Below, piece after piece: positions 1-64,000 of a stretch of DNA of 64,000 nt; the first letter of the stretch is position 1; the number at the start of each line of letters is the position of its first letter. The DNA is taken from NCBI RefSeq assembly GCF_001571365.1, contig NZ_BCTQ01000008.1, positions 1 through 64,000 on the forward strand. Reading direction: 5' to 3'. The translations under genes were made by a program, and so were the position numbers. The stretch is from Achromobacter denitrificans NBRC 15125 (GTDB taxonomy: Bacteria > Pseudomonadota > Gammaproteobacteria > Burkholderiales > Burkholderiaceae_B). The notes beneath the pieces are model-generated. The model did not search any database. It worked only from the letters and a program-made list of their open reading frames with translations, and had not been told where the DNA came from.

Positions 1-13
1 CCCCGGTGCTCAA

Positions 14-98
14 CGCGCGAAACCCATGCGGCCGTGGGCAGAGGGTGCCCGGCATAGACCTAAAACCAGTCTGCCCATGACCGCATGGGTTTCGCGCG
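14..98. repeat. 29-bp-arm inverted repeat (large hairpin)
   Basis: Arms at 14-42 and 70-98 are reverse complements at 27 of 29 positions. The outer part reads CGCGCGAAACCCATGCGG and the loop is 27 nt. It lies downstream of uppP, between genes, and has no adjoining T-run, so it is not a plain terminator. It could be a REP/MITE-like palindrome or the end of a larger element outside the window. The arms are seen directly; the role is unknown. Confidence 0.8.
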
Positions 99-148
99 AT
101 GGATGGCGGTGTTCTGGCTTAAGAACTCTCGCGCTCCACCCATCCTAC

Positions 149-170
149 GGCCCCTCGCGGGCCCCTTTTT
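149..170 (+). terminator. Probable Rho-independent terminator of a gene left of the window
   Basis: A GGCCC/GGGCC stem with a short loop is followed by CC and five T on the plus strand. uppP is transcribed the other way, so the terminator would serve a plus-strand gene whose body lies before position 1. Confidence 0.45.
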
Positions 171-186
171 CGTCGCTGCGAAGGCT

Positions 187-1050
187 TCAGCGGGTGAAGA
201 TCCAGGCCGCGACCACGGCGCCGAAGACGATGCGGTACCAGGCGAACACGCGGTACGTATGGTTGGCGACGAAACGCAGCACCGCGCGCACGACCACCAT
301 GGCGCTCAGGAACGCGGCGACGAAGCCCACCGCGATGCCGGCCAGGTCGTGCTGGGTCAGCAGCTCCATGTTCTTGTACATGTCGTAGACCGCGGCGCCC
401 AGCATGGTCGGCATGGCGAGGAAGAAGGAGAACTCGGTGGCCGTCTTGCGCTGGATGCCGGCGATCATGCCGCCAATGATGGTCGCGCCCGACCGCGAGG
501 TGCCCGGGATCATGGCCAGGCACTGCGCCACGCCCACGCCCAGCGCCTGCTTCCAGGATATCTGCTCCAGGGTCCGGGCCGTGGCGCGTTCGTCGGAGGC
601 GGTATCGTCGGCCGCGCCCGGCTGGTCGCCCGGCGTATGGTGCGTCTTGCGCTCCACGTACAGCATGATGAGGCCGCCCAGCACCAGGGTCACCACCACC
701 ACGCTGGGGTGGTAGAAGACGCTCTTGATGGACTTGATGAAGATCGCCCCGATGACGGCGGCCGGCAGGAAGGCGATGATCAGGTTGCGGGTGAAGGCGA
801 CTTCGCTGGGCACGCCGGTCAGGGTGCCGCGGACCAGCCGCAGCAGGCGCGCGCGGAAGACCCACATCACCGCGAGGATGGAGCCCAGCTGGATCACCAC
901 CTCGAAGACCTTGCCCTGGCTGGACTCGAAATTGATCCAGTCGCCCACCAGGATGAGGTGGCCGGTGCTGGAGACGGGGATGAATTCCGTCAGCCCCTCG
1001 ATGATGCCCAGGACGAAGGCCTTGATCAGGTATAGCGCGTTTTCGGTCAC
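187..1050 (-). CDS. uppP: Undecaprenyl-diphosphatase UppP (BacA)
   Basis: Integral membrane phosphatase that dephosphorylates undecaprenyl diphosphate to recycle the lipid carrier of peptidoglycan and O-antigen synthesis. The 287-residue length is normal for the family. The N-terminal glutamate-rich motif (IIEGLTEFIPVSSTGHLIL, near residues 16-34) and the PGTSRSG motif are both present, along with multiple hydrophobic helices. It ends the minus-strand pair with the upstream TerC/CBS gene, 18 bp away, so co-transcription is plausible. Confidence 0.95.
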   Translation of the reverse strand: MTENALYLIKAFVLGIIEGLTEFIPVSSTGHLILVGDWINFESSQGKVFEVVIQLGSILAVMWVFRARLLRLVRGTLTGVPSEVAFTRNLIIAFLPAAVIGAIFIKSIKSVFYHPSVVVVTLVLGGLIMLYVERKTHHTPGDQPGAADDTASDERATARTLEQISWKQALGVGVAQCLAMIPGTSRSGATIIGGMIAGIQRKTATEFSFFLAMPTMLGAAVYDMYKNMELLTQHDLAGIAVGFVAAFLSAMVVVRAVLRFVANHTYRVFAWYRIVFGAVVAAWIFTR

Positions 1051-1068
1051 GATGCGGAGTCGCTCCAG

Positions 1069-2652
1069 TTAGTCGTTGGCAAGGGAGGCGTCGTCGGCGT
1101 GCAGCTCTTGCGGCCGCTTCTCCACGCGCACCAGCGCGATGCGGCGGCCGTCCATTTCCAGGACTTCGAAGCGGAAATGGTCGTGATGGATTTCATACTC
1201 GCAGACGTCGCCCGGCTTGGGCAGGTGCCCGAAACGCGACAGCAGGTAGCCCGCCAGGGTGGAGAAGTCCTGGGCGTCGTCGACCAGGCCCTCGGTCTCC
1301 AGCACCTGCTCGACGTGATGCAGGTCGGCGGCGCCGTCGATTTTCCAGGTGTTGTCGCCGTCGGCGACGATGTCGGGGAGTTCGTCCTCGTCGGGGAATT
1401 CGCCGGCGATCGCCTCGAACACGTCGATGGGCGTCACCAGCCCCTCGATGGCGCCGAACTCGTCGGCCACCAGCACCAGCTGGCCTCGCGAGCGCTTGAG
1501 CGTATCCATCAGGCGCAGGATGCCGATGGACTCGTGCACGATGATGGGGTCGCGCAGGCGGTTGCGCCGCACCCGGCCCTCGGTGATCAGGTCGGCCACG
1601 AGATCCTTGGCGCGGCCGATGCCCAACACCTCGTCGAGCGAGCCGCGGCAGACGGGGAAGAAGCTGTGCGGCGCCTCGGTCAGCTGGGCGCGGATGGTCT
1701 CGGGATCATCGTCGATGTTGATCCAGGACACGTCCGTGCGGGGCGTCATGATGGAACGGATGGACCGTTCGGCCAGGGTCAGCACGCCGCTGACCATGTT
1801 GCGCTCTTCCACGCCGAACGCCGGGACGGACGGGCCGTCGGCGCTGGGCAGGTCGGGTTCGTCTGCCGGAGGACGCTTGCCCAGCATGCGCAGCACGGCC
1901 GAGGCGGTGCGTTCGCGCATGGGGCGGCGCGCATCCAGCTTGAGCAGATTGCGGCGCGCCACCTGGTTGAGGGCCTCGATGGCCACCGAGAAGCCGATCG
2001 CGGCGTACAGGTAGCCCTTGGGCACCTTGAAGCCGAACGCTTCTGCCAGCAGCGAAAAACCGATCATGAGCAGGAAGCCCAGGCACAGCACCACCACCGT
2101 CGGGTGGGCGTTGACGAAACGCGTCAGCGGCTTGGAGGCCAGCAGCATGATGCCGATCGCGATGATCACCGCGATCATCATGATGGCCAGGTGGTCCACC
2201 ATGCCGACGGCCGTGATGACCGAATCCAGCGAGAACACCGCGTCCAGCACCACGATCTGCGTCACGATCACCCAGAAGCTGGCGTACACCCGCGGCCCCG
2301 AGGAGCCCCCGTGCTGCGAGCCTTCGAGACGCTCGTGCAGTTCCATGGTGCCCTTGAACAGCAGGAACAGGCCGCCGATCATCAGGATCAGGTCGCGCCC
2401 GGAGAATGACAGCGGGCCGATGGAAAACAGGGGGGCGGTCAGCGTGACCAGCCATGACATGACCGACAAGAGGCCCAGGCGCATGATGAGCGCCAGGCTC
2501 AGGCCCATGATGCGCGCGCGGTCGCGTTGCGCAGGGGGGAGCTTGTCCGCCAGGATGGCGATGAAAATCAGGTTATCGATTCCCAGGACGATCTCAAGGA
2601 CGACCAGGGTAAGCAAGCCGACCCACGCGGTGGGGTCCAGCAGCCACTCCAT
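1069..2652 (-). CDS. TerC-family membrane protein with CBS pair and CorC/HlyC domain
   Basis: The protein has 527 residues. The N-terminal ~230 form a TerC-type multi-pass domain, including the [16 protein letters not shown] and [12 protein letters not shown] helices with their conserved aspartates. Then come two CBS repeats (about 290-420, with [10 protein letters not shown] and the [18 protein letters not shown] signature) and a CorC/HlyC transporter-associated domain at the C-terminus. This is the YegH/YoaE architecture; metal-ion export or tolerance is the usual inference and the substrate is not established. The start MEWLLDP fits known homologues. It lies 18 bp upstream of uppP on the same strand. 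Confidence 0.9.
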
Positions 2653-2790
2653 CAGGAGCTCCAGAAGTTACACGACCGGTAATCGTACATGGAAAATCCG
2701 TGACACGCCGGTGACGCCCCCCCTCCGTACGCCTGATGCACAGGCGATTTAGGCCGTAGGAACCAGGGGCCGGTGGGGGGTATTTTTTGT

Positions 2791-2890
2791 CGCAGGGCCG
2801 CCCCAAGACAAAAACGCCCCCTTGGGGGGCAGCAAGCAAGCGAAGCGCGCAGCGTGGGGGCCATTTTCTTTCGCAGGGCCGCCCCAAGAC
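2791..2890. repeat. Dispersed GC-rich intergenic repeat, copy 1
   Basis: About 73 bp (2791-2863) contain GGGCCGCCCCAAGACAAAAA, a CCCCC/GGGGG hairpin, and the tail GAAGCGCGCAGCGTGGGGGC. A second partial copy of the 19-nt head follows at 2872-2890. The same unit occurs in the opposite orientation at 12565-12639, and its tail is reused at 36526-36803. It sits between convergent gene ends. No coding capacity was seen. Confidence 0.8.
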
Positions 2891-2913
2891 AAAAAAAACC
2901 GGCCCTGGGCCGG
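2891..2913 (-). terminator. Rho-independent terminator of azurin
   Basis: On the minus strand a CCGGCCC/GGGCCGG hairpin is followed by eight U residues, 22 nt beyond the azurin stop codon. Confidence 0.85.
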
Positions 2914-2934
2914 TATCTGCGCGCTAGGGCGGGG

Positions 2935-3384
2935 TCAGTTGCTCAGCTTGAGCGTGCCCTTCATCATGGCCCAGTGGCCGGGGAACGAGCAGAAGTAGGC
3001 ATAGGCTTCGCCCGGGGTCAGCTTGGACACGTCGAACGTTACCGAATCCGATTCGCCGCCGCCGATGACCTTGGTGTGCGCGATGACACGGGTATCGCCC
3101 GCCTTCACGTAGTCCTGCGCCAGGCCGGCGTTCATGCCGTCAGTGGCGACGCCCTGCTTGTCGGCTTCCTTGGTCAGCACCCAGTTGTGGCCCATGGCGA
3201 CCTTGGCCATCTTGCCGACGTGCTTGAGGTGCACCGTGAACTGCTTGCAGCTTTTGTCAACGACCATTTCCTTCAGGTTGTACTGCATGGCGTCGTTGCT
3301 TTCGATGGTTGCTTCGCATTGAGCAGCCAGCACGGGCAGGCTGGCTGCGGACAGAACGATAGCTAGGGTGGCTTTTGCCAGCAT
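2935..3384 (-). CDS. azu: Azurin, periplasmic blue-copper electron carrier
   Basis: Type I copper protein that carries electrons to respiratory reductases or oxidases in the periplasm. The ATG at 3384 follows a GGAGAG ribosome site and gives 149 residues with a Sec signal ending ...LPVLA before mature [16 protein letters not shown]. An in-frame ATG at 3459 would add a non-signal extension and was rejected. Copper ligands are visible: His in MGHNW, Cys and His in CSFPGHW, and the axial Met in the following AMMKG. It is divergent from nosR across an FNR-type box, so co-induction with denitrification is likely, and it may donate electrons to this chain. Confidence 0.95.
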
Positions 3385-3488
3385 GGAGACTCTCCGTAAA
3401 CAGGGCGGCCATTCTTCGACTCGCGCCAGGCACATGCCTGCGTCGCTGCCGCCACGCACAAGTCTAAGACGGCGAAAAAAGCGCGCTA

Positions 3489-3502
3489 TTGACGGACATC
3501 AA
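3489..3502. promoter_or_regulatory. FNR/ANR/DNR-type box between azurin and nosR
   Basis: TTGACGGACATCAA matches the consensus TTGAT-N4-ATCAA with one substitution. The centre lies 111 bp upstream of the azurin ATG and 172 bp upstream of the nosR ATG. It probably mediates anaerobic or nitric-oxide-dependent activation of azurin, nosR or both. Confidence 0.7.
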
Positions 3503-3590
3503 TCCCACCCCGTTCAGATGCCCAAAAACAGGGGAAATCCCCATGCCGCATAGGGGTATTGGCCCATCCGGCGCACCGAAACCGTGCCCA

Positions 3591-3632
3591 TTGACAAACC
3601 GCAATACGAAGGGTCTTCCATCTTCGTAGGAT
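3591..3632 (+). promoter_or_regulatory. Candidate nosR promoter: degenerate FNR-type site plus -10
   Basis: TTGACAAACCGCAA (3591-3604) keeps one good FNR half-site. TAGGAT at 3627-3632 can be a -10. A start point near 3639 would put the site centre at -41.5, the classic class II activator position, with a leader of about 29 nt before the nosR ATG. The spacing is seen; use of the site is inferred. Confidence 0.45.
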
Positions 3633-3667
3633 GCCTGCAAACAATTGCAAACAAGTAGAGTTCGAGC

Positions 3668-5926
3668 ATGCAAGGCAGCACAGCGGCGGGGCTACGGTTC
3701 ACTCGGTTCATCCAGGCGGCACTTCTCATCCTGCTGCTATTCGGAACGGCAATCGGCATCGCGCAGGCGCAGCGGCTGCCCGACTTCCTGGCCTCCACGC
3801 CGATAGGCGAACTCTTTCCCGGCGCCGACCGGGTCGACGCTCCCGCCGGCAAGCCGATGGTCGCCAAGGCCTACGCGGGCGGACGCCAGGTGGGCGTGGT
3901 GTATCTCACTTCCGACGTGGTCAACACCCGCGGCTATTCCAGCAAGCCCATCGACGTGCTGGTGGCGCTGGCGAACGACGGCCGCATCATGGGCGCCAAG
4001 CTGGTCGAACACCATGAGCCCATCGTGCTCATCGGCATTCCGCAAGCCAAGGTGGACCACTTCATCAGCGGCTACGTCGGCCTCAATTTCGTCGACTCCC
4101 CTCCCCGCCACGGCGCGCCGCCGCCCGTGGACATCATCAGCGGGGCGACCGTCACGCTGATGGTGATCGGCGACAGCATCACGCGCTCGGCCATCGCCGT
4201 GGCGCGCGCCCATGGCATCGACAAGACGGCCGCCCCCGCGCAGCAGGCGGCGCCCGTCGCCGCGCGCGTCGTGGACGACAAACAGGACACGCCGCAGTCG
4301 TGGCAGGCCTTGCTCGACGCCGGCGCCGTGCGCAATCTGCGGCTGACGCCCGAAGACGTCGACCGCGCCTTCCGCGAATCCGGCAGGGCCGATGCCGCGG
4401 CCGGCGGCGACGGCAAGTCGGACGACGATACCTTCATCGATCTCTACGCCGCGCTCGTCAGCGTGCCCGCGATCGGCCGCAGCCTGCTCGGCGACACCGA
4501 ATGGCAGCGCCTGAAGGAAAGGCTCAAGCCCGGCCAGCAGGCCGTGCTGGTGGCGGGCAACGGCAGCTATTCCTTCAAGGGATCGGGCTACGTGCGCGGC
4601 GGCATCTTCGACCGCATCGAAGTGATCCAGGATGAAGGCAGCTTCCGTTTCCGGGACCGCAACCACCAGCGCCTGGCCGACGTCGTCGCGGAGGGCGCCC
4701 CCGCGTTCCGCGAAGTCGCGCTGTTCGTGGTGCCGGACGACGCCATCCTGGACCCGGTCGCGCCCTGGCGCCTGCAACTCATGGTGCAGCGCGTGCTCAG
4801 CGTGAAGGACAAGGCGTTCGTCACCTTCGACCTGGGCTACGACCTGCCCTCGGCCTATACCCGGCCCGCAGACGGCGCGCAGCCGCCCGCCGCGACGCCC
4901 GCGACCGCGGCCGCCAATTCCGCCCCGGCCGCCGCGCAAGCGGCCGCCGAGGAACCCGCGCCCGCGCTGTGGAAACAGATCTGGCGCGGCAAGTCCGGCC
5001 AGGTGGCCGTCCTGACGGTGGCCTTGCTGGTGCTGGTCGGCATCTTCTTCTTCCAGGACCAGCTCACCAGCCGGCCCCTGCTGCACGACCGCCTGCGGCT
5101 GGCGTTCCTGGCGTTCGCGCTGTTCTGGATCGGCTGGTACGGCCAGGCCCAGCTGTCCATCGTGAACGTGCTGACCTTCTTCTCGGCGCTGCGCAGCGAC
5201 TTCCGCTGGGAATACTTCCTGATGGATCCGCTGGTGTTCATCCTGTGGTGCGCCACCGCGATCTCGATGGTGTTCTGGAACCGCGGCGCCTTCTGCGGCT
5301 GGCTGTGCCCCTTCGGCGCCCTGCAGGAGCTGACCAACCGCGTGGCCAAGCGCCTGGGCGTGCGCCAGGTGAAGATCAGCCACGGCGTGAACCAGCGCCT
5401 GTCGACGCTGAAGTACGTGATCTTCCTGCTGCTGTTCGGCTTCTCGCTGTACGACCTGGCGCTGGCCGAACAGCTGTCCGAAATCGAACCCTTCAAGACC
5501 GCGATCATCCTGCGCTTCGTCCGCTACTGGCCCTTCGTGGTGTTCGCGGTGGCGCTGCTTGCGGCCGGCCTGTTCGTCGAACGCTTCTTCTGCCGCTATC
5601 TCTGTCCGCTGGGCGCCGCGCTGGCCATACCCGCCCGGCTGCGCATCTTCAATTGGCTGCGCCGCTACCGCGATTGCGGCAACCCCTGTCAGCGCTGCAA
5701 CCTCGAATGCCCGGTGCAGGCCATCGACCCCACCGGCGAAATCAACCCGAACGAGTGCATCCAGTGCCTGCACTGCCAGATGCTCTACCACCATGACCAG
5801 AAGTGTCCGCACCTGATCCAGAAGAAAGCCAAGCGGGAACGCCGCCGGCCCGCCGCGGAGGAACCCGTCGAGCAGCCGATCGTCATCCACCGCGCCCCGA
5901 ATCCGAACCCGCAATCCGAAGCCTGA
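3668..5926 (+). CDS. nosR: NosR, membrane flavo-iron-sulfur activator of N2O reductase
   Basis: Polytopic protein required for nosZ expression and for supplying electrons to NosZ. At 752 residues it has the family's usual length. In order: an N-terminal membrane/signal segment (about 15-33), a periplasmic FMN-binding domain with the covalent-flavin motif SGATVT (about 158-163), a transmembrane block from about 444, two CxxxCP motifs (CGWLCP near 543, CRYLCP near 641), and C-terminal ferredoxin-type cysteines ([13 protein letters not shown] and CIQCLHC, about 670-705). The flavin is attached by ApbE, encoded at the end of this cluster. It is the first gene, behind the FNR-type sites. Confidence 0.95.
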
Positions 5927-6042
5927 ACCCCCATTCCCGCCCCGGGCCGTCCCGGAGCGGGAACGCCCGCGCCGCGGGCGCCGCGCCAGCGGTCATTTTT
6001 TACACCACGGCGTTCGCCGCCGTTCCTATCGAGGAGTTATCC

Positions 6043-7959
6043 ATGTCCGACAAGAATCCCGAAAAGGCTGGCCTCACCCGCCGCAGCTTCCTCGGAACCG
6101 CAGCGATCACCGGCGCGGCCGGCCTGGTCGCGGGCGCGCAGATTCCCACCGCGCACGGCAAGGACGCAAAAGCCGGCGCGAACGGCGTGCTGGGCCACGT
6201 CGGCCCCGGCGAGCTGGACGAATACTATGCCTTCAACTCCAGCGGCCAGTCGGGCGAGGTCCGCGTGCTGGGCCTGCCGTCCATGCGCGAACTGGTCCGC
6301 ATCCCGGTCTTCAACCATTGCAGCGCCACCGGCTGGGGCCGCACGAACGAAAGCCGCAAGATCCTCACCGAGGGCCTGACGCCCGAAACCCGCGAATACC
6401 TCAAGGACAAGGGCGGCGTCTTCCCGAACGGCGACGCCCACCACCCCCACCTGTCCTTCACCGACCGCACCTACGACGGCCGCTACCTGTTCATCAACGA
6501 CAAGGCCAACAACCGCGTCGCCCGCATCCGGCTGGACGTGATGAAGACGGACAAGATCACCGAGCTGCCCAACGTGTCCGGCGTGCACGGCCTGCGGCCA
6601 CAGCGCTATCCGCGCACCGGCTACGTGTTCGCCAACGGCGAGCACATCTCGCCGCTGCCCAACGACGGCAAGGTGCTCGACGATCCCAAGAAGAACTTCT
6701 TCGCCGTCTACACCGCGCTGGACGGCGACACGATGAAGGTCGCCTGGCAGGTGCTGGTCGACGGCAACCTGGACAACGGCGACGCCGACTACCAGGGCAA
6801 GTACTCCTTCTCCACCTGCTACAACTCCGAGAAGGGCGTCACGGTGGAAGAGATGTCCGCCAACGAGCAGGACTGGGTGGTGGTGTTCAACATCAAGCGC
6901 ATCGAGGAAGCCGTCAAGTCGGGCGACTACAAGATGATGGGCGGCGTGCCGGTCATCGACGGGCGCCACGGCTCCAAGTACACCCGCTACATTCCCGTGC
7001 CGAACTCGCCGCACGGCTGCAACGCCGCGCCCGACGGCATCCACGTGGTGCTCAACGGCAAGCTGTCCCCCACCGTCACGGTGCTGGACGTGCGCACGCT
7101 GGACGACCTGTTCGACGACAAGATCAAGCCGCGCGACTGCGTGGTGGCCGAGCCGCAGCTGGGCCTGGGGCCCCTGCACACGGCCTTCGACGGGCGCGGC
7201 AACGCCTACACCACGCTGTTCATCGACAGCCAGATGGTGAAGTGGAACATCGACAAGGCCAAGCGCGCCTACAAGGGCGAGAAGGTCGATCCCATCATCC
7301 AGAAGCTGGACGTGCACTACCAGCCCGGCCACAACCACACCACCATGGGCGAAACCCGCGAGGCCGACGGCAAGTGGCTGGTGTCGCTGAACAAGTTCTC
7401 GAAGGACCGCTTCCTGAACGTCGGCCCGCTCAAGCCCGAGAACGATCAGCTGATCGACATCTCCGGCGACGAGATGAAGCTGGTGCATGACGGCCCCAGC
7501 TTCGCCGAACCGCACGACATGTGCCTGGTGCACCGCTCCAAGGTCCACCCGCTGAGCGTCTGGAAGCGCGACGACCCCATGTGGGAAGAAGCCCGCCAGA
7601 TGGCCAAGAAGGACGGCGTGTCGCTCGACGACGCGGCCAAGGTCGTGCGCGACGGCAACAAGGTGCGCGTGTACATGATGGCGGTCGCGCCGATGTTCAG
7701 CCTCAAGAAGTTCGAGGTCAACCAGGGCGACGAAGTCACCGTGGTGGTGACGAACATGGAAGTGATCGAGGACTTGACGCACGGCTTCACGCTCGAAGGC
7801 CACGGCATCGCCATGGAAATCGGGCCCCAGGCCACCTCGTCGGTCACCTTCAAGGCGGACCGGCCGGGCGTGTACTGGTACTACTGCCAGTGGTTCTGCC
7901 ATGCGCTGCACATGGAAATGTCCGGCCAGATGATCGTCCACCCGAAGAAGACCGCGTAG
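6043..7959 (+). CDS. nosZ: NosZ, nitrous oxide reductase
   Basis: Periplasmic multicopper enzyme reducing N2O to N2. The ATG at 6043 follows GAGGAG and yields 638 residues; a longer in-frame opening upstream lacks a signal and was rejected. The N-terminus carries a Tat signal ([11 protein letters not shown]), typical of clade I NosZ. CuZ-site histidines appear in DAHHPH and in AEPHD. The C-terminal cupredoxin domain has the CuA motif [12 protein letters not shown]. All expected ligand motifs are present, so the enzyme looks functional. It lies 116 bp after nosR and 5 bp before nosD. Confidence 0.97.
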
Positions 7960-7964
7960 CGTCC

Positions 7965-9263
7965 ATGAGGCTCATCGCAATGCTGACGAGCGGCGGCCGG
8001 GGGGCCGCCCGCGCCGCGCTGGCGGCCTTTGCCCTGGCGCTGTCCGGCGCCGCGGTGGCGGCCGTGCACGCGGTCGCGCCCGGCGCCGACCTCGCGCAGG
8101 CCATCGCGGCCGCCGAGGCCGGCGACGTGCTCAAGCTGGCCCCGGGCACCTACGCCGGCGGCATCGTCATCGACAAGCCGCTGACGCTGGAAGGCCCGGA
8201 GGACCGCTCGGCCGTCATCGCGGGCACGCGCCAGGGCCGCACCGTCTGGGTCAAGGCCGCGGACGTGTCCCTGCGCAGCCTGACCGTCACCCGTTCCGGC
8301 CTGAGCCTGTCAGAGATGGACGCGGGCATCTTCCTGGACCGCGAGGCGCATCGCGCGCGGGTCGAGGGCAACGACATCCTGGACAACCTCGTGGGCGTCC
8401 ACGTCTGGGGCCCCTCGGACGCGCTGGTGCGCGGCAACCGCATCGTGGGCAACAAGGAGCTCAGGGTGGCCGAGCGCGGCAACGGCGTCACGTTGTGGAA
8501 CACCCCGGGCACCCGGATCCTCGACAACGACATCTCTGCCGGCCGCGACGGGATCTTCGTCAATACCAGCAAGCAGAACACCTTCAACGACAACCGTTTC
8601 CACGACCTGCGCTACGCGGTGCACTACATGTACACCAACGACAGCGAGATCAGCGGCAACGTCGCGACCGGCACCGACGTGGCCTACGCCATCATGTATT
8701 CGCACCGGCTCATCGTCCGCGGCAACGTGGCGCTGGACAGCCGCGAGCAAGGCCTGATGCTGAACTACGCCAACCATTCCCGCATCACGGACAACTCGGT
8801 GGACCGCGCGGGGAAATGCGTGTTCATCTACAACGCGAACCGCAACGTCTTCCAGGACAACCGGTTCGCCAACTGCGAGATCGGCGTGCATTTCACGGCC
8901 GGCTCGGAAGGCAACCAGATCGCCGGCAATGCCTTCATCAACAACCGCAACCAGGTGAAGTACGTCGGCACCCGGACGCTGGACTGGTCGGTGGACGGCC
9001 GCGGCAACTATTGGAGCGACAACACCGCCTTCGACCTGGACGGCGACGGCATCGCCGACACCGCCTACCGGCCGAACGACGTGGTCGACCAGCTGCTGTG
9101 GCGCGCGCCCGCCGCGCGCATCCTGCTCAACAGCCCGTCCATCACCATCGTGCGCTGGGCGCAATCGCAGTTCCCCGCCATCCTGCCCGGCGGCGTGATC
9201 GACAGCGCCCCGCTCATGCAGCCGCCGCAACCGGCCGCCGACCGCCCCAAGGAGTCCCCATGA
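7965..9263 (+). CDS. nosD: NosD, periplasmic beta-helix maturation protein
   Basis: The protein has 432 residues: a Sec signal (about 1-35) and then a repeat-rich right-handed parallel beta-helix of the CASH/NosD type, with recurring GN-x-I and DN motifs. NosD works with the NosFY ABC transporter in assembling the CuZ copper-sulfide cluster of NosZ. The ATG at 7965 lies 5 bp after the nosZ stop. The stop overlaps the nosF start (ATGA), so translation is coupled. Confidence 0.95.
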   Translation: MRLIAMLTSGGRGAARAALAAFALALSGAAVAAVHAVAPGADLAQAIAAAEAGDVLKLAPGTYAGGIVIDKPLTLEGPEDRSAVIAGTRQGRTVWVKAADVSLRSLTVTRSGLSLSEMDAGIFLDREAHRARVEGNDILDNLVGVHVWGPSDALVRGNRIVGNKELRVAERGNGVTLWNTPGTRILDNDISAGRDGIFVNTSKQNTFNDNRFHDLRYAVHYMYTNDSEISGNVATGTDVAYAIMYSHRLIVRGNVALDSREQGLMLNYANHSRITDNSVDRAGKCVFIYNANRNVFQDNRFANCEIGVHFTAGSEGNQIAGNAFINNRNQVKYVGTRTLDWSVDGRGNYWSDNTAFDLDGDGIADTAYRPNDVVDQLLWRAPAARILLNSPSITIVRWAQSQFPAILPGGVIDSAPLMQPPQPAADRPKESP

Positions 9264-10159
9264 ACACCGACCTTGTGACGCTGTCCGGCGTCAGCAAGCA
9301 CTATGGCGCGCAACATGCCGTCGACGGCCTGGAGTTGCAGCTGCGCGAAGGCGAATGCGTCGCCCTGGCCGGCCACAACGGCGCCGGCAAGAGCACGCTG
9401 ATCAAGCTCATCCTGGGCCTGATCCGCCCCACCCGCGGCCGCGTCGCGCTGTTCGGGCACGACGCCCACAGCCCCGCCGCGGCGCGGATGCGCAACCGCA
9501 TCGGCTACCTGCCCGAAACCGTCGCGCTGCATCCGTCCATGACCGGCGAGGAAACGCTGGCCTTCTACGCCCGGCTCAAGCGCCAGCCCCTGTCCGGCAA
9601 TCCCGCGCTGCTGGAGAAAGTGGGCATCGCCGGCGCCGCCCGCCGGCGCGTGGGCGGTTATTCCAAGGGCATGCGCCAGCGCCTGGCGCTGGCCCAGGCG
9701 CTGCTGGGCGAACCGCGGGTCCTGCTGTTCGACGAACCCACCACGGGGCTGGATCCCGCCTCGCGCCTGATGTTCTACGACATCGTGCACGAACTGCGCG
9801 CCTCCGGCGCCACCATCCTGCTGAGCACGCATGCCCTGTCGGAACTGGCCGGCCACGCCGACCGCATCGTGGTCATGAAGGCCGGCAGGAAGATCGCGGA
9901 CGGGGCCATGTCGGCGCTGCGGCGCTCCACCGGCCTGCCGATCCGCATCCGCCTCACGCTGGCCAGCGCCGACACGCCGCCGCCCGGCGCCTGGCGCCGC
10001 ATCGAGGCGGGCCGGTACGAACTGGCCTGCCAGGAGCACGACAAGATCGCGGCGATCCGAAGCATCGGCGCCATCTCGTCCGACATCCACGACCTGGACA
10101 TCCAGGTGCCGGGTCTGGACGACATCTATGCACATCTGCTTGAACGGGAAGACGTATGA
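9260..10159 (+). CDS. nosF: NosF, ABC transporter ATPase for NosZ maturation
   Basis: Cytoplasmic ATPase of the NosDFY complex, 299 residues. It shows Walker A GHNGAGKST (about 39-47), an ABC signature as the variant YSKGMRQ, and Walker B VLLFDEPTTGLD. The start overlaps the nosD stop by 4 nt and the stop overlaps the nosY start by 4 nt. Confidence 0.96.
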   Translation: MNTDLVTLSGVSKHYGAQHAVDGLELQLREGECVALAGHNGAGKSTLIKLILGLIRPTRGRVALFGHDAHSPAAARMRNRIGYLPETVALHPSMTGEETLAFYARLKRQPLSGNPALLEKVGIAGAARRRVGGYSKGMRQRLALAQALLGEPRVLLFDEPTTGLDPASRLMFYDIVHELRASGATILLSTHALSELAGHADRIVVMKAGRKIADGAMSALRRSTGLPIRIRLTLASADTPPPGAWRRIEAGRYELACQEHDKIAAIRSIGAISSDIHDLDIQVPGLDDIYAHLLEREDV

Positions 10160-10986
10160 ATGCCGTAGCCACCATCATCGGCAAGGAAATCCGCGACGGG
10201 CTGCGCAACCGCTGGGTGCTCGCGACCGCCCTGCTGCTGGCCGCGCTGGCGCTGGCCCTCGGCCTGCTGGGCAGTTCGCCCACCGGCACGGTCAAGGCCG
10301 AGCCGCTGACCGTCACCGTGGTCAGCCTGTCGAGCCTGTCGATCTTCCTGGTTCCCCTCATCGCCATGCTGCTGGCGTACGACGCCGTGGTCGGCGAGGT
10401 CGACCGCGGCACGATGGCGCTGCTGCTCAGCTATCCGGTCTCGCGCTGGCAGGTGCTGGTGGGCAAGTTCATCGGGCACCTGGCCATCCTGGCGCTGGCC
10501 ACGGGCGCGGGCTACGGCTCGGCGGGGCTGGCGCTGCAATGGGCCTATGGCGGCTTGGACGCGAGCGCCTGGCAGCCCTTCGCGCTGCTGATCGGCGCCA
10601 GCGTGCTGCTGGGCGCCAGTTTTCTCGCCATGGGCTACCTGATCAGCACGCTGGTGCGCGAGCGCGCCACGGCGGCGGGCATCGCCCTGGGCGTCTGGCT
10701 GTTCTTCGTGGTGATCTACGACATGGCGCTGCTGGGCGTCCTGGCGGCGGACCAGGGCCGTCACGTCAGCCCCGGGATGCTCAACGCGCTGCTGCTGTTC
10801 AATCCCTCCGACGTCTACCGCCTGCTGAACCTGACGGGCTTCGAGAACATTTCGCTGTATGCCGGCATGGCGGGGCTGAGCGACCAGGCCAGCCTGCCGC
10901 TGGCCGCGCTGATCGCCGCGCTGCTGCTGTGGATCGCCGTTCCCTTCCTGCTGGCGACGGCCGCCTTCCGGAGGAAGCAGCTATGA
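10156..10986 (+). CDS. nosY: NosY, ABC transporter permease for NosZ maturation
   Basis: Membrane partner of NosF. The 276 residues contain about six hydrophobic helices, with a charged cytoplasmic stretch after the second (YDAVVGEVDRGTMALLLSYP), as in ABC-2 type permeases. It is thought to energise sulfur delivery or assembly of the CuZ site through NosD. It overlaps nosF and nosL by 4 nt at each end. Confidence 0.95.
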   Translation: MNAVATIIGKEIRDGLRNRWVLATALLLAALALALGLLGSSPTGTVKAEPLTVTVVSLSSLSIFLVPLIAMLLAYDAVVGEVDRGTMALLLSYPVSRWQVLVGKFIGHLAILALATGAGYGSAGLALQWAYGGLDASAWQPFALLIGASVLLGASFLAMGYLISTLVRERATAAGIALGVWLFFVVIYDMALLGVLAADQGRHVSPGMLNALLLFNPSDVYRLLNLTGFENISLYAGMAGLSDQASLPLAALIAALLLWIAVPFLLATAAFRRKQL

Positions 10987-11486
10987 GACGCCTGCGGCTC
11001 GCCCTGGCCCTCGCGGCCCTGCTGACCGCCGCCGCCTGCGGCAACGGCGCCGGCCCCGACGCCCCTCCGCCCGCGCCCCAGCCGGTCACGCTGGAATCCG
11101 TGGGCCACTACTGCGGCATGGCCTTGAACGAGCACAACGGCCCCAAGGGACAGCTCTTTCTCAAGGGACGCCCGGCGCCGGTCTGGTTCTCGTCGATCAA
11201 GCAGGTCTTCGCCTACACCCTGCTGCCCGAGGAACCCAAGACCATCAGCGCCATCTACGTCAACGATATGGCCACGGCCGGCGCGGACGGCGCGCCCGAT
11301 CCGGCCGCCTGGATCGATGCGCGCCAGGCCTTCTACGTGATCGAAGGCCGCTTCATCGGCGGCATGGGCGCCGAAGACGCCATGCCGTTCTCGCAGCGCG
11401 CCAGCGCCGAGACTTTCGCCCAGGCCCACGGCGGCCGGGTCGTCACTTTCGCCGAGGTGCCCGAGGCCTATGTCTTCGCCCAATAG
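10983..11486 (+). CDS. nosL: NosL, copper-binding outer-membrane lipoprotein
   Basis: Copper(I) chaperone for NosZ maturation, 167 residues. The signal ends in a lipobox (TAAAC, Cys at about 20). The conserved HYCGM motif, whose Cys and Met are copper ligands, lies at about 43-47, and the NosL core follows. The ATG at 10983 overlaps the nosY stop by 4 nt. Confidence 0.94.
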   Translation: MRRLRLALALAALLTAAACGNGAGPDAPPPAPQPVTLESVGHYCGMALNEHNGPKGQLFLKGRPAPVWFSSIKQVFAYTLLPEEPKTISAIYVNDMATAGADGAPDPAAWIDARQAFYVIEGRFIGGMGAEDAMPFSQRASAETFAQAHGGRVVTFAEVPEAYVFAQ

Positions 11487-11529
11487 CCCGGCGCCGCAAG
11501 GCTCCCGCCTTCTTTGCAGGACCATCGCC

Positions 11530-12528
11530 ATGAATCCTACCCGCCGCCGCTTCATCGGCATCGCAGCCGCCGCCTCCGCGCTGGCGCTCGCCCCCTTTCC
11601 CGCGCGCCGCGCCGCGGCGTCGATCGCGCCGACCGTGTGGCAGGGCGTGGCCCTGGGCGCCGACGCGGAGTTGCGTCTGTACCACCCGGATCCGCAAGCC
11701 GCGCAGCGCCTGATCGCGCAATCGCTCCAGGAGCTGCGGCGGCTGGAGGCCGTCTTCAGCCTGTACCGCGACGACAGCGCCCTCTCGCGCCTGAACCGCC
11801 AGGGATACCTCGACAATCCGCCCGCCGACCTGCTGCGGCTGCTCAGCGTGAGCCAGCGGTACGGCAGGCTGACCGGCGGCGCCTTCGATCCCACCGTGCA
11901 GCCGCTGTGGAAGCTGTATGCCGGGCATTTCGCGCAGCCCGGCGCAAGCCGCGACGGCCCGCCCGCCCTTGCCGTGACGCAGGCGCTGGCGCGAGTGTCG
12001 TACGAGGACGTGGCATTGGAGAGCGACCGCATCACCCTGCAGCGCCCCGGCATGGGCATCACGCTCAACGGCATCGCGCAGGGCTACATCACGGACCGCG
12101 TCACCGAACTGCTCAAGGAAGCCGGACTGGAGCGGGCGCTGGTGGACATGGGCGAGATACAGGGCATGGACACCCGCGACGCGCCGGCCGACTGGCAGGT
12201 CGGGCTGGCCGATCCGCAAAACCCCGCCGCCCTGCTCGCCACCGCGCGCCTGCGCAACCAGGCCCTGGCCACCTCCGGCGGCTATGGCACGGCCATCGAC
12301 GCCGAAGGCCGGTTCACCCATCTTTTCGATCCGCGCACCGGCCGGGCGCGGCCGCTGTACCGCAGCGTCTCCGTCATGGCGCCCAACGCCACCATGGCCG
12401 ACGCGCTGTCCACGGCCTTCTCCTACATGCCGCTGGATGCCGCCGACGTCATCGTCCGCGAACACGGCCTGCGCGCCTGGTTCGCGCTGCCCGACGGCGG
12501 GCTGGCCGTGCAGGGCGCCGAGTCCTGA
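11530..12528 (+). CDS. apbE: NosX/ApbE, FAD:protein FMN transferase
   Basis: Periplasmic flavin transferase that uses FAD to attach FMN covalently to a Thr of NosR. The start at 11530 gives 332 residues with a Tat-like signal (TRRRFIGIAAAASALAL); an upstream in-frame start (11470) overlaps nosL and would mask the signal. The ApbE core is visible, including GGAFDPTVQPLW, GMGITLNGIAQGYITD and SGGYGTAIDAEG. It closes the nos operon 43 bp after nosL. Confidence 0.93.
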   Translation: MNPTRRRFIGIAAAASALALAPFPARRAAASIAPTVWQGVALGADAELRLYHPDPQAAQRLIAQSLQELRRLEAVFSLYRDDSALSRLNRQGYLDNPPADLLRLLSVSQRYGRLTGGAFDPTVQPLWKLYAGHFAQPGASRDGPPALAVTQALARVSYEDVALESDRITLQRPGMGITLNGIAQGYITDRVTELLKEAGLERALVDMGEIQGMDTRDAPADWQVGLADPQNPAALLATARLRNQALATSGGYGTAIDAEGRFTHLFDPRTGRARPLYRSVSVMAPNATMADALSTAFSYMPLDAADVIVREHGLRAWFALPDGGLAVQGAES

Positions 12529-12564
12529 CCGGCAAGGCGCCGTCGGCCCGCGCGGGCCAAAAAA

Positions 12565-12639
12565 TGGCCCCCACGCTGCGCAAGCTTCGCTTGCTTGCTG
12601 CCCCCTAAGGGGGCGTTTTTGTCTTGGGGCGGCCCTGCG
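12565..12639. repeat. Dispersed GC-rich intergenic repeat, copy 2 (inverted relative to copy 1)
   Basis: A near-identical reverse complement of the unit at 2791-2863: GGCCCCCACGCTGCGC, a CCCCCTAAGGGGG hairpin, then TTTTTGTCTTGGGGCGGCCC. The two copies bracket the azurin-nos region in opposite orientation. Confidence 0.8.
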
Positions 12640-12641
12640 AC

Positions 12642-12669
12642 AAAAAAAACGCCCCGTCGGGGCGTTTTG
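12642..12669. terminator. Bidirectional Rho-independent terminator between nosX and suhB
   Basis: An ACGCCCC/GGGGCGT stem is flanked by eight A on the left and TTTT on the right. It can end the plus-strand nos operon and, more strongly, the minus-strand phosphatase gene. Confidence 0.8.
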
Positions 12670-12693
12670 CTTTCGGCGCGGAAGCGCCCGGCC

Positions 12694-13479
12694 TCAGGCC
12701 GCCGACGGCGGATTCAGCGCGGACAGCATCTGCGTGAAGATCTTGGGGCTGGCGGCCAGCACGTTGCCGGTATCCATCCATTCCTGCTCGCCGTCGAAGT
12801 CGGAAACCAGGCCGCCGGCTTCCAGCACCATCAGGCTGCCCGCGGCCAGGTCCCAGGGCTTCAGCCCCACGCCGCAGAAGCCGTCCAGGCGGCCGCAGGC
12901 CACGTAGGCCAGGTCCAGCACCGTGGCGCCCAGCCGGCGCACGCCGGTGCTGCCTTCGGCCATCTGGCGAAAACGCGCCGAGCCCTGTTCCAGGTCGCCG
13001 GCGTTCGGCCAGTGCGCGCCCAGCAGCGCTTCGTGGTAGCGGGTGCGGCCCGACACGCGCACGCGGCGGTCGTTCAGGAACGTGCCGCTGCCGCGGCTGG
13101 CCGTGAACAGTTCATTGCGCGACGGATCGTAGATGACCGCCTGCGTGACCTGGCCGCGCTGCGTCAGCGCGATGGACACGGCGTAGTTGGGCAGGCCGTG
13201 GATGAAGTTCGTGGTGCCGTCCAGGGGATCGATGATCCACTGGAATTCGGCCTGGTCGGGGCCCTGCAGGCCGAATTCCTCGCCCAGGACGGCGTGGTCC
13301 GGGTACGCGGCGCGCAGCGTCTCGACGATCGACTCCTCGGCGGCGCGATCGACTTCCGTGACATAATCCCGCGGCCCCTTGCGAGCCACGCTGAGTCGTT
13401 CCAAATCCATGCTGGCACGGTTGATAATGGTGCCGGCACGCCGGGCCGCCTTGATGGCGATGTTGAGCATCGGGTGCAT
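12694..13479 (-). CDS. suhB: Inositol monophosphatase family protein (SuhB type)
   Basis: Mg2+-dependent phosphatase, 261 residues from the ATG at 13479 (MHPMLNIAIKAARRAG). Longer in-frame starts upstream lack homology. Metal-site motifs are present: GEEFG, IDPLDGTTNFIHG (about 83-95) and KPWDLAAGSLMV. SuhB proteins hydrolyse myo-inositol-1-phosphate and in enterobacteria also join rRNA antitermination complexes. It is divergent from trmJ, an arrangement common in proteobacteria. Confidence 0.92.
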   Translation of the reverse strand: MHPMLNIAIKAARRAGTIINRASMDLERLSVARKGPRDYVTEVDRAAEESIVETLRAAYPDHAVLGEEFGLQGPDQAEFQWIIDPLDGTTNFIHGLPNYAVSIALTQRGQVTQAVIYDPSRNELFTASRGSGTFLNDRRVRVSGRTRYHEALLGAHWPNAGDLEQGSARFRQMAEGSTGVRRLGATVLDLAYVACGRLDGFCGVGLKPWDLAAGSLMVLEAGGLVSDFDGEQEWMDTGNVLAASPKIFTQMLSALNPPSAA

Positions 13480-13610
13480 AAAATTCCGTACGAATGCGAT
13501 GAGTTGGCTTGATGGTAGGCCGCTTGCCGCGCCCCGGGGCCGCCCTTGCCCCAACCGGGGAAATCGACCCAAAAAACCAGGAAGGCACTAAGCCAAACGT
13601 GCCATTTTAA

Positions 13611-14378
13611 ATGACTCAAGCATTTTCACGCGTTCGCTTCATTATGGTGAACCCCAGCCACCCCGGAAACGTGGGTTCGGCGGCCCGCGCGATCAAGACG
13701 ATGGGCTTTTCCGAACTGGTGCTGGTGGACCCAAAGTTTCCGGATGTAACCAGCCAGCCCGAAGCCGTGGCGCTCGCCAGCGGCGCGGCAGACGTGCTGG
13801 AAGGCGCCCAGGTCTACGGCACCCTCGAAGAAGCGCTGGAGCCGGTGACGCTGGCTTTCGCGCTCACCGCCCGGGTGCGCGACCTGGGCCCCCCGCCCTG
13901 CGACATCCGGCAGGCCGCCGAACTGGCCCGCGACCACCTGGCGGACACGGCCGAAGGCATCGCCGCGGTCGTGCTGGGCACCGAGCGGGCCGGGCTGACC
14001 AACGCCCAGATCGCCCTGTGCCACCGCATCTGCCACATTCCCGCCAATCCCGAATACAGCTCGCTGAACGTGGCCCAGGCGCTGCAGCTGGCGGCCTGGG
14101 AACTGCGCTACGCGCTGCTGGTGGCCCAGGGAGCCGCGCTGCTGCCCGCCTCCACTGCGCAGGAGCCGGCGCCCGGCGCCGCGCCCGCCTCCAGCGCGGC
14201 GGTGCAGGCCTTCCTGGCGCACTGGGAAGAAGCGCTCATCGGCGTCCAGTTCCTGGACCCGGCGCATCCCAAGAAGCTCATGCCGCGCATGCGCCACCTG
14301 TACTCCCGTCTGAGCCTGACCCGCGACGAAGTGGACATGATGCGCGGCGTGTGCACCGCCATGCTGAAGAAAAAGTAA
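13611..14378 (+). CDS. trmJ: TrmJ, tRNA (cytidine/uridine-2'-O-) methyltransferase
   Basis: SPOUT-class enzyme that methylates the 2'-hydroxyl of residue 32 in the tRNA anticodon loop. The 255 residues begin with the family motif MVNPSHPGNVGSAARAIKTMG (about 12-32). The knotted cofactor-binding segments VLGTERAGLTNAQIALC and SSLNVAQALQLAAWE follow. A low-complexity Ala/Pro linker (about 180-200) precedes the C-terminal helix. Only 131 bp separate it from the divergent suhB-like gene. Confidence 0.93.
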   Translation: MTQAFSRVRFIMVNPSHPGNVGSAARAIKTMGFSELVLVDPKFPDVTSQPEAVALASGAADVLEGAQVYGTLEEALEPVTLAFALTARVRDLGPPPCDIRQAAELARDHLADTAEGIAAVVLGTERAGLTNAQIALCHRICHIPANPEYSSLNVAQALQLAAWELRYALLVAQGAALLPASTAQEPAPGAAPASSAAVQAFLAHWEEALIGVQFLDPAHPKKLMPRMRHLYSRLSLTRDEVDMMRGVCTAMLKKK

Positions 14379-14400
14379 GGCGCCGCGGCATCCGCCGCGC

Positions 14401-14429
14401 AAAAAAGGGACGGGCAATGGCCCGTCCCC
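14401..14429 (-). terminator. Rho-independent terminator of the Bug receptor gene
   Basis: On the minus strand GGGACGGGC and its complement form a stem with a 3-nt loop, followed by six U. It lies 44 nt after the receptor stop. Confidence 0.8.
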
Positions 14430-14472
14430 GTGCATCGGTCGCCGGGCGGCATGCCGCCCGGGAACGCGAAGA

Positions 14473-15462
14473 TCAATCCACCTTGGCGCCGGAGGCCTTG
14501 ACCACCGGAGCCCAGCCTTCCACTTCCGACTTAATGAACTGGCCGAATTCGGCCGGCGTGGTCTTCACGCCCACCGCGCCCAGGCTCTCGAAGCTTTTCT
14601 GCACTTCGGGCTTGTCCAGCGCCTTGACCATGGCTGCGTTCAGCTTGTTCACGACGTCGGGCGGGGTGCCGGCGGGGGCGATCAGGCCGAACCACGACGA
14701 CACATCGAAGTTGGCAAAGCCCGATTCCTTCATCGTGGGCAGATCCGGCGCGCTCTTGGAGCGGTCCGTGGTCGTCACGGCCAGGGCGCGCAGCTTGCCC
14801 GATTGCACGTGCGGCCAGGACGAAGGCATGTTGTCGAACATGAACTGGACCTGTCCGCCGATCAGGTCGGTGACGGCCGGGGCGCTGCCCTTATAGGGCA
14901 CGTGCAGCACATCGATGCCCGTCTGCATCTTGAACAGCTCGCCCGCCATATGAATGGAGGTGCCGCTGCCCGACGAGGCGAACGCCAGCTTGCCGGGGTT
15001 CTTCTTCGCGTAGTCGACCAGTTCCTGGACCGACTTCACGGGAACCTGCGGGTTCACCACCAGGATGTTCGGCACCTTGGCGCCCAGCGCCACCGGCGTG
15101 AAATCCTTGGTCAGGTCGAAATTGACGTTCTTGTACAGCGTCTGGTTGATGGCGCTGGTCACGGCCACGAACAGCAGCGTGTAGCCGTCGGGATCGGCGC
15201 GCTTCACCTGGTCGGTGGCGATGTTGCTGCCGGCGCCCGGCTTGTTCTCGACCACGAACGACTGGCCGAGGCTTTCGGTCAGTTCCTTGGCCATGATGCG
15301 GGCGATCACGTCGGTGGTGCCGCCGGCGGAAAAGCCGACCACAATGCGCACCGGCTTGTCCGGATAGGCGGCGTGGGCGGAGCCCATTGCGAATGCGCTT
15401 GCGGCGGTAGCCAGAAGGGTGGCGGCGAAACGCCGCAGTCCAGGCTTGTGACCTGTAGTCAT
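14473..15462 (-). CDS. Bug-family tripartite tricarboxylate transporter substrate-binding protein
   Basis: Periplasmic solute receptor, 329 residues. The ATG at 15462 follows GGAGACACT and opens a Sec signal ending SAHAAYPDKPVRIVV. Family motifs are clear: GGTTDVIAR, VENKPGAGSNIATD, ASSGSGTSIHMAGELFK and HVPYKGSAPAVTDLIGGQVQ. The ligand cannot be predicted; Bug proteins bind carboxylates and other small molecules. No TctA/TctB genes adjoin it. It is divergent from an IclR gene with matching operator-like palindromes between them, so that regulator probably controls it. Confidence 0.92.
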   Translation of the reverse strand: MTTGHKPGLRRFAATLLATAASAFAMGSAHAAYPDKPVRIVVGFSAGGTTDVIARIMAKELTESLGQSFVVENKPGAGSNIATDQVKRADPDGYTLLFVAVTSAINQTLYKNVNFDLTKDFTPVALGAKVPNILVVNPQVPVKSVQELVDYAKKNPGKLAFASSGSGTSIHMAGELFKMQTGIDVLHVPYKGSAPAVTDLIGGQVQFMFDNMPSSWPHVQSGKLRALAVTTTDRSKSAPDLPTMKESGFANFDVSSWFGLIAPAGTPPDVVNKLNAAMVKALDKPEVQKSFESLGAVGVKTTPAEFGQFIKSEVEGWAPVVKASGAKVD

Positions 15463-15482
15463 AGTGTCTCCGTGCGGGTACT

Positions 15483-15497
15483 GTCCATGAAATGGAC
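15483..15497. promoter_or_regulatory. Operator-like inverted repeat 1 (Bug/iclR intergenic)
   Basis: GTCCAT-GAA-ATGGAC is a perfect 6-bp-arm palindrome with a 3-nt spacer, 21 bp upstream of the Bug ATG. It shares its outer GTCC...GGAC with the second site 73 bp away. It is probably bound by the divergently encoded IclR protein. Confidence 0.55.
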
Positions 15498-15555
15498 GAT
15501 TCGAATTATTGGATGATGCATTCTCGGCTATACATGGGCGCAACATCAAGGTAGA

Positions 15556-15570
15556 GTCCACGGTGCGGAC
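15556..15570. promoter_or_regulatory. Operator-like inverted repeat 2 (Bug/iclR intergenic)
   Basis: GTCCAC-GGT-GCGGAC has the same 15-nt layout as site 1, with 5 of 6 arm pairs complementary. It lies 53 bp upstream of the iclR ATG. The centres of the two sites are 73 bp apart, close to seven helical turns. Confidence 0.5.
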
Positions 15571-15622
15571 AATGGTTTTCCCTTGACCGTTCCGGAATAA
15601 CCCCAAGTTTTCAGAGATTTAC

Positions 15623-16384
15623 ATGCAAGACAGCGATGCCGCGGCCGCCGGCCCACGCACATTGCGGCGCGGGCTGGCCGTCCTCGCCGCCCTGCGGGAC
15701 CAGGGTCCCGATGGCCTCAGCGTGACCGATATCGCGCGCCTGACGGGCATACAGCGCCCCACCATCTACCGCCTGCTGGCCGCCCTGCTGGACGCCGGCC
15801 TGGTGCTGCCCGTGGCCGGCACCAAGAAATACCGCGCCCAGCTGGCCGTGGACCCGGACACCCGTTCGCGCGATCCGCGCGTGCGCCAGCTGCTGCCCGT
15901 GCTGCGACGCCTGGCCGACCGCACCGGCGACGCGGTGTTCCTGGTGGTGCGCGACGACGACGATTCGATCAGCCTGCATCGCGAGATCGGCAGCTACCCC
16001 GTGCAGATCCTGGCCACCTACGCCGGCAAGCGGCAGCCGCTGGGCGTGGGCTCGGGCGGCATGGCCCTGCTGGCCGCGCTGCCCGACGACATGGCGCGCG
16101 GCATCGTCGAGCGCAACTCCGGCCGGCTGGACGAATACGGCGGCATGACGCCGCAGGAAATGTACCGGCTGATCGACAACACCCGCGCCCGCGGCTATTC
16201 CGTGGTCGGCAACCACGCGGTGCGCGGCGCGCTGGGCGTGGGCTGCGCGCTGCTGGACGCCCAGGGCGCGCCGCTGCTGGCCGTCAGCGTCACCGCCATC
16301 ATCGACCGCATGCCGGCGCAGCGCCAGCGTGAAATCGCGGGCTGGATCAAGGCCGAACTGGCGCGGCTGGCCGTGCAAGCCTGA
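15623..16384 (+). CDS. IclR-family transcriptional regulator
   Basis: The protein has 253 residues. The N-terminal winged helix-turn-helix spans about 10-65 (LSVTDIARLTGIQRPTIYRLLAAL). The IclR effector domain follows from about 85, with GVGSGGMALLAALP and the C-terminal ALGVGCALLDAQGAPLLAVSV. It is divergent from the Bug receptor gene. The paired 15-nt palindromes suggest autoregulation and control of the receptor. Confidence 0.9.
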   Translation: MQDSDAAAAGPRTLRRGLAVLAALRDQGPDGLSVTDIARLTGIQRPTIYRLLAALLDAGLVLPVAGTKKYRAQLAVDPDTRSRDPRVRQLLPVLRRLADRTGDAVFLVVRDDDDSISLHREIGSYPVQILATYAGKRQPLGVGSGGMALLAALPDDMARGIVERNSGRLDEYGGMTPQEMYRLIDNTRARGYSVVGNHAVRGALGVGCALLDAQGAPLLAVSVTAIIDRMPAQRQREIAGWIKAELARLAVQA

Positions 16385-16413
16385 CCTCCGGCCGCGTCGG
16401 CCGCCGCAATGTA

Positions 16414-16438
16414 AAACGGGCGCCCGAGGCGCCCGTTT
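16414..16438. terminator. Bidirectional Rho-independent terminator between iclR and mscS
   Basis: AAACGGGCGCC / GGCGCCCGTTT is an 11-bp perfect stem with a CGA loop, A-rich on the left and T-rich on the right. It serves the two convergent genes. Confidence 0.85.
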
Positions 16439-16465
16439 CCGTTCCTGCTGAAAGCGCGGTCCGCG

Positions 16466-17299
16466 CTAGGCGGCCGCTCCGGATTTCGGATTCTGGATCT
16501 CGCGCAGCGGGATCGGCGGCTGGAAGCCGGCGTGCTCCAGTTCGCTGCGGATCTGCTGGTACAGGCCCCAGCGCAGGTCCCAGTACTTGCTCGCCTCGGC
16601 CCAGACGCGCACGTTCACGATGACGCCGTTTTCCTTGTAGTCGAAGACCTTCACCTGGGGTTCCGGATCCTTCAGCGCTTCCGGGCGGGCGTCCACCAGC
16701 GCCTTCAGCTTGGCCAGCACCACTTCCAGGTCGTCGCCGTAGCGCACCGGCACCGGGATATCCAGGCGGCGCGTCTTGTTGCGGCTGTAGTTGGTGATGG
16801 TGGCGTTCCACACGGTGCTGTTGGGCAGGGTCAGGTGGATGCCGTCGACCTGCACCAGGCGCGTCAGGAACAGGCCGACCTCTTCCACCGTGCCGTCCGC
16901 GCCCGAGCTCAGGGCCACGTACTCGCCCGCGCGGATCGGACGCAGGATCAGCAGCATGATGCCCGCCGCGATGTTCTGCAGCGTGCCTTGCAGCGCCAGG
17001 CCCACGGCCAGGCCGGCGGCGCCCAGCACGGCGATCAGGCTGGCCGTCTGCACGCCGAAGCGCGCCAGCACCGCGATCACGGTAAAGATGCGCACCGTCC
17101 AGACCACGGTGCTGTAGAACATGGGAATGATGGTGGGATCGATCTTGCTGGACCGCGTCGCGGCCCGGCGCACCCAGCTCCCGAGCAGGGAAGATACCCA
17201 CCAGCCGATGACGAGGATCAACAGGGCGACCAGCAGGTTGGTCCCCAGGTCCACGAGCTTGGGCGCCCAGGTATTGAATTCTTTCAAGGCTTCTTCCAT
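16466..17299 (-). CDS. Small-conductance mechanosensitive channel (MscS family)
   Basis: Inner-membrane tension-gated channel that relieves hypo-osmotic stress. The ATG at 17299 follows AGGAGAATCC and gives 277 residues, like E. coli MscS (286). Three N-terminal transmembrane helices are visible. TM3 has the Gly/Ala-packed pore sequence AAGLAVGLALQGTLQNIAAG (about 95-114), followed by the beta domain (GEYVALSSGADGTVEEVGLFLTRL) and the alpha/beta C-terminal domain. Longer in-frame openings upstream have no channel homology. Confidence 0.93.
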   Translation of the reverse strand: MEEALKEFNTWAPKLVDLGTNLLVALLILVIGWWVSSLLGSWVRRAATRSSKIDPTIIPMFYSTVVWTVRIFTVIAVLARFGVQTASLIAVLGAAGLAVGLALQGTLQNIAAGIMLLILRPIRAGEYVALSSGADGTVEEVGLFLTRLVQVDGIHLTLPNSTVWNATITNYSRNKTRRLDIPVPVRYGDDLEVVLAKLKALVDARPEALKDPEPQVKVFDYKENGVIVNVRVWAEASKYWDLRWGLYQQIRSELEHAGFQPPIPLREIQNPKSGAAA

Positions 17300-17486
17300 G
17301 GATTCTCCTGTGTTGCCCCGCGTCGCGCCCCACCGGAGGGCGCTTCCGACCTGGGACGGCCCGGCGGCCAGGGCCCCTCGCGCCGCCCCCTGATGGGGCG
17401 AAAAAAACGACCAAAACTGTATCAGATGCGCATTGCGCAAAGGGCCGCGTCGCGGCCCTGTTATGTCATGGTTTGTAAGAAGGCGG

Positions 17487-18617
17487 TCAGGCCCCGGCCG
17501 CGGCCCTGCGGAAATGGTTGTCCCAGGACAGCTCGCGCGACGGCGCCAGGACCGCCTGCCGTGGTTCGCCCGCGGCATCCACGCGCAGCATCGCGCCCAG
17601 GCCGCTGCTGAGCAGGAAGCCCTCGCCCGCGGCGGGCGCCACGCCGCAGCCGTCCGCCAGGGCCGTCGTGCCCAGGCAGCGGCCGCTGGCCGCGTCCCAG
17701 TAGATCACCTGCCCGCCCACCGGGCTCGACGTGGCGACCACCGCGCCGGCCGCGTCCACAGCGACCGAGCCCACGTAGTTGCGCATCTCGCGCAACGCCT
17801 GGGCCGGCCCTTCGAACAGCTCCAGCCGGCTGCCCCGCCGATGCCGTCCCACCAGCGCGGGGCGATCGGCGGCCGGCCCCATGTACTGGCAGCCGAACCA
17901 GACGGCGCCGTCGGCGGCCAGCGCGAGGTGGCGGATCGAGAGGCGATGCAGTTCGGGCGCCAGCTCTTCCTTTTCCAGGAGCGCGCCGCTGGCCGCGTCG
18001 ATATAGGCCAGCGACGGCCGCATCGTGTCCAGGTTGAGTTCCAGCTTGCCGTAGTCGGGGTGCGTCAGGATGCCGCCGTTGGCCACGCACAGGGTCTTGC
18101 CGTCGGGCATCAGCACGACCTCGTGCGGGCCGATGCCGCCGGTGTCGAACTCGCCGACCCGGCGGTAGCCGCCGCCGGCCGACGCATCGTACAGCCCCAG
18201 GACGCCGCGCCCGGCCTCGAAGTCGTTTTCGGTGGCGGCCAGCAGGCGGCCGCCGTCCAGGTAGGCGCCGTGGCCGAAGAAATGCCGCGTTTCATGCAGG
18301 GGCAACGCCTGGGGCTCGCCCGCGCCGTCCAGCGAGAACGCCAGGGCGAAGAAGCCCGGCTGGCGTCCGAACACCACGGCCCGCCGGCCGGCGGGATCGA
18401 TGGCGAAGCTGTGGCCGCGCGCGGGCATCGGCAGCACCAGCCGGTCGCGTCCGGCCTCGTCCAGCAACACCGCCTCGTCGCGCCCGCCGCGCTTGCGGGC
18501 GCTCAGGTACAGCGCCCCGCCGTCCTCGGGCAAGGCGGCCAGCGCGGCGCCGGGCGCCAGGCCCAGCGCGCCCGCCAGCGCGAGAAAGCGGCGCCGGTCA
18601 ATCGCCATCGAGCGCAT
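17487..18617 (-). CDS. DUF1513 family beta-propeller-like exported protein
   Basis: The protein has 376 residues with a Tat-type signal (MAIDRRRFLALAGALGLAPGAALA). A repeated-strand body follows, with motifs such as ARGHSFAIDPAGRRAVVFGR, FGHGAYLDGGRLLAATENDF, GIGPHEVVLMPDGKTLCVANGG and SSPVGGQVIYWD, as expected for DUF1513. The biochemical role is unknown; the family co-occurs with imelysins and dihaem oxidoreductases in presumed iron-uptake clusters. The start overlaps the upstream imelysin stop, at 18617 or nine bases later at 18608. It is the last gene of the four-gene operon. Confidence 0.85.
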   Translation of the reverse strand: MRSMAIDRRRFLALAGALGLAPGAALAALPEDGGALYLSARKRGGRDEAVLLDEAGRDRLVLPMPARGHSFAIDPAGRRAVVFGRQPGFFALAFSLDGAGEPQALPLHETRHFFGHGAYLDGGRLLAATENDFEAGRGVLGLYDASAGGGYRRVGEFDTGGIGPHEVVLMPDGKTLCVANGGILTHPDYGKLELNLDTMRPSLAYIDAASGALLEKEELAPELHRLSIRHLALAADGAVWFGCQYMGPAADRPALVGRHRRGSRLELFEGPAQALREMRNYVGSVAVDAAGAVVATSSPVGGQVIYWDAASGRCLGTTALADGCGVAPAAGEGFLLSSGLGAMLRVDAAGEPRQAVLAPSRELSWDNHFRRAAAGA

Positions 18618-19686
18618 TGAATCCGATCATGACGCCCAGCGCGGGCGCCAGGTCCTGGTCGACGATGGCCTTGGCGTTCTTGAGCGTGAGCGCGGCCAGC
18701 GTCAGCAGCCGGCGCCCCTCTTCCTGCGCCAGGGCCTCTTCCAGCGGAACCGGCACCGCGCGCAAGGTCTGCGCGATGCTGCCCAACTCGCCGCGCATCG
18801 ATGCATCCATCCAGGCGTCGCCCGCCGGCAAGGGATAGGCGCCGGCCAGATAAAACGCCTTCAGGCCGTCGACGTTGGCGGCCAGCAGGCGCGTGGACAG
18901 CTTGCTTCGCCAGAAGGCCGCGCGCTTGGGGCGCGCCGCCGCGGCGGAATCGCCCAGCACCGGCGCGATCTTCACGTCGCGCGCGAACTGCAGTCCGGTG
19001 GACAGGGCCTTCATGGCCTCGGCCGCCACTTCCTGCGGATCGCGATAAAGGTCGTTGCCCGCCTGCGGGCGCGCGAACTGGCGGCCGAAGTCGCCCTCGG
19101 CGCTCCAGGCCCGGGCCACGTCGCGCGAGATCGCGGCGACGTTCGCGGCGACGGCCCGGGCATAGCCGCAGGCATAGGCGAAGCCCGGCGCGCCGCTCTG
19201 CCCAAGCAGGGCCGGCTCGCCGTAAAGCACGTATTCCAGCGCGGGCAGCCCCTGCACCGCCACGCTGCGGCCCGCCAGCGCGCCCGGCGCGAGCAGCGCG
19301 TCGTCCTGCGCGGCGATCAGGGCCTGCACCTGCTTGGGCATCACCCCGCGGGTGTCGGGCCAGAAGGCCAGGCGCTCGTAGCGGTTGGCCTGCACCAGCG
19401 GTCCGAAGCGGAGGATTTCGACGCCGGACCACGCCAGCGCCAGCGTCTCAAACGCCTCGCCGACCCGGGCCGCTCCTGCCGCGGCCGGCTGGGCGCACCA
19501 ACCGCGCAGCTCGCCGTCCAGCGCCGAGGCGGCCTCCGCCATCTTCGCCACGGCCGGGCGGGCGTAATCGCGCGCCAGCCGCTCGCCGAGGTCCGCCGGC
19601 AATCCGGCGGCCGCGGCCCAGGGCGCGGCCGCCGTCAAGGCCACTGCTGCGGCCAGCTTGATTACGCGCTTGGGCAATGCTGCCAT
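18598..19686 (-). CDS. Imelysin (M75-like) family protein, second copy
   Basis: The protein has 362 residues with a signal peptide ending near WAAAAG. The helical imelysin body contains WSGVEILRFGPL and LPALEYVLYGEPAL. The clear GxHxxE metal motif of the first copy (gene at 21200-22498) is not apparent, so this copy may have diverged in function. Its ATG shares one base with the stop of the dihaem gene (TGATG) and its stop lies inside the start region of the DUF1513 gene, so the set is probably translated as a coupled unit. Confidence 0.87.
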   Translation of the reverse strand: MAALPKRVIKLAAAVALTAAAPWAAAAGLPADLGERLARDYARPAVAKMAEAASALDGELRGWCAQPAAAGAARVGEAFETLALAWSGVEILRFGPLVQANRYERLAFWPDTRGVMPKQVQALIAAQDDALLAPGALAGRSVAVQGLPALEYVLYGEPALLGQSGAPGFAYACGYARAVAANVAAISRDVARAWSAEGDFGRQFARPQAGNDLYRDPQEVAAEAMKALSTGLQFARDVKIAPVLGDSAAAARPKRAAFWRSKLSTRLLAANVDGLKAFYLAGAYPLPAGDAWMDASMRGELGSIAQTLRAVPVPLEEALAQEEGRRLLTLAALTLKNAKAIVDQDLAPALGVMIGFNALDGD

Positions 19687-21203
19687 CACAGCGACTCCAG
19701 GAAACGGATCAGGTCGGCGCGCTCTTCGGGCGTCATCGCCACGACGCGGTCGCGCGCCGGCTTGGCGGTGCCGCCATGCCAAAGCACGGCCTCCAGCAAA
19801 CTGCGGGCGCGCCCGTCGTGCAGCCAGGTGGCGTTGGGGTTCACGGTCTTGGTCAGGCCGATGCCCCACAGCGGCGGCGTGCGCCATTCGCGGCCATTGG
19901 CCTCGCCGTCGGACACGCCGTCCGCGAGGTCGTCGCCCATGTCGTGCACCAGCATGTCGGTGTAGGGCCAGATCAGCTGGAACCGGTGCTCGGGCTGCTT
20001 GGCGTTGCGGCTCGTCACGTACTTGGGCACGTGGCAGGCGACGCAATTGGCTTCGTAGAACAGCTTCTTGCCTGCCAGCACGCGGGCGTCGTCGGCGTCG
20101 CGGCGCTGGGGCACGGCAAGATTGGTGGAATAGATGGTGACGAAGTCCATCAGCTTGCCCGGCACTTCCTCGGGGCCGAAACGCGGCTGCGCGCCGTGCG
20201 GCATGTCCAGGCACGGCTGCTGCGCGGCCGTGCAATCGCCGGAGTGCTTGGGGAACAGCGGCGTCGACAGGCCCATATCGTTCGAGAACGCGGCGGCGCT
20301 CTGCTGCTCCACCGTGGGTTGCCCCGCCTTCAGGTTGAAGCGGCCCAGCACGCGGGCGCCGGTGCGGACGTCGGTGACCCAGTTGGCCTTGCCGACGATG
20401 CCGTCGCGCTTGTCCGCGCCCACGTTGGCCAGAATGTCGGCCTCATGGATGGATTCGAGCAGGCCCAGCCCGATCATCGGCGGCGCCAGCCGCGGCGAGA
20501 TCTGTGTGTCGGCGCGCATGGGGCCGTAGCCCAGGTTCTCGATGCGGTACGTCGGCTTCATCAGGGTCGCGGTCTCTCCCCCGTTCAGCGCCACCGAGAC
20601 CGGCTCGTACTCGATCTCCATGCGCCCTTCGGCGGGCAGCCCGGCCACCGCGAAGTTCTGCAGCTGCACGCCGTAGACCGGCTCGGGCAGGGAGGCGATT
20701 TCGCCGGCGGCAAGCTTGGGATGGCCGCGGTCCGGCCCTTGCGGCACGGCCAGGCGCAGCAGCAGCGCCACGGCGTCGGTGCGTTCCAGCGGATCGAACC
20801 CGGGCACGGTGCCGCGTCCGTCCTTGGTATGACAGGCCTGGCAGGAGCGCGCGTTGAACAGCGGCCCGAGCCCGTCGGAGGCCTGCGTGGACGCGGGCGC
20901 CGAGACCCAGTCCTTGCGGAACAGGCCGTTGCCGACCTGGAACTCCTGGCGCCCCTCGAAGCTCATGTTGGCCGACGGCTGCGAAAAGATGTCGGCGTTG
21001 ATGAGCTTGTTGGTGGTGGCCGCCCCGGCCTGCATGGTCTCGAAGGTTTCGGCCTTCGAGAAATCGCGCGCGGGCGCGGTGATGGCGGTTACGCGCTTCT
21101 GGTCTTCGGGCGTCAGGTCGTCGCGCCCGGCGGGCGCGGCGGGTGCTGCGGCGGCGACGGCGTGGGCCGACGCCGCCAGTACGGCGGCTAATGCGAATTT
21201 CAC
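19686..21203 (-). CDS. Dihaem oxidoreductase (DHOR, DUF1111-type c-type cytochrome)
   Basis: Periplasmic protein of 505 residues with a signal peptide and two CxxCH haem sites: CQACH at about 121-125 and CVACH near 387. The family (COG3488, often labelled thiol oxidoreductase) carries two c-type haems, and in this context a redox role in iron handling is the common inference. The start overlaps the stop of the upstream imelysin by 4 nt. Confidence 0.9.
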   Translation of the reverse strand: MKFALAAVLAASAHAVAAAAPAAPAGRDDLTPEDQKRVTAITAPARDFSKAETFETMQAGAATTNKLINADIFSQPSANMSFEGRQEFQVGNGLFRKDWVSAPASTQASDGLGPLFNARSCQACHTKDGRGTVPGFDPLERTDAVALLLRLAVPQGPDRGHPKLAAGEIASLPEPVYGVQLQNFAVAGLPAEGRMEIEYEPVSVALNGGETATLMKPTYRIENLGYGPMRADTQISPRLAPPMIGLGLLESIHEADILANVGADKRDGIVGKANWVTDVRTGARVLGRFNLKAGQPTVEQQSAAAFSNDMGLSTPLFPKHSGDCTAAQQPCLDMPHGAQPRFGPEEVPGKLMDFVTIYSTNLAVPQRRDADDARVLAGKKLFYEANCVACHVPKYVTSRNAKQPEHRFQLIWPYTDMLVHDMGDDLADGVSDGEANGREWRTPPLWGIGLTKTVNPNATWLHDGRARSLLEAVLWHGGTAKPARDRVVAMTPEERADLIRFLESL

Positions 21204-22498
21204 TTGAATACGGCGTCGGGTTTGTCCAGGCTGTCGGAACCTTCGATGGCGACCTTGCCCAGTTCCAGCAGCGCGATCACGCGCTCCAGGCTGCGCGTCT
21301 GGTCGACCAGGCGATCGATGGCGGCCTGCACCACGGCGTTGCCTTCCTTGTTGCCGTCCGCGATCATCTGGTCATAGGTTTCCACCGTTTCGGCGCGCGT
21401 CTTCATGGCCTGCATGGCGGCGACGGTGGCGTCCAGCTTGGCGCGCACTTCGGCGTCGAGCTTGGCGTCCTTGGCCTTCACCAGTTCGGAGAGGCTGGCG
21501 CCCGAGACCGTCTTGCCGTCGATGCGGGTATACGAACCCAGGTACACGTTGCGGATGCCGATCTGGTCGTAGTAGTGCGAATTGTGCGTGTTGTCCGAGA
21601 AGCAGTCGTGCTCTTCCTCGGGATCGTGCAGCATCAGGCCCAGCTTCATGCGTTCGCCGGCCAGCTCGCCGTAGGACAGGCTGCCCAGGCCCGTCAGCAT
21701 GGCGATCAGGCCCGCCTTGGGATCTTCCTCGACGGCCTTGCGCGCGGCGCCGTCCTTCTTCCAGTTGCCGACCATCTCTTCCAGGTCGTTCACCAGCAGG
21801 TCGGTCACGGCCTTCAGGAATTCGACGCGGCGCTCGCAATGGCCGCCGGTGCATTGCTTGGGATCGAAATCGGTGTGCGGACGGTTGCCCGAGTGACGCT
21901 CCTGCGGCGTGCCCTTGCGGTCGGCCGGCGCGGCGCCGGTGCCGTTCAGGTCCTGGCCCCACAGCAGGAATTCGATGGCGTGGTAGCCGGTAGCCACGTT
22001 GGCTTCGTTGCCGTCGGCCTCATGCAGCACCTCGGACAGCAGCTGCGGCGTAATCTTGCTGACGTCGACCGTCTTGCCGCCCACCGAAATCTTGGAATTT
22101 GCGATGACGTTGACCGCGTAGTAGGCGTTCTCGTCGTTCTCGGTGCCGTAGGAGGCATCCACGTAGTCGATCAGGCCTTCGTCCAGCGGCCAGGCGTTCA
22201 CGCGGCCTTCCCAGTCGTCGACGATGGGGTTGCCGAAGCGATAGGCCTCGGTCTGCTGGTAGGGCACGCGCGCGGCCAGCCAGGCCTCGCGCGCGGCCTT
22301 CAGCGTGTCGGCGCCAGGCTTGGCGATCAGCGCGTCGATGGCAGCGCGCAGCGTCTTGGCGGAAGCCAGCGAATCTTCGTAACCGGCGAGCGCCAGGTCC
22401 GAATACGTGGCGACCACGGCCTTGGGCTCGACGGCGGCGTGGGCCGTCCCTCCGAACACCGCGGCGGCCAGGACCGCTCCCAACAGCAATTTGCGCAT
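21200..22498 (-). CDS. Imelysin (M75, IrpA-like) family protein
   Basis: The protein has 432 residues with a Sec signal (MRKLLLGAVLAAAVFGGTAHA). It carries the GxHxxE motif as GYHAIEFLLWGQDL at about residues 176-189, and a second imelysin repeat toward the C-terminus. Imelysins such as IrpA, and EfeO M75 domains, are linked to iron uptake and probably bind metal in the periplasm. It is the first gene of the operon, and its promoter region contains an AT-rich Fur-box-like segment. Confidence 0.9.
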   Translation of the reverse strand: MRKLLLGAVLAAAVFGGTAHAAVEPKAVVATYSDLALAGYEDSLASAKTLRAAIDALIAKPGADTLKAAREAWLAARVPYQQTEAYRFGNPIVDDWEGRVNAWPLDEGLIDYVDASYGTENDENAYYAVNVIANSKISVGGKTVDVSKITPQLLSEVLHEADGNEANVATGYHAIEFLLWGQDLNGTGAAPADRKGTPQERHSGNRPHTDFDPKQCTGGHCERRVEFLKAVTDLLVNDLEEMVGNWKKDGAARKAVEEDPKAGLIAMLTGLGSLSYGELAGERMKLGLMLHDPEEEHDCFSDNTHNSHYYDQIGIRNVYLGSYTRIDGKTVSGASLSELVKAKDAKLDAEVRAKLDATVAAMQAMKTRAETVETYDQMIADGNKEGNAVVQAAIDRLVDQTRSLERVIALLELGKVAIEGSDSLDKPDAVFK

Positions 22499-22572
22499 CG
22501 ACTTTCTCCCGTAACTGGAACGACACCCGCCCCCGCGGCGGTCCGCTCATCCTCGAATTTTGAGGATGAGAG

Positions 22573-22587
22573 TGTAAACAATTTTCG
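22573..22587 (-). promoter_or_regulatory. Possible Fur box upstream of the imelysin operon
   Basis: On the minus strand CGAAAATTGTTTACA matches 10 of 14 scored positions of the Fur 7-1-7 core (TGATAATGATTATCA). It lies 75-89 bp upstream of the operon start in an otherwise GC-rich genome. The match is weak; the iron-related gene content is what makes it worth stating. Confidence 0.35.
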
Positions 22588-22605
22588 TTTGATGTTCAGA
22601 ATTAA

Positions 22606-22619
22606 GTCAGATACCTGAC
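22606..22619. promoter_or_regulatory. Palindrome in the imelysin/LysR divergent region
   Basis: GTCAG-ATAC-CTGAC has perfect 5-bp arms with a 4-nt spacer, about 100 bp upstream of both divergent starts. It could be a LysR-type or other dimeric-regulator operator. The palindrome is seen; the binding protein is unknown. Confidence 0.4.
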
Positions 22620-22718
22620 ATTTTTTTGAATGTTCAGACGGGCTTACCCCGAGGCGGCCGGGCGGCCCGAGCGCTACGCCAGCGACTACTATTCCCCTCT
22701 CCGATCCCGCCTCCCGCC

Positions 22719-23645
22719 ATGGAACTCCGCCAACTCCGCTACTTCGTCCGCGTCGCAGAACTGGGCAGCATCGGCCGGGCCGCGCGCGAACTGGGCGTGG
22801 TCGCCTCGGCGCTGAGCCAGCAGATCAGCCGCCTCGAAAGCGAGCTGGCCACGCGGCTGCTGGTGCGCACGCATACCGGCGTCGTGCCCACGCCGGCGGG
22901 CACGGCCTTCCTGCGGCAGGCGCAACTCACGCTGCGGCACGCGGAACACGCGGTGGCCGCGGCGCGCGAGGCGCGCCTGTCCGGCATGGTGAGCGTGGGA
23001 TTCGCGCCCACCACCGCCTCCGTGCTGGCGCGGCCGTTCTACACGGCCATGTCCGAACGCTATCCCAACGTGCGCCTGCACCTGGTCGAAGGCCTGTCCG
23101 GCAACCTGGGCGAACTGCTCAACGGGCGCCGGCTCGATCTGGCCGTGCTGTTCCAGAACGACAGCAACCAGGGCCGCAGCGCCATCCCGGTGCTGGACGA
23201 GCGGCTGTTCCTGCTGGCGCGCCGCGGCATGGTGCCGCTGGCCGACGGCGAGCCCATCTCCATGGCGCAACTGGGCGCGCTGCCGCAGGCGGTGACAAGC
23301 AAGGCCCACGGCCTGCGGGCCTGGGTCGAGGCCGCGTTCGAGCGCGCCGGCGTGGAACCCTGGATCGGCGTCGAGGTCGACGGGCTGACCACGCTGATGG
23401 ACCTGGTGCAGGCCAATGCGCTGGCCACCATCCAGCCCGGCGCGGCCGTGGCCCGGGTGGAGTCGGGCCTGCTCAGCATGCACCCCATCGACGATCCCTT
23501 CCTGTTCCGCCGCAACCTGGTCTATTGCATCAACGACGAAGAACTGTCGCCGGCGGCGCTGGCCGCCCGGGTGGTGCTGCTGGACGTGATGCGCGCGCTG
23601 GTCCGGCATGGCGGCTGGCCCGGCGCAACCCTTCTCGATTCGTGA
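22719..23645 (+). CDS. LysR-family regulator (Nac-like)
   Basis: The protein has 308 residues from MELRQLRYFVRVAELGSI. The N-terminal helix-turn-helix spans about 1-60 (SIGRAARELGVVASALSQQISRLE) and a substrate-sensing domain follows. The start at 22719 was chosen because it aligns with the canonical LysR N-terminus; the frame stays open upstream to 22626 but without homology. It lies 107 bp upstream of the aldolase/Bug/dehydrogenase genes on the same strand and probably controls them. It is divergent from the imelysin operon. Confidence 0.9.
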   Translation: MELRQLRYFVRVAELGSIGRAARELGVVASALSQQISRLESELATRLLVRTHTGVVPTPAGTAFLRQAQLTLRHAEHAVAAAREARLSGMVSVGFAPTTASVLARPFYTAMSERYPNVRLHLVEGLSGNLGELLNGRRLDLAVLFQNDSNQGRSAIPVLDERLFLLARRGMVPLADGEPISMAQLGALPQAVTSKAHGLRAWVEAAFERAGVEPWIGVEVDGLTTLMDLVQANALATIQPGAAVARVESGLLSMHPIDDPFLFRRNLVYCINDEELSPAALAARVVLLDVMRALVRHGGWPGATLLDS

Positions 23646-23752
23646 TGCCCCCATGCGGGAGGCATGGCTAGGCCCTGCCACTTCCCGCAGATAAATTGCC
23701 AGCCATGGATGCCGTGGCATGGTGCGGCGGCAATGGATCTTCACGAATTCCG

Positions 23753-24553
23753 ATGACGACTGACACCCAAGCCCGGGGACGCCTCCGCATATCCTCCATG
23801 CGCCCGCAATGCTCCGACGCGGAATGGCAAGCCCGCGTCGACCTGGCGGCCTGTTACCGCCTGGTCGAGCTCTACGGCATGGCCGACATGATGGCCAACC
23901 ACATCTCGGCGCGCGTCCCCGGCGAGAACGACGCCTTCCTGATCAACCCCTACGGCATGATGTACGAGGAGATCACCGCGTCCAGCCTCATCAAGGTCGA
24001 CGTGGACGGCACGATCCTCGCCCGGCCCGATTACGGCGACCTGGACTACGGGATCAACAAGGCCGGCTACGTGATCCACAGCGCGGTGCACGCCCACCGG
24101 CACGACGTGGACTGCGTGATCCACACCCACAGCTGGGCGTCGATGGCCGTCTCGTCGCTGGAGTGCGGGCTGCTGCCCCTGACCCAGACCGCCATGCGCT
24201 TCCTGAAGATCGGCTACCACGACTACCAGGGCGTGGTCCTGGGCACCGACGAGCAGGCCTCGCTGCTGCGCGACCTGGGCCAGGGCGAGGCGCTCATCCT
24301 GCGCAACCACGGAGCGCTGACCGTGGGCCGCACGGTCGGCGAGGCCTTCAACTGGATGCACCGGCTTGAACTGGCCTGCCGTTCCCAGCTGGCGGCCATG
24401 GCCACGGGCGCGCCGCTGCAGGCCGTGGCCGCGCCCGTGCTGCACGACACCTGGAACAACTACCAGCCCGGCACGCGGCGCCCCTACGGCGTGATGGAGT
24501 GGCCCGCCCTGCTGCGCAAGCTCGACCGGCTGGACCCGGGCTATCGCGACTGA
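23753..24553 (+). CDS. Class II aldolase/adducin family protein
   Basis: The protein has about 266 residues. Zinc-site histidines appear in CVIHTHSWASMAV and LRNHGALTVG, and the N-terminal LVELYGMADMMANHISARVPG is typical of this family (fuculose-phosphate-aldolase fold). The substrate is unknown; several relatives act on small hydroxy-acids. The start is uncertain (23753 taken; 23705 and 23801 are alternatives). It is followed by a Bug receptor and a 2-hydroxyacid dehydrogenase, suggesting uptake and catabolism of a hydroxycarboxylate. Confidence 0.87.
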   Translation: MTTDTQARGRLRISSMRPQCSDAEWQARVDLAACYRLVELYGMADMMANHISARVPGENDAFLINPYGMMYEEITASSLIKVDVDGTILARPDYGDLDYGINKAGYVIHSAVHAHRHDVDCVIHTHSWASMAVSSLECGLLPLTQTAMRFLKIGYHDYQGVVLGTDEQASLLRDLGQGEALILRNHGALTVGRTVGEAFNWMHRLELACRSQLAAMATGAPLQAVAAPVLHDTWNNYQPGTRRPYGVMEWPALLRKLDRLDPGYRD

Positions 24554-24636
24554 CCCCGACGTTTCCCCCAAGGCGACGGCCGGCGTGGCGGCACGGCGCC
24601 ATCGACACAGCGACGATATCCACGCGAGGAGACATC

Positions 24637-25596
24637 ATGAACACTGCCCGAGCCCTGCTCGCTTCCGCGGCGCTGGCCGGCGCCTGTGCGGCGCCGCCGG
24701 CCACGGCCGCGGACTATCCCGACCGGCCGGTGAAGGTCATCGTGGCGTTCTCGCCCGGCGGCACCACCGACACCCTCACCCGCAGCGTGACCAACACCCT
24801 GACCCAGAAGCTGGGCCAGCCTTTCGTCGTCGAGAACAAACCCGGCGCGGGCGGCAACATCGGCACCGAATACGTGGTGCGGGCGGCGGCCGACGGCCAT
24901 ACGCTGATCGTCAACTCCGTGGGCCCCATCGCCGTCAATCCGTCGCTGAACAAGCTGCCCTACAGCCCCCTGACCGACCTGGTCCCCATGGTGCAGATCG
25001 CCACGGTGCCCAACGTGCTGGTGGTGCCGCCCGCCTCGCCGGCCAAGGACATCCAGGGCTTCCTGAAATACGTCAAGACGGCCCGCCACCTCAACTACAG
25101 CTCCACCGGCGTCGGCACGTCCTCGCACCTGTCGAGCTACATGCTGATGGACGAACTGGGCGTCAATGCCACGCACGTGCCCTACAAGGGCGCGGACGCC
25201 GTCAACGACCTGCTGGCCGGCCGCATCGACTTCATGTTCGCCACGATACCGTCGGTGATCGGGCACATCCGTTCCGGCAAGCTGCGCGCGCTGGCCGTCA
25301 GCACCTCGCAGCGGTCCGCGACGCTGCCCGAGCTGCCCACCATCGCCGAATCGGGCTATCCCGGCTTCGACGCCGGCTCGTGGTTCGGGTTCTTCGCGCC
25401 CAAGGGCACGCCCCAGCAGGTGGTGGACGTCGTCAACCGCGAGGTCAACGCGGCCCTGCCGGCGCTCAACGAGCAGATGCTGCGCGAAGGCGCCGAGCCG
25501 GTGGGCGGCAGCGCGGGGCAGTTCTCCGCCTTCATCAGGCAGGAACACGACAAGTGGGCCGTGCTGGTGAAGAAGTTCGCGCCGCAGGCCAATTGA
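24637..25596 (+). CDS. Bug-family tripartite tricarboxylate transporter substrate-binding protein
   Basis: Periplasmic receptor of 319 residues. The ATG at 24637 follows CGAGGAGAC. The signal ends near ATAADYPDRPVKVIV. Family motifs include GGTTDTLTRSV, VENKPGAGGNIGTEYV, SSTGVGTSSHLSSYML and HVPYKGADAVNDLLAG. It is flanked by aldolase and dehydrogenase genes in one apparent operon (83 bp and 12 bp gaps). No membrane component is encoded nearby. Confidence 0.92.
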   Translation: MNTARALLASAALAGACAAPPATAADYPDRPVKVIVAFSPGGTTDTLTRSVTNTLTQKLGQPFVVENKPGAGGNIGTEYVVRAAADGHTLIVNSVGPIAVNPSLNKLPYSPLTDLVPMVQIATVPNVLVVPPASPAKDIQGFLKYVKTARHLNYSSTGVGTSSHLSSYMLMDELGVNATHVPYKGADAVNDLLAGRIDFMFATIPSVIGHIRSGKLRALAVSTSQRSATLPELPTIAESGYPGFDAGSWFGFFAPKGTPQQVVDVVNREVNAALPALNEQMLREGAEPVGGSAGQFSAFIRQEHDKWAVLVKKFAPQAN

Positions 25597-25608
25597 ACGC
25601 GCCCCGCC

Positions 25609-26604
25609 ATGACGCCAAGCCCGCCCATCCGCATCCTCTGTTCCCCGACCGAGGCGCCGTCCCTGCGGCGGGCCCTGGACGGCACGCCCGCAGCGGGGCG
25701 CTACGCGCTGGTCCACCCCGTCGCGGGCGAGGCCACGCCCGCCGAAACGGCCTTCGTCTCGCGCGACATCACCGGCCGCTCGACCAAGTTCGACATCCAC
25801 GCCGCGACGGCGCTGTACTACGAGGCCATGCGGCATGCGCCCGCGCTGCGCTGGGTGCACGTGCACTCCGCCGGCGCCGACCGCGAGATCTACCAGAGCC
25901 TGCATGCGCGCGGCGTGGCGGTCATGACTTCGCAGGGCGCCAGCGATCCCGTGGTGGCCCAGACCGCCATTGCAGGCGTGCTGGCCCTGGCGCGCCGCCT
26001 GCCGACGCTGGCCGCGGACCAGCGCGCCCGCGCCTGGCGGCCGCTGCTGGACGAGCGCATGCCGCGGGACCTGGCGGGCCAGCATGCGGTGGTGGTGGGC
26101 TGGGGCGGCATCGGCCAGCGCATCGGCGCGCTGCTGGACGCGCTGGGCCTGGCGGTGTCGGTCGCGCGCCATAGCGGCGCGCCGGTGCCGCTGGCGCGCC
26201 GCAGCGTGGACTACGACGGCCTGGCCGGCCTGCTGCCCCAGGCCGATTGGCTGGTGCTGGCCTGCCCGCTCACGTCCGCCACCCGCAACCTGGTCGACCG
26301 CGACGCGCTCGCCGCGCTGCCCGCGCATGCGATGGTGGTCAACGTGGCCCGCGGCCACGTGATCGACGAGGCCGCGCTGATCGAGTCGCTGCGCGCCGGG
26401 CGTCTCGCCGGCGCCTTCCTGGACGTGTTCCAGGAAGAGCCGCTGCCGCCCAGCTCCGCGCTGTGGGACCTGCCCAACGTGATCGTCACTCCGCACAGCG
26501 CGGGCTTCTCCGACGGCAACGCCGCGCGCGTGCGCGGCCTGTTCGTCGCCAACTTCAACCGCTGGCTGGCCGGCGAGCCGCTGGGCAACCGCAATATCGC
26601 CTGA
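25609..26604 (+). CDS. D-2-hydroxyacid dehydrogenase (NAD(P)-dependent)
   Basis: The protein has 331 residues. The Rossmann motif is VVVGWGGIGQRIGALL (about 157-172). Catalytic residues are visible: Arg in VNVARGHVIDEAALI, Glu in FLDVFQEEPLP and His in VTPHSAGF. These enzymes interconvert 2-oxoacids and D-2-hydroxyacids. As the last gene of the aldolase/Bug operon it probably processes the imported compound or the aldolase product. It converges on the MFS gene. Confidence 0.92.
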   Translation: MTPSPPIRILCSPTEAPSLRRALDGTPAAGRYALVHPVAGEATPAETAFVSRDITGRSTKFDIHAATALYYEAMRHAPALRWVHVHSAGADREIYQSLHARGVAVMTSQGASDPVVAQTAIAGVLALARRLPTLAADQRARAWRPLLDERMPRDLAGQHAVVVGWGGIGQRIGALLDALGLAVSVARHSGAPVPLARRSVDYDGLAGLLPQADWLVLACPLTSATRNLVDRDALAALPAHAMVVNVARGHVIDEAALIESLRAGRLAGAFLDVFQEEPLPPSSALWDLPNVIVTPHSAGFSDGNAARVRGLFVANFNRWLAGEPLGNRNIA

Positions 26605-26661
26605 AACGGCACGCCGCCGCCGGGGCGCGGGCCCGGGCGGCGGCGGATCCGGCTGGCGCCG

Positions 26662-27981
26662 TCAGCGTTGCAGCGGCGACTTGGCCGTTTCCTTCGCGGC
26701 CAGCACGGCCACGGCGGTCAGCACCAGCGCGGCGGCCACGTACAGGGAAATCGCGAAGGTCGAATTCCAGGACTTGAACAGGCTGGCGATGATCAGCGGC
26801 GCGAAGCCGCCGCCCACGATGCCGGCCAGCGTGTAGGCCAGCGACGAGCCGGCATAGCGCACGCGGCCGGGAAACTGCTCGGTGATGAAGGCGGCCTGCG
26901 GGCCGTACATCAGCGCGTGGATCAGCAAACCCACCACCACTGCCGCGCAGATGGCCACGGGATGGGCGGTATCCATGAGCACGAAGAACACGAAGGCCCA
27001 GATCATGCCCAGCACCGCGCCGGCCAGGTACACCGGGCGCCGGCCGATCCGGTCGGACAGGTAGCCGCAGATCGGCACGGCGATCGCATTCAGGGCCGCG
27101 CCCAGCATGGTGGCGGTCAAGGCCATGGGACGCGACAGGTGCAGCACCGTCGTCACGTAGGTCAGCGTGAACACGACGACCAGCGCGTAGAGCACATCGG
27201 AGCCGATGCGCGAGCCGCCCGCGACCAGCAGCTGGCGCCAGTGCTGGCCCAGCACTTCCTTGATCGGCGTGCTGGCGGTTTCGCGCTTCTCTTCCATTTC
27301 CCGGAACACCGGCGTTTCCTCGACGCCGCGGCGCAGCCACAGGCCGAACATCACCAGCGCCACGCTGGACACGAAGGGAATGCGCCAGCCCCAGGCCTGG
27401 AAATCCTCGGGGCTGAGGAAGGCGGTCACGGCCGCGATGAAGCCGGTGCCTATCAGCGTGCCGCAGGACGGGCCGACCTGCGTGAACGAGGCATTGCGGC
27501 CGCGCTGGTCGGGACGCCCGTGCTCCATCGACAGCAGCACCGCACCCGCCCACTCGCCGCCCAGCGCCACGCCCTGGATGAAGCGCAGCGCCACCAGCGC
27601 CACGGGCGCCCAAACGCCCCACGAGGCGTAGGTGGGCAGCAGGCCCATCAGCCCGGTGGATATGCCCATGATGACCAGGGTCGCGACCAGCACGAACTTG
27701 CGCCCCAGGCGGTCGCCCAGGTGGCCGAAGACGAAGCCGCCCAGCGGACGCGAAACGTATCCCACCGCATAGGTGGAAAACGCCAGGATGGTGCCCGTCA
27801 GCGGATCGAAGGACGGGAAGAAGATGGCATTGAAGACCAATGCCGCCATCAGGTTGTAGATCGTGAAGTCGTACCACTCCAGCGTGGTGCCGACCGAGCT
27901 GGCCAAGGCCAGACGCCGCATCTTGTCGGGCGCGGCCGCGGTCTTGACGGCCGCGGCGTCGTACAAGGTTTCTTCAGCCAT
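26662..27981 (-). CDS. MFS transporter, metabolite:H+ symporter (MHS) type
   Basis: The 439-residue inner-membrane protein has about 12 hydrophobic helices. MHS signatures are present: SSVGTTLEWYDFTIYN near the N-terminus, GHLGDRLGRKFVL after TM2-3, GVALGGEWAGAVLLSMEH, and GYLSDRIGRRPVYL in the second half. Relatives carry carboxylates, shikimate or osmolytes; the substrate is not predictable. It is 43 bp downstream of the alpha-beta-barrel gene on the same strand. Confidence 0.92.
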   Translation of the reverse strand: MAEETLYDAAAVKTAAAPDKMRRLALASSVGTTLEWYDFTIYNLMAALVFNAIFFPSFDPLTGTILAFSTYAVGYVSRPLGGFVFGHLGDRLGRKFVLVATLVIMGISTGLMGLLPTYASWGVWAPVALVALRFIQGVALGGEWAGAVLLSMEHGRPDQRGRNASFTQVGPSCGTLIGTGFIAAVTAFLSPEDFQAWGWRIPFVSSVALVMFGLWLRRGVEETPVFREMEEKRETASTPIKEVLGQHWRQLLVAGGSRIGSDVLYALVVVFTLTYVTTVLHLSRPMALTATMLGAALNAIAVPICGYLSDRIGRRPVYLAGAVLGMIWAFVFFVLMDTAHPVAICAAVVVGLLIHALMYGPQAAFITEQFPGRVRYAGSSLAYTLAGIVGGGFAPLIIASLFKSWNSTFAISLYVAAALVLTAVAVLAAKETAKSPLQR

Positions 27982-28024
27982 GGATTTCCCCTTCTTGGAT
28001 GAATGTGATGCCGGGACGACGCGC

Positions 28025-28696
28025 TCAGCGCAGGTCCGCCGCGGTCAGTTTCCAGCCCAGGTCGAGCAGCCAGGCGCCGGACGGGTCGGCCTCGAACGCG
28101 GAGGCGGCCCGGGCGCGCAGCGCCTGCGCGGCCGGCGCGGTGCTGGCCTCGACCACGAACATAGGCACCAGTTGCCGGTTCTCGGTGGATTCGCGGGGCA
28201 GCGGCGTGCTGAGCGCGGTATCGGGCACGAGCAAATAGGACTGAACGAAGCCGTCCGATTCCGCGAGCCCCGCGCCCACCCGGCTCGCCCGGGCGATCGC
28301 GGCCTCGCCCGCTTCGACGTTCGGCAGCGCAAGCACGACCAGGTGGCTGCCGGTGCCGAAGCCGGTCACGGCCTGCACCGCGCACACCCGGCGGATCGGG
28401 TCGCGCATGCGGCCCAGGTTGGCCACGGACCACGGCGTCTGCTGCTCGAAGGCCTTGCGGTAGTCCGGCGTGGCGAAGGCCGCCAGCGATTGCGTGCGGT
28501 ACAGGCCCAGGTACTTGCGGCCGCCTTCGCGGGACAGGTAACGGGCGCCCGACAGGAAACCCGGGATGCGCACGCGCTCTTCCACGTGCTCGCGGTCGTA
28601 CCAGCGGTTGAAGTCGGCCTCGTCGGCGGCGTCGACGTCAGAAGCGACGAACAGCAGGCCGTTGGGCGGGAGGGAGGAGTCGGTATACGTGCTCAT
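28025..28696 (-). CDS. Dimeric alpha-beta-barrel (EthD-like) conserved protein
   Basis: The 223-residue cytosolic protein starts at 28696 (MSTYTDSSLPPNGLLFVASDV). It contains ADFNRWYDREHVEERVRIPGFLSGARY, the typical opening of ferredoxin-like dimeric alpha-beta-barrel proteins; a similar half may be repeated later. The reaction is unknown. It sits between LysR and MHS transporter genes on the same strand, so a catabolic role with the transporter is likely. Confidence 0.75.
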   Translation of the reverse strand: MSTYTDSSLPPNGLLFVASDVDAADEADFNRWYDREHVEERVRIPGFLSGARYLSREGGRKYLGLYRTQSLAAFATPDYRKAFEQQTPWSVANLGRMRDPIRRVCAVQAVTGFGTGSHLVVLALPNVEAGEAAIARASRVGAGLAESDGFVQSYLLVPDTALSTPLPRESTENRQLVPMFVVEASTAPAAQALRARAASAFEADPSGAWLLDLGWKLTAADLR

Positions 28697-28822
28697 GGGC
28701 GGAAAACGGGTGGTTCCTTCGGTTTCGGAAGGCCCCATCTTCAGCCGGCGCGCGGCTCGCGGACAAACGAGTAATTTTTCTACGCGGCAACAGAATTACT
28801 GAAAGCCGCCCTAGGGATAACA

Positions 28823-29734
28823 CTATTGCGCCGAACCCATCCGTGGGGCAGACACGGACGACGTGAACTGATCCGAGGCCCGGCAGGCCAGCTCGGCCAC
28901 CAGGCGGATGGCCTCGGATCCCGCGCCTTCCAGGTAGCTCACCACCAGCAGCTGGGGCGGGACGGGCAGGTCGCTGCGGATGATCTGCACCTCGCCGCGG
29001 GCGACGTATTCGTAGATGGGCGGCAGGGGCACCAGCGCCCGCCCGAAGCCGCTGCGCACCAGCCTCGCCAGCGCGGAGATCGAGCTGACGCAGTGCACCT
29101 TGCCCTGCGGCAGGCCGGCCTCGCGATACAGCGCCTTGAGCGCCTCATGGGGTTGCGAGCCGGGGCTCATGGTCAATACCGGCTCGGCCAGCAGCTGCTG
29201 CACGGTCAGGGCGTCCTCGTCGCCCGCCGGCCCCACCCAGCCCATCTCCATCGGCAGGCAGGCGGTGCTGATGATGCCCGAATCGTTCAGCAGGTCGGTC
29301 TGCAGCGCGATGTCCAGCGTGCCCTCGCGCAGCCCCCGGTGCAGGGCGCGCGTGGTCTCGGAAGTGAGCTGCACCTCGATGCCCGGATAGGTGGACCGCA
29401 GGTTGGTCAGGAAGCCGATCAGCCAGGTATGCACCACGGTCTCGATCGCGCCGATGCGGACCAGGCCGAACACTTCGTCGCCCCGCTTGCCCAGCGAGAG
29501 GATCTGCTGGCGGATCTCCAGCAGGCGCTCGCCGTAGTCGAGCAGCCGGGTGCCGATCGCGGTCAGCCGGAGCTCCTTGGCGTCGCGCTCGAACAGGCGG
29601 GCGCCGATGTCCTCTTCCAGCGAGGCGACGCGGTTGGCCACGGCGGCCTGGGTGATGTGCAGGCGGTCGCTGGCCGCCCGGAAACTGCCCAGGCGCGCCG
29701 ACCACAGAAAAGCTTCTACAAAGCGCGTGTTCAT
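28823..29734 (-). CDS. LysR-family transcriptional regulator
   Basis: The protein has 303 residues from MNTRFVEAFLWSARLGSF (ATG at 29734). The helix-turn-helix spans about 1-60 (SFRAASDRLHITQAAVANRVASLEEDIGARLF) and an effector-binding domain follows. It is divergent from the NtrC/sigma-54 ABC-amidase operon and upstream of the alpha-beta-barrel/MFS genes, so it could control either set. The layout recalls atzR, a LysR gene divergent from the cyanuric-acid genes. Confidence 0.9.
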   Translation of the reverse strand: MNTRFVEAFLWSARLGSFRAASDRLHITQAAVANRVASLEEDIGARLFERDAKELRLTAIGTRLLDYGERLLEIRQQILSLGKRGDEVFGLVRIGAIETVVHTWLIGFLTNLRSTYPGIEVQLTSETTRALHRGLREGTLDIALQTDLLNDSGIISTACLPMEMGWVGPAGDEDALTVQQLLAEPVLTMSPGSQPHEALKALYREAGLPQGKVHCVSSISALARLVRSGFGRALVPLPPIYEYVARGEVQIIRSDLPVPPQLLVVSYLEGAGSEAIRLVAELACRASDQFTSSVSAPRMGSAQ

Positions 29735-29857
29735 CTCGGTACGACGCCGCAAGGCGTCGCGCAATAACGGGAACCTCGGAGCGACAGGCTCCGATCCCGC
29801 CCACATGCTACCGCCATCGGGCCTGCCACGGGATCCGGCGGGTTACGTCCCCTTCAG

Positions 29858-29884
29858 TGGTGCACCATGCACCAAAGTGGTTCA
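29858..29884. promoter_or_regulatory. NtrC-type enhancer site(s) upstream of the ABC-amidase operon
   Basis: TGCACCAAAGTGGTTCA (29868-29884) follows the NtrC consensus TGCAC-N5-TGGTGCA with one deviation. It overlaps a perfect 7-bp-arm palindrome TGGTGCA-CCA-TGCACCA (29858-29874). The centre is about 98 bp upstream of the predicted sigma-54 start point, a normal enhancer distance. Confidence 0.7.
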
Positions 29885-29946
29885 CGCGCGGCACCGGACC
29901 GAGGCCGTCATCGGCCCGCCCCGGGCGCCGGGCCGATGGCGGCGAG

Positions 29947-29964
29947 TTGGCACGACTATTGCTT
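29947..29964 (+). promoter_or_regulatory. Sigma-54 (RpoN) -24/-12 promoter
   Basis: TTGGCACGACTATTGCTT matches the consensus TGGCACG-N4-TTGC fully, with the invariant GG (29949-29950) and GC (29961-29962) exactly 10 nt apart. Transcription would begin near 29974, about 50 nt before the substrate-binding-protein ATG. Confidence 0.88.
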
Positions 29965-30024
29965 GATCCCTGGTATGCAAGCTTGTCCACAAGCGCCATT
30001 TCCCTCGCAGACCAGGAGCCCCAC

Positions 30025-31032
30025 ATGATCCACCGCAACGCGCCCTACGCCTTCAATGCCACCCGCCGCCGGCTGATCCAGGGCGCCGCGCTGGGCGCGG
30101 CAACCCTGGCGGCGCCCGCGATCGCGAGGGCGCAGACGGGCCCGGCCATCCGCATCGGCTTCTGGCCGGTGGCGGCCGGCCTGCCCTTCTACGCGGCGCT
30201 GGAAAAAGGCTATTTCAAGGAGGCCGGTCTCAACGTCGAGCCGCTCAAGTTCGCGGGCGCGCAGCAGGTCATGGAAGCCATGCTCGCCGGCCGCGCGGAC
30301 GGCAGCGCCAACGGCACCGGCTCCGCCAACCTGGCCATCGGCGAAATCGCCTCGCCCGGCCTGTTCAAGATTTTCGCGTCCAACCCCAGCAACGCCAGGA
30401 ACGTGCTGGACGAGTTCATCGTCGCGAAAGACAGTCCCATCCAATCCATCGCAGACCTCAAGGGGAAAAAGGTCGGATCTGGACCCGGCATCCAGAACGC
30501 CACGCTGGCCAAAGCAGTGCTGGAGCGCGCCGGCGCAACCGGGGCAACCGTGGTCGAGCTGGCGATCAGCCAGCACGTCGCCGCGGTTGCCGCCGGCCAG
30601 TTGGACGCTTGCTACACGCTGGAGCCCACGGGCACGGTCGGCCGCCTGAACGGCACGACCCGCGTGCTGGAAGCGGGCGTCATCGCCAAGTACGTGCTGG
30701 GCGATCCGATGGCGCCGTGGTTCGGCGGATCGGCGTCGCTGACCACCGCCTTCCTCAAGAAGCATCCCGAGGAAAGCAAGAAATTCATCGCCGCGTACGC
30801 GCGCGGCATCGAACTGATCCGCACCAGGCCCGACGAGGCGCGCCCGTACATGAAGGGCTACACCGCGATCGAGGGCCCCATGACCGAAGCCGTGCCGCTC
30901 GCGGCCTACACGCTCTACAACGAGTTCACGCCCGACGACATCCAGTACTTCCAGAAATTCTTCGACCTCTTCGCCGAGAAAGGCGTGTTCGCGCAGAAGG
31001 TCGACGTCTCCACCATGCTTTACAAGGGCTGA
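30025..31032 (+). CDS. ABC transporter substrate-binding protein (NMT1/SsuA/TauA type)
   Basis: Periplasmic binding protein of 335 residues. The ATG at 30025 follows AGGAGCCCC, and the signal contains twin arginines (TRRRLIQGAALGAATLAAPAIARA). The body has IRIGFWPVAAGLPFYAALEKGYFKEAGLNVEPLKF, typical of nitrate/sulfonate/taurine-class receptors. It is the first gene behind the sigma-54 promoter. With an amidase downstream the ligand is probably an amide- or urea-like nitrogen compound (inference). Confidence 0.9.
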   Translation: MIHRNAPYAFNATRRRLIQGAALGAATLAAPAIARAQTGPAIRIGFWPVAAGLPFYAALEKGYFKEAGLNVEPLKFAGAQQVMEAMLAGRADGSANGTGSANLAIGEIASPGLFKIFASNPSNARNVLDEFIVAKDSPIQSIADLKGKKVGSGPGIQNATLAKAVLERAGATGATVVELAISQHVAAVAAGQLDACYTLEPTGTVGRLNGTTRVLEAGVIAKYVLGDPMAPWFGGSASLTTAFLKKHPEESKKFIAAYARGIELIRTRPDEARPYMKGYTAIEGPMTEAVPLAAYTLYNEFTPDDIQYFQKFFDLFAEKGVFAQKVDVSTMLYKG

Positions 31033-31035
31033 GCC

Positions 31036-31845
31036 ATGGGAGCCACCGCAATGACCGCCGCCGCTCCCGAGGCCAAACGGCCCGCCCGCCGCTTCGACGC
31101 CACGCGCCTGCTGCCGCTGATCGGCCCGCTCGCCCTGTTCGTCGTCTGGGACCTGGTGGTGCGCCTGCAACTGGTCAGCCCCGTCCTGCTGCCCACGCCC
31201 GCCGCCGCCATCGCGGCCCTGGCCAAGGGCATGGCGGGCGGTCCGCTGCTGGGCGACTTCCTGTCTTCCCTGAACCGCACGCTGCAGGCCTTCCTGATCG
31301 CCGGCGTGATCGGCGTGCCGCTGGGCGTGCTGCTGGGCAGCAGCGAGAAGGCCTACCGCAGCGTGGAATTCCTGGTGGACTTCTTCCGTTCCACGCCCTC
31401 GTCCGCGCTGATCCCGCTGTTCCTGATGATCTTCGGGGTGACCGACATGAACAAGATCGCCATTGCCGCCTTCGCGGCGGTGCTGGTGATCCTGTTCAAC
31501 AGCGCCTACGGCGTGATCAATGCCCGCAAACAGCGCGTCATGGCGGCGCGCGTGATGGGCGCGTCGCGCTGGCGGATCTTCAAGGACGTCCTGATCTGGG
31601 AAAGCCTGCAACCCACCTTCGTGGGCCTGCGCAGCGGCGTCTCGATGGCGCTGGTCATCGTGATCGTGGCGGAGATGTTCATCGGCGCCGACAGCGGCCT
31701 GGGCAATCGCATCATCAACGCGCAGCAGGTGCTGAACGTGCGCGAGATGTACGCCTCGATCCTGGCGGCCGGCGCGCTCGGCTATGTGCTGAACATCCTC
31801 TTTCTCGTGCTGGAAAAGCGCGTCGTCCACTGGAGCGGCCGATAA
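31036..31845 (+). CDS. ABC transporter permease (NitT/TauT class)
   Basis: Inner-membrane permease of 269 residues with about six helices. The EAA loop appears as AARVMGASRWRIFKDVLIWESLQPTFVGLR (about 171-200). The start is at 31036, 3 bp after the receptor stop, or at 31051, which has the better GGGAG spacing. Its stop abuts the ATPase start. Confidence 0.92.
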   Translation: MGATAMTAAAPEAKRPARRFDATRLLPLIGPLALFVVWDLVVRLQLVSPVLLPTPAAAIAALAKGMAGGPLLGDFLSSLNRTLQAFLIAGVIGVPLGVLLGSSEKAYRSVEFLVDFFRSTPSSALIPLFLMIFGVTDMNKIAIAAFAAVLVILFNSAYGVINARKQRVMAARVMGASRWRIFKDVLIWESLQPTFVGLRSGVSMALVIVIVAEMFIGADSGLGNRIINAQQVLNVREMYASILAAGALGYVLNILFLVLEKRVVHWSGR

Positions 31846-32667
31846 ATGTCCACCGTCATCAATCCCGTCATCGCCCCCGGCCCCGCCGGCGCCCCGTTCA
31901 CGCCCGGCCCGCTGGGCACCCACATCACGATCCGCGGGCTGACCAAGTACTTCGCCGGCTGGCCGCTCTACGAGAACTTCAACCTGGACATCCCGAAGGG
32001 CAAGATCGTGTCCGTCTTCGGCCCCAACGGCTGCGGCAAGTCCACGCTGATCAACATGATCGCCGGCCTGATCCCGGTGGATGCGGGCGAAATCCTGTTC
32101 GACGGGAAGTCGCTCGCGCAGACCAAGATCGGCTACGTCTTCCAGAACTACCGCGAAGCCATGTTCCCGTGGCTGCGCACCATCGACAACATCGCCTATC
32201 CGCTGCGCCTGGAAGGCCGCGGCAAGGCCGACGTGGATGCCCGCGTGGAAGAACTGGTGACGTCGTTCGACGTGAAGTTCGACCTGAAGCGCTATCCCTA
32301 CGAGCTGTCCGGCGGGCAGCAGCAGACCGCCTCCATCATGCGCGCCCTCGCGCCGGGGCCGGAGGTGCTGTTCCTGGACGAGCCGTTTTCCGCGCTGGAC
32401 TTCGAGATGACGCTCTTCATCCGCGAGAAGCTGCAGGAAGTCTTCATGCAGACCGGCACCACCATGCTGCTCGTGTCCCACGACCTGGAGGAAGCCGTCT
32501 ATCTCGCCGACCAGGTCCTGCTGCTGACCAAGCGCCCCACCCGGGTCGCGGAGATCCTGGACTATCGCGACGCCCGCCCCCGCACCGTGGAAACGCTGTC
32601 CGAGCCCAGCTTCGTGCAGATGAAAAAGCTGAGCCTGGAGATTTTCCAGCGCGAAGTGCGCAAGTAA
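31846..32667 (+). CDS. ABC transporter ATP-binding protein (NitT/TauT class)
   Basis: The protein has 273 residues: Walker A GPNGCGKSTLIN (about 62-73), signature LSGGQQQTASIMRAL, Walker B VLFLDEPFSALD and switch His in LLVSHDLEEAVYLAD. The start follows the permease stop directly with no gap, consistent with translational coupling. Confidence 0.94.
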   Translation: MSTVINPVIAPGPAGAPFTPGPLGTHITIRGLTKYFAGWPLYENFNLDIPKGKIVSVFGPNGCGKSTLINMIAGLIPVDAGEILFDGKSLAQTKIGYVFQNYREAMFPWLRTIDNIAYPLRLEGRGKADVDARVEELVTSFDVKFDLKRYPYELSGGQQQTASIMRALAPGPEVLFLDEPFSALDFEMTLFIREKLQEVFMQTGTTMLLVSHDLEEAVYLADQVLLLTKRPTRVAEILDYRDARPRTVETLSEPSFVQMKKLSLEIFQREVRK

Positions 32668-32692
32668 CCCATCCCGCCGCCGGAGAGCCGCC

Positions 32693-32875
32693 ATGACCCA
32701 GGAGACCATCGACCAATACGTGCGCAGCGCGCTGGCGCTCGCGGGCTATGCCTTGCGCGAACCCGCCACGGCCGAGATCGTGCAGCAGTTCTCGCGCATC
32801 CACGACATCGCCGCAAGCTTCGTGGACGAGCCCCTGTCCACGGAGCTGGAGTCCGCCTCGGTGTTCCGCCCGTGA
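32693..32875 (+). CDS. AtzG-like small subunit (DUF4089, GatC-like)
   Basis: The 60-residue protein is preceded by CCGGAGAGC. The sequence (IDQYVRSALALAGYALREP, then IVQQFSRIHDIAASFVDEPL) has the single helical-hairpin pattern of AtzG/DUF4089 proteins, GatC relatives that wrap around and stabilise an AtzE-type amidase. The stop overlaps the amidase GTG start by 4 nt, which fits a 1:1 complex. It is easily missed because of its size. Confidence 0.85.
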   Translation: MTQETIDQYVRSALALAGYALREPATAEIVQQFSRIHDIAASFVDEPLSTELESASVFRP

Positions 32876-34260
32876 GCGGCCCCGCGCAGGACATCGCGCA
32901 CCAGGTCCGCAGCGGGCAGCGCAGCGCCATGGCGGTGCTGGACGCCACCCTGGCCCGCGTGCGCGAGCGCGATCCCCGCTACAACTGCTTCACCGCGCTC
33001 ACCGAAGGCCGGGCGCGGCAGGAAGCGGCGGCCATCGACGCGCGCCGCGCGCGCGGCGAAGCGCTGCCCCCGCTCGCGGGCGTCCCGTATGCCGTGAAGA
33101 ACCTGTTCGACATCGCCGACGAAGTGACGCTGGCCGGCGGCCGGGTCAACGCCTCCAATCCGCCGGCGCGGCGCGACGCCAGCCTGGTCGAGCGCATGCG
33201 CGCGGCCGGCGCGGTGCTCGTCGGCGCCTTGAACATGGACGAGCACGCCTACGGCTTCACCACCGAGAATACCCATTACGGCCCCTGCCGCAATCCCCAC
33301 GATCCCTCGCGCATCGCGGGCGGCTCGTCGGGCGGCAGCGCCGCCGCCGTCGCCGGCGGAATGGTGCCGCTGGCCCTGGGATCGGACACGAACGGATCGA
33401 TCCGCGTGCCGGCCTCGCTTTGCGGCGTGTTCGGCCTGAAGCCCACCTACGGGCGGCTGTCGCGGACGGGCACGTTTCCTTTCGTCGGCAGCCTAGACCA
33501 CCTGGGGCCGTTCGCCGCCAGCGCCGCCGATCTCGCGGCGGCCTACGACGCGCTGCAGGGCCCCGACGCGGAGGACGTCGCCTGCGCCCAGCATCCCGCC
33601 GAGCCCGTCCTGCCTGCGCTGGCGAGCGATGCGCCCCGCCTGCGCGTCGCCGTGCTGGACGGCTATTTTTCGGAATGGGCCGGCCCCCAGGCCCGCCGCG
33701 CCGTCGAGATCGCCGCGCAAGCGCTGGGCGCGGCCGGCGTCGTCGAACTGAAAGGCGCCGAGCAGGCGCGCGCCGCCGCCTTCGTCATTACCGCGGCCGA
33801 AGGCGGCGCCCTGCACCGCCGCCGGCTGGTCACGCATTACGACTACTACGAGCCCCTGTCGCGCGACCGGCTGGTTGCCGGCAGCCTGGTGCCCGCCGCC
33901 TGGACGCAGCACGCGCAGCGCATCCGCCACCGCGTCTATCGCGAGGCGCTGGCGCTGTTCGAGGACTACGACGTGCTGATCGCGCCCGCCACGCCGGTCG
34001 CGGCCCCGCCCGTCGGCACCGACTGGCTGACGCTGGCCGGCCGGCAGTTGCCGGCGCGGGCCAGCATGGGGATCCTGACGCAACCGATTTCCTGCATCGG
34101 CCTGCCCGTATGCACGGCCCCCACCTGGCCGCGCACCGGGCTGGACGACCACCTGCCGCTGGGCGTCCAGCTGATCGGCGCGCCCTGGCGCGAAGCCGAC
34201 TGCCTGCGCGCCGCCCTGGTCCTGGAACAGGCCGGCGCGGCGCGCGCCCTTCCTCTCTGA
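32872..34260 (+). CDS. AtzE-like amidase (amidase signature family)
   Basis: The protein has 462 residues and starts at a GTG overlapping the small-subunit stop. The Ser-cisSer-Lys triad is visible: Lys in VPYAVKNLFD, cis-Ser in GGSSGGSAAAVAGG and the nucleophile in DTNGSIRVPAS. AtzE hydrolyses 1-carboxybiuret and HpxY-like relatives act in purine/oxamate catabolism. The true substrate here is unknown but should be a nitrogen-releasing amide. The preceding ABC transporter and NtrC-type promoter make nitrogen scavenging the probable role. No allophanate hydrolase is encoded alongside. Confidence 0.9.
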   Translation: MSGPAQDIAHQVRSGQRSAMAVLDATLARVRERDPRYNCFTALTEGRARQEAAAIDARRARGEALPPLAGVPYAVKNLFDIADEVTLAGGRVNASNPPARRDASLVERMRAAGAVLVGALNMDEHAYGFTTENTHYGPCRNPHDPSRIAGGSSGGSAAAVAGGMVPLALGSDTNGSIRVPASLCGVFGLKPTYGRLSRTGTFPFVGSLDHLGPFAASAADLAAAYDALQGPDAEDVACAQHPAEPVLPALASDAPRLRVAVLDGYFSEWAGPQARRAVEIAAQALGAAGVVELKGAEQARAAAFVITAAEGGALHRRRLVTHYDYYEPLSRDRLVAGSLVPAAWTQHAQRIRHRVYREALALFEDYDVLIAPATPVAAPPVGTDWLTLAGRQLPARASMGILTQPISCIGLPVCTAPTWPRTGLDDHLPLGVQLIGAPWREADCLRAALVLEQAGAARALPL

Positions 34261-34281
34261 ACCGCAACGCCGAGGCCCGAC

Positions 34282-34989
34282 ATGGAAAGTGCTTTCGCCG
34301 CGATCGACATCCCCCGCACACTGGCCGACACCGTGTACGGCACGCTGAAACGAGACATCCTGGAGTTCCGCCTGGCGCCGGGCGACCGCTTCACCGAAAC
34401 CGAGATCGCCGACCGCCTGCAGGTCAGCCGCACGCCGGTGCGCGAAGCGCTGTTCCGGCTGGAGCGCGAGGGCTACCTGGAAGTGCGGCAGCGCAACGGC
34501 TGGCTGGTCAAGCCACTGGATTTCGACACCCTGGACCACTTCTACGAATTGCGCAGCGTGCTGGAGGCGGCCGCGGTGCAGGCGATCTGCGCGCCCGCCA
34601 AGGGCGTCGATCCGCAGCGCGCGCTGCGGCGGCTGGCCGACACCTGGCTGGTGGACCCGGGCGAGCGCTCCAACGACTGCGAATGGCTGGCCGACCTGGA
34701 CGAACGCTTCCATATCGACCTGGTCGCCGCCGCGGGCAACCCCGAGATATCGCGCGTGCACCGCGCCGCGACGGAGCGCATCCGCATCGTGCGGCGGCTG
34801 GACTTCACCCAGCCCGACCGCGTGGGCAAGACCTACGAAGAACACGGCGCAATCCTGGCCGCGGCGCTGGACGGCGACGCCGCGGGCGCCGTGCGGCTGC
34901 TGCGCGCGCACATCCTGGACAGCCAGGCGGCCGTGCGCGAAATCACGCTGCACCGCCTGTATTCCAAGCGCCACGCGCGGGCCGCGTAA
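34282..34989 (+). CDS. GntR-family regulator with FCD domain
   Basis: The protein has 235 residues. The winged helix is at about 10-75 (LKRDILEFRLAPGDRFTETEIADRLQVSRTPVREALFRLEREG). The all-helical FCD effector domain follows with metal-site-type residues (Asp/His in DLDERFHIDLVAAAGN; His in EEHGAILAAALDGD). It is 21 bp after the amidase in the same operon, so it is probably a local repressor or sensor responding to substrate. Confidence 0.92.
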   Translation: MESAFAAIDIPRTLADTVYGTLKRDILEFRLAPGDRFTETEIADRLQVSRTPVREALFRLEREGYLEVRQRNGWLVKPLDFDTLDHFYELRSVLEAAAVQAICAPAKGVDPQRALRRLADTWLVDPGERSNDCEWLADLDERFHIDLVAAAGNPEISRVHRAATERIRIVRRLDFTQPDRVGKTYEEHGAILAAALDGDAAGAVRLLRAHILDSQAAVREITLHRLYSKRHARAA

Positions 34990-35016
34990 CGCGCGGCGGC
35001 CCCCGCTCCCCGGGGG

Positions 35017-35556
35017 TCATCCGCCGCGCAGCCAGCGCTGCAGCACCCGCGACACCACGGGGATGCACACGAACACCATGATGGGCGTCAGGGTCACGCT
35101 GGTGACCAGCACGCGCCAGAACACGGGCAGCGCGCTCAGGTGCTCGCTCGCGAGGATCGAGAAAGCGAGCAGCACCGGGAAGTAGGCCAGCCAGATGCTC
35201 ACCGCCTGCTTCCAGCGGGGCGGCGCGCTGAGCTTGGGCGCGAACCAGCCGTCGGTGCCGCTGGCGCGGCGGGCATGGCTGGCGCGCACCAGCGCCGTGC
35301 CGCGTTCCAGCCACATGCGGCGCGGCAGCGAGTTTTCCCAGCGGCTCAGGCTGGCCTCGTCCGCGAAGCGCAGCACGATCTGGTATTGGTCGCCGCCTTC
35401 CGGCGGCTGCAGCACGCCCGACCCGAGGAACCCGGGAAAGCCCGCCGCCAGGATCTCCCCCTGCCGCATCCAGGCGAGAAAATCGCTATAGCGCTCGGGC
35501 GCGATATGCCGGGTCACCAACATGGTGACCGGGGCGGGAACGGCGGAACTGGACAT
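35017..35556 (-). CDS. Antibiotic-biosynthesis-monooxygenase-like domain protein with C-terminal membrane helices
   Basis: The protein has 179 residues. The N-terminal ~90 resemble an ABM ferredoxin-like domain (VTMLVTRHIAPERYSDFLAWMRQGEILAAGFPGFLGSGVL). The C-terminal part has two hydrophobic helices (WLAYFPVLLAFSILA and VLVTSVTLTPIMVFVCIPVV). This fusion recurs in proteobacteria, function unknown. It converges on the GntR gene. Confidence 0.82.
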   Translation of the reverse strand: MSSSAVPAPVTMLVTRHIAPERYSDFLAWMRQGEILAAGFPGFLGSGVLQPPEGGDQYQIVLRFADEASLSRWENSLPRRMWLERGTALVRASHARRASGTDGWFAPKLSAPPRWKQAVSIWLAYFPVLLAFSILASEHLSALPVFWRVLVTSVTLTPIMVFVCIPVVSRVLQRWLRGG

Positions 35557-35858
35557 GGCGGAACTCCTGGGGCAGCGTGCAGCGTGTTATGCCCCATATC
35601 GCAAGCAAGCGGCGTGCCAGCCGCGCCGCGGCGCGCGCCGGAGGGGGCGGGTCCCGTCCGCGATCCGCGGCAGGGCGCCGAAAGGGTCCAGCTTGGTGAA
35701 GGCCGGCCGCGCCGCGCACCACGGCGGTGCGCGACGGCAAACGTCGCCGACATCAGCGCGTCATCTTGCTGAATAACCATATGCGCGATCCGCATTGAGC
35801 CCGCGTGCGGACAGGTCTACACTGATCGTTCCCTTACACCGCTTGGAGCATGCGCCCC
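35557..35858. other. Intergenic region without a recognisable gene
   Basis: These 302 bp separate divergent genes. Short open frames on both strands lack ribosome sites and protein-like composition. The last ~60 bp before the FMN reductase are less GC-rich and presumably contain its promoter. No clear operator or repeat was found. Confidence 0.6.
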
Positions 35859-36413
35859 ATGAGCACCTACAAGATCGCTGTTTTCGTCGGAAGCCTGCGC
35901 GCCGCCTCGTTCAACCTGCGGCTGGCCCGAGCGCTGGAAAAGCTGGTGCCGGCGGACTTCAAGTTCGAATACGTCAGCCTGGGCGACGTGCCGCTCTACA
36001 ACCAGGACAACGAGAACAACCTGCCCGGCCCCGCCGCCAAGCTCAAGCAGCAGATCGCCGATGCCCAAGGCATCCTGTTCGTCTCGCCCGAGCACAACCG
36101 CTCGGTCCCCGCCGCCATCAAGAACGCCATCGACTGGGGCTCGCGTCCGTGGGGCCAGAACTCCTGGACCGGCAAGGCCGTCGGCATCGTCGGCACCTCC
36201 CCCAGCGCCGCCGGCACCGCGATGATGCAGCAGCACCTGCGCAACATCCTCGCCGCGGAAGGCGCCAATGCCCTGACCACGCCGGAAGTCTTCCTCCAAT
36301 TCACGGAAGGCCTCATCGACGACCAGTACAACGTCACCAACGAAGGCACGCGCAAATTCCTGCAAGGCTGGATCGACCGCTACGTAGACTGGATCAAGAA
36401 ATTCAACGCCTGA
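35859..36413 (+). CDS. NADPH-dependent FMN reductase (ChrR/YieF type)
   Basis: Flavodoxin-like cytosolic reductase of 184 residues. The start at 35859 suits the GGAG at 35845; the ATG at 35850 is too close to it. Motifs: FMN phosphate loop VGSLRAASFN (about 9-18) and FVSPEHNRSVPAAIKNAIDW (about 75-94). Relatives reduce quinones, chromate and azo compounds with two-electron transfer. It is followed by a strong terminator. Confidence 0.92.
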   Translation: MSTYKIAVFVGSLRAASFNLRLARALEKLVPADFKFEYVSLGDVPLYNQDNENNLPGPAAKLKQQIADAQGILFVSPEHNRSVPAAIKNAIDWGSRPWGQNSWTGKAVGIVGTSPSAAGTAMMQQHLRNILAAEGANALTTPEVFLQFTEGLIDDQYNVTNEGTRKFLQGWIDRYVDWIKKFNA

Positions 36414-36484
36414 TCGCCGCCGCTGCCGGCCAGGAGCCCCGCTCCAGCCGGCAGAGATCGCCTGCCCTACCTCCAGGCGATCAC

Positions 36485-36514
36485 GCCCCCCGATACGTCG
36501 GGGGGCTTTTTTTT
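36485..36514 (+). terminator. Rho-independent terminator of the FMN reductase gene
   Basis: A GCCCCCCGA/TCGGGGGGC stem with a 4-nt loop is followed by eight T. Confidence 0.9.
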
Positions 36515-36525
36515 GCGCGAGGCAT

Positions 36526-36803
36526 GCAGCGTGGGGGCCCAACAATATCGGCCTACCCCCCAGCCCCCTCGGAGAACAGCAAGCGCGCGAGGGAGGCGAA
36601 TTGCACAGCCTCCGCAAAAATAGCCGGCCCGCCGCCGGGCCGCCCCAAGGCGGGCCAGCCCCCTAGGAGAACAGCAAGCGCGCGAGGGAGGCGGATTGCA
36701 CAGCCTCCGCAAAAATAGCCGGCCCGCCGCCGGGCCGCCCCAAGGCGGGCCAGCCCCCTCGGGGGGCAGCAAGCGCGCGAAGCGCGCGCAGCGTGGGGGC
36801 CCA
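36526..36803. repeat. Dispersed repeat, copy 3, expanded by a 95-bp tandem duplication
   Basis: GCAGCGTGGGGGCCC stands at 36526-36540 and again near 36789-36802. Between them are two tandem 95-bp units (36562-36656 and 36657-36751), nearly identical, each with AGAACAGCAAGCGCGCGAGG, a GGAGGC...GCCTCC hairpin and GGCCGCCCCAAGGCGGGCC. A third partial unit (36752-36780) then runs into the common tail. It is related to the copies at 2791 and 12565. No credible gene was seen. Confidence 0.8.
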
Positions 36804-37390
36804 CTTATCCCCGTCAACTGTGGAGAAGGTTGAGGACAGCCTTGGGGCAGAACCAAAATCCCCTGCCCCGCCAAGCACTTGCAAAGGCCGGTCAAAAATT
36901 GCGCAATCATGCTTTTGGATGATTTTTGACGCACTTATCCACTAAAACCCGACCTGCGGGCGATGCCGCGCGCCAGATCCGCCGGCAATGTGGATTTGTC
37001 CCCGCGTTCTGTGGAAAAGCATGAGGACAGTATGAGGGCAGGTCGGTATTTCCCTTGCAGATCAATGACCTGCAGGGGGTGATCAAGAAAGGCCCAATCG
37101 CCGGGTTGCGACGCCCCGGTTGTCCCCGGGAAATGTGGATAAGCCTGAGGACAGTATGAGGGCAGACCGCAAAAGTCCTTATGGGCCAACGACTTGGAAG
37201 GACCGGGCAAGAAACGCGCAAGCCCGCGCCTTCACGCAGGCGCGGGCGCGGTGGCGAGGCCCGCGCCACGACCGGGCCCCGCTTGTCCCCAGCGAATGTG
37301 GACAAGCCTATGAACAGTCGCCTAACAAGCCGAAAAAGCCCTTATCCGACAGTCACTTGGAAGGCATGCTCAAGAAAGAAGCAGCGGTGC
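36804..37390. repeat. Four iterated units with DnaA-box-like paired motifs
   Basis: Units begin at 36804, 36995, 37119 and 37282. Each opens with a 7-nt arm (consensus NTTRTCC), an 11-nt spacer in every case, and a 7-nt arm GGANAAG, so each contains TGTGGANAA. Units 2 and 3 then share TGAGGACAGTATGAGGGCAG exactly and unit 1 approximately. Units 1-4 all carry a later segment like ACTTGGAAGG...CAAGAAA. Additional 9-mers TTATCCACT (36935), TGTGGATTT (36989) and TTATCCGAC (37342) occur. TGTGGATAA at 37134-37142 is a perfect DnaA box. No coding gene was recognised. Confidence 0.75.
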
Positions 37391-37394
37391 CGAC

Positions 37395-37610
37395 TCAGCT
37401 GTTCCCCTCCAGCCGCATGCCGATCTTCAAGCCGACCTGCCAGTACGCCACCTTGCCGTCCTTGATGTGGCCTCGCACCTCGGTAACCTCGAACCAATCC
37501 AGATTGCGCAGGGTTTCGGATGCGCGCTCGATGGCCTGCGAGATGGCGTCGTCGGTGGATTTGGTGGAAGAGCCCACCAGTTCGATTTGCTTGTAGATGT
37601 GATTCGACAT
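37395..37610 (-). CDS. Dodecin, flavin-binding protein
   Basis: The 71-residue protein from the ATG at 37610 (GGAG upstream) belongs to the dodecin family: IYKQIELVGSSTKSTDDAIS, ETLRNLDWFEVTEVRGHI and VAYWQVGLKIGMRLE. Dodecins form hollow dodecamers that bind and sequester flavin pairs, protecting them or buffering free flavin. A longer in-frame start (37700) lacks homology. It ends right next to the iterated repeat block. Confidence 0.93.
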   Translation of the reverse strand: MSNHIYKQIELVGSSTKSTDDAISQAIERASETLRNLDWFEVTEVRGHIKDGKVAYWQVGLKIGMRLEGNS

Positions 37611-37798
37611 AGCTCGTCTCCACGAAGGGGGGTGAGTCGTGAATCGTCGGCCTGGCGGCGATGTTCCGGCGCTTACGACCGGCAATCCATTCGAACACAC
37701 AGCATACGCTCTCGGCGCTAGAGTGGTGTTACGAGTTCCGTCGCGCCGAACTCGGCGCGCGGAGCCGCAACCCGCAACGCAAGCAAGGAGGTATCGTC

Positions 37799-38302
37799 AT
37801 GCCTGAACGAAAAACCCTGGAACGAGCGGCGCGCGACAAACGTCAAGGCAAGTCCGCATCCACGCAGGCCGGAGAATTCGTGCGCGAGGAAATCGAGCAC
37901 GTGCGCGAAGGCAAGCACGGCGTGCGGTCCACCAAGCAGGCCATCGCGATCGGCCTGTCCAAGGCCCGCCGCGCCGGCGTCAAGCTGCCGGCTTCCAAGA
38001 AGGCCAGCGCCGCCACCAAGCGCAAGGCCGCGCAGGACAGCCATGCGGCCGGCGACGGGCACGCCAAGTCCGCCACGCGCGCCCGCGCCACCACCACCGC
38101 CTTGAAACGCGAAAGCGCCAAGCCGGCATCGCGCTCGGCGTTGTCGCGCCAGGCCAGCACCGCGGCCTCCAAGCGCACGGCGGCGTCTCGTTCGGCCGCG
38201 GCCAAGAAGGCCGCCGCCACCAAGGGCGCCGCGGGCCGGTCGGCCGCCGCGAAGAAGGCGGCCCGCACCCGCGCGGCCAATCGCGCCGCCCACGCGCACT
38301 GA
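37799..38302 (+). CDS. DUF6496-like protein with histone-H1-like Lys/Ala-rich tail
   Basis: The 167-residue protein is preceded by a strong AAGGAGGT. The N-terminal ~65 residues (FVREEIEHVREGKHGVRSTKQAIAIGLSKARRAGVKLP) match the DUF6496 pattern. The rest is a low-complexity tail with Ala, Lys, Arg, Ser and Thr runs (AAAKKAAATKGAAGRSAAAK) like bacterial H1-type nucleoid proteins. DNA binding through the tail is likely by composition; the role is unproven. Confidence 0.85.
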   Translation: MPERKTLERAARDKRQGKSASTQAGEFVREEIEHVREGKHGVRSTKQAIAIGLSKARRAGVKLPASKKASAATKRKAAQDSHAAGDGHAKSATRARATTTALKRESAKPASRSALSRQASTAASKRTAASRSAAAKKAAATKGAAGRSAAAKKAARTRAANRAAHAH

Positions 38303-38323
38303 GCGAATGCGGCGAGACCCGCG

Positions 38324-39229
38324 CTACCCCGCCTCGAACTGCCTGAAGCGTTCCTGCAGGAACTCGCGCAGGCGCCGGACCGCCGGCGACAGCAACATCC
38401 GGTGCACGCACAGCAGGTACAGCGGGGACGGCTCGCTGGCGTAGTCGCCCAGGGCCTCGACGAGCCGTCCGGCGCGCAGGTCCGACAGCACGTCGTAGCG
38501 CGATTTGTAGGCCACGCCCTGGCCCGCGAGCGCCCACCGGCGCACCAGTTCGCCGTCGTCTCCGACGCGGTCGCCCTTGACCGGCACGGTCAGCGTGGAG
38601 CCGTCGGCGCGCAGGAACGTCCAGCGATCGTGCAGGGTTTCGCCCAGCACGAAGGAGAGGCAGTTGTGGCGGCGCAGGTCCGCCGGCGCCTGCGGCATGC
38701 CGTGGCGCGCGAAGTAGGCGGGCGAGGCGCAGATCACGCGGCGGTTGTGCTCGGCCAACGGCAAGGCCACCAGCCCGGAGTCCGTCGGCGTGCCGTAGCG
38801 CACGGCCAGGTCGACGGGCTGCCGGTACAGGTCGGCCAGGCGGTCGCTGATTCGCACCTGGAAGCCGACGCGGGGATGCTGTTCCTGGAACGCGTCGAGC
38901 CAGGGCAGCAATACATGCCGGCCGAGGTCCGACGGGATGGACACCGACAAGGTGCCCGAGATCTCGGTCTTGCTGCGCGCCACGGCGTTCTTGCCCGCTT
39001 CCAGCGTGGAAATGGAGGAACGGGCGTATTCGAGATAGCGCTCGCCGTCGCCCGTCAGCCTCAGGCTGCGCGTGGAGCGCACGAAGAGGCGCGCGTCCAG
39101 GGCCTGCTCCAGCCGTTTGACCGCCGCGCTGGCCGCCGCCGGCGTCAGGTCCAGCTCGCGCGCCGCGGCCGAAAAACTGCCCTGGTCCACCGCGGCCAGA
39201 AAAATCTTGAGGTCCTCGAACCGCACCAT
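38324..39229 (-). CDS. LysR-family transcriptional regulator
   Basis: The protein has 301 residues. The helix-turn-helix is at about 1-60 (MVRFEDLKIFLAAVDQGSFSAAARELDLTPAAASAAVKRLEQAL), with a CrgA/YafC-type effector domain after it. It is divergent from the SDR gene, with a TTTCAA-N7-TTGAAA palindrome immediately upstream, so it probably regulates itself and the SDR/quinone-reductase pair. Confidence 0.92.
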   Translation of the reverse strand: MVRFEDLKIFLAAVDQGSFSAAARELDLTPAAASAAVKRLEQALDARLFVRSTRSLRLTGDGERYLEYARSSISTLEAGKNAVARSKTEISGTLSVSIPSDLGRHVLLPWLDAFQEQHPRVGFQVRISDRLADLYRQPVDLAVRYGTPTDSGLVALPLAEHNRRVICASPAYFARHGMPQAPADLRRHNCLSFVLGETLHDRWTFLRADGSTLTVPVKGDRVGDDGELVRRWALAGQGVAYKSRYDVLSDLRAGRLVEALGDYASEPSPLYLLCVHRMLLSPAVRRLREFLQERFRQFEAG

Positions 39230-39240
39230 GGCGCTCTCAT

Positions 39241-39259
39241 TTTCAACGAATGATTGAAA
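39241..39259. promoter_or_regulatory. LysR-type operator, TTTCAA-N7-TTGAAA
   Basis: A perfect 6-bp-arm interrupted palindrome of T-N11-A class lies 12 bp upstream of the lysR ATG and 81 bp before the divergent SDR gene, the usual position of an autoregulatory LysR site. Confidence 0.65.
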
Positions 39260-39339
39260 CTGACTGCGATGCTAGCCGGTTTTTCCCCGCCGCGGACTGG
39301 GTAATCATGCAGTTGTTCCCGACACGCAAGGAGTCCCCA

Positions 39340-40134
39340 ATGAACATCGAACTCAACGGCAAGAAGGCCCTGGTCACCGGATCGTCCGGCGGCATCGGGC
39401 TGGCGATCGCCCAGGGATTGGCCCAGGCGGGCGCCCACGTCGTCCTGCATGGCCGCAACGCCGCCAAGCTCGCCCAGGCCGCCGAAAGCCTCGCCCGGCA
39501 GTTTCCCTCCGCCCAGATCGGAACGGTCCAGTCCGACCTCGCCACCGCCGACGGCGCGGCCTCGATCTCGGCCGCGCACCCGGACGTGGACATCCTGATC
39601 AACAACGCCGGCTACTTCGCGCCCAAGTCCTTCACCGAGATCACCGACGACGACTGGCAATACATGCTGGACGTGAACCTCATGAGCGGCGTGCGCCTGT
39701 CGCGCTACTACCTGCCGCGCATGCTCGCCGCCGGCTGGGGCCGCATCGTCTTCATCTCCAGCGAATCGGCGGTGCAGATCCCCGCCGAGATGATCCACTA
39801 CGGCGTCAGCAAGACGGCGATGCTGGGCGTGTCGCGCGGGCTGGCCGAACTGACCGCGGGCACCGGCGTGACCGTCAACGCCGTGCTGCCCGGCCCTACC
39901 CGCTCCGAAGGCGTGGCCGATTTCTTCGCCGAAATGGCCAGGGAACAAGGCGTGACGCAGGACGACATGGAGCGCGACTTCATCGCCCAGCACCGCCCCA
40001 CTTCGCTGCTGCGCCGCCTGGCCACGGTGGAAGAAGTGGCCAACATGGTCGTCTACGCCAGCTCCATCCAGGCCTCCGCCACCAATGGCGCGGCCTTGCG
40101 CGTCGACGGCGGCGTGGTCCGCTCCATCCTCTGA
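39340..40134 (+). CDS. Short-chain dehydrogenase/reductase (SDR)
   Basis: The 264-residue enzyme starts at 39340 behind AAGGAGTCC. It has the NAD(P) motif VTGSSGGIGLAIA (about 12-24), LINNAGY (about 87), catalytic Ser in FISSESA and Tyr/Lys in HYGVSKTAM. The substrate is unknown. It is followed 27 bp later by a zinc-type alcohol dehydrogenase/quinone reductase and is divergent from LysR. Confidence 0.92.
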   Translation: MNIELNGKKALVTGSSGGIGLAIAQGLAQAGAHVVLHGRNAAKLAQAAESLARQFPSAQIGTVQSDLATADGAASISAAHPDVDILINNAGYFAPKSFTEITDDDWQYMLDVNLMSGVRLSRYYLPRMLAAGWGRIVFISSESAVQIPAEMIHYGVSKTAMLGVSRGLAELTAGTGVTVNAVLPGPTRSEGVADFFAEMAREQGVTQDDMERDFIAQHRPTSLLRRLATVEEVANMVVYASSIQASATNGAALRVDGGVVRSIL

Positions 40135-40161
40135 TTCCCCATCCCTGTCCGAGCCCTATCC

Positions 40162-41175
40162 ATGAAAGCCATCGCCTACTTCAAGAACCTGCCCGCCGAC
40201 CATCCCGAAGCCCTGCAGGACATCACCGTCGCCGATCCCGTGCCGGGCGACCGCGACCTGCTGGTGGAAGTCCGCGCCATCTCGGTCAATCCGGTGGACG
40301 TGAAGATCCGCGGCAATCGCAAGCCGAAGGACGGCCAGCCCGAGATCATCGGCTGGGACGCCGCCGGCGTGGTGCGCGCCGTGGGCGCCAAGACCAGCCT
40401 GTTCAAGCCCGGCGACCGGGTCTGGTACGCGGGCGCCCTGACCCGCCCCGGCGCCAACAGCGAACTGCACGTCGTGGACGAGCGCATCGTGGGCGCAATG
40501 CCCGCCAGCCTGGACTATGCCCAGGCCGCGGCGCTGCCCCTGACCACCATCACCGCCTGGGAACTGCTCTTCGACCGCCTGCGCGTGCTGGACAACCACG
40601 CCCCCAGCCAGCGCAGCCTGCTGGTCATCGGCGCGGCCGGCGGCGTGGGTTCCATCCTGGTTCAACTGGCCCGCCAGTTGACGGGCCTGACCGTGATCGG
40701 CACCGCGTCACGGCCGGAAACCCAGGCCTGGGTGCGCGAACTGGGCGCGCATCACGTGATCGACCACACCCGGCCGCTGACGGAAGAACTCAAGCGCATC
40801 GGCTTCGAGCACGTCAGCGACATCGCCGCGCTGACCCACACCGACACGCACTTCCCGCAGATCGCCGAGGCCATCGCGCCGCAGGGCAGGGTCGCGCTGA
40901 TCGACGATCCCGCCGCGCTCGACGTGCGCCTGCTCAAGTCCAAGTCGGCCTCGCTGCATTGGGAGTTCATGTTCGCGCGGCCCCTGCACGATACGCCCGA
41001 CCTGATCGCCCAGCACGAACTGCTGAACCAGGCTGCCCGGCTGATCGACAACGGCACGCTGCGCACCACGCTGGGCGAGCACTACGGCAAGATCAACGCC
41101 GAGAACCTGCGCCGCGCCCATGCCTTCATCGAAAGCGGCAAGGCCCGGGGCAAGGTGGTGCTGGAAGGCTTCTAG
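40162..41175 (+). CDS. Zinc-type alcohol dehydrogenase-like/quinone oxidoreductase (MDR family)
   Basis: The protein has 337 residues: a GroES-like N-terminal domain (SVNPVDVKIRG, DAAGVVRAVGA, FKPGDRVWYAG), a Rossmann domain with LLVIGAAGGVGSILVQLARQ (about 153-172), and a C-terminal catalytic lobe. Structural zinc cysteines are absent, as in quinone-reductase-type members. It is co-transcribed with the SDR. A long GC stem (41194-41217) follows the stop but lacks a T-run. Confidence 0.91.
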   Translation: MKAIAYFKNLPADHPEALQDITVADPVPGDRDLLVEVRAISVNPVDVKIRGNRKPKDGQPEIIGWDAAGVVRAVGAKTSLFKPGDRVWYAGALTRPGANSELHVVDERIVGAMPASLDYAQAAALPLTTITAWELLFDRLRVLDNHAPSQRSLLVIGAAGGVGSILVQLARQLTGLTVIGTASRPETQAWVRELGAHHVIDHTRPLTEELKRIGFEHVSDIAALTHTDTHFPQIAEAIAPQGRVALIDDPAALDVRLLKSKSASLHWEFMFARPLHDTPDLIAQHELLNQAARLIDNGTLRTTLGEHYGKINAENLRRAHAFIESGKARGKVVLEGF

Positions 41176-41306
41176 CCTCCGTGTGGAGGCCGCGCCCCGC
41201 CCGCCCGCGGGCGGGGCATCTCGCAATTAGGGCAAGAAAGCAGTAAAAACTCGTCTGCGCGCAACGCCATAGGGAGTTTCCTCTGCTTGATCACCTGCTC
41301 GATCAG

Positions 41307-41564
41307 ATGCTTGAGCCCATCTTGTGGGCGATGGTGGCCTTCACCCTGATAATGCTCAGGCTCGCCCCCCTGCAAGGCTGGAAAGCGGCCGTCGTGGCGG
41401 GCATCACCGCCGGACTCGTCTTCGATACCGTCCAGTTCCGGGTCGGGCCTCCCCGCATGTGGGACGCCCTGGTGCTGGGGTCCGTGCTGGCCGCCGTGCT
41501 CGCGGCCGCCATGCTGGAATTGCTGTTCCACCTGCTGCGCCGTTCGCGCGCCGAGCGCGCCTGA
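41307..41564 (+). CDS. Small predicted membrane protein
   Basis: The 85-residue protein has three hydrophobic segments (LEPILWAMVAFTLIMLRL, AAVVAGITAGLVFDTVQF, ALVLGSVLAAVLAAAMLELLFHLL) and a basic C-terminus (RRSRAERA). I do not recognise a family. The ribosome site is weak and the start may lie slightly upstream at a non-ATG codon. Composition and gene spacing favour a real gene. Confidence 0.6.
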   Translation: MLEPILWAMVAFTLIMLRLAPLQGWKAAVVAGITAGLVFDTVQFRVGPPRMWDALVLGSVLAAVLAAAMLELLFHLLRRSRAERA

Positions 41565-41592
41565 GCGCGGGCCGCGCCGGCCCGCGTCGCGC

Positions 41593-41949
41593 CTAGCCGC
41601 GCCCTTCCCGCCTGGCGCGGGCATGGGGATCGGCGATCTCGGATTCCAGTTCGGCGATCAGCCATTCGAACCAGCCGTTCTCGCTGCGCGCATAGACCGC
41701 GGCGGCCGGCGTCTTGCCTTCGCGCCAGCCCGGCTGGTGCGCGTCCATCCAGGATGACAGGCTCTTGTGCGGCGCCAGCAGGCCGGACAGCCAGGACCAG
41801 ACGTAGTCGGGCACGTTGCGGCGAAAGCCTTTCGCGCAGGCATAGATCGTGGGCTCAAGCGGCAGGTTGCCGGCGCGCGCCAGCCTTGCCTGCACCCGGC
41901 GCAGCGTCTCGGCCGCGGCCTGCAATTGTTCGGTGCTGAGCTTTTTCAC
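41593..41949 (-). CDS. Hypothetical protein
   Basis: The 118-residue soluble protein has no recognised domain. A GTG at 41949 preceded by GGGAGTC fits better than the upstream ATG (42018). The sequence is helix-rich with tryptophan-containing segments (VPDYVWSWLSGLLAPHKSLSSWMDAHQPGW, NGWFEWLIAELESEIAD). It stands alone between convergent and co-directional metabolic genes. Confidence 0.65.
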   Translation of the reverse strand: MKKLSTEQLQAAAETLRRVQARLARAGNLPLEPTIYACAKGFRRNVPDYVWSWLSGLLAPHKSLSSWMDAHQPGWREGKTPAAAVYARSENGWFEWLIAELESEIADPHARARREGRG

Positions 41950-42036
41950 GTATCGACTCCCTAGACTTGGATTGCCCGGATTATCGCCGCAGGCGAGCGC
42001 GCTTTCCAAGCGCGGCATGCGCCCTCGCGCCGCGGC

Positions 42037-42945
42037 TCAGGCGCGGGCCGCGCGCGGCGCGGTCAGGCCCAGCAAGGCGGTCGCGCTGAAACGCGCGCCG
42101 GGTTCGAGCACCCGCATGCCGGTGCGCGTATCGCCCGCGGCCGCCAGATTGAACGCGTCCGCCACGTTGGTCACCGGCTCGACGCAGAGAAAATCGGAGC
42201 CCGGGGCGGTGTACACCACCAGGTGCGCGAAGGCCGGATCGGCATGCAGCGCCAGTTCGTGCCCGTCGGGCCAGTGCAGGGTGGCGCGCCCTTCCCACTG
42301 CGACAGATAGGTATCGCAGCCTTCGGCCGAGCGCCGCAGTTCGCGCACGTGGCCGACCTGGCTGCCCGTGGGCAAGCCGTCCGCGTCCGCCGGCCACAGG
42401 CGCCGCGCATGCAGCGTGACCCGCTGCGCCGTGAAATAAGGATGCAGCCCCAAGCCGAATGGCATCGGCGTGTCGCCCAGGTTGACGATGGCCAGCGCCA
42501 CGCTCAGGCCGCGCGCATCCAGCCGGTAGCGCTGCACGCATTCGAACGGCCAGGGCCAGCCCAGCATGCCCGCCGGCTGATCCAGCACCAGGTCGACGCA
42601 GTCCTCGGCCTGGTCGCGCACCCGCCAGGCCTGGTACAGGCTCGCGCCATGGATCGCGTGGGGACGCCCGGACAGGGACGGCAGGACATGCCTGGCGCCG
42701 TTGAAGGTGAACACGCCGTCCCGGATGCGGTTGGCATAGGGCGCCAGCGGGTAGGAACCCGCGCGCGGCCATTTCGCCGCCGGCCAGTGCGTGTCGGTCA
42801 AGGGCACGATCCAATCGTGCCCGCCCGTGGAGAGGCGCGTCAGCCGGCCCCCGCCCGCTGGCGCGAACTCGGCCTGGTGCGCCCCGCTGACAATGGTGAC
42901 GCGCGCGCTGGCGTCCAGCGTCTCGGGAACGGGAATATCCTGCAT
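42037..42945 (-). CDS. Aldose 1-epimerase (mutarotase) family protein
   Basis: The 302-residue protein of the galactose-mutarotase fold has substrate Arg in LAPYANRIRDGVFTFNG, catalytic His candidates in RPHAIHGASL and FGLGLHPYF, and Glu in CVEPVTNVADAFN. It interconverts alpha and beta anomers of sugars; the physiological sugar is not shown by neighbours. Confidence 0.9.
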   Translation of the reverse strand: MQDIPVPETLDASARVTIVSGAHQAEFAPAGGGRLTRLSTGGHDWIVPLTDTHWPAAKWPRAGSYPLAPYANRIRDGVFTFNGARHVLPSLSGRPHAIHGASLYQAWRVRDQAEDCVDLVLDQPAGMLGWPWPFECVQRYRLDARGLSVALAIVNLGDTPMPFGLGLHPYFTAQRVTLHARRLWPADADGLPTGSQVGHVRELRRSAEGCDTYLSQWEGRATLHWPDGHELALHADPAFAHLVVYTAPGSDFLCVEPVTNVADAFNLAAAGDTRTGMRVLEPGARFSATALLGLTAPRAARA

Positions 42946-43041
42946 GTCTGTACGGCTCCGGCGGCAAAGACTGGGCCGCGCGCTGCGATTGTGACGCCGG
43001 CGCCCCGCCGCCGCAAGCGCCGCGGCGGCGGCCGCCGCGCC

Positions 43042-43932
43042 CTATCTATTCGCGGAACGGACTCCGCAAAGCGCCAGCAGATGGCCCAGCGCCGGATTCT
43101 GGTTGGTGTCCAGCCACGCGATGCCGTGCTGCAGCTTGGGCGCGTCCGCGGGCAAGGGGCGAAACACCAGGCCTTCCATATTGAACGACTCGATATCGCG
43201 CGGAATGATGGCCACGCCGGTTCCGGCCGCGACCAGGCACAGCAGCGTCTGCGACGCCTCGGTCTCGCGCACCACGCGCGGCATGAACCCCGCGCCCAGG
43301 CAGATCGCGTTCATGGCGTCGCGCAGATGGAAGCCCTTGCCCGAGGGATAGGCGATGAAGGGCTCGTGCGCGAGGTCGGCGATAGCCAGATCGGCCTTGG
43401 CCGCCAGCGGATGCGTGTCGGCCAGCGCGATCGAAAACTCGCTGAGCATGAACTCGTGCGACGCGATGTTGCGGCCTTCCAGCGGCAGAAAGCACAGCGC
43501 CGCGTCCAGTGTGCCGTCCAGCAGCTTCAGCCGCAGCTCGCCGGTGGGCAGCGGCCCCTGGATATCGAGCGCGATATTGCCGTGGAGCCGGCGGCAGTCG
43601 CGCACCAGCCCCGGCAGGCGCACGTGGCTGGCGCGCCCGGTGTAGCCCAGGCGCAGGCTGCCGGTCTCGCCGCGCCCGGCCTTGCGGCAGGCCTCCACGG
43701 CGCCGTCGAGTTGCCGGAACATGGGCTGGATGCCGTCCAGGAACACGCGGCCGGCGACGGTGAGCGTGACCTTGCGCGTGCTGCGCTCGAACAGCTTTAC
43801 GCCCAGTTCCTCTTCCAGTTCGCGGATGCGCTGGCTGAGCGGCGGCTGGGCGATGTGCAGCCGCAGGGCCGCGCGAGTGAAGCTCAGCTCGGTGGCGACA
43901 ACCATGAAACTCTGGAGGTGGCGCAATTCCAT
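43042..43932 (-). CDS. LysR-family transcriptional regulator
   Basis: The protein has 296 residues from MELRHLQSFMVVATELSFTRAALRLHIAQPPLSQRIRELEEELGVKLF, a canonical LysR helix-turn-helix close to BenM/CatR types. It is divergent from the SDR/fumarylacetoacetase/Bug operon, and the 139-bp gap contains two palindromes, so it is probably the activator of that operon. Confidence 0.92.
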   Translation of the reverse strand: MELRHLQSFMVVATELSFTRAALRLHIAQPPLSQRIRELEEELGVKLFERSTRKVTLTVAGRVFLDGIQPMFRQLDGAVEACRKAGRGETGSLRLGYTGRASHVRLPGLVRDCRRLHGNIALDIQGPLPTGELRLKLLDGTLDAALCFLPLEGRNIASHEFMLSEFSIALADTHPLAAKADLAIADLAHEPFIAYPSGKGFHLRDAMNAICLGAGFMPRVVRETEASQTLLCLVAAGTGVAIIPRDIESFNMEGLVFRPLPADAPKLQHGIAWLDTNQNPALGHLLALCGVRSANR

Positions 43933-43966
43933 CGGACGGATTCCCTACAGGCCGACACGCAAATTA

Positions 43967-44009
43967 ATACTCAGTGTATATAAATAATACGTCCATAATA
44001 AATTGGACG
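43967..44009. promoter_or_regulatory. Divergent promoter region with LysR-type palindromes
   Basis: ATAC-N5-GTAT (43967-43979), the standard LysR recognition shape, lies 35 bp upstream of the lysR ATG. CGTCCA-N8-TGGACG (43990-44009) lies nearer the SDR gene. The stretch is much more AT-rich than its surroundings, consistent with overlapping promoters. Confidence 0.6.
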
Positions 44010-44071
44010 ACTCAATCCACCCGTTTTAACCTGCCATGCATCGAACAACGACATGATGTAGAGGCACGACG

Positions 44072-44860
44072 ATGGCAGATCTTTCGGGGCGGGTCGCCCT
44101 GGTTACCGGCTCGACCAGCGGCATCGGCCTGGCCGTGGCCAGGCGCCTGGCGCGGTCCGGCGCCACCCTGGTCCTCAATGGCCTGGCCGACGCGGCCGCC
44201 GCCGACGCGCTGTGCGCCGAATTCCGGGAAACCTATGGCGTGCCCGTGCGCTTCCAACCCTGCGACCTGCGCAAGCCGGCCGAGATCGAAGCCATGATGG
44301 CGGAGCTGAACGAGGCGTACGGCGCGCTGGACATCCTGGTCAATAACGCCGGCATCCAGCACGTCAGCCAGATCGAGGCCTTTCCCGTCGAGAAATGGGA
44401 CGACATGATCGCGGTCAACCTGTCCGCCAGCTTCCACACGATCCGCACGGCGCTGCCCGCCATGCGCGCGCGCAACTGGGGCCGAATCGTCAATATGGCG
44501 TCCATCAGCGGCCTGCGCGGCCGCGCCGGCAAGACCGGCTACAACGCCACCAAGCACGGGCTTATCGGGCTGACCAAATCCGTGGCCCTGGAAACCGCGA
44601 AGACCGCCATCACCTGCAACGCCATCTGCCCCGGCTGGGTCCACACGCCGCTGGTGCAGAAGCAGATCGACGCGCTGGCCGAACGCGACGGCCTGGACAA
44701 CGCGGCCGCCACCGACCGGCTGCTGGGACTGCGCCAGCCGTCGGGCAAGTTCGTGACCCTGGAGCAGATAGCCGGCCTGTGCGAATTCTTCTGCTCGCCG
44801 GACGCGGACGAAGTCCGCGGCGTGGCATGGGCCATGGACGGCGGCACGACGGCGGCCTGA
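44072..44860 (+). CDS. SDR oxidoreductase, 3-hydroxybutyrate dehydrogenase-like
   Basis: The protein has 262 residues: ALVTGSTSGIGLAVA (about 9-23), LVNNAGIQHVSQIEAFP (about 88), catalytic Ser in NMASISGL and Tyr/Lys in GYNATKHGL. The segment ICPGWVHTPLVQKQI is characteristic of D-3-hydroxybutyrate dehydrogenases, which oxidise 3-hydroxybutyrate to acetoacetate with NAD. Acetoacetate is also a product of the next gene's reaction, so a shared pathway is plausible. Confidence 0.87.
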   Translation: MADLSGRVALVTGSTSGIGLAVARRLARSGATLVLNGLADAAAADALCAEFRETYGVPVRFQPCDLRKPAEIEAMMAELNEAYGALDILVNNAGIQHVSQIEAFPVEKWDDMIAVNLSASFHTIRTALPAMRARNWGRIVNMASISGLRGRAGKTGYNATKHGLIGLTKSVALETAKTAITCNAICPGWVHTPLVQKQIDALAERDGLDNAAATDRLLGLRQPSGKFVTLEQIAGLCEFFCSPDADEVRGVAWAMDGGTTAA

Positions 44861-44883
44861 AGCCGCGGACTCTGGAGACCCTG

Positions 44884-46194
44884 ATGCTGGACCATACCCA
44901 CGCGCCCGAAGCGGCAAGCTGGATCGACGCCGCCCTCGGCCACGCGGACTTTCCCATACAGAACCTGCCCATGGGCGTCTTCCGCCGGGATGGCGGCGCG
45001 CCGCGCGTGGGCGTGGCGATCGGCGACCGGGTGCTGGACGCCCGCGCCGCCGTCGAACTGGGCCTGCTCGACGGCCTGGAGCCGGCCTCGCGCCAGGCCC
45101 TGGCGGCCCCGACGCTCAATGCCTGGATGGCCCTGCCCGCCGCCGCGCGCACGGCGCTGCGCCATGCCGTGTTCGCCCTGCTCGACGCGAACCATCCGCA
45201 ACGCGCGCGCCACGCCGCGCTGGCCGGCCAACTGCTGCATCCGCAGACGGAATGCGAGATGCTCCTGCCCGCCGACATCGGCGACTACACGGACTTCTAC
45301 GCCGGCATCCACCACGCCACGCAGGTGGGCAAGCTGTTCCGCCCCGACAACCCGCTGATGCCGAACTACAAGCACGTGCCGATCGCGTATCACGGCCGCG
45401 CCTCCTCCATCCGCCCCTCCGGCGCTCCGGTGCGGCGCCCGACCGGCCAGGTCAGGACCGCCAAGGGCGTGGACGTCCCGGCGCTGCGGCCGTCGGCGCA
45501 ACTGGACTTCGAACTGGAGCTGGCGATCTGGATCGGGCCGGGCAATCCGCTGGGCGCTCCGGTTCCCCTGGCCTCGGCGGCCGGCCACGCGGCCGGCTAC
45601 GGCTTGCTGAACGATTGGTCCGCCCGCGACATCCAGGCCTGGGAATACCAGCCTCTCGGCCCCTTCCAGGGCAAGAACTTCGCCTCGACGGTGTCTCCCT
45701 GGATCGTCACGGCCGACGCGCTGGCGCCGTTCCGCTGCGCGCCCATGGCGCGCGGCAGCGACGACCCGGAACTGCTCCCCTATCTGCGCGACGACGCCGA
45801 TTCCGCCACGGGCGGGCTGGCCGTCGCGCTGGAAGCCCGGCTGTCGACGGCGCGCATGCGCGAACTGGCGCTCGACCCCCATCGGCTTGCCGCCAGCGAC
45901 ACGCGCCACCTGTATTGGACGCCCGCGCAGATGGTGGCCCAGCACACCCTGGGCGGCTGCAACCTGCGCCCCGGGGACCTGCTCGGTTCCGGCACCATCT
46001 CCACGCCGGACGACGGCGGGCACGGCAGCCTGCTCGAACTCACGCGAGGCGGCACCCGGCCCATCGAATTGCCTTCGGGCGAAACCCGGCTGTTCCTGGA
46101 AGCGGGAGACGAAATCCTGCTGACGGCGTACTGCCAGCGCGACGGCTACCCGCGCATCGGCTTCGGCGAGAGCCGCGCCCGCATCATCGACTGA
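44884..46194 (+). CDS. fahA: Fumarylacetoacetase
   Basis: Hydrolyses fumarylacetoacetate to fumarate and acetoacetate. The start at 44884 behind CTGGAGAC gives 436 residues with the FAH N-terminal beta domain. The catalytic domain shows YTDFYAGIHHATQVG (catalytic His), FELELAIWIG (metal Glu), LNDWSARDIQAWEY (metal Asp) and GTISTPDDGGHGSLLELT. Homogentisate dioxygenase, its usual partner, is not in the window. It is 23 bp after the SDR gene. Confidence 0.93.
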   Translation: MLDHTHAPEAASWIDAALGHADFPIQNLPMGVFRRDGGAPRVGVAIGDRVLDARAAVELGLLDGLEPASRQALAAPTLNAWMALPAAARTALRHAVFALLDANHPQRARHAALAGQLLHPQTECEMLLPADIGDYTDFYAGIHHATQVGKLFRPDNPLMPNYKHVPIAYHGRASSIRPSGAPVRRPTGQVRTAKGVDVPALRPSAQLDFELELAIWIGPGNPLGAPVPLASAAGHAAGYGLLNDWSARDIQAWEYQPLGPFQGKNFASTVSPWIVTADALAPFRCAPMARGSDDPELLPYLRDDADSATGGLAVALEARLSTARMRELALDPHRLAASDTRHLYWTPAQMVAQHTLGGCNLRPGDLLGSGTISTPDDGGHGSLLELTRGGTRPIELPSGETRLFLEAGDEILLTAYCQRDGYPRIGFGESRARIID

Positions 46195-46251
46195 CCCCTA
46201 TAACAGGCCTCCGCCCGACCGGAGGCCCCGCACACATAACGGAGACATGGC

Positions 46252-47211
46252 ATGAAGAAGATTTTCGCAGCAGCCGCGATGGCCCTGGCCGCCACGGCCG
46301 GCACCCCCGCCCTGGCGCAGGACTACCCCAGCCACCCCATCCGCCTGATCATCCCGTACTCGGCGGGCGGCGTCACCGACGTGGTCGGCCGCGCGCTGGC
46401 CGAACAATCGGGCAAGCGGCTGGGCCAGACCGTCGTGGTCGAGAACAAGACCGGCGCCAACGGCACGCTGGGCGCGACGCAGATGCTCAACACCGCGCCG
46501 GACGGCTACACGGTCACCATGGTGCCGATCGGGATCTTCCGCATGCCCCACATCACCGGCACGCGCTACGACCCGATCAAGGACCTGACCTACATCTCCA
46601 TGATCGCCGGCTACAACTACTACGTGGCCGTCAGCGCCGACTCGCCCTGGAAGACGCTGGGCGACCTGGTCGACTACGCGAAGGCCAAGCCGGACGCCCT
46701 CTCCTACGGCACGCCGGGCGCCTACAGCAGCCAGCACATCGCCATGGTGCAGCTGGGCGAGGCCGCCGGCGCCAAGTGGACGCACGTGCCCTACAAGGGC
46801 GACTCCGACGCCCTGTCGGCCATGCTGGGCGGCCACATCCAGGTGCTGGTCGGCGCCAGCACCATCCTGCCCTACGTCGCCTCGGGCAAAGTCCGCATCC
46901 TCGCCTCGCTGGGCGATCGCCGCTCGCCCGACCTGCCCGACGTGCCCACCCTGAAAGAGTCCGGTTATCCGGTGGTCCATACCTCGCCCTTCGGCATCGC
47001 CGGCCCCAAGGGCATGGACCCCGCCGTGATCGCCAGGCTCGACGGCGCGTTCCGCGATACGCTCAAGGACGAGGCCTTCCTGGCCCTGCTGCGCCAATCC
47101 GGCGTCTCGCCCCAGTACATGGATTCCGCGTCCTACACCAAGGCGGCCGAGGCCAGCGCCGACACCGAGCGCGAAGTCATCAAGAAACTGGGCAACATCA
47201 TCAATAAATAG
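46252..47211 (+). CDS. Bug-family tripartite tricarboxylate transporter substrate-binding protein
   Basis: The 319-residue periplasmic receptor is preceded by ACGGAGAC, with a signal ending PALAQDYPSHPIRLII. Motifs: GGVTDVVGRALAEQ, VENKTGANGTLGA, LSYGTPGAYSSQHIAMVQLG and HVPYKGDSDALSAMLGG. It is the last gene of the SDR/fahA operon and probably supplies an aromatic or dicarboxylate substrate for that pathway (inference). Confidence 0.92.
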   Translation: MKKIFAAAAMALAATAGTPALAQDYPSHPIRLIIPYSAGGVTDVVGRALAEQSGKRLGQTVVVENKTGANGTLGATQMLNTAPDGYTVTMVPIGIFRMPHITGTRYDPIKDLTYISMIAGYNYYVAVSADSPWKTLGDLVDYAKAKPDALSYGTPGAYSSQHIAMVQLGEAAGAKWTHVPYKGDSDALSAMLGGHIQVLVGASTILPYVASGKVRILASLGDRRSPDLPDVPTLKESGYPVVHTSPFGIAGPKGMDPAVIARLDGAFRDTLKDEAFLALLRQSGVSPQYMDSASYTKAAEASADTEREVIKKLGNIINK

Positions 47212-47241
47212 AGCTTCGGCGAAAACGAAGTCCTCTCAAGT

Positions 47242-47279
47242 CGATTGCGGCGCGCATCTGTTCCCGCTCGCCGCAATCG
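47242..47279. other. 11-bp inverted repeat after the Bug gene
   Basis: CGATTGCGGCG (47242-47252) and CGCCGCAATCG (47269-47279) are perfect complements with a 16-nt loop and no T-run. It could terminate the operon or mark the edge of the AT-rich insertion that follows. The rest of the 47212-47513 gap shows no gene. Confidence 0.5.
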
Positions 47280-47513
47280 TCTCGTCGACTGCGGACGGGT
47301 GGTTAAATCCATGTGGGAGTCATGTCCCGCCACCAAGCTGGCTCCATACGAGCATGCCGCGCGACGACCCTACGTCCCCCTTGCGCACTAGACACCACCA
47401 CTTTGTGCATTACCCACAATTTGCGCTGAGCTGAACGCAAGGGGAAGAAGTGGCACCTGCAAAGGAACACGCATTATGTGACAATACGCTGCCATAATTT
47501 ACTGGGTGTGCAC

Positions 47514-48797
47514 ATGAAGACACATGAAGTATTTGGGATTCAGGCTGAGGTTCGCGAATATTCCTACATTGATCGAGGTGATCTCGATTTGGAGTTTCTC
47601 AAACTGATTGAACGCCAGCATACGCATATCGCGATCAGGGGAGCTTCGAAAGCCGGCAAATCATGGTTGCGCCAGCGCGTATTGCACGACCCAATCATTG
47701 TTCAATGCAGACTTCAATACACTACCCTTGATATATATCGGGACGCCCTTGCCAAACTCGACATCAGTATCGAGGGAGAACGAACAAGAACACTTGGCGT
47801 GAACGGGCGACTGTCGGCCTCAGGCGAAGCGGGATTTAAGCTCCTCGCCAAAGTGACCGGCGAAATCGAAACTGAAGGCGGTTACGAGGCCGGAAAGACT
47901 ACGAAAGTTGTAGGTAAGGATCTCCATGATCTCGACTTTATCGCAGAGATCATTCGCTCTTCCGGACGAATTCTCGTAATCGAGGATTTTCACTACCTAA
48001 CCACCGAAGAACAGAAGAAATTTGCGTTCGATTTGAAGACCCTCTGGGACTACAAAACTTACGTGGTGGTTGTCGGAGTTTGGATCAGCGAAAATATGCT
48101 GATTACTTTGAACCCTGACCTCTCAGATCGTATCGAAGAAATTTCCGTCACTTGGCAAGAACATGAACTAAAGGCGGTCCTTAGTAAAGGGGCGAAGAAC
48201 TTGGGTCTTGAATTGTCAGAGCCGATGACCTCAGAGTTGGCGCGAATTTCGTATGGAAGCGTCGGCTTAGTGCAAAAACTGGCACTACGCACAATAGCCG
48301 ATGAGTTGGACATCCCCGATGGTTCCAAGCGGTCAGACCCATTGCGATTGGATTTTCCAAATGCTGTGAAAGATGCTGCAATGCATGTCTCGGAACAGCT
48401 CAATCAGCTCTACCAAGCCTTCGCCAAACGCGTATGTGAAGGCATCCGCAACCGGCCAAATTCAACAGGAATTTACGCGCATGCAATGGCTGCAATCATG
48501 TCGGCAACGGATGAGCAGCTCTCACAAGGCCTCAGTGCGCGCGTAATTTATGCTGCGGCACATGCCCGGCAGCCACGCATTCAGATGGGAAATCTGAAAG
48601 CCGTTCTGTCGCGTTTTCCAGAGCTACAGGTTGACTCGGACGGCCGAGGATTAGTGTTGGCTTATGACCCACAAGACGAGAAAATCACCGTTGTCGACAG
48701 ACAGTTATTGCTATACCGCCAGTTCGCTACTGTTCGATGGCCGTGGGAGGATCTCATCGATGAAGTCTCTCAGCACCAACATGCGTTTGACATGTAG
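47514..48797 (+). CDS. Orphan P-loop ATPase (AAA/STAND-like), AT-rich accessory gene
   Basis: The protein has 427 residues from the ATG at 47514 (a GTG at 47478 is an alternative). Walker A GASKAGKS is at about 43-50 and Walker B ILVIEDFH at about 153-160. The DExH-like acidic pair, a following strand VVVVGVWI and then ISVTWQEHELKAVLSKG resemble the sensor and helical region of ORC/STAND-type ATPases. The C-terminal third contains a helix-rich region of unknown type. No transmembrane or nuclease domain was seen. Base composition and codon use are far more AT-rich than every neighbour, a sign of horizontal transfer. The function is unknown; a regulatory or defence role is possible but not shown. 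Confidence 0.85.
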   Translation: MKTHEVFGIQAEVREYSYIDRGDLDLEFLKLIERQHTHIAIRGASKAGKSWLRQRVLHDPIIVQCRLQYTTLDIYRDALAKLDISIEGERTRTLGVNGRLSASGEAGFKLLAKVTGEIETEGGYEAGKTTKVVGKDLHDLDFIAEIIRSSGRILVIEDFHYLTTEEQKKFAFDLKTLWDYKTYVVVVGVWISENMLITLNPDLSDRIEEISVTWQEHELKAVLSKGAKNLGLELSEPMTSELARISYGSVGLVQKLALRTIADELDIPDGSKRSDPLRLDFPNAVKDAAMHVSEQLNQLYQAFAKRVCEGIRNRPNSTGIYAHAMAAIMSATDEQLSQGLSARVIYAAAHARQPRIQMGNLKAVLSRFPELQVDSDGRGLVLAYDPQDEKITVVDRQLLLYRQFATVRWPWEDLIDEVSQHQHAFDM

Positions 48798-49136
48798 TTG
48801 CCGGCTAGTCATGCACTGAGTACCGTTTCACAACAGTGACGTAGACGTGGCGGCAGGTGTCGATGCCTGCCATGCCACCTACGTCTAATGTGGAATTTCT
48901 GTCATATGCTTGGGCTAGCAATCCATTCTTAGGCAACTGCCCCGATTGCCAAACGACACAGATCGACACCATCGCCTGGGACAACATCGATCCAACATAG
49001 CATTCATGCATGCGAAAACTGCGGGCTCAGATGCAACGCTTCCCCATTCGCCATCACCAATACTGAAAAAGACAAACACGCTCGAAATCCGTTGCTCGGC
49101 CCCGCAGCCCCTCGCCCGCCCGATACAATTACGGGC
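48798..49136. other. AT-richer intergenic region between the ATPase and mutS
   Basis: These 339 bp contain the hairpin at 48838-48885 and, at the right end, TACAAT (49124-49129), a good -10 placed only 7 nt before the mutS ATG. No credible gene was found. Normal GC content resumes at about 49100, which may mark the right border of the insertion. Confidence 0.6.
48838..48885. other. Long imperfect hairpin downstream of the orphan ATPase
   Basis: GACGTAG...GTGGC..GGCAGG pairs with CCTGCC..GCCAC...CTACGTC, giving about 18 paired bases with two small bulges and an 8-nt loop. It begins 40 bp after the ATPase stop. Only a weak T-rich tail follows, so it may be a terminator, a processed RNA structure or an element boundary. 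Confidence 0.55.
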
Positions 49137-51806
49137 ATGAATTCAGCAACGCCCCACTCCGCCGCCGACGCCCTTTCGGGCCACACTCCCATGATGCAGC
49201 AATACCTCCGCCTGAAGGCGGAGGCCGGTCCCTTGCTGCTGTTCTACCGCATGGGCGACTTCTATGAAATGTTCTACGAAGACGCGGAGCGCGGCGCGCG
49301 CCTGCTCAATCTCACGCTGACCAAGCGGGGATCGTCCAACGGCATTCCCATCCCCATGGCGGGCCTGCCCGTGCACGCGATGGAGCAGTACCTGGCGCGC
49401 CTGGTCGCGATGGGCGAATCGATCGCCATCTGCGAGCAGATCGGCGATCCGGCCGCTTCCAAGGGCCCGGTCGAACGCCGCATCGTGCGCATCGTGACGC
49501 CCGGCACCCTGACCGACGACGCGCTGCTGCCGGCCAAGGCCGACCGCGCGCTGGCCGCGGTGGTCGTCATCGGCCCGGCGCGCGCGCCGCGCGCCGGCGT
49601 GGCCTGGCTGAACCTCGCCAGCGGCGAGTTCCGCGTGACCGAATGCGCGCCCGCCCAGCTGGAATCGGAACTGCACCGCATCGCGCCCGCCGAGGTCATC
49701 TGCGCCGACGGCGCCGAATTCGATTTCCCCTTCGAAAGCGCCCGCACCCGCGTGCCGGACTGGCACTTCGAGACCGACAGCGCGCGCGCCCACCTGCTGG
49801 CGCATTTCAAGACCGACACGCTGGCGGGCTTCGATGTCGAAGACATGCCGGCCGGCGTCTGCGCGGCGGGCGCCCTGCTGCGCTACGCGGCCCGCACCCA
49901 GTCGCAGGCCCTGGCCCACGTGCAGACGCTGTCCGCCGAGCGCCCCGGCCAGTACGTGCTGCTGGACCCGGTCACCCGCCGCAACCTGGAGCTGACCCAG
50001 ACCCTCTCCGGCGAAGACTCGCCCACGCTGTTCTCGCTGCTGGACGATTGCCGCACGCCCATGGGCAGCCGCCTGCTGCGCCGCTGGCTGCATCACCCGC
50101 TGCGCGAGAACGAACCGGCGCAAGCCCGCCAGCAAGCCATCTCGGCGCTGCTGGCCGGCCGCATGGACGTGGAGCAGACCTTCGGCGGGTCCGGTTTCGG
50201 CTCGGCCGGTCTGCTGGAATCGCTGCGCGGCGCGCTGAACGCCTTCCCCGACATCGAGCGCATCGCCACGCGCCTGGCGCTGCGCTCGGTGCGCCCGCGC
50301 GAACTCGCCAGCCTGCGCGACGCGCTGCAGGCGCTGCCGGCGCTGCGCGAGCAGGTCGAGCCGATGGCGGATTCGCCGCGCCTGGGCGACCTGGTTTCGC
50401 ACCTGTCGGTCGATCCGGCGCTGGCCGCCCTGCTGGTGCGCGCCATCGCGGCCGAGCCCGCTGTCGCCATCCGCGACGGCGGCGTGCTGGCCCCGGGATT
50501 CGACTCTGAGCTGGACGAACTGCGCGCGCTGGCCGCCGACGGCGGCGACTTCCTGGTGCAGCTGGAAGCCCGCGAGCGCGAGCGCACCGGCATCAGCAAC
50601 CTGCGCGTGGAGTTCAACCGGGTGCATGGCTTCTACATCGAAGTCACCAAGGGCCAGACGGCGAAAGTGCCGGAAGACTACCGCCGCCGCCAGACGCTGA
50701 AGAACGCCGAACGCTACATCACGCCCGAACTCAAGACCTGGGAAGACAAGGTGCTGTCGGCGCAGGACCGCTCGCTGGCCCGCGAGAAGTGGCTGTTCGA
50801 GCAACTGCTCGACGTGCTGGCCGAGCACGTGCGCCCGCTGTCGGACTGCGCCGCCGCACTGGCCGAACTGGATGCGCTGGCCTCGCTGGCCGAGCACGCG
50901 CGCCGCCACGACTGGATCGCGCCCGAACTGTCCGAGCAGGCCGACATCGACATCGAGGCCGGGCGCCACCCCGTGGTGGAACACGCGATCGAGCGCTTCA
51001 CGCCCAACGGCTGCCGGCTGGAGCCCGCCCGCCGCATGCTGCTGATCACCGGCCCGAACATGGGCGGTAAATCGACCTACATGCGGCAGGTGGCGCTGAT
51101 CGTGCTGCTGGCGCGCATCGGCAGCTTCGTGCCCGCGGCGCGCGCTCGCATCGGCAAGATCGACCGCATCTTCACCCGCATCGGCGCGGCCGACGACCTG
51201 GCCGGCGGACGCTCGACCTTCATGATGGAGATGACCGAGGCCGCCGCCATCCTGTCGGCCAGCACGCCCAACAGCCTGGTGCTGATGGACGAGATCGGCC
51301 GCGGCACGTCGACCTACGACGGCCTGGCGCTGGCCTGGGCCATCGCCTGCCGCCTGCTGGCGCACAACCGCGCGCTGACGCTGTTCGCCACGCACTACTT
51401 CGAACTGACGCGCCTGCCGGCCGAGCAGCCGGCTTCCGCCAACGTGCACCTGGCCGCCGCGGAATCCGCGGGCGGCATCGTGTTCCTGCACGAAGTGCGC
51501 GAAGGCCCCGCCAGCCGCAGCTACGGTATCCAGGTGGCCCAGCGCGCCGGCGTGCCCGCCGCCGTGATCCGCCAGGCCACCCGCGAACTGGAACGCCTGG
51601 AAGCCCAGGGCGCGCCCACGCCGCAGCTCGGCCTGTTCTCGGCCGCGGCCGAGGCCGACGCCCACGCGGACGCCGAGGCCGAACGCGTCGACGCCTTCGA
51701 GGCGCTGGATGCGCTGCGCGAGGAACTTACCGCCATCGATCCCGACAGCCTCACCCCGCGCGAAGCGCTGGATGCCCTTTACCGCTTGAAGAAGCACCTC
51801 CAATGA
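49137..51806 (+). CDS. mutS: MutS, DNA mismatch repair ATPase
   Basis: Recognises mismatches and recruits MutL. The protein has 889 residues from [27 protein letters not shown]; this start aligns with E. coli MutS, while an upstream in-frame opening does not. The mismatch-reading Phe-x-Glu is in [14 protein letters not shown] (about 40-53). The core and clamp follow, then Walker [14 protein letters not shown] (about 640-652) and Walker [23 protein letters not shown]. The stop overlaps the next gene by 4 nt. Confidence 0.97.
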
Positions 51807-52996
51807 ACCTCGACCATCCCCTGCCGCTGCTGGGCAACCAAAGCCCCAATGACTTCATGCGCCGCCACTGGCAGCGCAAGCCGCTGCTGATCCGCCAGGC
51901 GATCCCCGGCTTCAAGCCGCCCGTCACCATCGCCGCCATCAAGAAGCTGGCGCGCCGCGACGACGTGGAGTCGCGCCTCATCTGGCGCGAGAACGGCGAA
52001 TGGCAAATGGAGAACGGGCCCTTCGCGCGGCTGCCGAAGGACAACGAGGGCGACTGGACCTTGCTGGTGCAGAGCGTGGACCTCCACAGCGATGCCGCGT
52101 CCGAGCTGATGCAGCTGTTCCGCTTCATCCCCGACGCCCGCCTGGACGACGTGATGATCAGCATCGCCAGCCACGGCGGCGGCGTGGGTCCGCACTTCGA
52201 CAGCTACGACGTGTTCCTGCTGCAAGCGGCGGGCGAGCGCGAATGGCGCTACGGCCGCCAGAAGGACCTGTCCCTGGAGCCCGGCCTGCCGCTGAAGATC
52301 CTGAGCCGCTTCGAGCCCGAGGAAACGGCCGTGCTGGCGCCCGGCGACATGCTCTACCTGCCGCCGCAGGCCGCCCACGACGGCGTCGCGGTGGGCGACG
52401 GGTGCATGACGATCTCCATCGGTTTCCGCGCGCCCACGCAGGCCACGCTGGCCCGCGGCCTGCTGGAGGCGGCCGCCGACCAGGTCATGGCGCGCGTCGG
52501 CCTGCTGGGCGGCCCCTATGGCGAGCCTGCCCTGCCCGGACCCAAGCTGTCCGCGGTCTACCGCGATCCGGGCCAGCCCGCCGTCGACACGCCGGCCGCC
52601 CTGCCCGACGCGCTGGTGGCCGCCACCCTGGAAACGGTGGAGAAGCTGCGTTTCGACGATGCGCTGGCCTCGCGCTTCCTGGGCTGCTGGCTGACCGAAC
52701 CCAGCAACCTCAGCGTGTTCGACGGGCCCGAAGGCATGGACGTGGACCTGGAAGAGGATTGGCCCGCGTCGGGCCGGCTGGTGCTGGATCGCCGCAGCCG
52801 CATGCTGTATCGCGGCAAGCAGCTGTTCATCAACGGCGAGACGGCCATGGTGCCGGCCGATGCCGCGCTGCGCGCGCTGGCCGATGCGCGCAGCCTGGAC
52901 TGCGCCGACCCGGCCTGCGCCCGCCTGTCGGACGAGGCGCGCTCCTGCCTGGCGGACTGGCTGGATTCGGGCTGGATCCGCTTCGAGGCGGCGTAG
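51803..52996 (+). CDS. JmjC-type cupin, ribosomal-protein oxygenase-like (RoxA/YcfD)
   Basis: The protein has 397 residues of the 2-oxoglutarate/Fe(II) ribosomal oxygenase group; E. coli RoxA hydroxylates an arginine of ribosomal protein L16. The iron triad is visible as [11 protein letters not shown] (HxD) and [12 protein letters not shown] (distal His), with the N-terminal [20 protein letters not shown] typical of the family. The ATG overlaps the mutS stop, so translation is coupled. Confidence 0.88.
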
Positions 52997-53213
52997 TATC
53001 TGGAAACGGGTACGTATCTGTCTAGGACAGAACGAAAACAGGTCTATTCGGCGCGTCACATCAGGAAAGACATAACACGAAGCTGAAAGGTTTGTTGCCG
53101 TTGGGAAGCCACCTTTTTAACTTTCACACGGGATCGGCCAGCGTGTTCCTGTAGCCTGGATTCTGGTTTCCCCTAACGGGGTTTCAAGAGTCGTCATCTA
53201 CAGGAGTCTAAAA

Positions 53214-53438
53214 ATGATGAGCAAAACCTTGATTATTGCCTCGGTGCTGGCCGTCGCGCTCAGCGCCTGCAACAAGAAGGAAGATGCCCCGGCGCCCGCG
53301 ACCAACCCCGCTCCGGGCGCCAGCACGCCTGCTCCTTCCACGCCTCCGGCCACTGCCCCGGCGCCGGCGCCCACGCCCAACACCACGCCGGGCGGCGGTT
53401 CGACCACCCCGGGCGGATCGACCACCCCCGCGTCCTAA
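53214..53438 (+). CDS. Small Pro/Ala/Thr-rich lipoprotein
   Basis: The 74-residue protein is preceded by CAGGAG, with a second ATG immediately after the first. The signal ends in a lipobox (ALSAC, Cys about 19), then NKKED and a low-complexity Pro/Ala/Ser/Thr/Gly tail (GGGSTTPGGSTTPAS). It is probably a membrane-anchored extended linker-like protein of unknown role. A possible promoter is TTGCCG (53095-53100), 17 nt, TAACTT (53118-53123). Confidence 0.75.
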   Translation: MMSKTLIIASVLAVALSACNKKEDAPAPATNPAPGASTPAPSTPPATAPAPAPTPNTTPGGGSTTPGGSTTPAS

Positions 53439-53476
53439 ACCGCTCCGCGACGAACCCCCGCAGAGAGAGGACAAGA

Positions 53477-53509
53477 AAGCCCCGGCAGCGCGACTGCCGG
53501 GGCTTTTTT
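53477..53509 (+). terminator. Rho-independent terminator of the small lipoprotein gene
   Basis: An AGCCCCGGCAG/CTGCCGGGGCT stem with a 6-nt loop is followed by six T. Confidence 0.9.
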
Positions 53510-53559
53510 GCGTCTGCGCATCCCCCGCCTGCGCGCCGCTCTCCTGGCCGCGCCGGGAC

Positions 53560-53592
53560 AAAAAAAAGAGGCCCCGCTCGGGGGCCTCTTCT
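53560..53592 (-). terminator. Rho-independent terminator of the dapA-bamC operon
   Basis: On the minus strand GAGGCCCCCGAGCGGGGCCTC forms a strong hairpin followed by a run of U. It lies 34 nt beyond the bamC stop. Confidence 0.9.
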
Positions 53593-53625
53593 TGCAGCCG
53601 GCGCCGGGGCGCCGGGCTGATTGCC

Positions 53626-54750
53626 TTACATCTTGTCCTTCAGCACGCTCAGCAGGCGCTGGGCGGTGGCGCTGTTGTCGCGCGCGCCATTGGCGTCCAG
53701 CACCGTGACCAGGGTCTGGTCGCCGCTGGCGGCCAGGTGGATGCGGTACTGCGGCGCCTCGGCCTTCTTGTCGCCCGAGAACATGCGGCTGAAGAAGCCC
53801 GGCTGCTCGATCTTCTCGCCCGTGTCGGTATCGACGTAGCGGACGAAATAATCGCCGGCGGAACGGTCGCGGTCGTCCACGGCGAAACCGCCGCCGTCCA
53901 GCGCCACGCCGACACGGCGCCAGGCGCGGTCGAAGGATTCGCTGACGATGAGCGACGCGCCCTGCGCGCGGACATCCTGCTGCACCGCCGGCTTCTGCGG
54001 CGCGGCCTCGGCCTGCTGTACCAGCTTGCGGGCGTTGTCGACGTCGGAACCCAGGTAGACCATCATGCGGGCGAGCATGGCGGCGTTCAGGCCCGGATCT
54101 TCCTTGCCGTTCTGCCATTGCACCTGGCCGCCGTCGGCGCCGACGCGCTTTTCGAGCATCTGGCGATGGCTGACGTAGACTTCGGTGTGGCCGTTGACGC
54201 GTTCGACGCGCGTGCGGAATTTCTCGCGCTCGCCGCTATCCCAGGCCGATTCCAGGATCATGCCCAAGGCCTGACGCAGCCAGCTTTCCGGGATCTTGGC
54301 GCGGTTTTCCGCCCAATCGGTTTCGATCAGGCCGGCGCTGGGGCTGTTGCTGGCCACGGTGAAGCCGCTTTCGGTCCAGAAGTCGATCAGGCGCGGGAAC
54401 ACGTCCTCGGGGGGACGGTCCACGACGAGCCAGCGCAGGTCGCCGTCGCGCTCGACGCGCATGTCCGTGCGAGCGGGCAGCACGTTGCTGGTCTTGGGCG
54501 CGCTGGCTTGCGCCTCGCCCTGCTGCTGGAACTGCGAGTACGTCGTCGAACCCGAAGCGGGCGCGCGGTAGCGCGGATCGCTGTTGGCCTGCGTCAGGTC
54601 GGGCGGGATGCTCAGGGGCTCTCCACGCTGCGTGACCGCGCTTTTGTAATTGACGGACTCTTCATTGCCCAGGAGTTGATTGACCTCGCTACAACCGGCC
54701 AACAACACCAGAGACATCAATGCCGACAAACCGGCATGACGCTTGTTCAT
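53626..54750 (-). CDS. bamC: BamC, outer-membrane protein assembly lipoprotein
   Basis: Accessory lipoprotein of the BAM complex. The protein has 374 residues from the ATG at 54750 behind GAGGATACG. The lipobox is LLAGCS (Cys about 20). The N-terminal unstructured BamD-binding part follows (YKSAVTQRGEPLSIPPDLTQ), then two helix-grip domains. It lies 17 bp after dapA in the order also found in enterobacteria. The longer in-frame opening to 54885 overlaps dapA and was rejected. Confidence 0.93.
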   Translation of the reverse strand: MNKRHAGLSALMSLVLLAGCSEVNQLLGNEESVNYKSAVTQRGEPLSIPPDLTQANSDPRYRAPASGSTTYSQFQQQGEAQASAPKTSNVLPARTDMRVERDGDLRWLVVDRPPEDVFPRLIDFWTESGFTVASNSPSAGLIETDWAENRAKIPESWLRQALGMILESAWDSGEREKFRTRVERVNGHTEVYVSHRQMLEKRVGADGGQVQWQNGKEDPGLNAAMLARMMVYLGSDVDNARKLVQQAEAAPQKPAVQQDVRAQGASLIVSESFDRAWRRVGVALDGGGFAVDDRDRSAGDYFVRYVDTDTGEKIEQPGFFSRMFSGDKKAEAPQYRIHLAASGDQTLVTVLDANGARDNSATAQRLLSVLKDKM

Positions 54751-54767
54751 ACGTATCCTCACGATAT

Positions 54768-55673
54768 TTAGAGCAGGCCCGCATCCTGAAGCGCGTCGCG
54801 CACCGTCGCATGGTGCTGCGCCCCCAGTTCCACCAGCGGCAGCCGGTAGCCAAGTGCGCTGCGGCCCAATTCGGCCAGCGCCCACTTGACGGGGATGGGA
54901 TTGGCTTCAACGAACAAAGCCTTGTTCAGACGCGCCAGGCGCGCATTTAGTTCGCGCACCTTCGGCACATTGCCGGCCAGGGCGGCGGCACAGAGGTCAC
55001 GCATGAGCTTCGGCGCCACGTTGGCGGTCACGGAGATGTTGCCGCGCGCGCCCAGCAGGATCAGGGCGGCGGCGGTGGGATCGTCGCCGCTGAAGACCTG
55101 GAAGCCGGCCGGCGCTTCGCGCAGCAGCAGGCCGCCGCGGGCGATGTCGCCGGTGGCATCCTTGATGCCGATGATGCCCGGCACCTGGGCCAGGCGCAGG
55201 ACCGTATCGTTGCTCATGTCGGCAACGGTGCGGCCCGGCACGTTGTACAGAATGGTGGGCAGGTCGACGGCTTCCGACACGGCGCGGAAGTGGCGGTACA
55301 GGCCTTCCTGGGAAGGCTTGTTGTAGTACGGAACCACCGACAGGCCGGCCTGCGCGCCGACGGCCTTGGCGTGGCGCGTCAGGTGGATGGCTTCGTCGGT
55401 GGAGTTGGCACCCACCCCGGCAATGACCGGAATGCGGCCCGCCGCGTGCTCGACGGCGACGCGGATCAGTTCCGCGTGCTCTTCCATGGAGACCGTGGGC
55501 GACTCCCCGGTGGTACCCACCACCACCAGTGCGTCGGTTCCTTCCTGGACGTGCCAGTCGATCAACGACCGGTAGGCAGCGTAATCAAGGCTGCCGTCGG
55601 GCTGCATTGGGGTGACCAGGGCCACCATGCTGCCCTGGAAATTAACGCCTGCGGCGGTTGCAGGGGATGCCAT
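54768..55673 (-). CDS. dapA: 4-hydroxy-tetrahydrodipicolinate synthase DapA
   Basis: Condenses pyruvate with aspartate semialdehyde in the lysine and diaminopimelate pathway. The protein has 301 residues: [10 protein letters not shown] near the start, [16 protein letters not shown] (about 49-64), catalytic Tyr in [17 protein letters not shown], and Schiff-base Lys in [15 protein letters not shown]. The start at 55673 is taken. It is first in a dapA-bamC operon. Confidence 0.95.
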
Positions 55674-55760
55674 AAATGTAGGGCTCCAAGGCCCTGCGGC
55701 AGGATGCCCCAAGGCCAGAATCAGTGAAACAGCTGAGTTTAACGGAAATTGGCCAAAATC

Positions 55761-56408
55761 TTACAGAAACCATTGAACGATTGTCGTTCCCAACCCAAGC
55801 ACCGGCCGCATCAAAAGCCACAGCACGTCGGTCACCAGCAGGACCACGACGATCACCAGGCCATAGGGCTCGATTTTCGAGTATTGCCAGGCCAGGCGGT
55901 TGGGCAGCAGGCTGAAAAGGATACGTCCCCCGTCCAGCGGCAGGATGGGCAGCAGGTTCAGCGCCATCAGCACCAGATTGACGTTGACGCCGGCCACCGC
56001 CATCTCGAACCAGAACGATTCCTGCAGACCGGATTCCAGGAACAGGCGCAGGGAAAACGCCCACAGGATCGCCATCAGCAGGTTGGCGGCGGGGCCGGCC
56101 AGCGCGACCCACAGCATGTCCTGCTTGGGACGGCGCAGGCGCCCGAAGTCCACCGGCACGGGCTTGGCCCAGCCGAACAGCATGCCGGGGCTGCCCAGCA
56201 GCTTGGACGCCAGCAGGATGGCCACCGGCACCAGCAGCGTGCCGACCGGATCGATGTGGCGCGCCGGGTTCAGGCTGATACGGCCGGCCTGGTAGGCCGT
56301 GGGATCGCCGAACATGCGCGCGACGAAGCCGTGCGCGGCCTCGTGCAGGGTGATGGCGAAAATGACCGGTATCGCGTAGACCGCAATGGTTTGGATGATG
56401 TCGTTCAT
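55761..56408 (-). CDS. Site-2-protease-family (M50) membrane metalloprotease
   Basis: The 215-residue protein has about five hydrophobic helices. The zinc motif HEAAHG (about 22-27, in FAITLHEAAHGFVARMFGD) and the second-site motif (ALNLLPILPLDGGRIL) are present, as in the rhomboid-sized S2P/YwhC group. The substrate is unknown. It lies between a Sua5/YciO gene and dapA, all on the minus strand. Confidence 0.92.
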   Translation of the reverse strand: MNDIIQTIAVYAIPVIFAITLHEAAHGFVARMFGDPTAYQAGRISLNPARHIDPVGTLLVPVAILLASKLLGSPGMLFGWAKPVPVDFGRLRRPKQDMLWVALAGPAANLLMAILWAFSLRLFLESGLQESFWFEMAVAGVNVNLVLMALNLLPILPLDGGRILFSLLPNRLAWQYSKIEPYGLVIVVVLLVTDVLWLLMRPVLGLGTTIVQWFL

Positions 56409-56477
56409 GGCGAACCGGATTGTAGATGAGCCGCGGGCCGGCGGGAGCCGTTCCGCGAAGCATTGCAGCAGGCGCGA

Positions 56478-57104
56478 TCAGGCAAGGCCCAGCGTCGCCG
56501 GGTCGCCGCGACCCACGCGCACCACCACCGGCTCGTCGCCGGTGAGGTCGATCACGGTGGTGGGCGATTGCGGGCAGGCGCCCGCGTCGATGATGGCCGC
56601 CAGGGAGTGGTCGTAGCGCTCGCGGATTTCCTCCGCGTCGTTCAGCGCCTCGGACTCGTCCTTGGGGATGAGCGTGGTCGACAGCAAGGGCGCCCCCACC
56701 TGCTCCAGCAGGCCCAGCATGACGGGGTGGTCGGGCACGCGGATGCCGATGGTCTTGCGGGAAGGATGCGAGACGCGCCGCGGCACTTCCTTGGTGGCTT
56801 CCAGGATGAAGGTCCAGGGGCCGGGCGTCGCGGCTTTCAGCAGGCGGTACTGGCGGTTGTCCACGCGGGCGAAGTGGCCGATTTCGGCCAGGTCGCGGCA
56901 CAGCAGCGTGAGATGGTGGCGTTCGTCCAGGCCCCGGAGCCGGCGCAGGCCGTCGGCGGCGTCCTTGTCGTCCAGGCGGGCGACGACCGCATAGCTGGAA
57001 TCGGTGGGAACGGCCACCAGGCCGCCGTCGGCAAGCCATTGGGCCGCCTGCTTGAGCAGGCGCGGTTGGGGATTCGCGGGATGAATGGAGAAATACAGAG
57101 CCAT
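56478..57104 (-). CDS. Sua5/YciO/YrdC-family (L-threonylcarbamoyladenylate synthase-like) protein
   Basis: The 208-residue single-domain protein has the YrdC fold: LADGGLVAVPTDSSYAVVARLDD, LRGLDERHHLTLLCRDLAEIG, PGPWTFILEATKEVPRR and TIGIRVPDHPV. YrdC/Sua5 proteins make threonylcarbamoyl-AMP for tRNA t6A; YciO-type relatives are less clearly assigned and this sequence looks closer to YciO. Confidence 0.88.
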   Translation of the reverse strand: MALYFSIHPANPQPRLLKQAAQWLADGGLVAVPTDSSYAVVARLDDKDAADGLRRLRGLDERHHLTLLCRDLAEIGHFARVDNRQYRLLKAATPGPWTFILEATKEVPRRVSHPSRKTIGIRVPDHPVMLGLLEQVGAPLLSTTLIPKDESEALNDAEEIRERYDHSLAAIIDAGACPQSPTTVIDLTGDEPVVVRVGRGDPATLGLA

Positions 57105-57191
57105 GGGTTTATCCTAACATTCTTGAAGGTCGCCCAGTAAAGGGCGGCGATGCAAAATGGCGGGACGGCCGATCCCGCCCGGAGAAATAGA

Positions 57192-58043
57192 ATGCGCCTT
57201 GATAACTCGCGCCAGAGCGACAATGTGGAAGACCGCCGCGCCAGCGGGCCGCGGATCGGCGGACGAGGCACCATCGGCATCGGTACGATAGTACTGGCCC
57301 TGGTCGCCATGTACTTCGGCGTGGACCCCAGCGTGGTCCTGCAAATGGCCGAAGGCCCCCCGACCACGCAGCAGGCCCCGGCCTCGCGCCCGCCCGCCAA
57401 CGATCCCCAGGCCATCTTCGTCTCGAAGGTGCTGGGCGAAACCGAGGACACCTGGAGCGCCATTTTCCAGAAAGACCTGAACCGCCAGTACGTGGCGCCC
57501 AAGCTGGTGCTGTTCCGCGGCGCCACGCCCACGGCCTGCGGCACGGGGCAATCGGCGATGGGGCCGTTCTATTGCCCGGGCGACAGCAAGGTCTACATCG
57601 ACCTGGCCTTCTTCGATGAATTGCAGAACCGGTTCAAGGCGCCGGGCGATTTCGCCCAGGCCTACGTGATCGCGCATGAGGTCGGGCACCACGTCCAGCA
57701 TCTGCTCGGCATCTCGGACCAGGTCGACAACCTGCGCCGGCGCAATCCCTCGCAGGCCAACGCGCTGTCGGTGCGCATGGAACTGCAGGCGGACTGCTTC
57801 GCGGGGCTGTGGGCGCAGCGCGCCGATGCGGCGCGCAATATCCTGGAAGGCGGCGACGTGGAAGAAGCGCTGGGCGCCGCCACCGCCATCGGCGACGACC
57901 GCCTGCAGAAGCAGAGCCAGGGCTACGTCGTGCCCGACACGTTCACCCACGGCTCCTCGGCCCAGCGGGTGCGCTGGTTCAAGCGCGGCCTGGAAAGCGG
58001 CAGCATCAAGCAGTGCGACACGTTCTCGGCCAGCAGCCTGTAG
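57192..58043 (+). CDS. Neutral zinc metallopeptidase (YpfJ type)
   Basis: The 283-residue protein starts at 57192 behind GGAGAAATAG. A single N-terminal membrane anchor (GTIGIGTIVLALVAMYFGVD) follows a charged cytosolic start (MRLDNSRQSDNVEDRR, the YpfJ signature). The zinc-binding HEVGHH lies in YVIAHEVGHHVQHLLG, with the downstream ELQADCFAGLWA glutamate ligand. The physiological substrate is unknown. A strong hairpin follows. Confidence 0.9.
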   Translation: MRLDNSRQSDNVEDRRASGPRIGGRGTIGIGTIVLALVAMYFGVDPSVVLQMAEGPPTTQQAPASRPPANDPQAIFVSKVLGETEDTWSAIFQKDLNRQYVAPKLVLFRGATPTACGTGQSAMGPFYCPGDSKVYIDLAFFDELQNRFKAPGDFAQAYVIAHEVGHHVQHLLGISDQVDNLRRRNPSQANALSVRMELQADCFAGLWAQRADAARNILEGGDVEEALGAATAIGDDRLQKQSQGYVVPDTFTHGSSAQRVRWFKRGLESGSIKQCDTFSASSL

Positions 58044-58053
58044 GCCCGCGCCG

Positions 58054-58094
58054 CGCCGCCTTGCCTGTATATCCATACAGCCCGCAAGGCGGCG
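58054..58094 (+). terminator. 17-bp two-part hairpin after the metallopeptidase gene
   Basis: CGCCGCCTTGC (58054-58064) pairs with GCAAGGCGGCG (58084-58094). Inside it CTGTAT/ATACAG closes an ATCC tetraloop, leaving a 3-nt CCC bulge. The downstream sequence is only mildly T-rich, so it is a probable but not classical terminator. Confidence 0.5.
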
Positions 58095-58230
58095 GCGTCT
58101 TCATCTTGTAAGATTACGCCCCCTCGCCGCGTTGCGCGCGCGTTTCCACGCGCGCCTTCGGTCGAGCGGCGCGGCGCGCGCCAGGCTCGATCCGCCGGCG
58201 CGCGCATTCCCCAGACCCTAGATCCGTTCC

Positions 58231-58767
58231 ATGGCCAAGAAGTTCGAACCGCTAATCACCGCTGATGAGGTGCAAGAGATCCTTGCCGAGCCCAAGGAAA
58301 CCGTAAAGCCGATAGCCTGGATTCCGAAGCCCGCCCTCACCGACCTCCAGTGGATGGAATTCGCGAGCCCGTGCCGGATCAAGGGAGAAGTGCGCGAGGA
58401 CGTGATCTTCCGCGCAACCTACCGCGGGGCGCGCACCGCCGTGCACGGGCAGGCCACCATTTTCCTGGCCGAGGCCTTTTGCGCCAGCCTCTTCGTGGGG
58501 CCGCACCGCGTGTTCGGCGTGGACACCGACGATTCCTTCCACACCAGCCTGGTGGGCGAAGGCCGGCCGCAATTCCGCAAGGCGCTGGCGGACCGCAGCC
58601 ATGAACATCTCTGGGTGGACGAGGGCGAGGGCTATGCCGAGCCCGTCGTGCCCGCCCTCCACACCATCGGCGCGCTGATGCAGTACTTCCTGCCGCGGGC
58701 GAACCTGACGCTGACCGGCGGTTTCGCGCATCCCCTCAAAGGCCGCCAAATCGAACTGATCCTATGA
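58231..58767 (+). CDS. Conserved hypothetical protein, first gene of a coupled pair
   Basis: The 178-residue soluble protein has no recognised domain. Segments include FEPLITADEVQEILAEPKETVKPIAWIPKP, CRIKGEVREDVIFRATYRG and a C-terminal ANLTLTGGFAHPLKGRQIELIL. There is no obvious ribosome site before the ATG. The stop overlaps the start of the next gene (ATGA), so the two products probably act together. Confidence 0.75.
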   Translation: MAKKFEPLITADEVQEILAEPKETVKPIAWIPKPALTDLQWMEFASPCRIKGEVREDVIFRATYRGARTAVHGQATIFLAEAFCASLFVGPHRVFGVDTDDSFHTSLVGEGRPQFRKALADRSHEHLWVDEGEGYAEPVVPALHTIGALMQYFLPRANLTLTGGFAHPLKGRQIELIL

Positions 58768-59528
58768 GCAATTTTCTGGAAGCCTCCGGCTGGACTGTCC
58801 TGCCGGCCGGCGAGCACGCCATCCGCGCCGTATCGCCCATGACGCTGGGCCTGGACGGACAGCATGCGGCATTCTTCATCGCGCATCCCGACGAGTCGTC
58901 TTTCTACCTGACCGACGCCTGTGAGACCGCGATGCACGCGTCCAGCTACGGCATCGACCTGCCCGCCAAGCGCATCGACCTGCTGAACGAAACGCCGGGC
59001 GTGAGCCTGGCGCATTTCGACCGCAGCGGCGCCATCGTGGCGTCCGGCCCCAACGAACAGCTGCAGGAAGCCTTGTGGGACGCGGTGAAGCTGGCGATGG
59101 CGCTGTCGTTCCAGTGCGCCAAGTGGATGCCGCGCTTCAGCCAGCTGCGCTTTCGCGCGCAGGTGGGCCGCGCGCTGGCCGAAGGCGTGGGCGTGAACCG
59201 CCTGGTCAAGGGCGCGCGCGCCAAGGGCAGCAGCGGGCACACGGCGGATTTCGCCTACGCGGTGCGCGCCTCCGGCAGCACGGCGTTGACGTACATCGAG
59301 CCGATCGCTCTGAAAGCCGGCAAGAAAATGGACTGGACGCAGGTCTACCAGACCCACGGCAAGATGTCGGACGTGAAAATGGCCGATGCGCGCAACTCGC
59401 GCATGGTCATCCTGGAAGACGGCGCCTCGGCCGATGAATTCAAGAAGGCGGTGACCATCCTGGAACAATCCGCCACCGTGCAGACGCTGGCCAAGACGCG
59501 CGACTGGCGCGAAGTCTTTTCCAGCTAG
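58764..59528 (+). CDS. DUF1828-like protein, second gene of a coupled pair
   Basis: The 254-residue soluble protein has the DUF1828-type N-terminal half: DGQHAAFFIAHPDESSFYLTDACETAMHASSYGI and RIDLLNETPGVSLAHFDRSGAIVA. The C-terminal half may be the associated DUF1829-like region (NSRMVILEDGASADEFKKAVTILEQS). The family assignment is from memory of the pattern. The function is unknown. Related proteins are frequent in mobile or phage-linked loci, but base composition here is like the chromosome. Confidence 0.7.
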   Translation: MSNFLEASGWTVLPAGEHAIRAVSPMTLGLDGQHAAFFIAHPDESSFYLTDACETAMHASSYGIDLPAKRIDLLNETPGVSLAHFDRSGAIVASGPNEQLQEALWDAVKLAMALSFQCAKWMPRFSQLRFRAQVGRALAEGVGVNRLVKGARAKGSSGHTADFAYAVRASGSTALTYIEPIALKAGKKMDWTQVYQTHGKMSDVKMADARNSRMVILEDGASADEFKKAVTILEQSATVQTLAKTRDWREVFSS

Positions 59529-59535
59529 GACGGCG

Positions 59536-59808
59536 TCAGGAAGCCATGTTGGTCAGGCCGTCGACGATTTCGCGGCCATGCAGGATGGCCGCATGCACCG
59601 CTTCGCGCGGACTGAAGACGAAACCACCTTCGGCAAAGCACGGGACCGGATATTCGTCGCCGCCTTCGAGTACGGCGCCCGCCTGGACCACCATCACCGA
59701 CGCAATGAAGACGGGGCCGCTGGGCGGCGCTTCAACCTCGGCGCCGGCGCCCCGGGACACTTTGGCCGTAAGCCGGTATCCCTTGTAGATCAAGTTGTTC
59801 TGATGCAC
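59536..59808 (-). CDS. Small conserved hypothetical protein
   Basis: A GTG at 59808 preceded by AAAGAGGG with ideal spacing gives 90 residues (HQNNLIYKGYRLTAKVSRGAG...). In-frame ATGs at 59853 and 59838 lack usable ribosome sites. The product is a small beta-rich protein with FIASVMVVQAGAVLEGGDEYPVP and SPREAVHAAILHGREIVDGL. I do not recognise a family. It converges on the DUF1828-like gene with a 7-bp gap. Confidence 0.68.
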   Translation of the reverse strand: MHQNNLIYKGYRLTAKVSRGAGAEVEAPPSGPVFIASVMVVQAGAVLEGGDEYPVPCFAEGGFVFSPREAVHAAILHGREIVDGLTNMAS

Positions 59809-60079
59809 TTCGGATGCCCTCTTTCTGCGATCCAGCATACTCCGGCTGTCCATGACAGTTCAGATATGTTTTGTAACTCAGGCAGAAACTAGAAACATTG
59901 TTGCATCGCAAGAGGTGCGTCCCCGTTTCTCGACGACCGAGCGAGCGCAACACCCATCCGGCGCATGGCCAAGCGTGACGCGGCCTGCGCGGGAACCTGG
60001 CAAGCCCCGCCCATGCGTCCCCGCGCCGATTCACGGGGATTACCCTAAAGCTGTTGCGTATCCACACTTTCGGACGGAT

Positions 60080-60844
60080 TCATGCCGTCGCCCGCGGCAG
60101 ATTCGCGGCCTGCCCCCGCCCTTGCCGCCAGGCGGCATCCGGCGCGACGGCGTCCGCCTCGGGGTTGCCGAAAAACGCGGGAAACTGCCGCTCGCCCTTT
60201 TTCGTGAGAGCCAGCGCGCGCGAATCCAGGTCCTTGCTGACCCAGCCCCGCCGCAGCAGCGCATCCAGCAGGGCCGCGCCCAGCGCGCCGCCCAGGTGCG
60301 AGCGACGCTCGCTCCAGTCCAGGCAGGAGCAGGCAAAGCGCCGGCGGCGTTGCCGCGCCTGCGCGGCATCCACGCCGATCTGCGCGAGCGCGGCTTCGCC
60401 CAGCGGCGTCAGCGCGTAGTCGCGCCCGTCGGCTTCCAGCCAGCGGCGGGCCAGCATCGCGTCGTGCATGCGCACCGCCAGCGTGCCCGCCATATGGTCG
60501 TAGCAGGTGCGCGCCTCGCGCAGCGCGGAAGGCGTATTCGGCTTGAACGGCGCGCGCTCGGCCCCCGCCACCACCAGCAGGGCCTCCAGCGCGTGGGCGA
60601 CCTCGCCGTTGGCGAGCCGGTAGTAGCGATGCTTGCCCTGCACGGCCATCTCCACCAGGCCCTGCTCGCGCAAGCGCTGGAAATGGCTGCTGGCCGTGGA
60701 AGCGCCGATGTCCGCGACCGCCGCCAGTTCGGTTGCCGTGCGGGCGCGACCATCCAGCAGCACGCACAGCATGCGGGCGCGCGCGGGGTCGGCGATGGCG
60801 CCCGCCACCGCGGAAAGATTGATGTCGGCGAACGTGGATTCCAT
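60080..60844 (-). CDS. ArsR-family winged-helix regulator with extended C-terminus
   Basis: The protein has 254 residues. The N-terminal ~90 form an ArsR-type winged helix (IADPARARMLCVLLDGRARTATELAAVADIGASTASSHFQRLREQGLVEM, KHRYYRLANGEVAHALEALL). The C-terminal ~150 residues are unusual for the small ArsR repressors and include FACSCLDWSERRSHLGGALGAALLDALL; the paired cysteines could sense metal or thiols. It is divergent from an MFS gene (86-bp gap) that it probably controls. Confidence 0.88.
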   Translation of the reverse strand: MESTFADINLSAVAGAIADPARARMLCVLLDGRARTATELAAVADIGASTASSHFQRLREQGLVEMAVQGKHRYYRLANGEVAHALEALLVVAGAERAPFKPNTPSALREARTCYDHMAGTLAVRMHDAMLARRWLEADGRDYALTPLGEAALAQIGVDAAQARQRRRRFACSCLDWSERRSHLGGALGAALLDALLRRGWVSKDLDSRALALTKKGERQFPAFFGNPEADAVAPDAAWRQGRGQAANLPRATA

Positions 60845-60930
60845 GATTCGCTCCGGGTCAAAGTATCGTGTGCAGGCTCAAGCATACTGCGAGTCATCAC
60901 TACAAGACAGCCGGCCTCGCCGGACTCCCC

Positions 60931-62190
60931 ATGCGCAAATCCCGGGCATTCTTCGGCTGGACGGTGCTGTCCGCCACTTTCGTGCTGGCCATCTTCGGTT
61001 GGGGCGTGGGTTTCTACGGGCCGCCCGTTTTCCTGCACGCCGTGGCGCAGCGCACCGGCTGGGGCGTGGCGCTCATCTCCGGCGCCGTCACCCTGCACTT
61101 CCTCTGCGGAACGCTGGTGGTGGCCAACCTGCCTCGCCTGTACCGACGCTTCGGCGTGCCCGCCGTGACGTTGAGCGGCGCGCTGCTGCTCGCGCTGGGC
61201 GCGAACGGCTGGGCCCGCGCGGACGAGCCCTGGCAGCTCTATGCCGCCGCGCTGTTGAGCGGCATGGGCTGGGTGACGCTGGGCGCCGCCGCGGTCAACG
61301 CGCTGATCTCGCCCTGGTTCGCGCGCCGCCGCCCCGCCGCGCTCGGCATGGCCTACAACGGCGCCAGCGTCGGCGGCATCGTGTTCTCGCCCTTGTGGGT
61401 CTACCTGATCGGCACGATCGGCTTCGCGCAGGCGGCCTTGTGGGTGGGGATCGCGATGGTGGCGGTAATCGCGGCGCTGTCGTTCAAGGTGTTCGCCGTC
61501 ACGCCGCAACAGCTCGGACAGGCGCCCGATGGCGCGGCGGCGCCGGCACAGGCCCTGGCCGCGGCGCCGCAACCGCCATCCGTGCCCGAGCTGCGGCGCG
61601 ACCGGGCCTTCCTGACCCTGGCCGCGGGCACGTCGCTGGGCCTGTTCGCGCAGATCGGATTGATCGCGCACCTGCTGTCGCTCTTGGCCCCCTTGCTGGG
61701 CGCGCAGACGGCCGGCCTGGCGATGGGCCTGGCCACCGCCGCCGCCATCGCCGGGCGCACGCTGGTGGGTTGGCTGATGCCGGCGGGCGCCGACCGCCGC
61801 AAGGTGGCGTGCCTGGCGTACGCCATCCAGATCTGCGGATCGCTGGTCCTGATGCTGGCCGCCGAGCATGCCTGGGCCGTGTGGCTGGGCGTGCTGCTGT
61901 TCGGCTCGGGAATCGGCAACGCGACGTCGCTGCCGCCGCTGATCGCCCAGACCGAATTCTCGCGCGAGGACGCGCAACGCGTCGTGCCGCTGATCGTGGC
62001 GATCTCGCAAGGCGCCTACGCGTTCGCGCCCGCCCTGTTCGGCCTGCTGCGGGTGCTGTCGGAAGCCGCCGGGCATCCGCTGGGCTGGTTCCTGGCCGCG
62101 GCGGCCTGCCTGCAAGCCGCCGCGATCGCGAGCTTCGCGGCCGGTCGGTTCACTCCAGTCCGCCGCGGCGCGCGACCAGCCCGGCCATGA
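60931..62190 (+). CDS. MFS transporter
   Basis: The 419-residue protein has about 12 hydrophobic helices, from MRKSRAFFGWTVLSATFVLAIFGWGVGFYGPPVFL. The N-terminal pattern and the central PELRRDRAFLTLAAGTSLGLFAQIGLIAHL resemble monocarboxylate/oxalate-formate-type MFS proteins. The substrate is unknown. It is divergent from ArsR. Its 3' end overlaps the convergent paiB gene by 41 bp. Confidence 0.88.
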   Translation: MRKSRAFFGWTVLSATFVLAIFGWGVGFYGPPVFLHAVAQRTGWGVALISGAVTLHFLCGTLVVANLPRLYRRFGVPAVTLSGALLLALGANGWARADEPWQLYAAALLSGMGWVTLGAAAVNALISPWFARRRPAALGMAYNGASVGGIVFSPLWVYLIGTIGFAQAALWVGIAMVAVIAALSFKVFAVTPQQLGQAPDGAAAPAQALAAAPQPPSVPELRRDRAFLTLAAGTSLGLFAQIGLIAHLLSLLAPLLGAQTAGLAMGLATAAAIAGRTLVGWLMPAGADRRKVACLAYAIQICGSLVLMLAAEHAWAVWLGVLLFGSGIGNATSLPPLIAQTEFSREDAQRVVPLIVAISQGAYAFAPALFGLLRVLSEAAGHPLGWFLAAAACLQAAAIASFAAGRFTPVRRGARPARP

Positions 62191-62782
62191 CGGCATCGCC
62201 CTGCTCGTCCGCCAGGCCTTGCGCCACGCCGCGCCGGTCGGCGGGCGCGCGGTTCTGGCTGACTTTCCACTTGCCCTCGATGCGCGTCAGGCGGATCTCC
62301 ACGCCGACGATCGCACGCATCTGGGCGGCGATGAAATCGGCTGGCGCGTCGTCCACGCGCCAGGGCAGCGCGCGCGCCCTTTCCTGGCTGTCGGTCAGCG
62401 CGTCGAGCTGGGCCCGCAGCCAGGCCGGATCATCCTGTATCGCCGGAACGCCCCAGGCATGCACCGCCACGAAATTCCAGGTGGGCACGACCTTGTGCGT
62501 TTCTTCCTTGGTCGGATACCAGGACGGGGTAATGTAGGCCTGCGGGCCATGGAAGACGACCAGGCACTCCCGTCCCGAGGCCAGTTCCGCGAGTTGCGGA
62601 TTGACGCGCGCGACATGCAGGCGCAGCACGCCGCAAGGCCCTTCGGGATAGAGCAGACAGGGAATGTGGTTCGCCATCAGCCCGCCCTGGGCCGCGGTCG
62701 TGAGCACGCCCAGGGGGTGCGCGCGGATGAAATCGTGCTGAACGTCGAGGGAATCTTCGCGGAAGGCGGAAGGCAGATACAT
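62150..62782 (-). CDS. PaiB-type FMN-binding negative regulator
   Basis: The protein has 210 residues from the ATG at 62782 (MYLPSAFREDSLDVQHDFIRAHPLGVLTT). The split-barrel flavin-binding fold includes LMANHIPCLLYPEGPCGVLRLHVARVNPQ, the family signature AYITPSWYPTKEETHKVVPTWNFVAVHAWG, and a C-terminal TRIEGKWKVSQNRAPADRRGV. In Bacillus PaiB represses protease and sporulation genes; here the role is unknown. Confidence 0.9.
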   Translation of the reverse strand: MYLPSAFREDSLDVQHDFIRAHPLGVLTTAAQGGLMANHIPCLLYPEGPCGVLRLHVARVNPQLAELASGRECLVVFHGPQAYITPSWYPTKEETHKVVPTWNFVAVHAWGVPAIQDDPAWLRAQLDALTDSQERARALPWRVDDAPADFIAAQMRAIVGVEIRLTRIEGKWKVSQNRAPADRRGVAQGLADEQGDAVMAGLVARRGGLE

Positions 62783-62983
62783 GGCGGGAATCGAGTGTGC
62801 GGGGAAACACCCAACATACCGCCACCGTGGCCCCATTGCCAGGGCCACCAAGAATTCTTTTCATGGAGCCAGACGCGCCCGTCGCCGGCTGGCCGCGCCA
62901 TAATTGCCGGTACGCCCCCGCCTGCAACGTCTGCCGTCCGGCAACCCGCGCCCGGGTGTCATTTTTCCGCAAAAGGAGAAAAC

Positions 62984-63679
62984 ATGAACACCCATCTCGC
63001 GCTGGCCGCCTGCTGCGCGGCCATCGGTCTGGCCGGCTGCACCAACCTGCCCAAGGCGCAGGACTACTCGACCTCGCTGGGCGAAAGCCAGAGCCAGCTC
63101 CGGCAGGACCCCGACTGGAACGCCGGCCGTGTCTGGGTGCGCCCCGGCCCGTCGATCGGCAGCCTGTACGACAAGAAGCTCATCCTGGAAAAAATGGAGT
63201 ACATACAGGGCGACCGTCCCGACGACCTGGACATGCGCGACGACCCGGCCATGCGCGAGCGCGCGCTGGACTATATGAACGAAGCGCTGCGGCGGGAGTT
63301 CGCGCAATCGGGCTATCAATTGCTGGCCCATCCCGCGCCGCGCGCCTTGCGGCTGCGCGCGGCCATTACCGGCACCTTCAAGAACGACCGCGATCCGCGC
63401 GCGATGGAGTACATCCCGATAGGCTACGTGATCGGCCAGACCGCCAAGGCGGCTGGGCTGCGGGACAAATCCGCGCGCCTGCTGATCGAGGCCGCGCTGC
63501 GCGACGCCAACACCAACGAATTGCTGATCGCGTCGGTGGGCACCGTGACGGGCAGCAACCTGCCGCCGGACCGCAAGCCCACCGCGGACGACGTGCGCAG
63601 CGCCATCGACGAATGGGCGCGCCACGTGCGCGAGCAGTTCGACCGCATCTGGCAGGACGAAAGGCCCGAAGCCGGCTAG
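62984..63679 (+). CDS. DUF3313 family lipoprotein
   Basis: The 231-residue protein is preceded by AAAAGGAGA. The signal has a lipobox (GLAGCT, Cys about 19). The body (DWNAGRVWVRPGPS, YMNEALRREFAQSGYQLL, EYIPIGYVIGQTAKAAGLRDKSARLLIEAALRDANTNELL) fits DUF3313, predicted outer-membrane-associated lipoproteins of unknown role. Confidence 0.85.
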   Translation: MNTHLALAACCAAIGLAGCTNLPKAQDYSTSLGESQSQLRQDPDWNAGRVWVRPGPSIGSLYDKKLILEKMEYIQGDRPDDLDMRDDPAMRERALDYMNEALRREFAQSGYQLLAHPAPRALRLRAAITGTFKNDRDPRAMEYIPIGYVIGQTAKAAGLRDKSARLLIEAALRDANTNELLIASVGTVTGSNLPPDRKPTADDVRSAIDEWARHVREQFDRIWQDERPEAG

Positions 63680-63834
63680 CCGCAAGCGCGCCGGGAACAA
63701 TCGCGAAGGGATCCGGGTCGAAACCGTCGCATTTTCCCTTCAAATAACACGATGTGATGAATATTGACGTCAACCCTCACTTACCCATGACCACGGCTAA
63801 TGCTACTGTTCCGCCTGTGCAAGGAGTACATGCA

Positions 63835-64000
63835 ATGGATCAGAAAACCAAGCCCTGGGCTTTTCCCAAACCCCACCCGGAAAACACCCCGCGTGGCGAA
63901 CGCAATAAACAGGAATTCGACGCTCCCGTCGAAGACCGGAAACCCGCGGCCAAGCCGCGCGGCAAGAAAGAGGCGCCGGTTGCCGGCCGGGCCCGTACAT
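63835..64000 (+). CDS. Small basic/hydrophilic protein, truncated by the window end
   Basis: An ATG at 63835 with AAGGAG eight bases upstream opens a frame that runs off the window after 55 codons (begins MDQKTKPWAFPKPHPENTP). The sequence is Lys/Pro/Arg-rich, with RKPAAKPRGKKEAP, and shows no domain. An out-of-frame ATG at 63830 is too close to the ribosome site. A TTGACGTCAA palindrome lies upstream at 63764-63773. Confidence 0.55.
   Translation, partial: MDQKTKPWAFPKPHPENTPRGERNKQEFDAPVEDRKPAAKPRGKKEAPVAGRART

Follow-up and report, generated by a model that had tools for sequence, protein, structure and literature searches.

The array at 36805-37384 of the window (the whole stretch of Achromobacter denitrificans DNA analysed, 64,000 nucleotides) consists of four 102-bp units in non-coding DNA between an FMN reductase gene and a dodecin gene. 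Comparison of the sequence with known systems suggests that it is a tandem, multicopy locus for DnaA reactivation that resembles DARS2 of Escherichia coli, and we give this reading a probability of about 0.75; the DnaA-reactivating activity of the array is predicted by analogy. The flanking genes are convergent: the FMN reductase gene (forward strand, ending at 36413) and the dodecin gene (reverse strand, ending at 37395) both face the array with their 3' ends. The features are as follows.

35850..36413, forward strand: NADPH-dependent FMN reductase gene (Pfam PF03358, E 8.8e-39)
36485..36506, forward strand: terminator-like hairpin 3' of the FMN reductase gene, outside the array
36805..36906, forward strand: unit 1 (unit profile 78.6 bits, E 1.7e-21)
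Unit 1, DnaA-type boxes: I 36805-36813 (+); II 36819-36827 (-); III 36831-36839 (-); possible fourth 36842-36850 (-)
Unit 1, other motifs: IHF-type 36869-36881; Fis-type 36890-36904
36907..36995, no strand: linker 1, drifting sequence of near-fixed length
36996..37097, forward strand: unit 2 (unit profile 71.9 bits)
Unit 2, DnaA-type boxes: I 36996-37004 (+); II 37010-37018 (-, exact TTWTNCACA); III 37022-37030 (-); possible fourth 37033-37041 (-)
Unit 2, other motifs: IHF-type 37060-37072; Fis-type 37081-37095
37098..37119, no strand: linker 2
37120..37221, forward strand: unit 3 (unit profile 76.5 bits)
Unit 3, DnaA-type boxes: I 37120-37128 (+); II 37134-37142 (-, exact TTATCCACA); III 37146-37154 (-); possible fourth 37157-37165 (-)
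Unit 3, other motifs: IHF-type 37184-37196; Fis-type 37205-37219
37222..37282, no strand: linker 3
37283..37384, forward strand: unit 4 (unit profile 68 bits)
Unit 4, DnaA-type boxes: I 37283-37291 (+); II 37297-37305 (-); III 37309-37317 (-); weak fourth 37320-37328
Unit 4, other motifs: IHF-type 37347-37359; Fis-type 37368-37382
37395..37610, reverse strand: dodecin gene (Pfam PF07311, E 1.7e-29), with its 3' end 10 bp from unit 4

The four units that an earlier note on this DNA had placed here were all found; they start at 36805, 36996, 37120 and 37283, and the period of 124-191 bp that it gave is right (191, 124 and 163 bp). Its 7-11-7 dyad, TTRTCC-N11-GGANAAG, is confined within the window to the four units (five strand hits, unit 4 being counted on both strands) and appeared in none of 100 dinucleotide shuffles. 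The dyad corresponds to two inverted DnaA-box-like sites, boxes I and II, and a weaker tandem box III follows; relative to box I, the boxes of all four units start at +0 (forward), +14 (reverse) and +26 (reverse). The perfect DnaA box that had been reported at 37134-37142 is there, with a second exact TTWTNCACA match at 37010-37018, and the 20-mer TGAGGACAGTATGAGGGCAG is indeed exact in units 2 and 3. Measured against the consensus, box I scores 5-6 of 8 letters in the window, box II 7-8 and box III 5, compared with 7 of 8 for the DARS boxes of E. coli. Boxes I and III are thus weak, and cooperative binding is therefore assumed.

The same box geometry is found in E. coli. In MG1655 the boxes of DARS1 lie at +2108, -2122 and -2134 (in stretch L303) and those of DARS2 at +1636, -1650 and -1662 (in stretch L302), in each case 14 bp and then 12 bp apart, so that spacing and orientation (+, -, -) in both cores are identical to those of all four window units. 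That the spacing is equal in DARS1 and DARS2, with box I opposed to boxes II and III, is also stated in the passages of PMC5742627 on these loci. A pair of boxes is by itself poor evidence: a lax search for a +/- pair 14 bp apart gave nine instances in 464 kb, window units included, and other distances gave two to eight. At such lax thresholds the pair is not rare; our case depends on conservation and on the module as a whole, not on the pair alone.

It is the extent of the conservation that the earlier note had understated: the dyad is real, but the conserved register covers the full 102 bp of each unit. Forty-six units selected from three genera aligned without an internal gap, with five rows offset by one base at the ends; this selection leaves out the Bordetella units of L117 (2494) and L174 (1281) and both units of L108, and omits the units of most of the 38 Achromobacter loci discussed below. 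When further genera and four loci of an outgroup were added to the alignment, a single outgroup row (L281) needed one inserted base. The columns that never vary among the 46 units lie in both arms of the dyad, in the IHF-type motif (a C and a T) and at the two ends of the 15-bp Fis-type motif (G and C).

The third DnaA-type box, oriented as box II, starts at column 28. Once the dyad is set aside, no column scores higher as a DnaA box over 178 family units (4.97 of 8, group-weighted; the next is column 86, with 4.76). This set of 178 units, used for the family-wide motif tests, includes the L117 and L174 Bordetella units and excludes those of L108. Ten units from eight other genera (L275 was left out) score 5.2 at column 28 and 4.8 at the next-best position; these units were found with the same unit profile, so that their scores are not independent, and by permutation the box is not significant in them (114 of 2000 as good). 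Of six outgroup-family loci, four were scored and give 7.0 of 8, with 5.25 for the next-best position; L279 was omitted, as was L280, whose alignment is in a shifted register.

For IHF the motif WATCAANNNNTTR was scored, which we take to be the other-strand form of the IHF consensus. It peaks at columns 66-78 of the 178 units (group-weighted), where one of 3000 permuted motifs did as well; in the ten units of other genera none of 2000 did. The IHF-type motifs are imperfect, averaging 5.9-6.4 of 9 letters in unit groups A1, A3 and A4, and the motif read on the reverse strand scores nearly the same (6.34 versus 6.71). The Fis motif GNNYANNNNNTRNNC peaks at columns 87-101, with five of 3000 permuted motifs as good in the 178 units (group-weighted) and five of 2000 in the ten. 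PMC8682772 was the source of the consensus sequences for DnaA (TTWTNCACA) and Fis; for IHF it gives TAAnnnnTTGATW.

In E. coli DARS2, IHF sites and then Fis sites lie on the side of box III, and the order in the unit is the same. The unit is more compact: its IHF motif starts 64 bp after box I, compared with 93 and 109 bp for the one-mismatch matches in DARS2, and its Fis motif starts 85 bp after box I, compared with 145 bp. DARS2 of E. coli is a single 455-bp locus, whereas here a 102-bp module is repeated fourfold at one locus and recurs at others. DARS1 of E. coli, as described in the relevant parts of PMC5742627, is about 100 bp long and has the core geometry of the unit; according to the passages of PMC4585315 on DARS1 it works without need of protein factors, while the unit bears IHF-type and Fis-type motifs. 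Moving the IHF site of DARS2 by 5 bp towards the Fis site was worse than moving it by 10 bp, and both shifts of the IHF site towards the core were harmful, as reported in the sections of PMC4245941 on these shifts; this sensitivity fits the fixed register of the units.

Box core, IHF and Fis motifs, intergenic mid-position and partner genes (see below for the last two) all agree with a DARS. The unit profile gave no hits to E. coli DARS1, DARS2 or datA at E ≤ 10. The array thus shares its architecture with the E. coli DARS; the lack of hits does not bear on function, but leaves common descent unproven.

The dyad can also be read as an operator, with the array binding a dimeric regulator that recognizes TTRTCCMC-N7-GTGGAYAA. 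Over 12 Achromobacter genomes the dyad pattern gave 97 strand hits in total, 4-11 in each (against 0 or 1 per strand for reversed-pattern controls). Counted by hand, 79 of the 97 belong to this array, to a second locus at a distance of about 100-140 kb or to a single palindrome close to the terminus; the other 18 are elsewhere. The palindrome is perfect in the source genome, TTATCCACA-N5-TGTGGATAA on contig 14 at 11837-11859 (L095 4038-4060). It is found in 11 of the 12 Achromobacter genomes, with neither box III nor the remainder of the unit, and hand arithmetic puts it some 0.45-0.5 chromosome lengths from dnaA where this is computable.

A dyad standing alone in 11 of 12 genomes is what an operator might look like. 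The array, however, sits between convergent 3' ends, with no sigma-70-type promoter match in 36350-37850, and its register runs about 80 bp past the dyad and takes in the third box and the IHF and Fis motifs. Twenty-five other units lie in mixed gene settings (4 convergent, 6 divergent and 15 tandem) with unrelated neighbours, and two of them overlap a predicted ORF; the neighbouring genes, here and for the synteny in other genera and families described below, were called crudely, as the longest ORFs by codon-position GC, and their strand is sometimes wrong. We regard an operator array as distinctly improbable.

An array of small structured RNAs, an option that the earlier note had raised, would explain the hairpins seen by eye in single units, such as GTCCTT..AAGGAC in unit 3. 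These are not conserved as structure: RNAalifold on the 46 units gave -1.77 kcal/mol with a covariation term of 0 and a two-sided change in 0 of 5 pairs. No Rfam family was found in the array (two matches below the gathering score lie within 36439-36514, over the FMN reductase terminator), and the same lack of a promoter match applies. With no covariation and no Rfam family the structured RNA was rejected, and we think it very improbable.

Two observations concern the immediate surroundings of the array. Read-through from the dodecin gene into the array (on the opposite strand, 37384-37395) might disturb IHF binding; the title of PMC10950094 says as much of tRNA read-through at datA. On the other side the array is adjoined, within 36526-36803, by a GC-rich repeat (CCAGCCCCCTCGGGGGGCAGCAAGCGCGCG..., about 50 bp) that is dispersed over the source genome, with 63 further copies there among the matches listed; a 95-bp tandem pair at 36560-36749 includes part of it.

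The array is a nearly constant feature of the genus. A 591-bp block containing it is present in 42 of 43 Achromobacter genomes, the source genome included; the genome without it is a 78% complete assembly and has three unit-profile matches. Across 24 other Achromobacter genomes the block is 69-86% identical to the window. At 38 Achromobacter loci the mean majority fraction is 0.87 in unit columns versus 0.59 in linker columns (0.66, 0.55 and 0.51 for linkers 1, 2 and 3), and identity of at least 95% is reached by 216 of 408 unit columns, compared with 12 of 172 linker columns. The DNA between the units had been described as variable; its sequence does drift, but its length is nearly kept. The first spacing is 191-193 bp at 27 of the 30 measurable loci of the 38, 181 at two and 202 at one; the second is 123-125 at 37 measurable loci; the third is 163-164 at 32 of 36 and 174 at four. 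No spacing is 3-9 bp off the commonest one, so that length changes within the genus are either of 1-2 bp or of 10-11 bp. This suggests helical phasing of the units, in Achromobacter alone and on about three independent length changes; the spacings in Bordetella hinzii (123, 164, 135, 151 and 138 bp) show no helical phase.

Beyond the genus, the family was searched with the unit profile, which uses sequence only, under stricter filters and at E ≤ 0.01 per genome. Matches were obtained in 208 of the 268 family genomes, from 39 of its 43 genera; the best E is 1e-5 or lower in 153 of the 268 genomes and 31 of the 43 genera (hand count), and the matches in the other 55 of the 208 are weak. Each matching genome has 1-11 matches among the matches listed. 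A separate scan for dyad pairs 115-145 bp apart gave at least 80 loci in at least 118 stretches; 20 of the 80 listed loci have a dodecin gene alongside (15 in Achromobacter, 4 in Bordetella and 1 in Schauerella); these are all the loci of the three genera among the matches listed. The 60 loci without a dodecin match, again among the matches listed, include several that resemble DnaA-box clusters of other phyla. Loci in Ktedonobacter, Thermosporothrix, Thermogemmatispora, Tengunoibacter and Dictyobacter (L128, L114, L125, L138, L145 and L172) have many inverted DnaA-box pairs with the 14-bp geometry of the unit, and are perhaps the origins of those genera. The earlier note had proposed looking for the units in related genomes and beside dodecin there, and both searches came out positive. 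By motif scan the dodecin locus has six dyads in B. hinzii, seven in Bordetella genomosp. 1 and five in Schauerella fraxinea, where the unit profile adds one more unit.

Seven profile matches were found in the source genome: the four of the window array, one on contig 58 adjoining an inositol monophosphatase-like gene, and two on contig 40, one on each side of a MocR-type regulator gene. The dodecin, inositol monophosphatase-like and MocR-type loci are syntenic and recur in other genera. At the inositol monophosphatase locus (L284 4899-5016) a second unit, present in genomes G013, G009 and G018, is absent from the source genome, where the gene gap is 118 bp versus 197 bp in G013. An MscS-like membrane protein gene appeared on inspection to be a recurrent neighbour in further genera.

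Outside the family but within the order, a single weak match (E 7e-5 to 0.006) was found in each of 10 of the 16 genomes searched. Four of the six loci inspected there (L276, L277, L280 and L281) lie beside exbB/exbD-type genes, with xseA opposite in three. The single units at these four loci are diverged, and boxes II-III are closer to the consensus in L277 and L281.

Dispersal of this kind, with 1-11 profile matches per matching genome among the matches listed, would also be expected of a mobile or palindromic repeat (REP- or MITE-like) without a cellular function, and a different repeat of some 60 copies, the GC-rich one, does abut the array. Against this, the loci are syntenic across genera, and the paralogues have diverged yet kept the same columns. 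A search of 72,556 plasmid records with the sensitivity of blastn gave no match, and a plasmid or mobile origin was rejected on that ground; no transposase was seen by eye among the ORFs near the array. A functionless repeat is extremely unlikely.

The chromosomal position of the units was computed for genomes with dnaA on the same contig, which leaves out G101, G103 and the source genome; seven of the genome lengths used are rounded to 0.1 Mb. Thirty-one of 41 unit loci (21 genomes, E ≤ 2e-5) lie 0.2-0.4 chromosome lengths from dnaA, mostly mid-replichore. The distances fall into bins of 1 (below 0.1), 2 (0.1-0.2), 15 (0.2-0.3), 16 (0.3-0.4) and 7 (above 0.4), outliers at 0.099, 0.189 and 0.44-0.47 being included, and differ from a uniform distribution with p 7.5e-7 (Kolmogorov-Smirnov), a statistic that ignores shared ancestry. 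In G013 the dodecin array lies at 0.66 and the locus of the contig-40 type at 0.26, on opposite arms. DARS2 is likewise intergenic and between oriC and the terminus, as stated in the parts of PMC8682772, PMC4245941 and PMC5742627 that describe its location.

The earlier note had offered DnaA titration or reactivation, or an origin-like element, as the function; this was supported, with DARS-like reactivation favoured over a datA-like site and over an origin. In a datA-like site the units, with IHF, would promote hydrolysis of ATP-DnaA, or would titrate DnaA, and so lower initiation. Every unit has clustered DnaA-type boxes and an IHF-type motif, and datA of E. coli is likewise a cluster of DnaA boxes with an IHF site; its exact IHF match starts 65 bp from a forward box, much as the IHF-type motif of the unit starts at 64 bp from box I. 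With as many as 11 matches per genome, among the matches listed, the units could also titrate DnaA in part. The box geometry, however, is the 14/12 of DARS, and our scan of datA gave no 14/12 triple and only one +/- pair (+1907/-1919), which is 12 bp apart. The unit has a Fis-type motif, whereas the scan of the datA region gave no Fis match, and there is no strong DnaA box beyond the IHF motif of the unit. datA lies nearer oriC in E. coli, in contrast to the mostly mid-replichore placement of the units. datA was rejected on the box geometry in the scan, and we consider a datA-like function unlikely.

A second replication origin would account for the boxes and motifs of the array, since oriC too combines inverted and tandem DnaA boxes with sites for IHF and Fis. 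In G013, sampled as 20 stretches of 20 kb, GC skew stays mostly positive as far as 0.45 and mostly negative beyond 0.5; its sign changes broadly near dnaA/mnmG and near 0.46-0.5, not at the array (0.66). The unit profile has no match at E ≤ 0.01 in three mnmG/dnaA stretches, two from the source genome and one from G013 (L102, L103 and L104), and there are several unit loci per genome. The skew sampled in G013 and the lack of a profile match in these three stretches led us to reject a second oriC, for which we see next to no likelihood.

A DARS2-like locus would need its partner proteins, and these appear to be encoded. In 17 of 17 genomes, the source genome included, a joined E. coli query gave Fis-like, IhfA, IhfB and DiaA-like matches; the Fis-like ones are 35-47% identical to the E. 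coli query, and Fis-like and DiaA-like are assigned by match, not by orthology. In 12 of 12 genomes there is a second DnaA-family match beside DnaA, with an open frame of 235 amino acids in 11, which from its size we take to be Hda-like. The primary DARS2 paper, in its passages on distribution, restricts Fis and the DARS2 core to those gammaproteobacteria that are relatives of E. coli (PMC4245941), and a later review, in the corresponding part, speaks of beta- or gamma-relatives (PMC5742627). At the level of sequence, a confinement of Fis to gammaproteobacteria seems not to hold here. Searches of the open-licence literature on DARS2 and DnaA in Bordetella, Achromobacter and betaproteobacteria gave no description of such arrays among the papers listed. 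Bacillus subtilis has six DnaA-box clusters outside oriC, which the sections of PMC13220808 on them discuss with the level of free DnaA, and according to the same sections it lacks IHF, datA and DARS.

If the array works like DARS2 of E. coli, boxes I and II would each take one DnaA molecule, the two lying head-to-head, and the weaker box III, perhaps with box IV, would add further DnaA in head-to-tail order. Immediately downstream, IHF and Fis would bind, bend the DNA and keep the assembly together; ADP would be stripped from DnaA and ATP rebound, which would raise ATP-DnaA before oriC initiates again. That DnaA, IHF and Fis bind the units, that ADP is released and that initiation is affected are each predicted from the analogy with DARS2. 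Several cores at one locus, with copies on both arms, may provide more reactivation capacity or a dependence on gene dosage.

It is possible, at somewhat less than even odds, that the family recharges DnaA in multicopy fashion, by DARS2-like arrays and copies on both arms, with the Achromobacter modules forming one phased assembly; if so, the strength of that assembly would be set by the number of units. The results suggest that members of the family may time the copying of their chromosome with several such sites. A compact, repeated DARS2-like module throughout a betaproteobacterial family would raise questions about the evolution of DnaA reactivation and about what leads some lineages to multiply the modules. 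At 102 bp it would be a natural module for biochemistry, smaller than the 455-bp DARS2 of E. coli, and the range of 1-11 matches per matching genome, among the matches listed, would be a natural experiment on initiation control.
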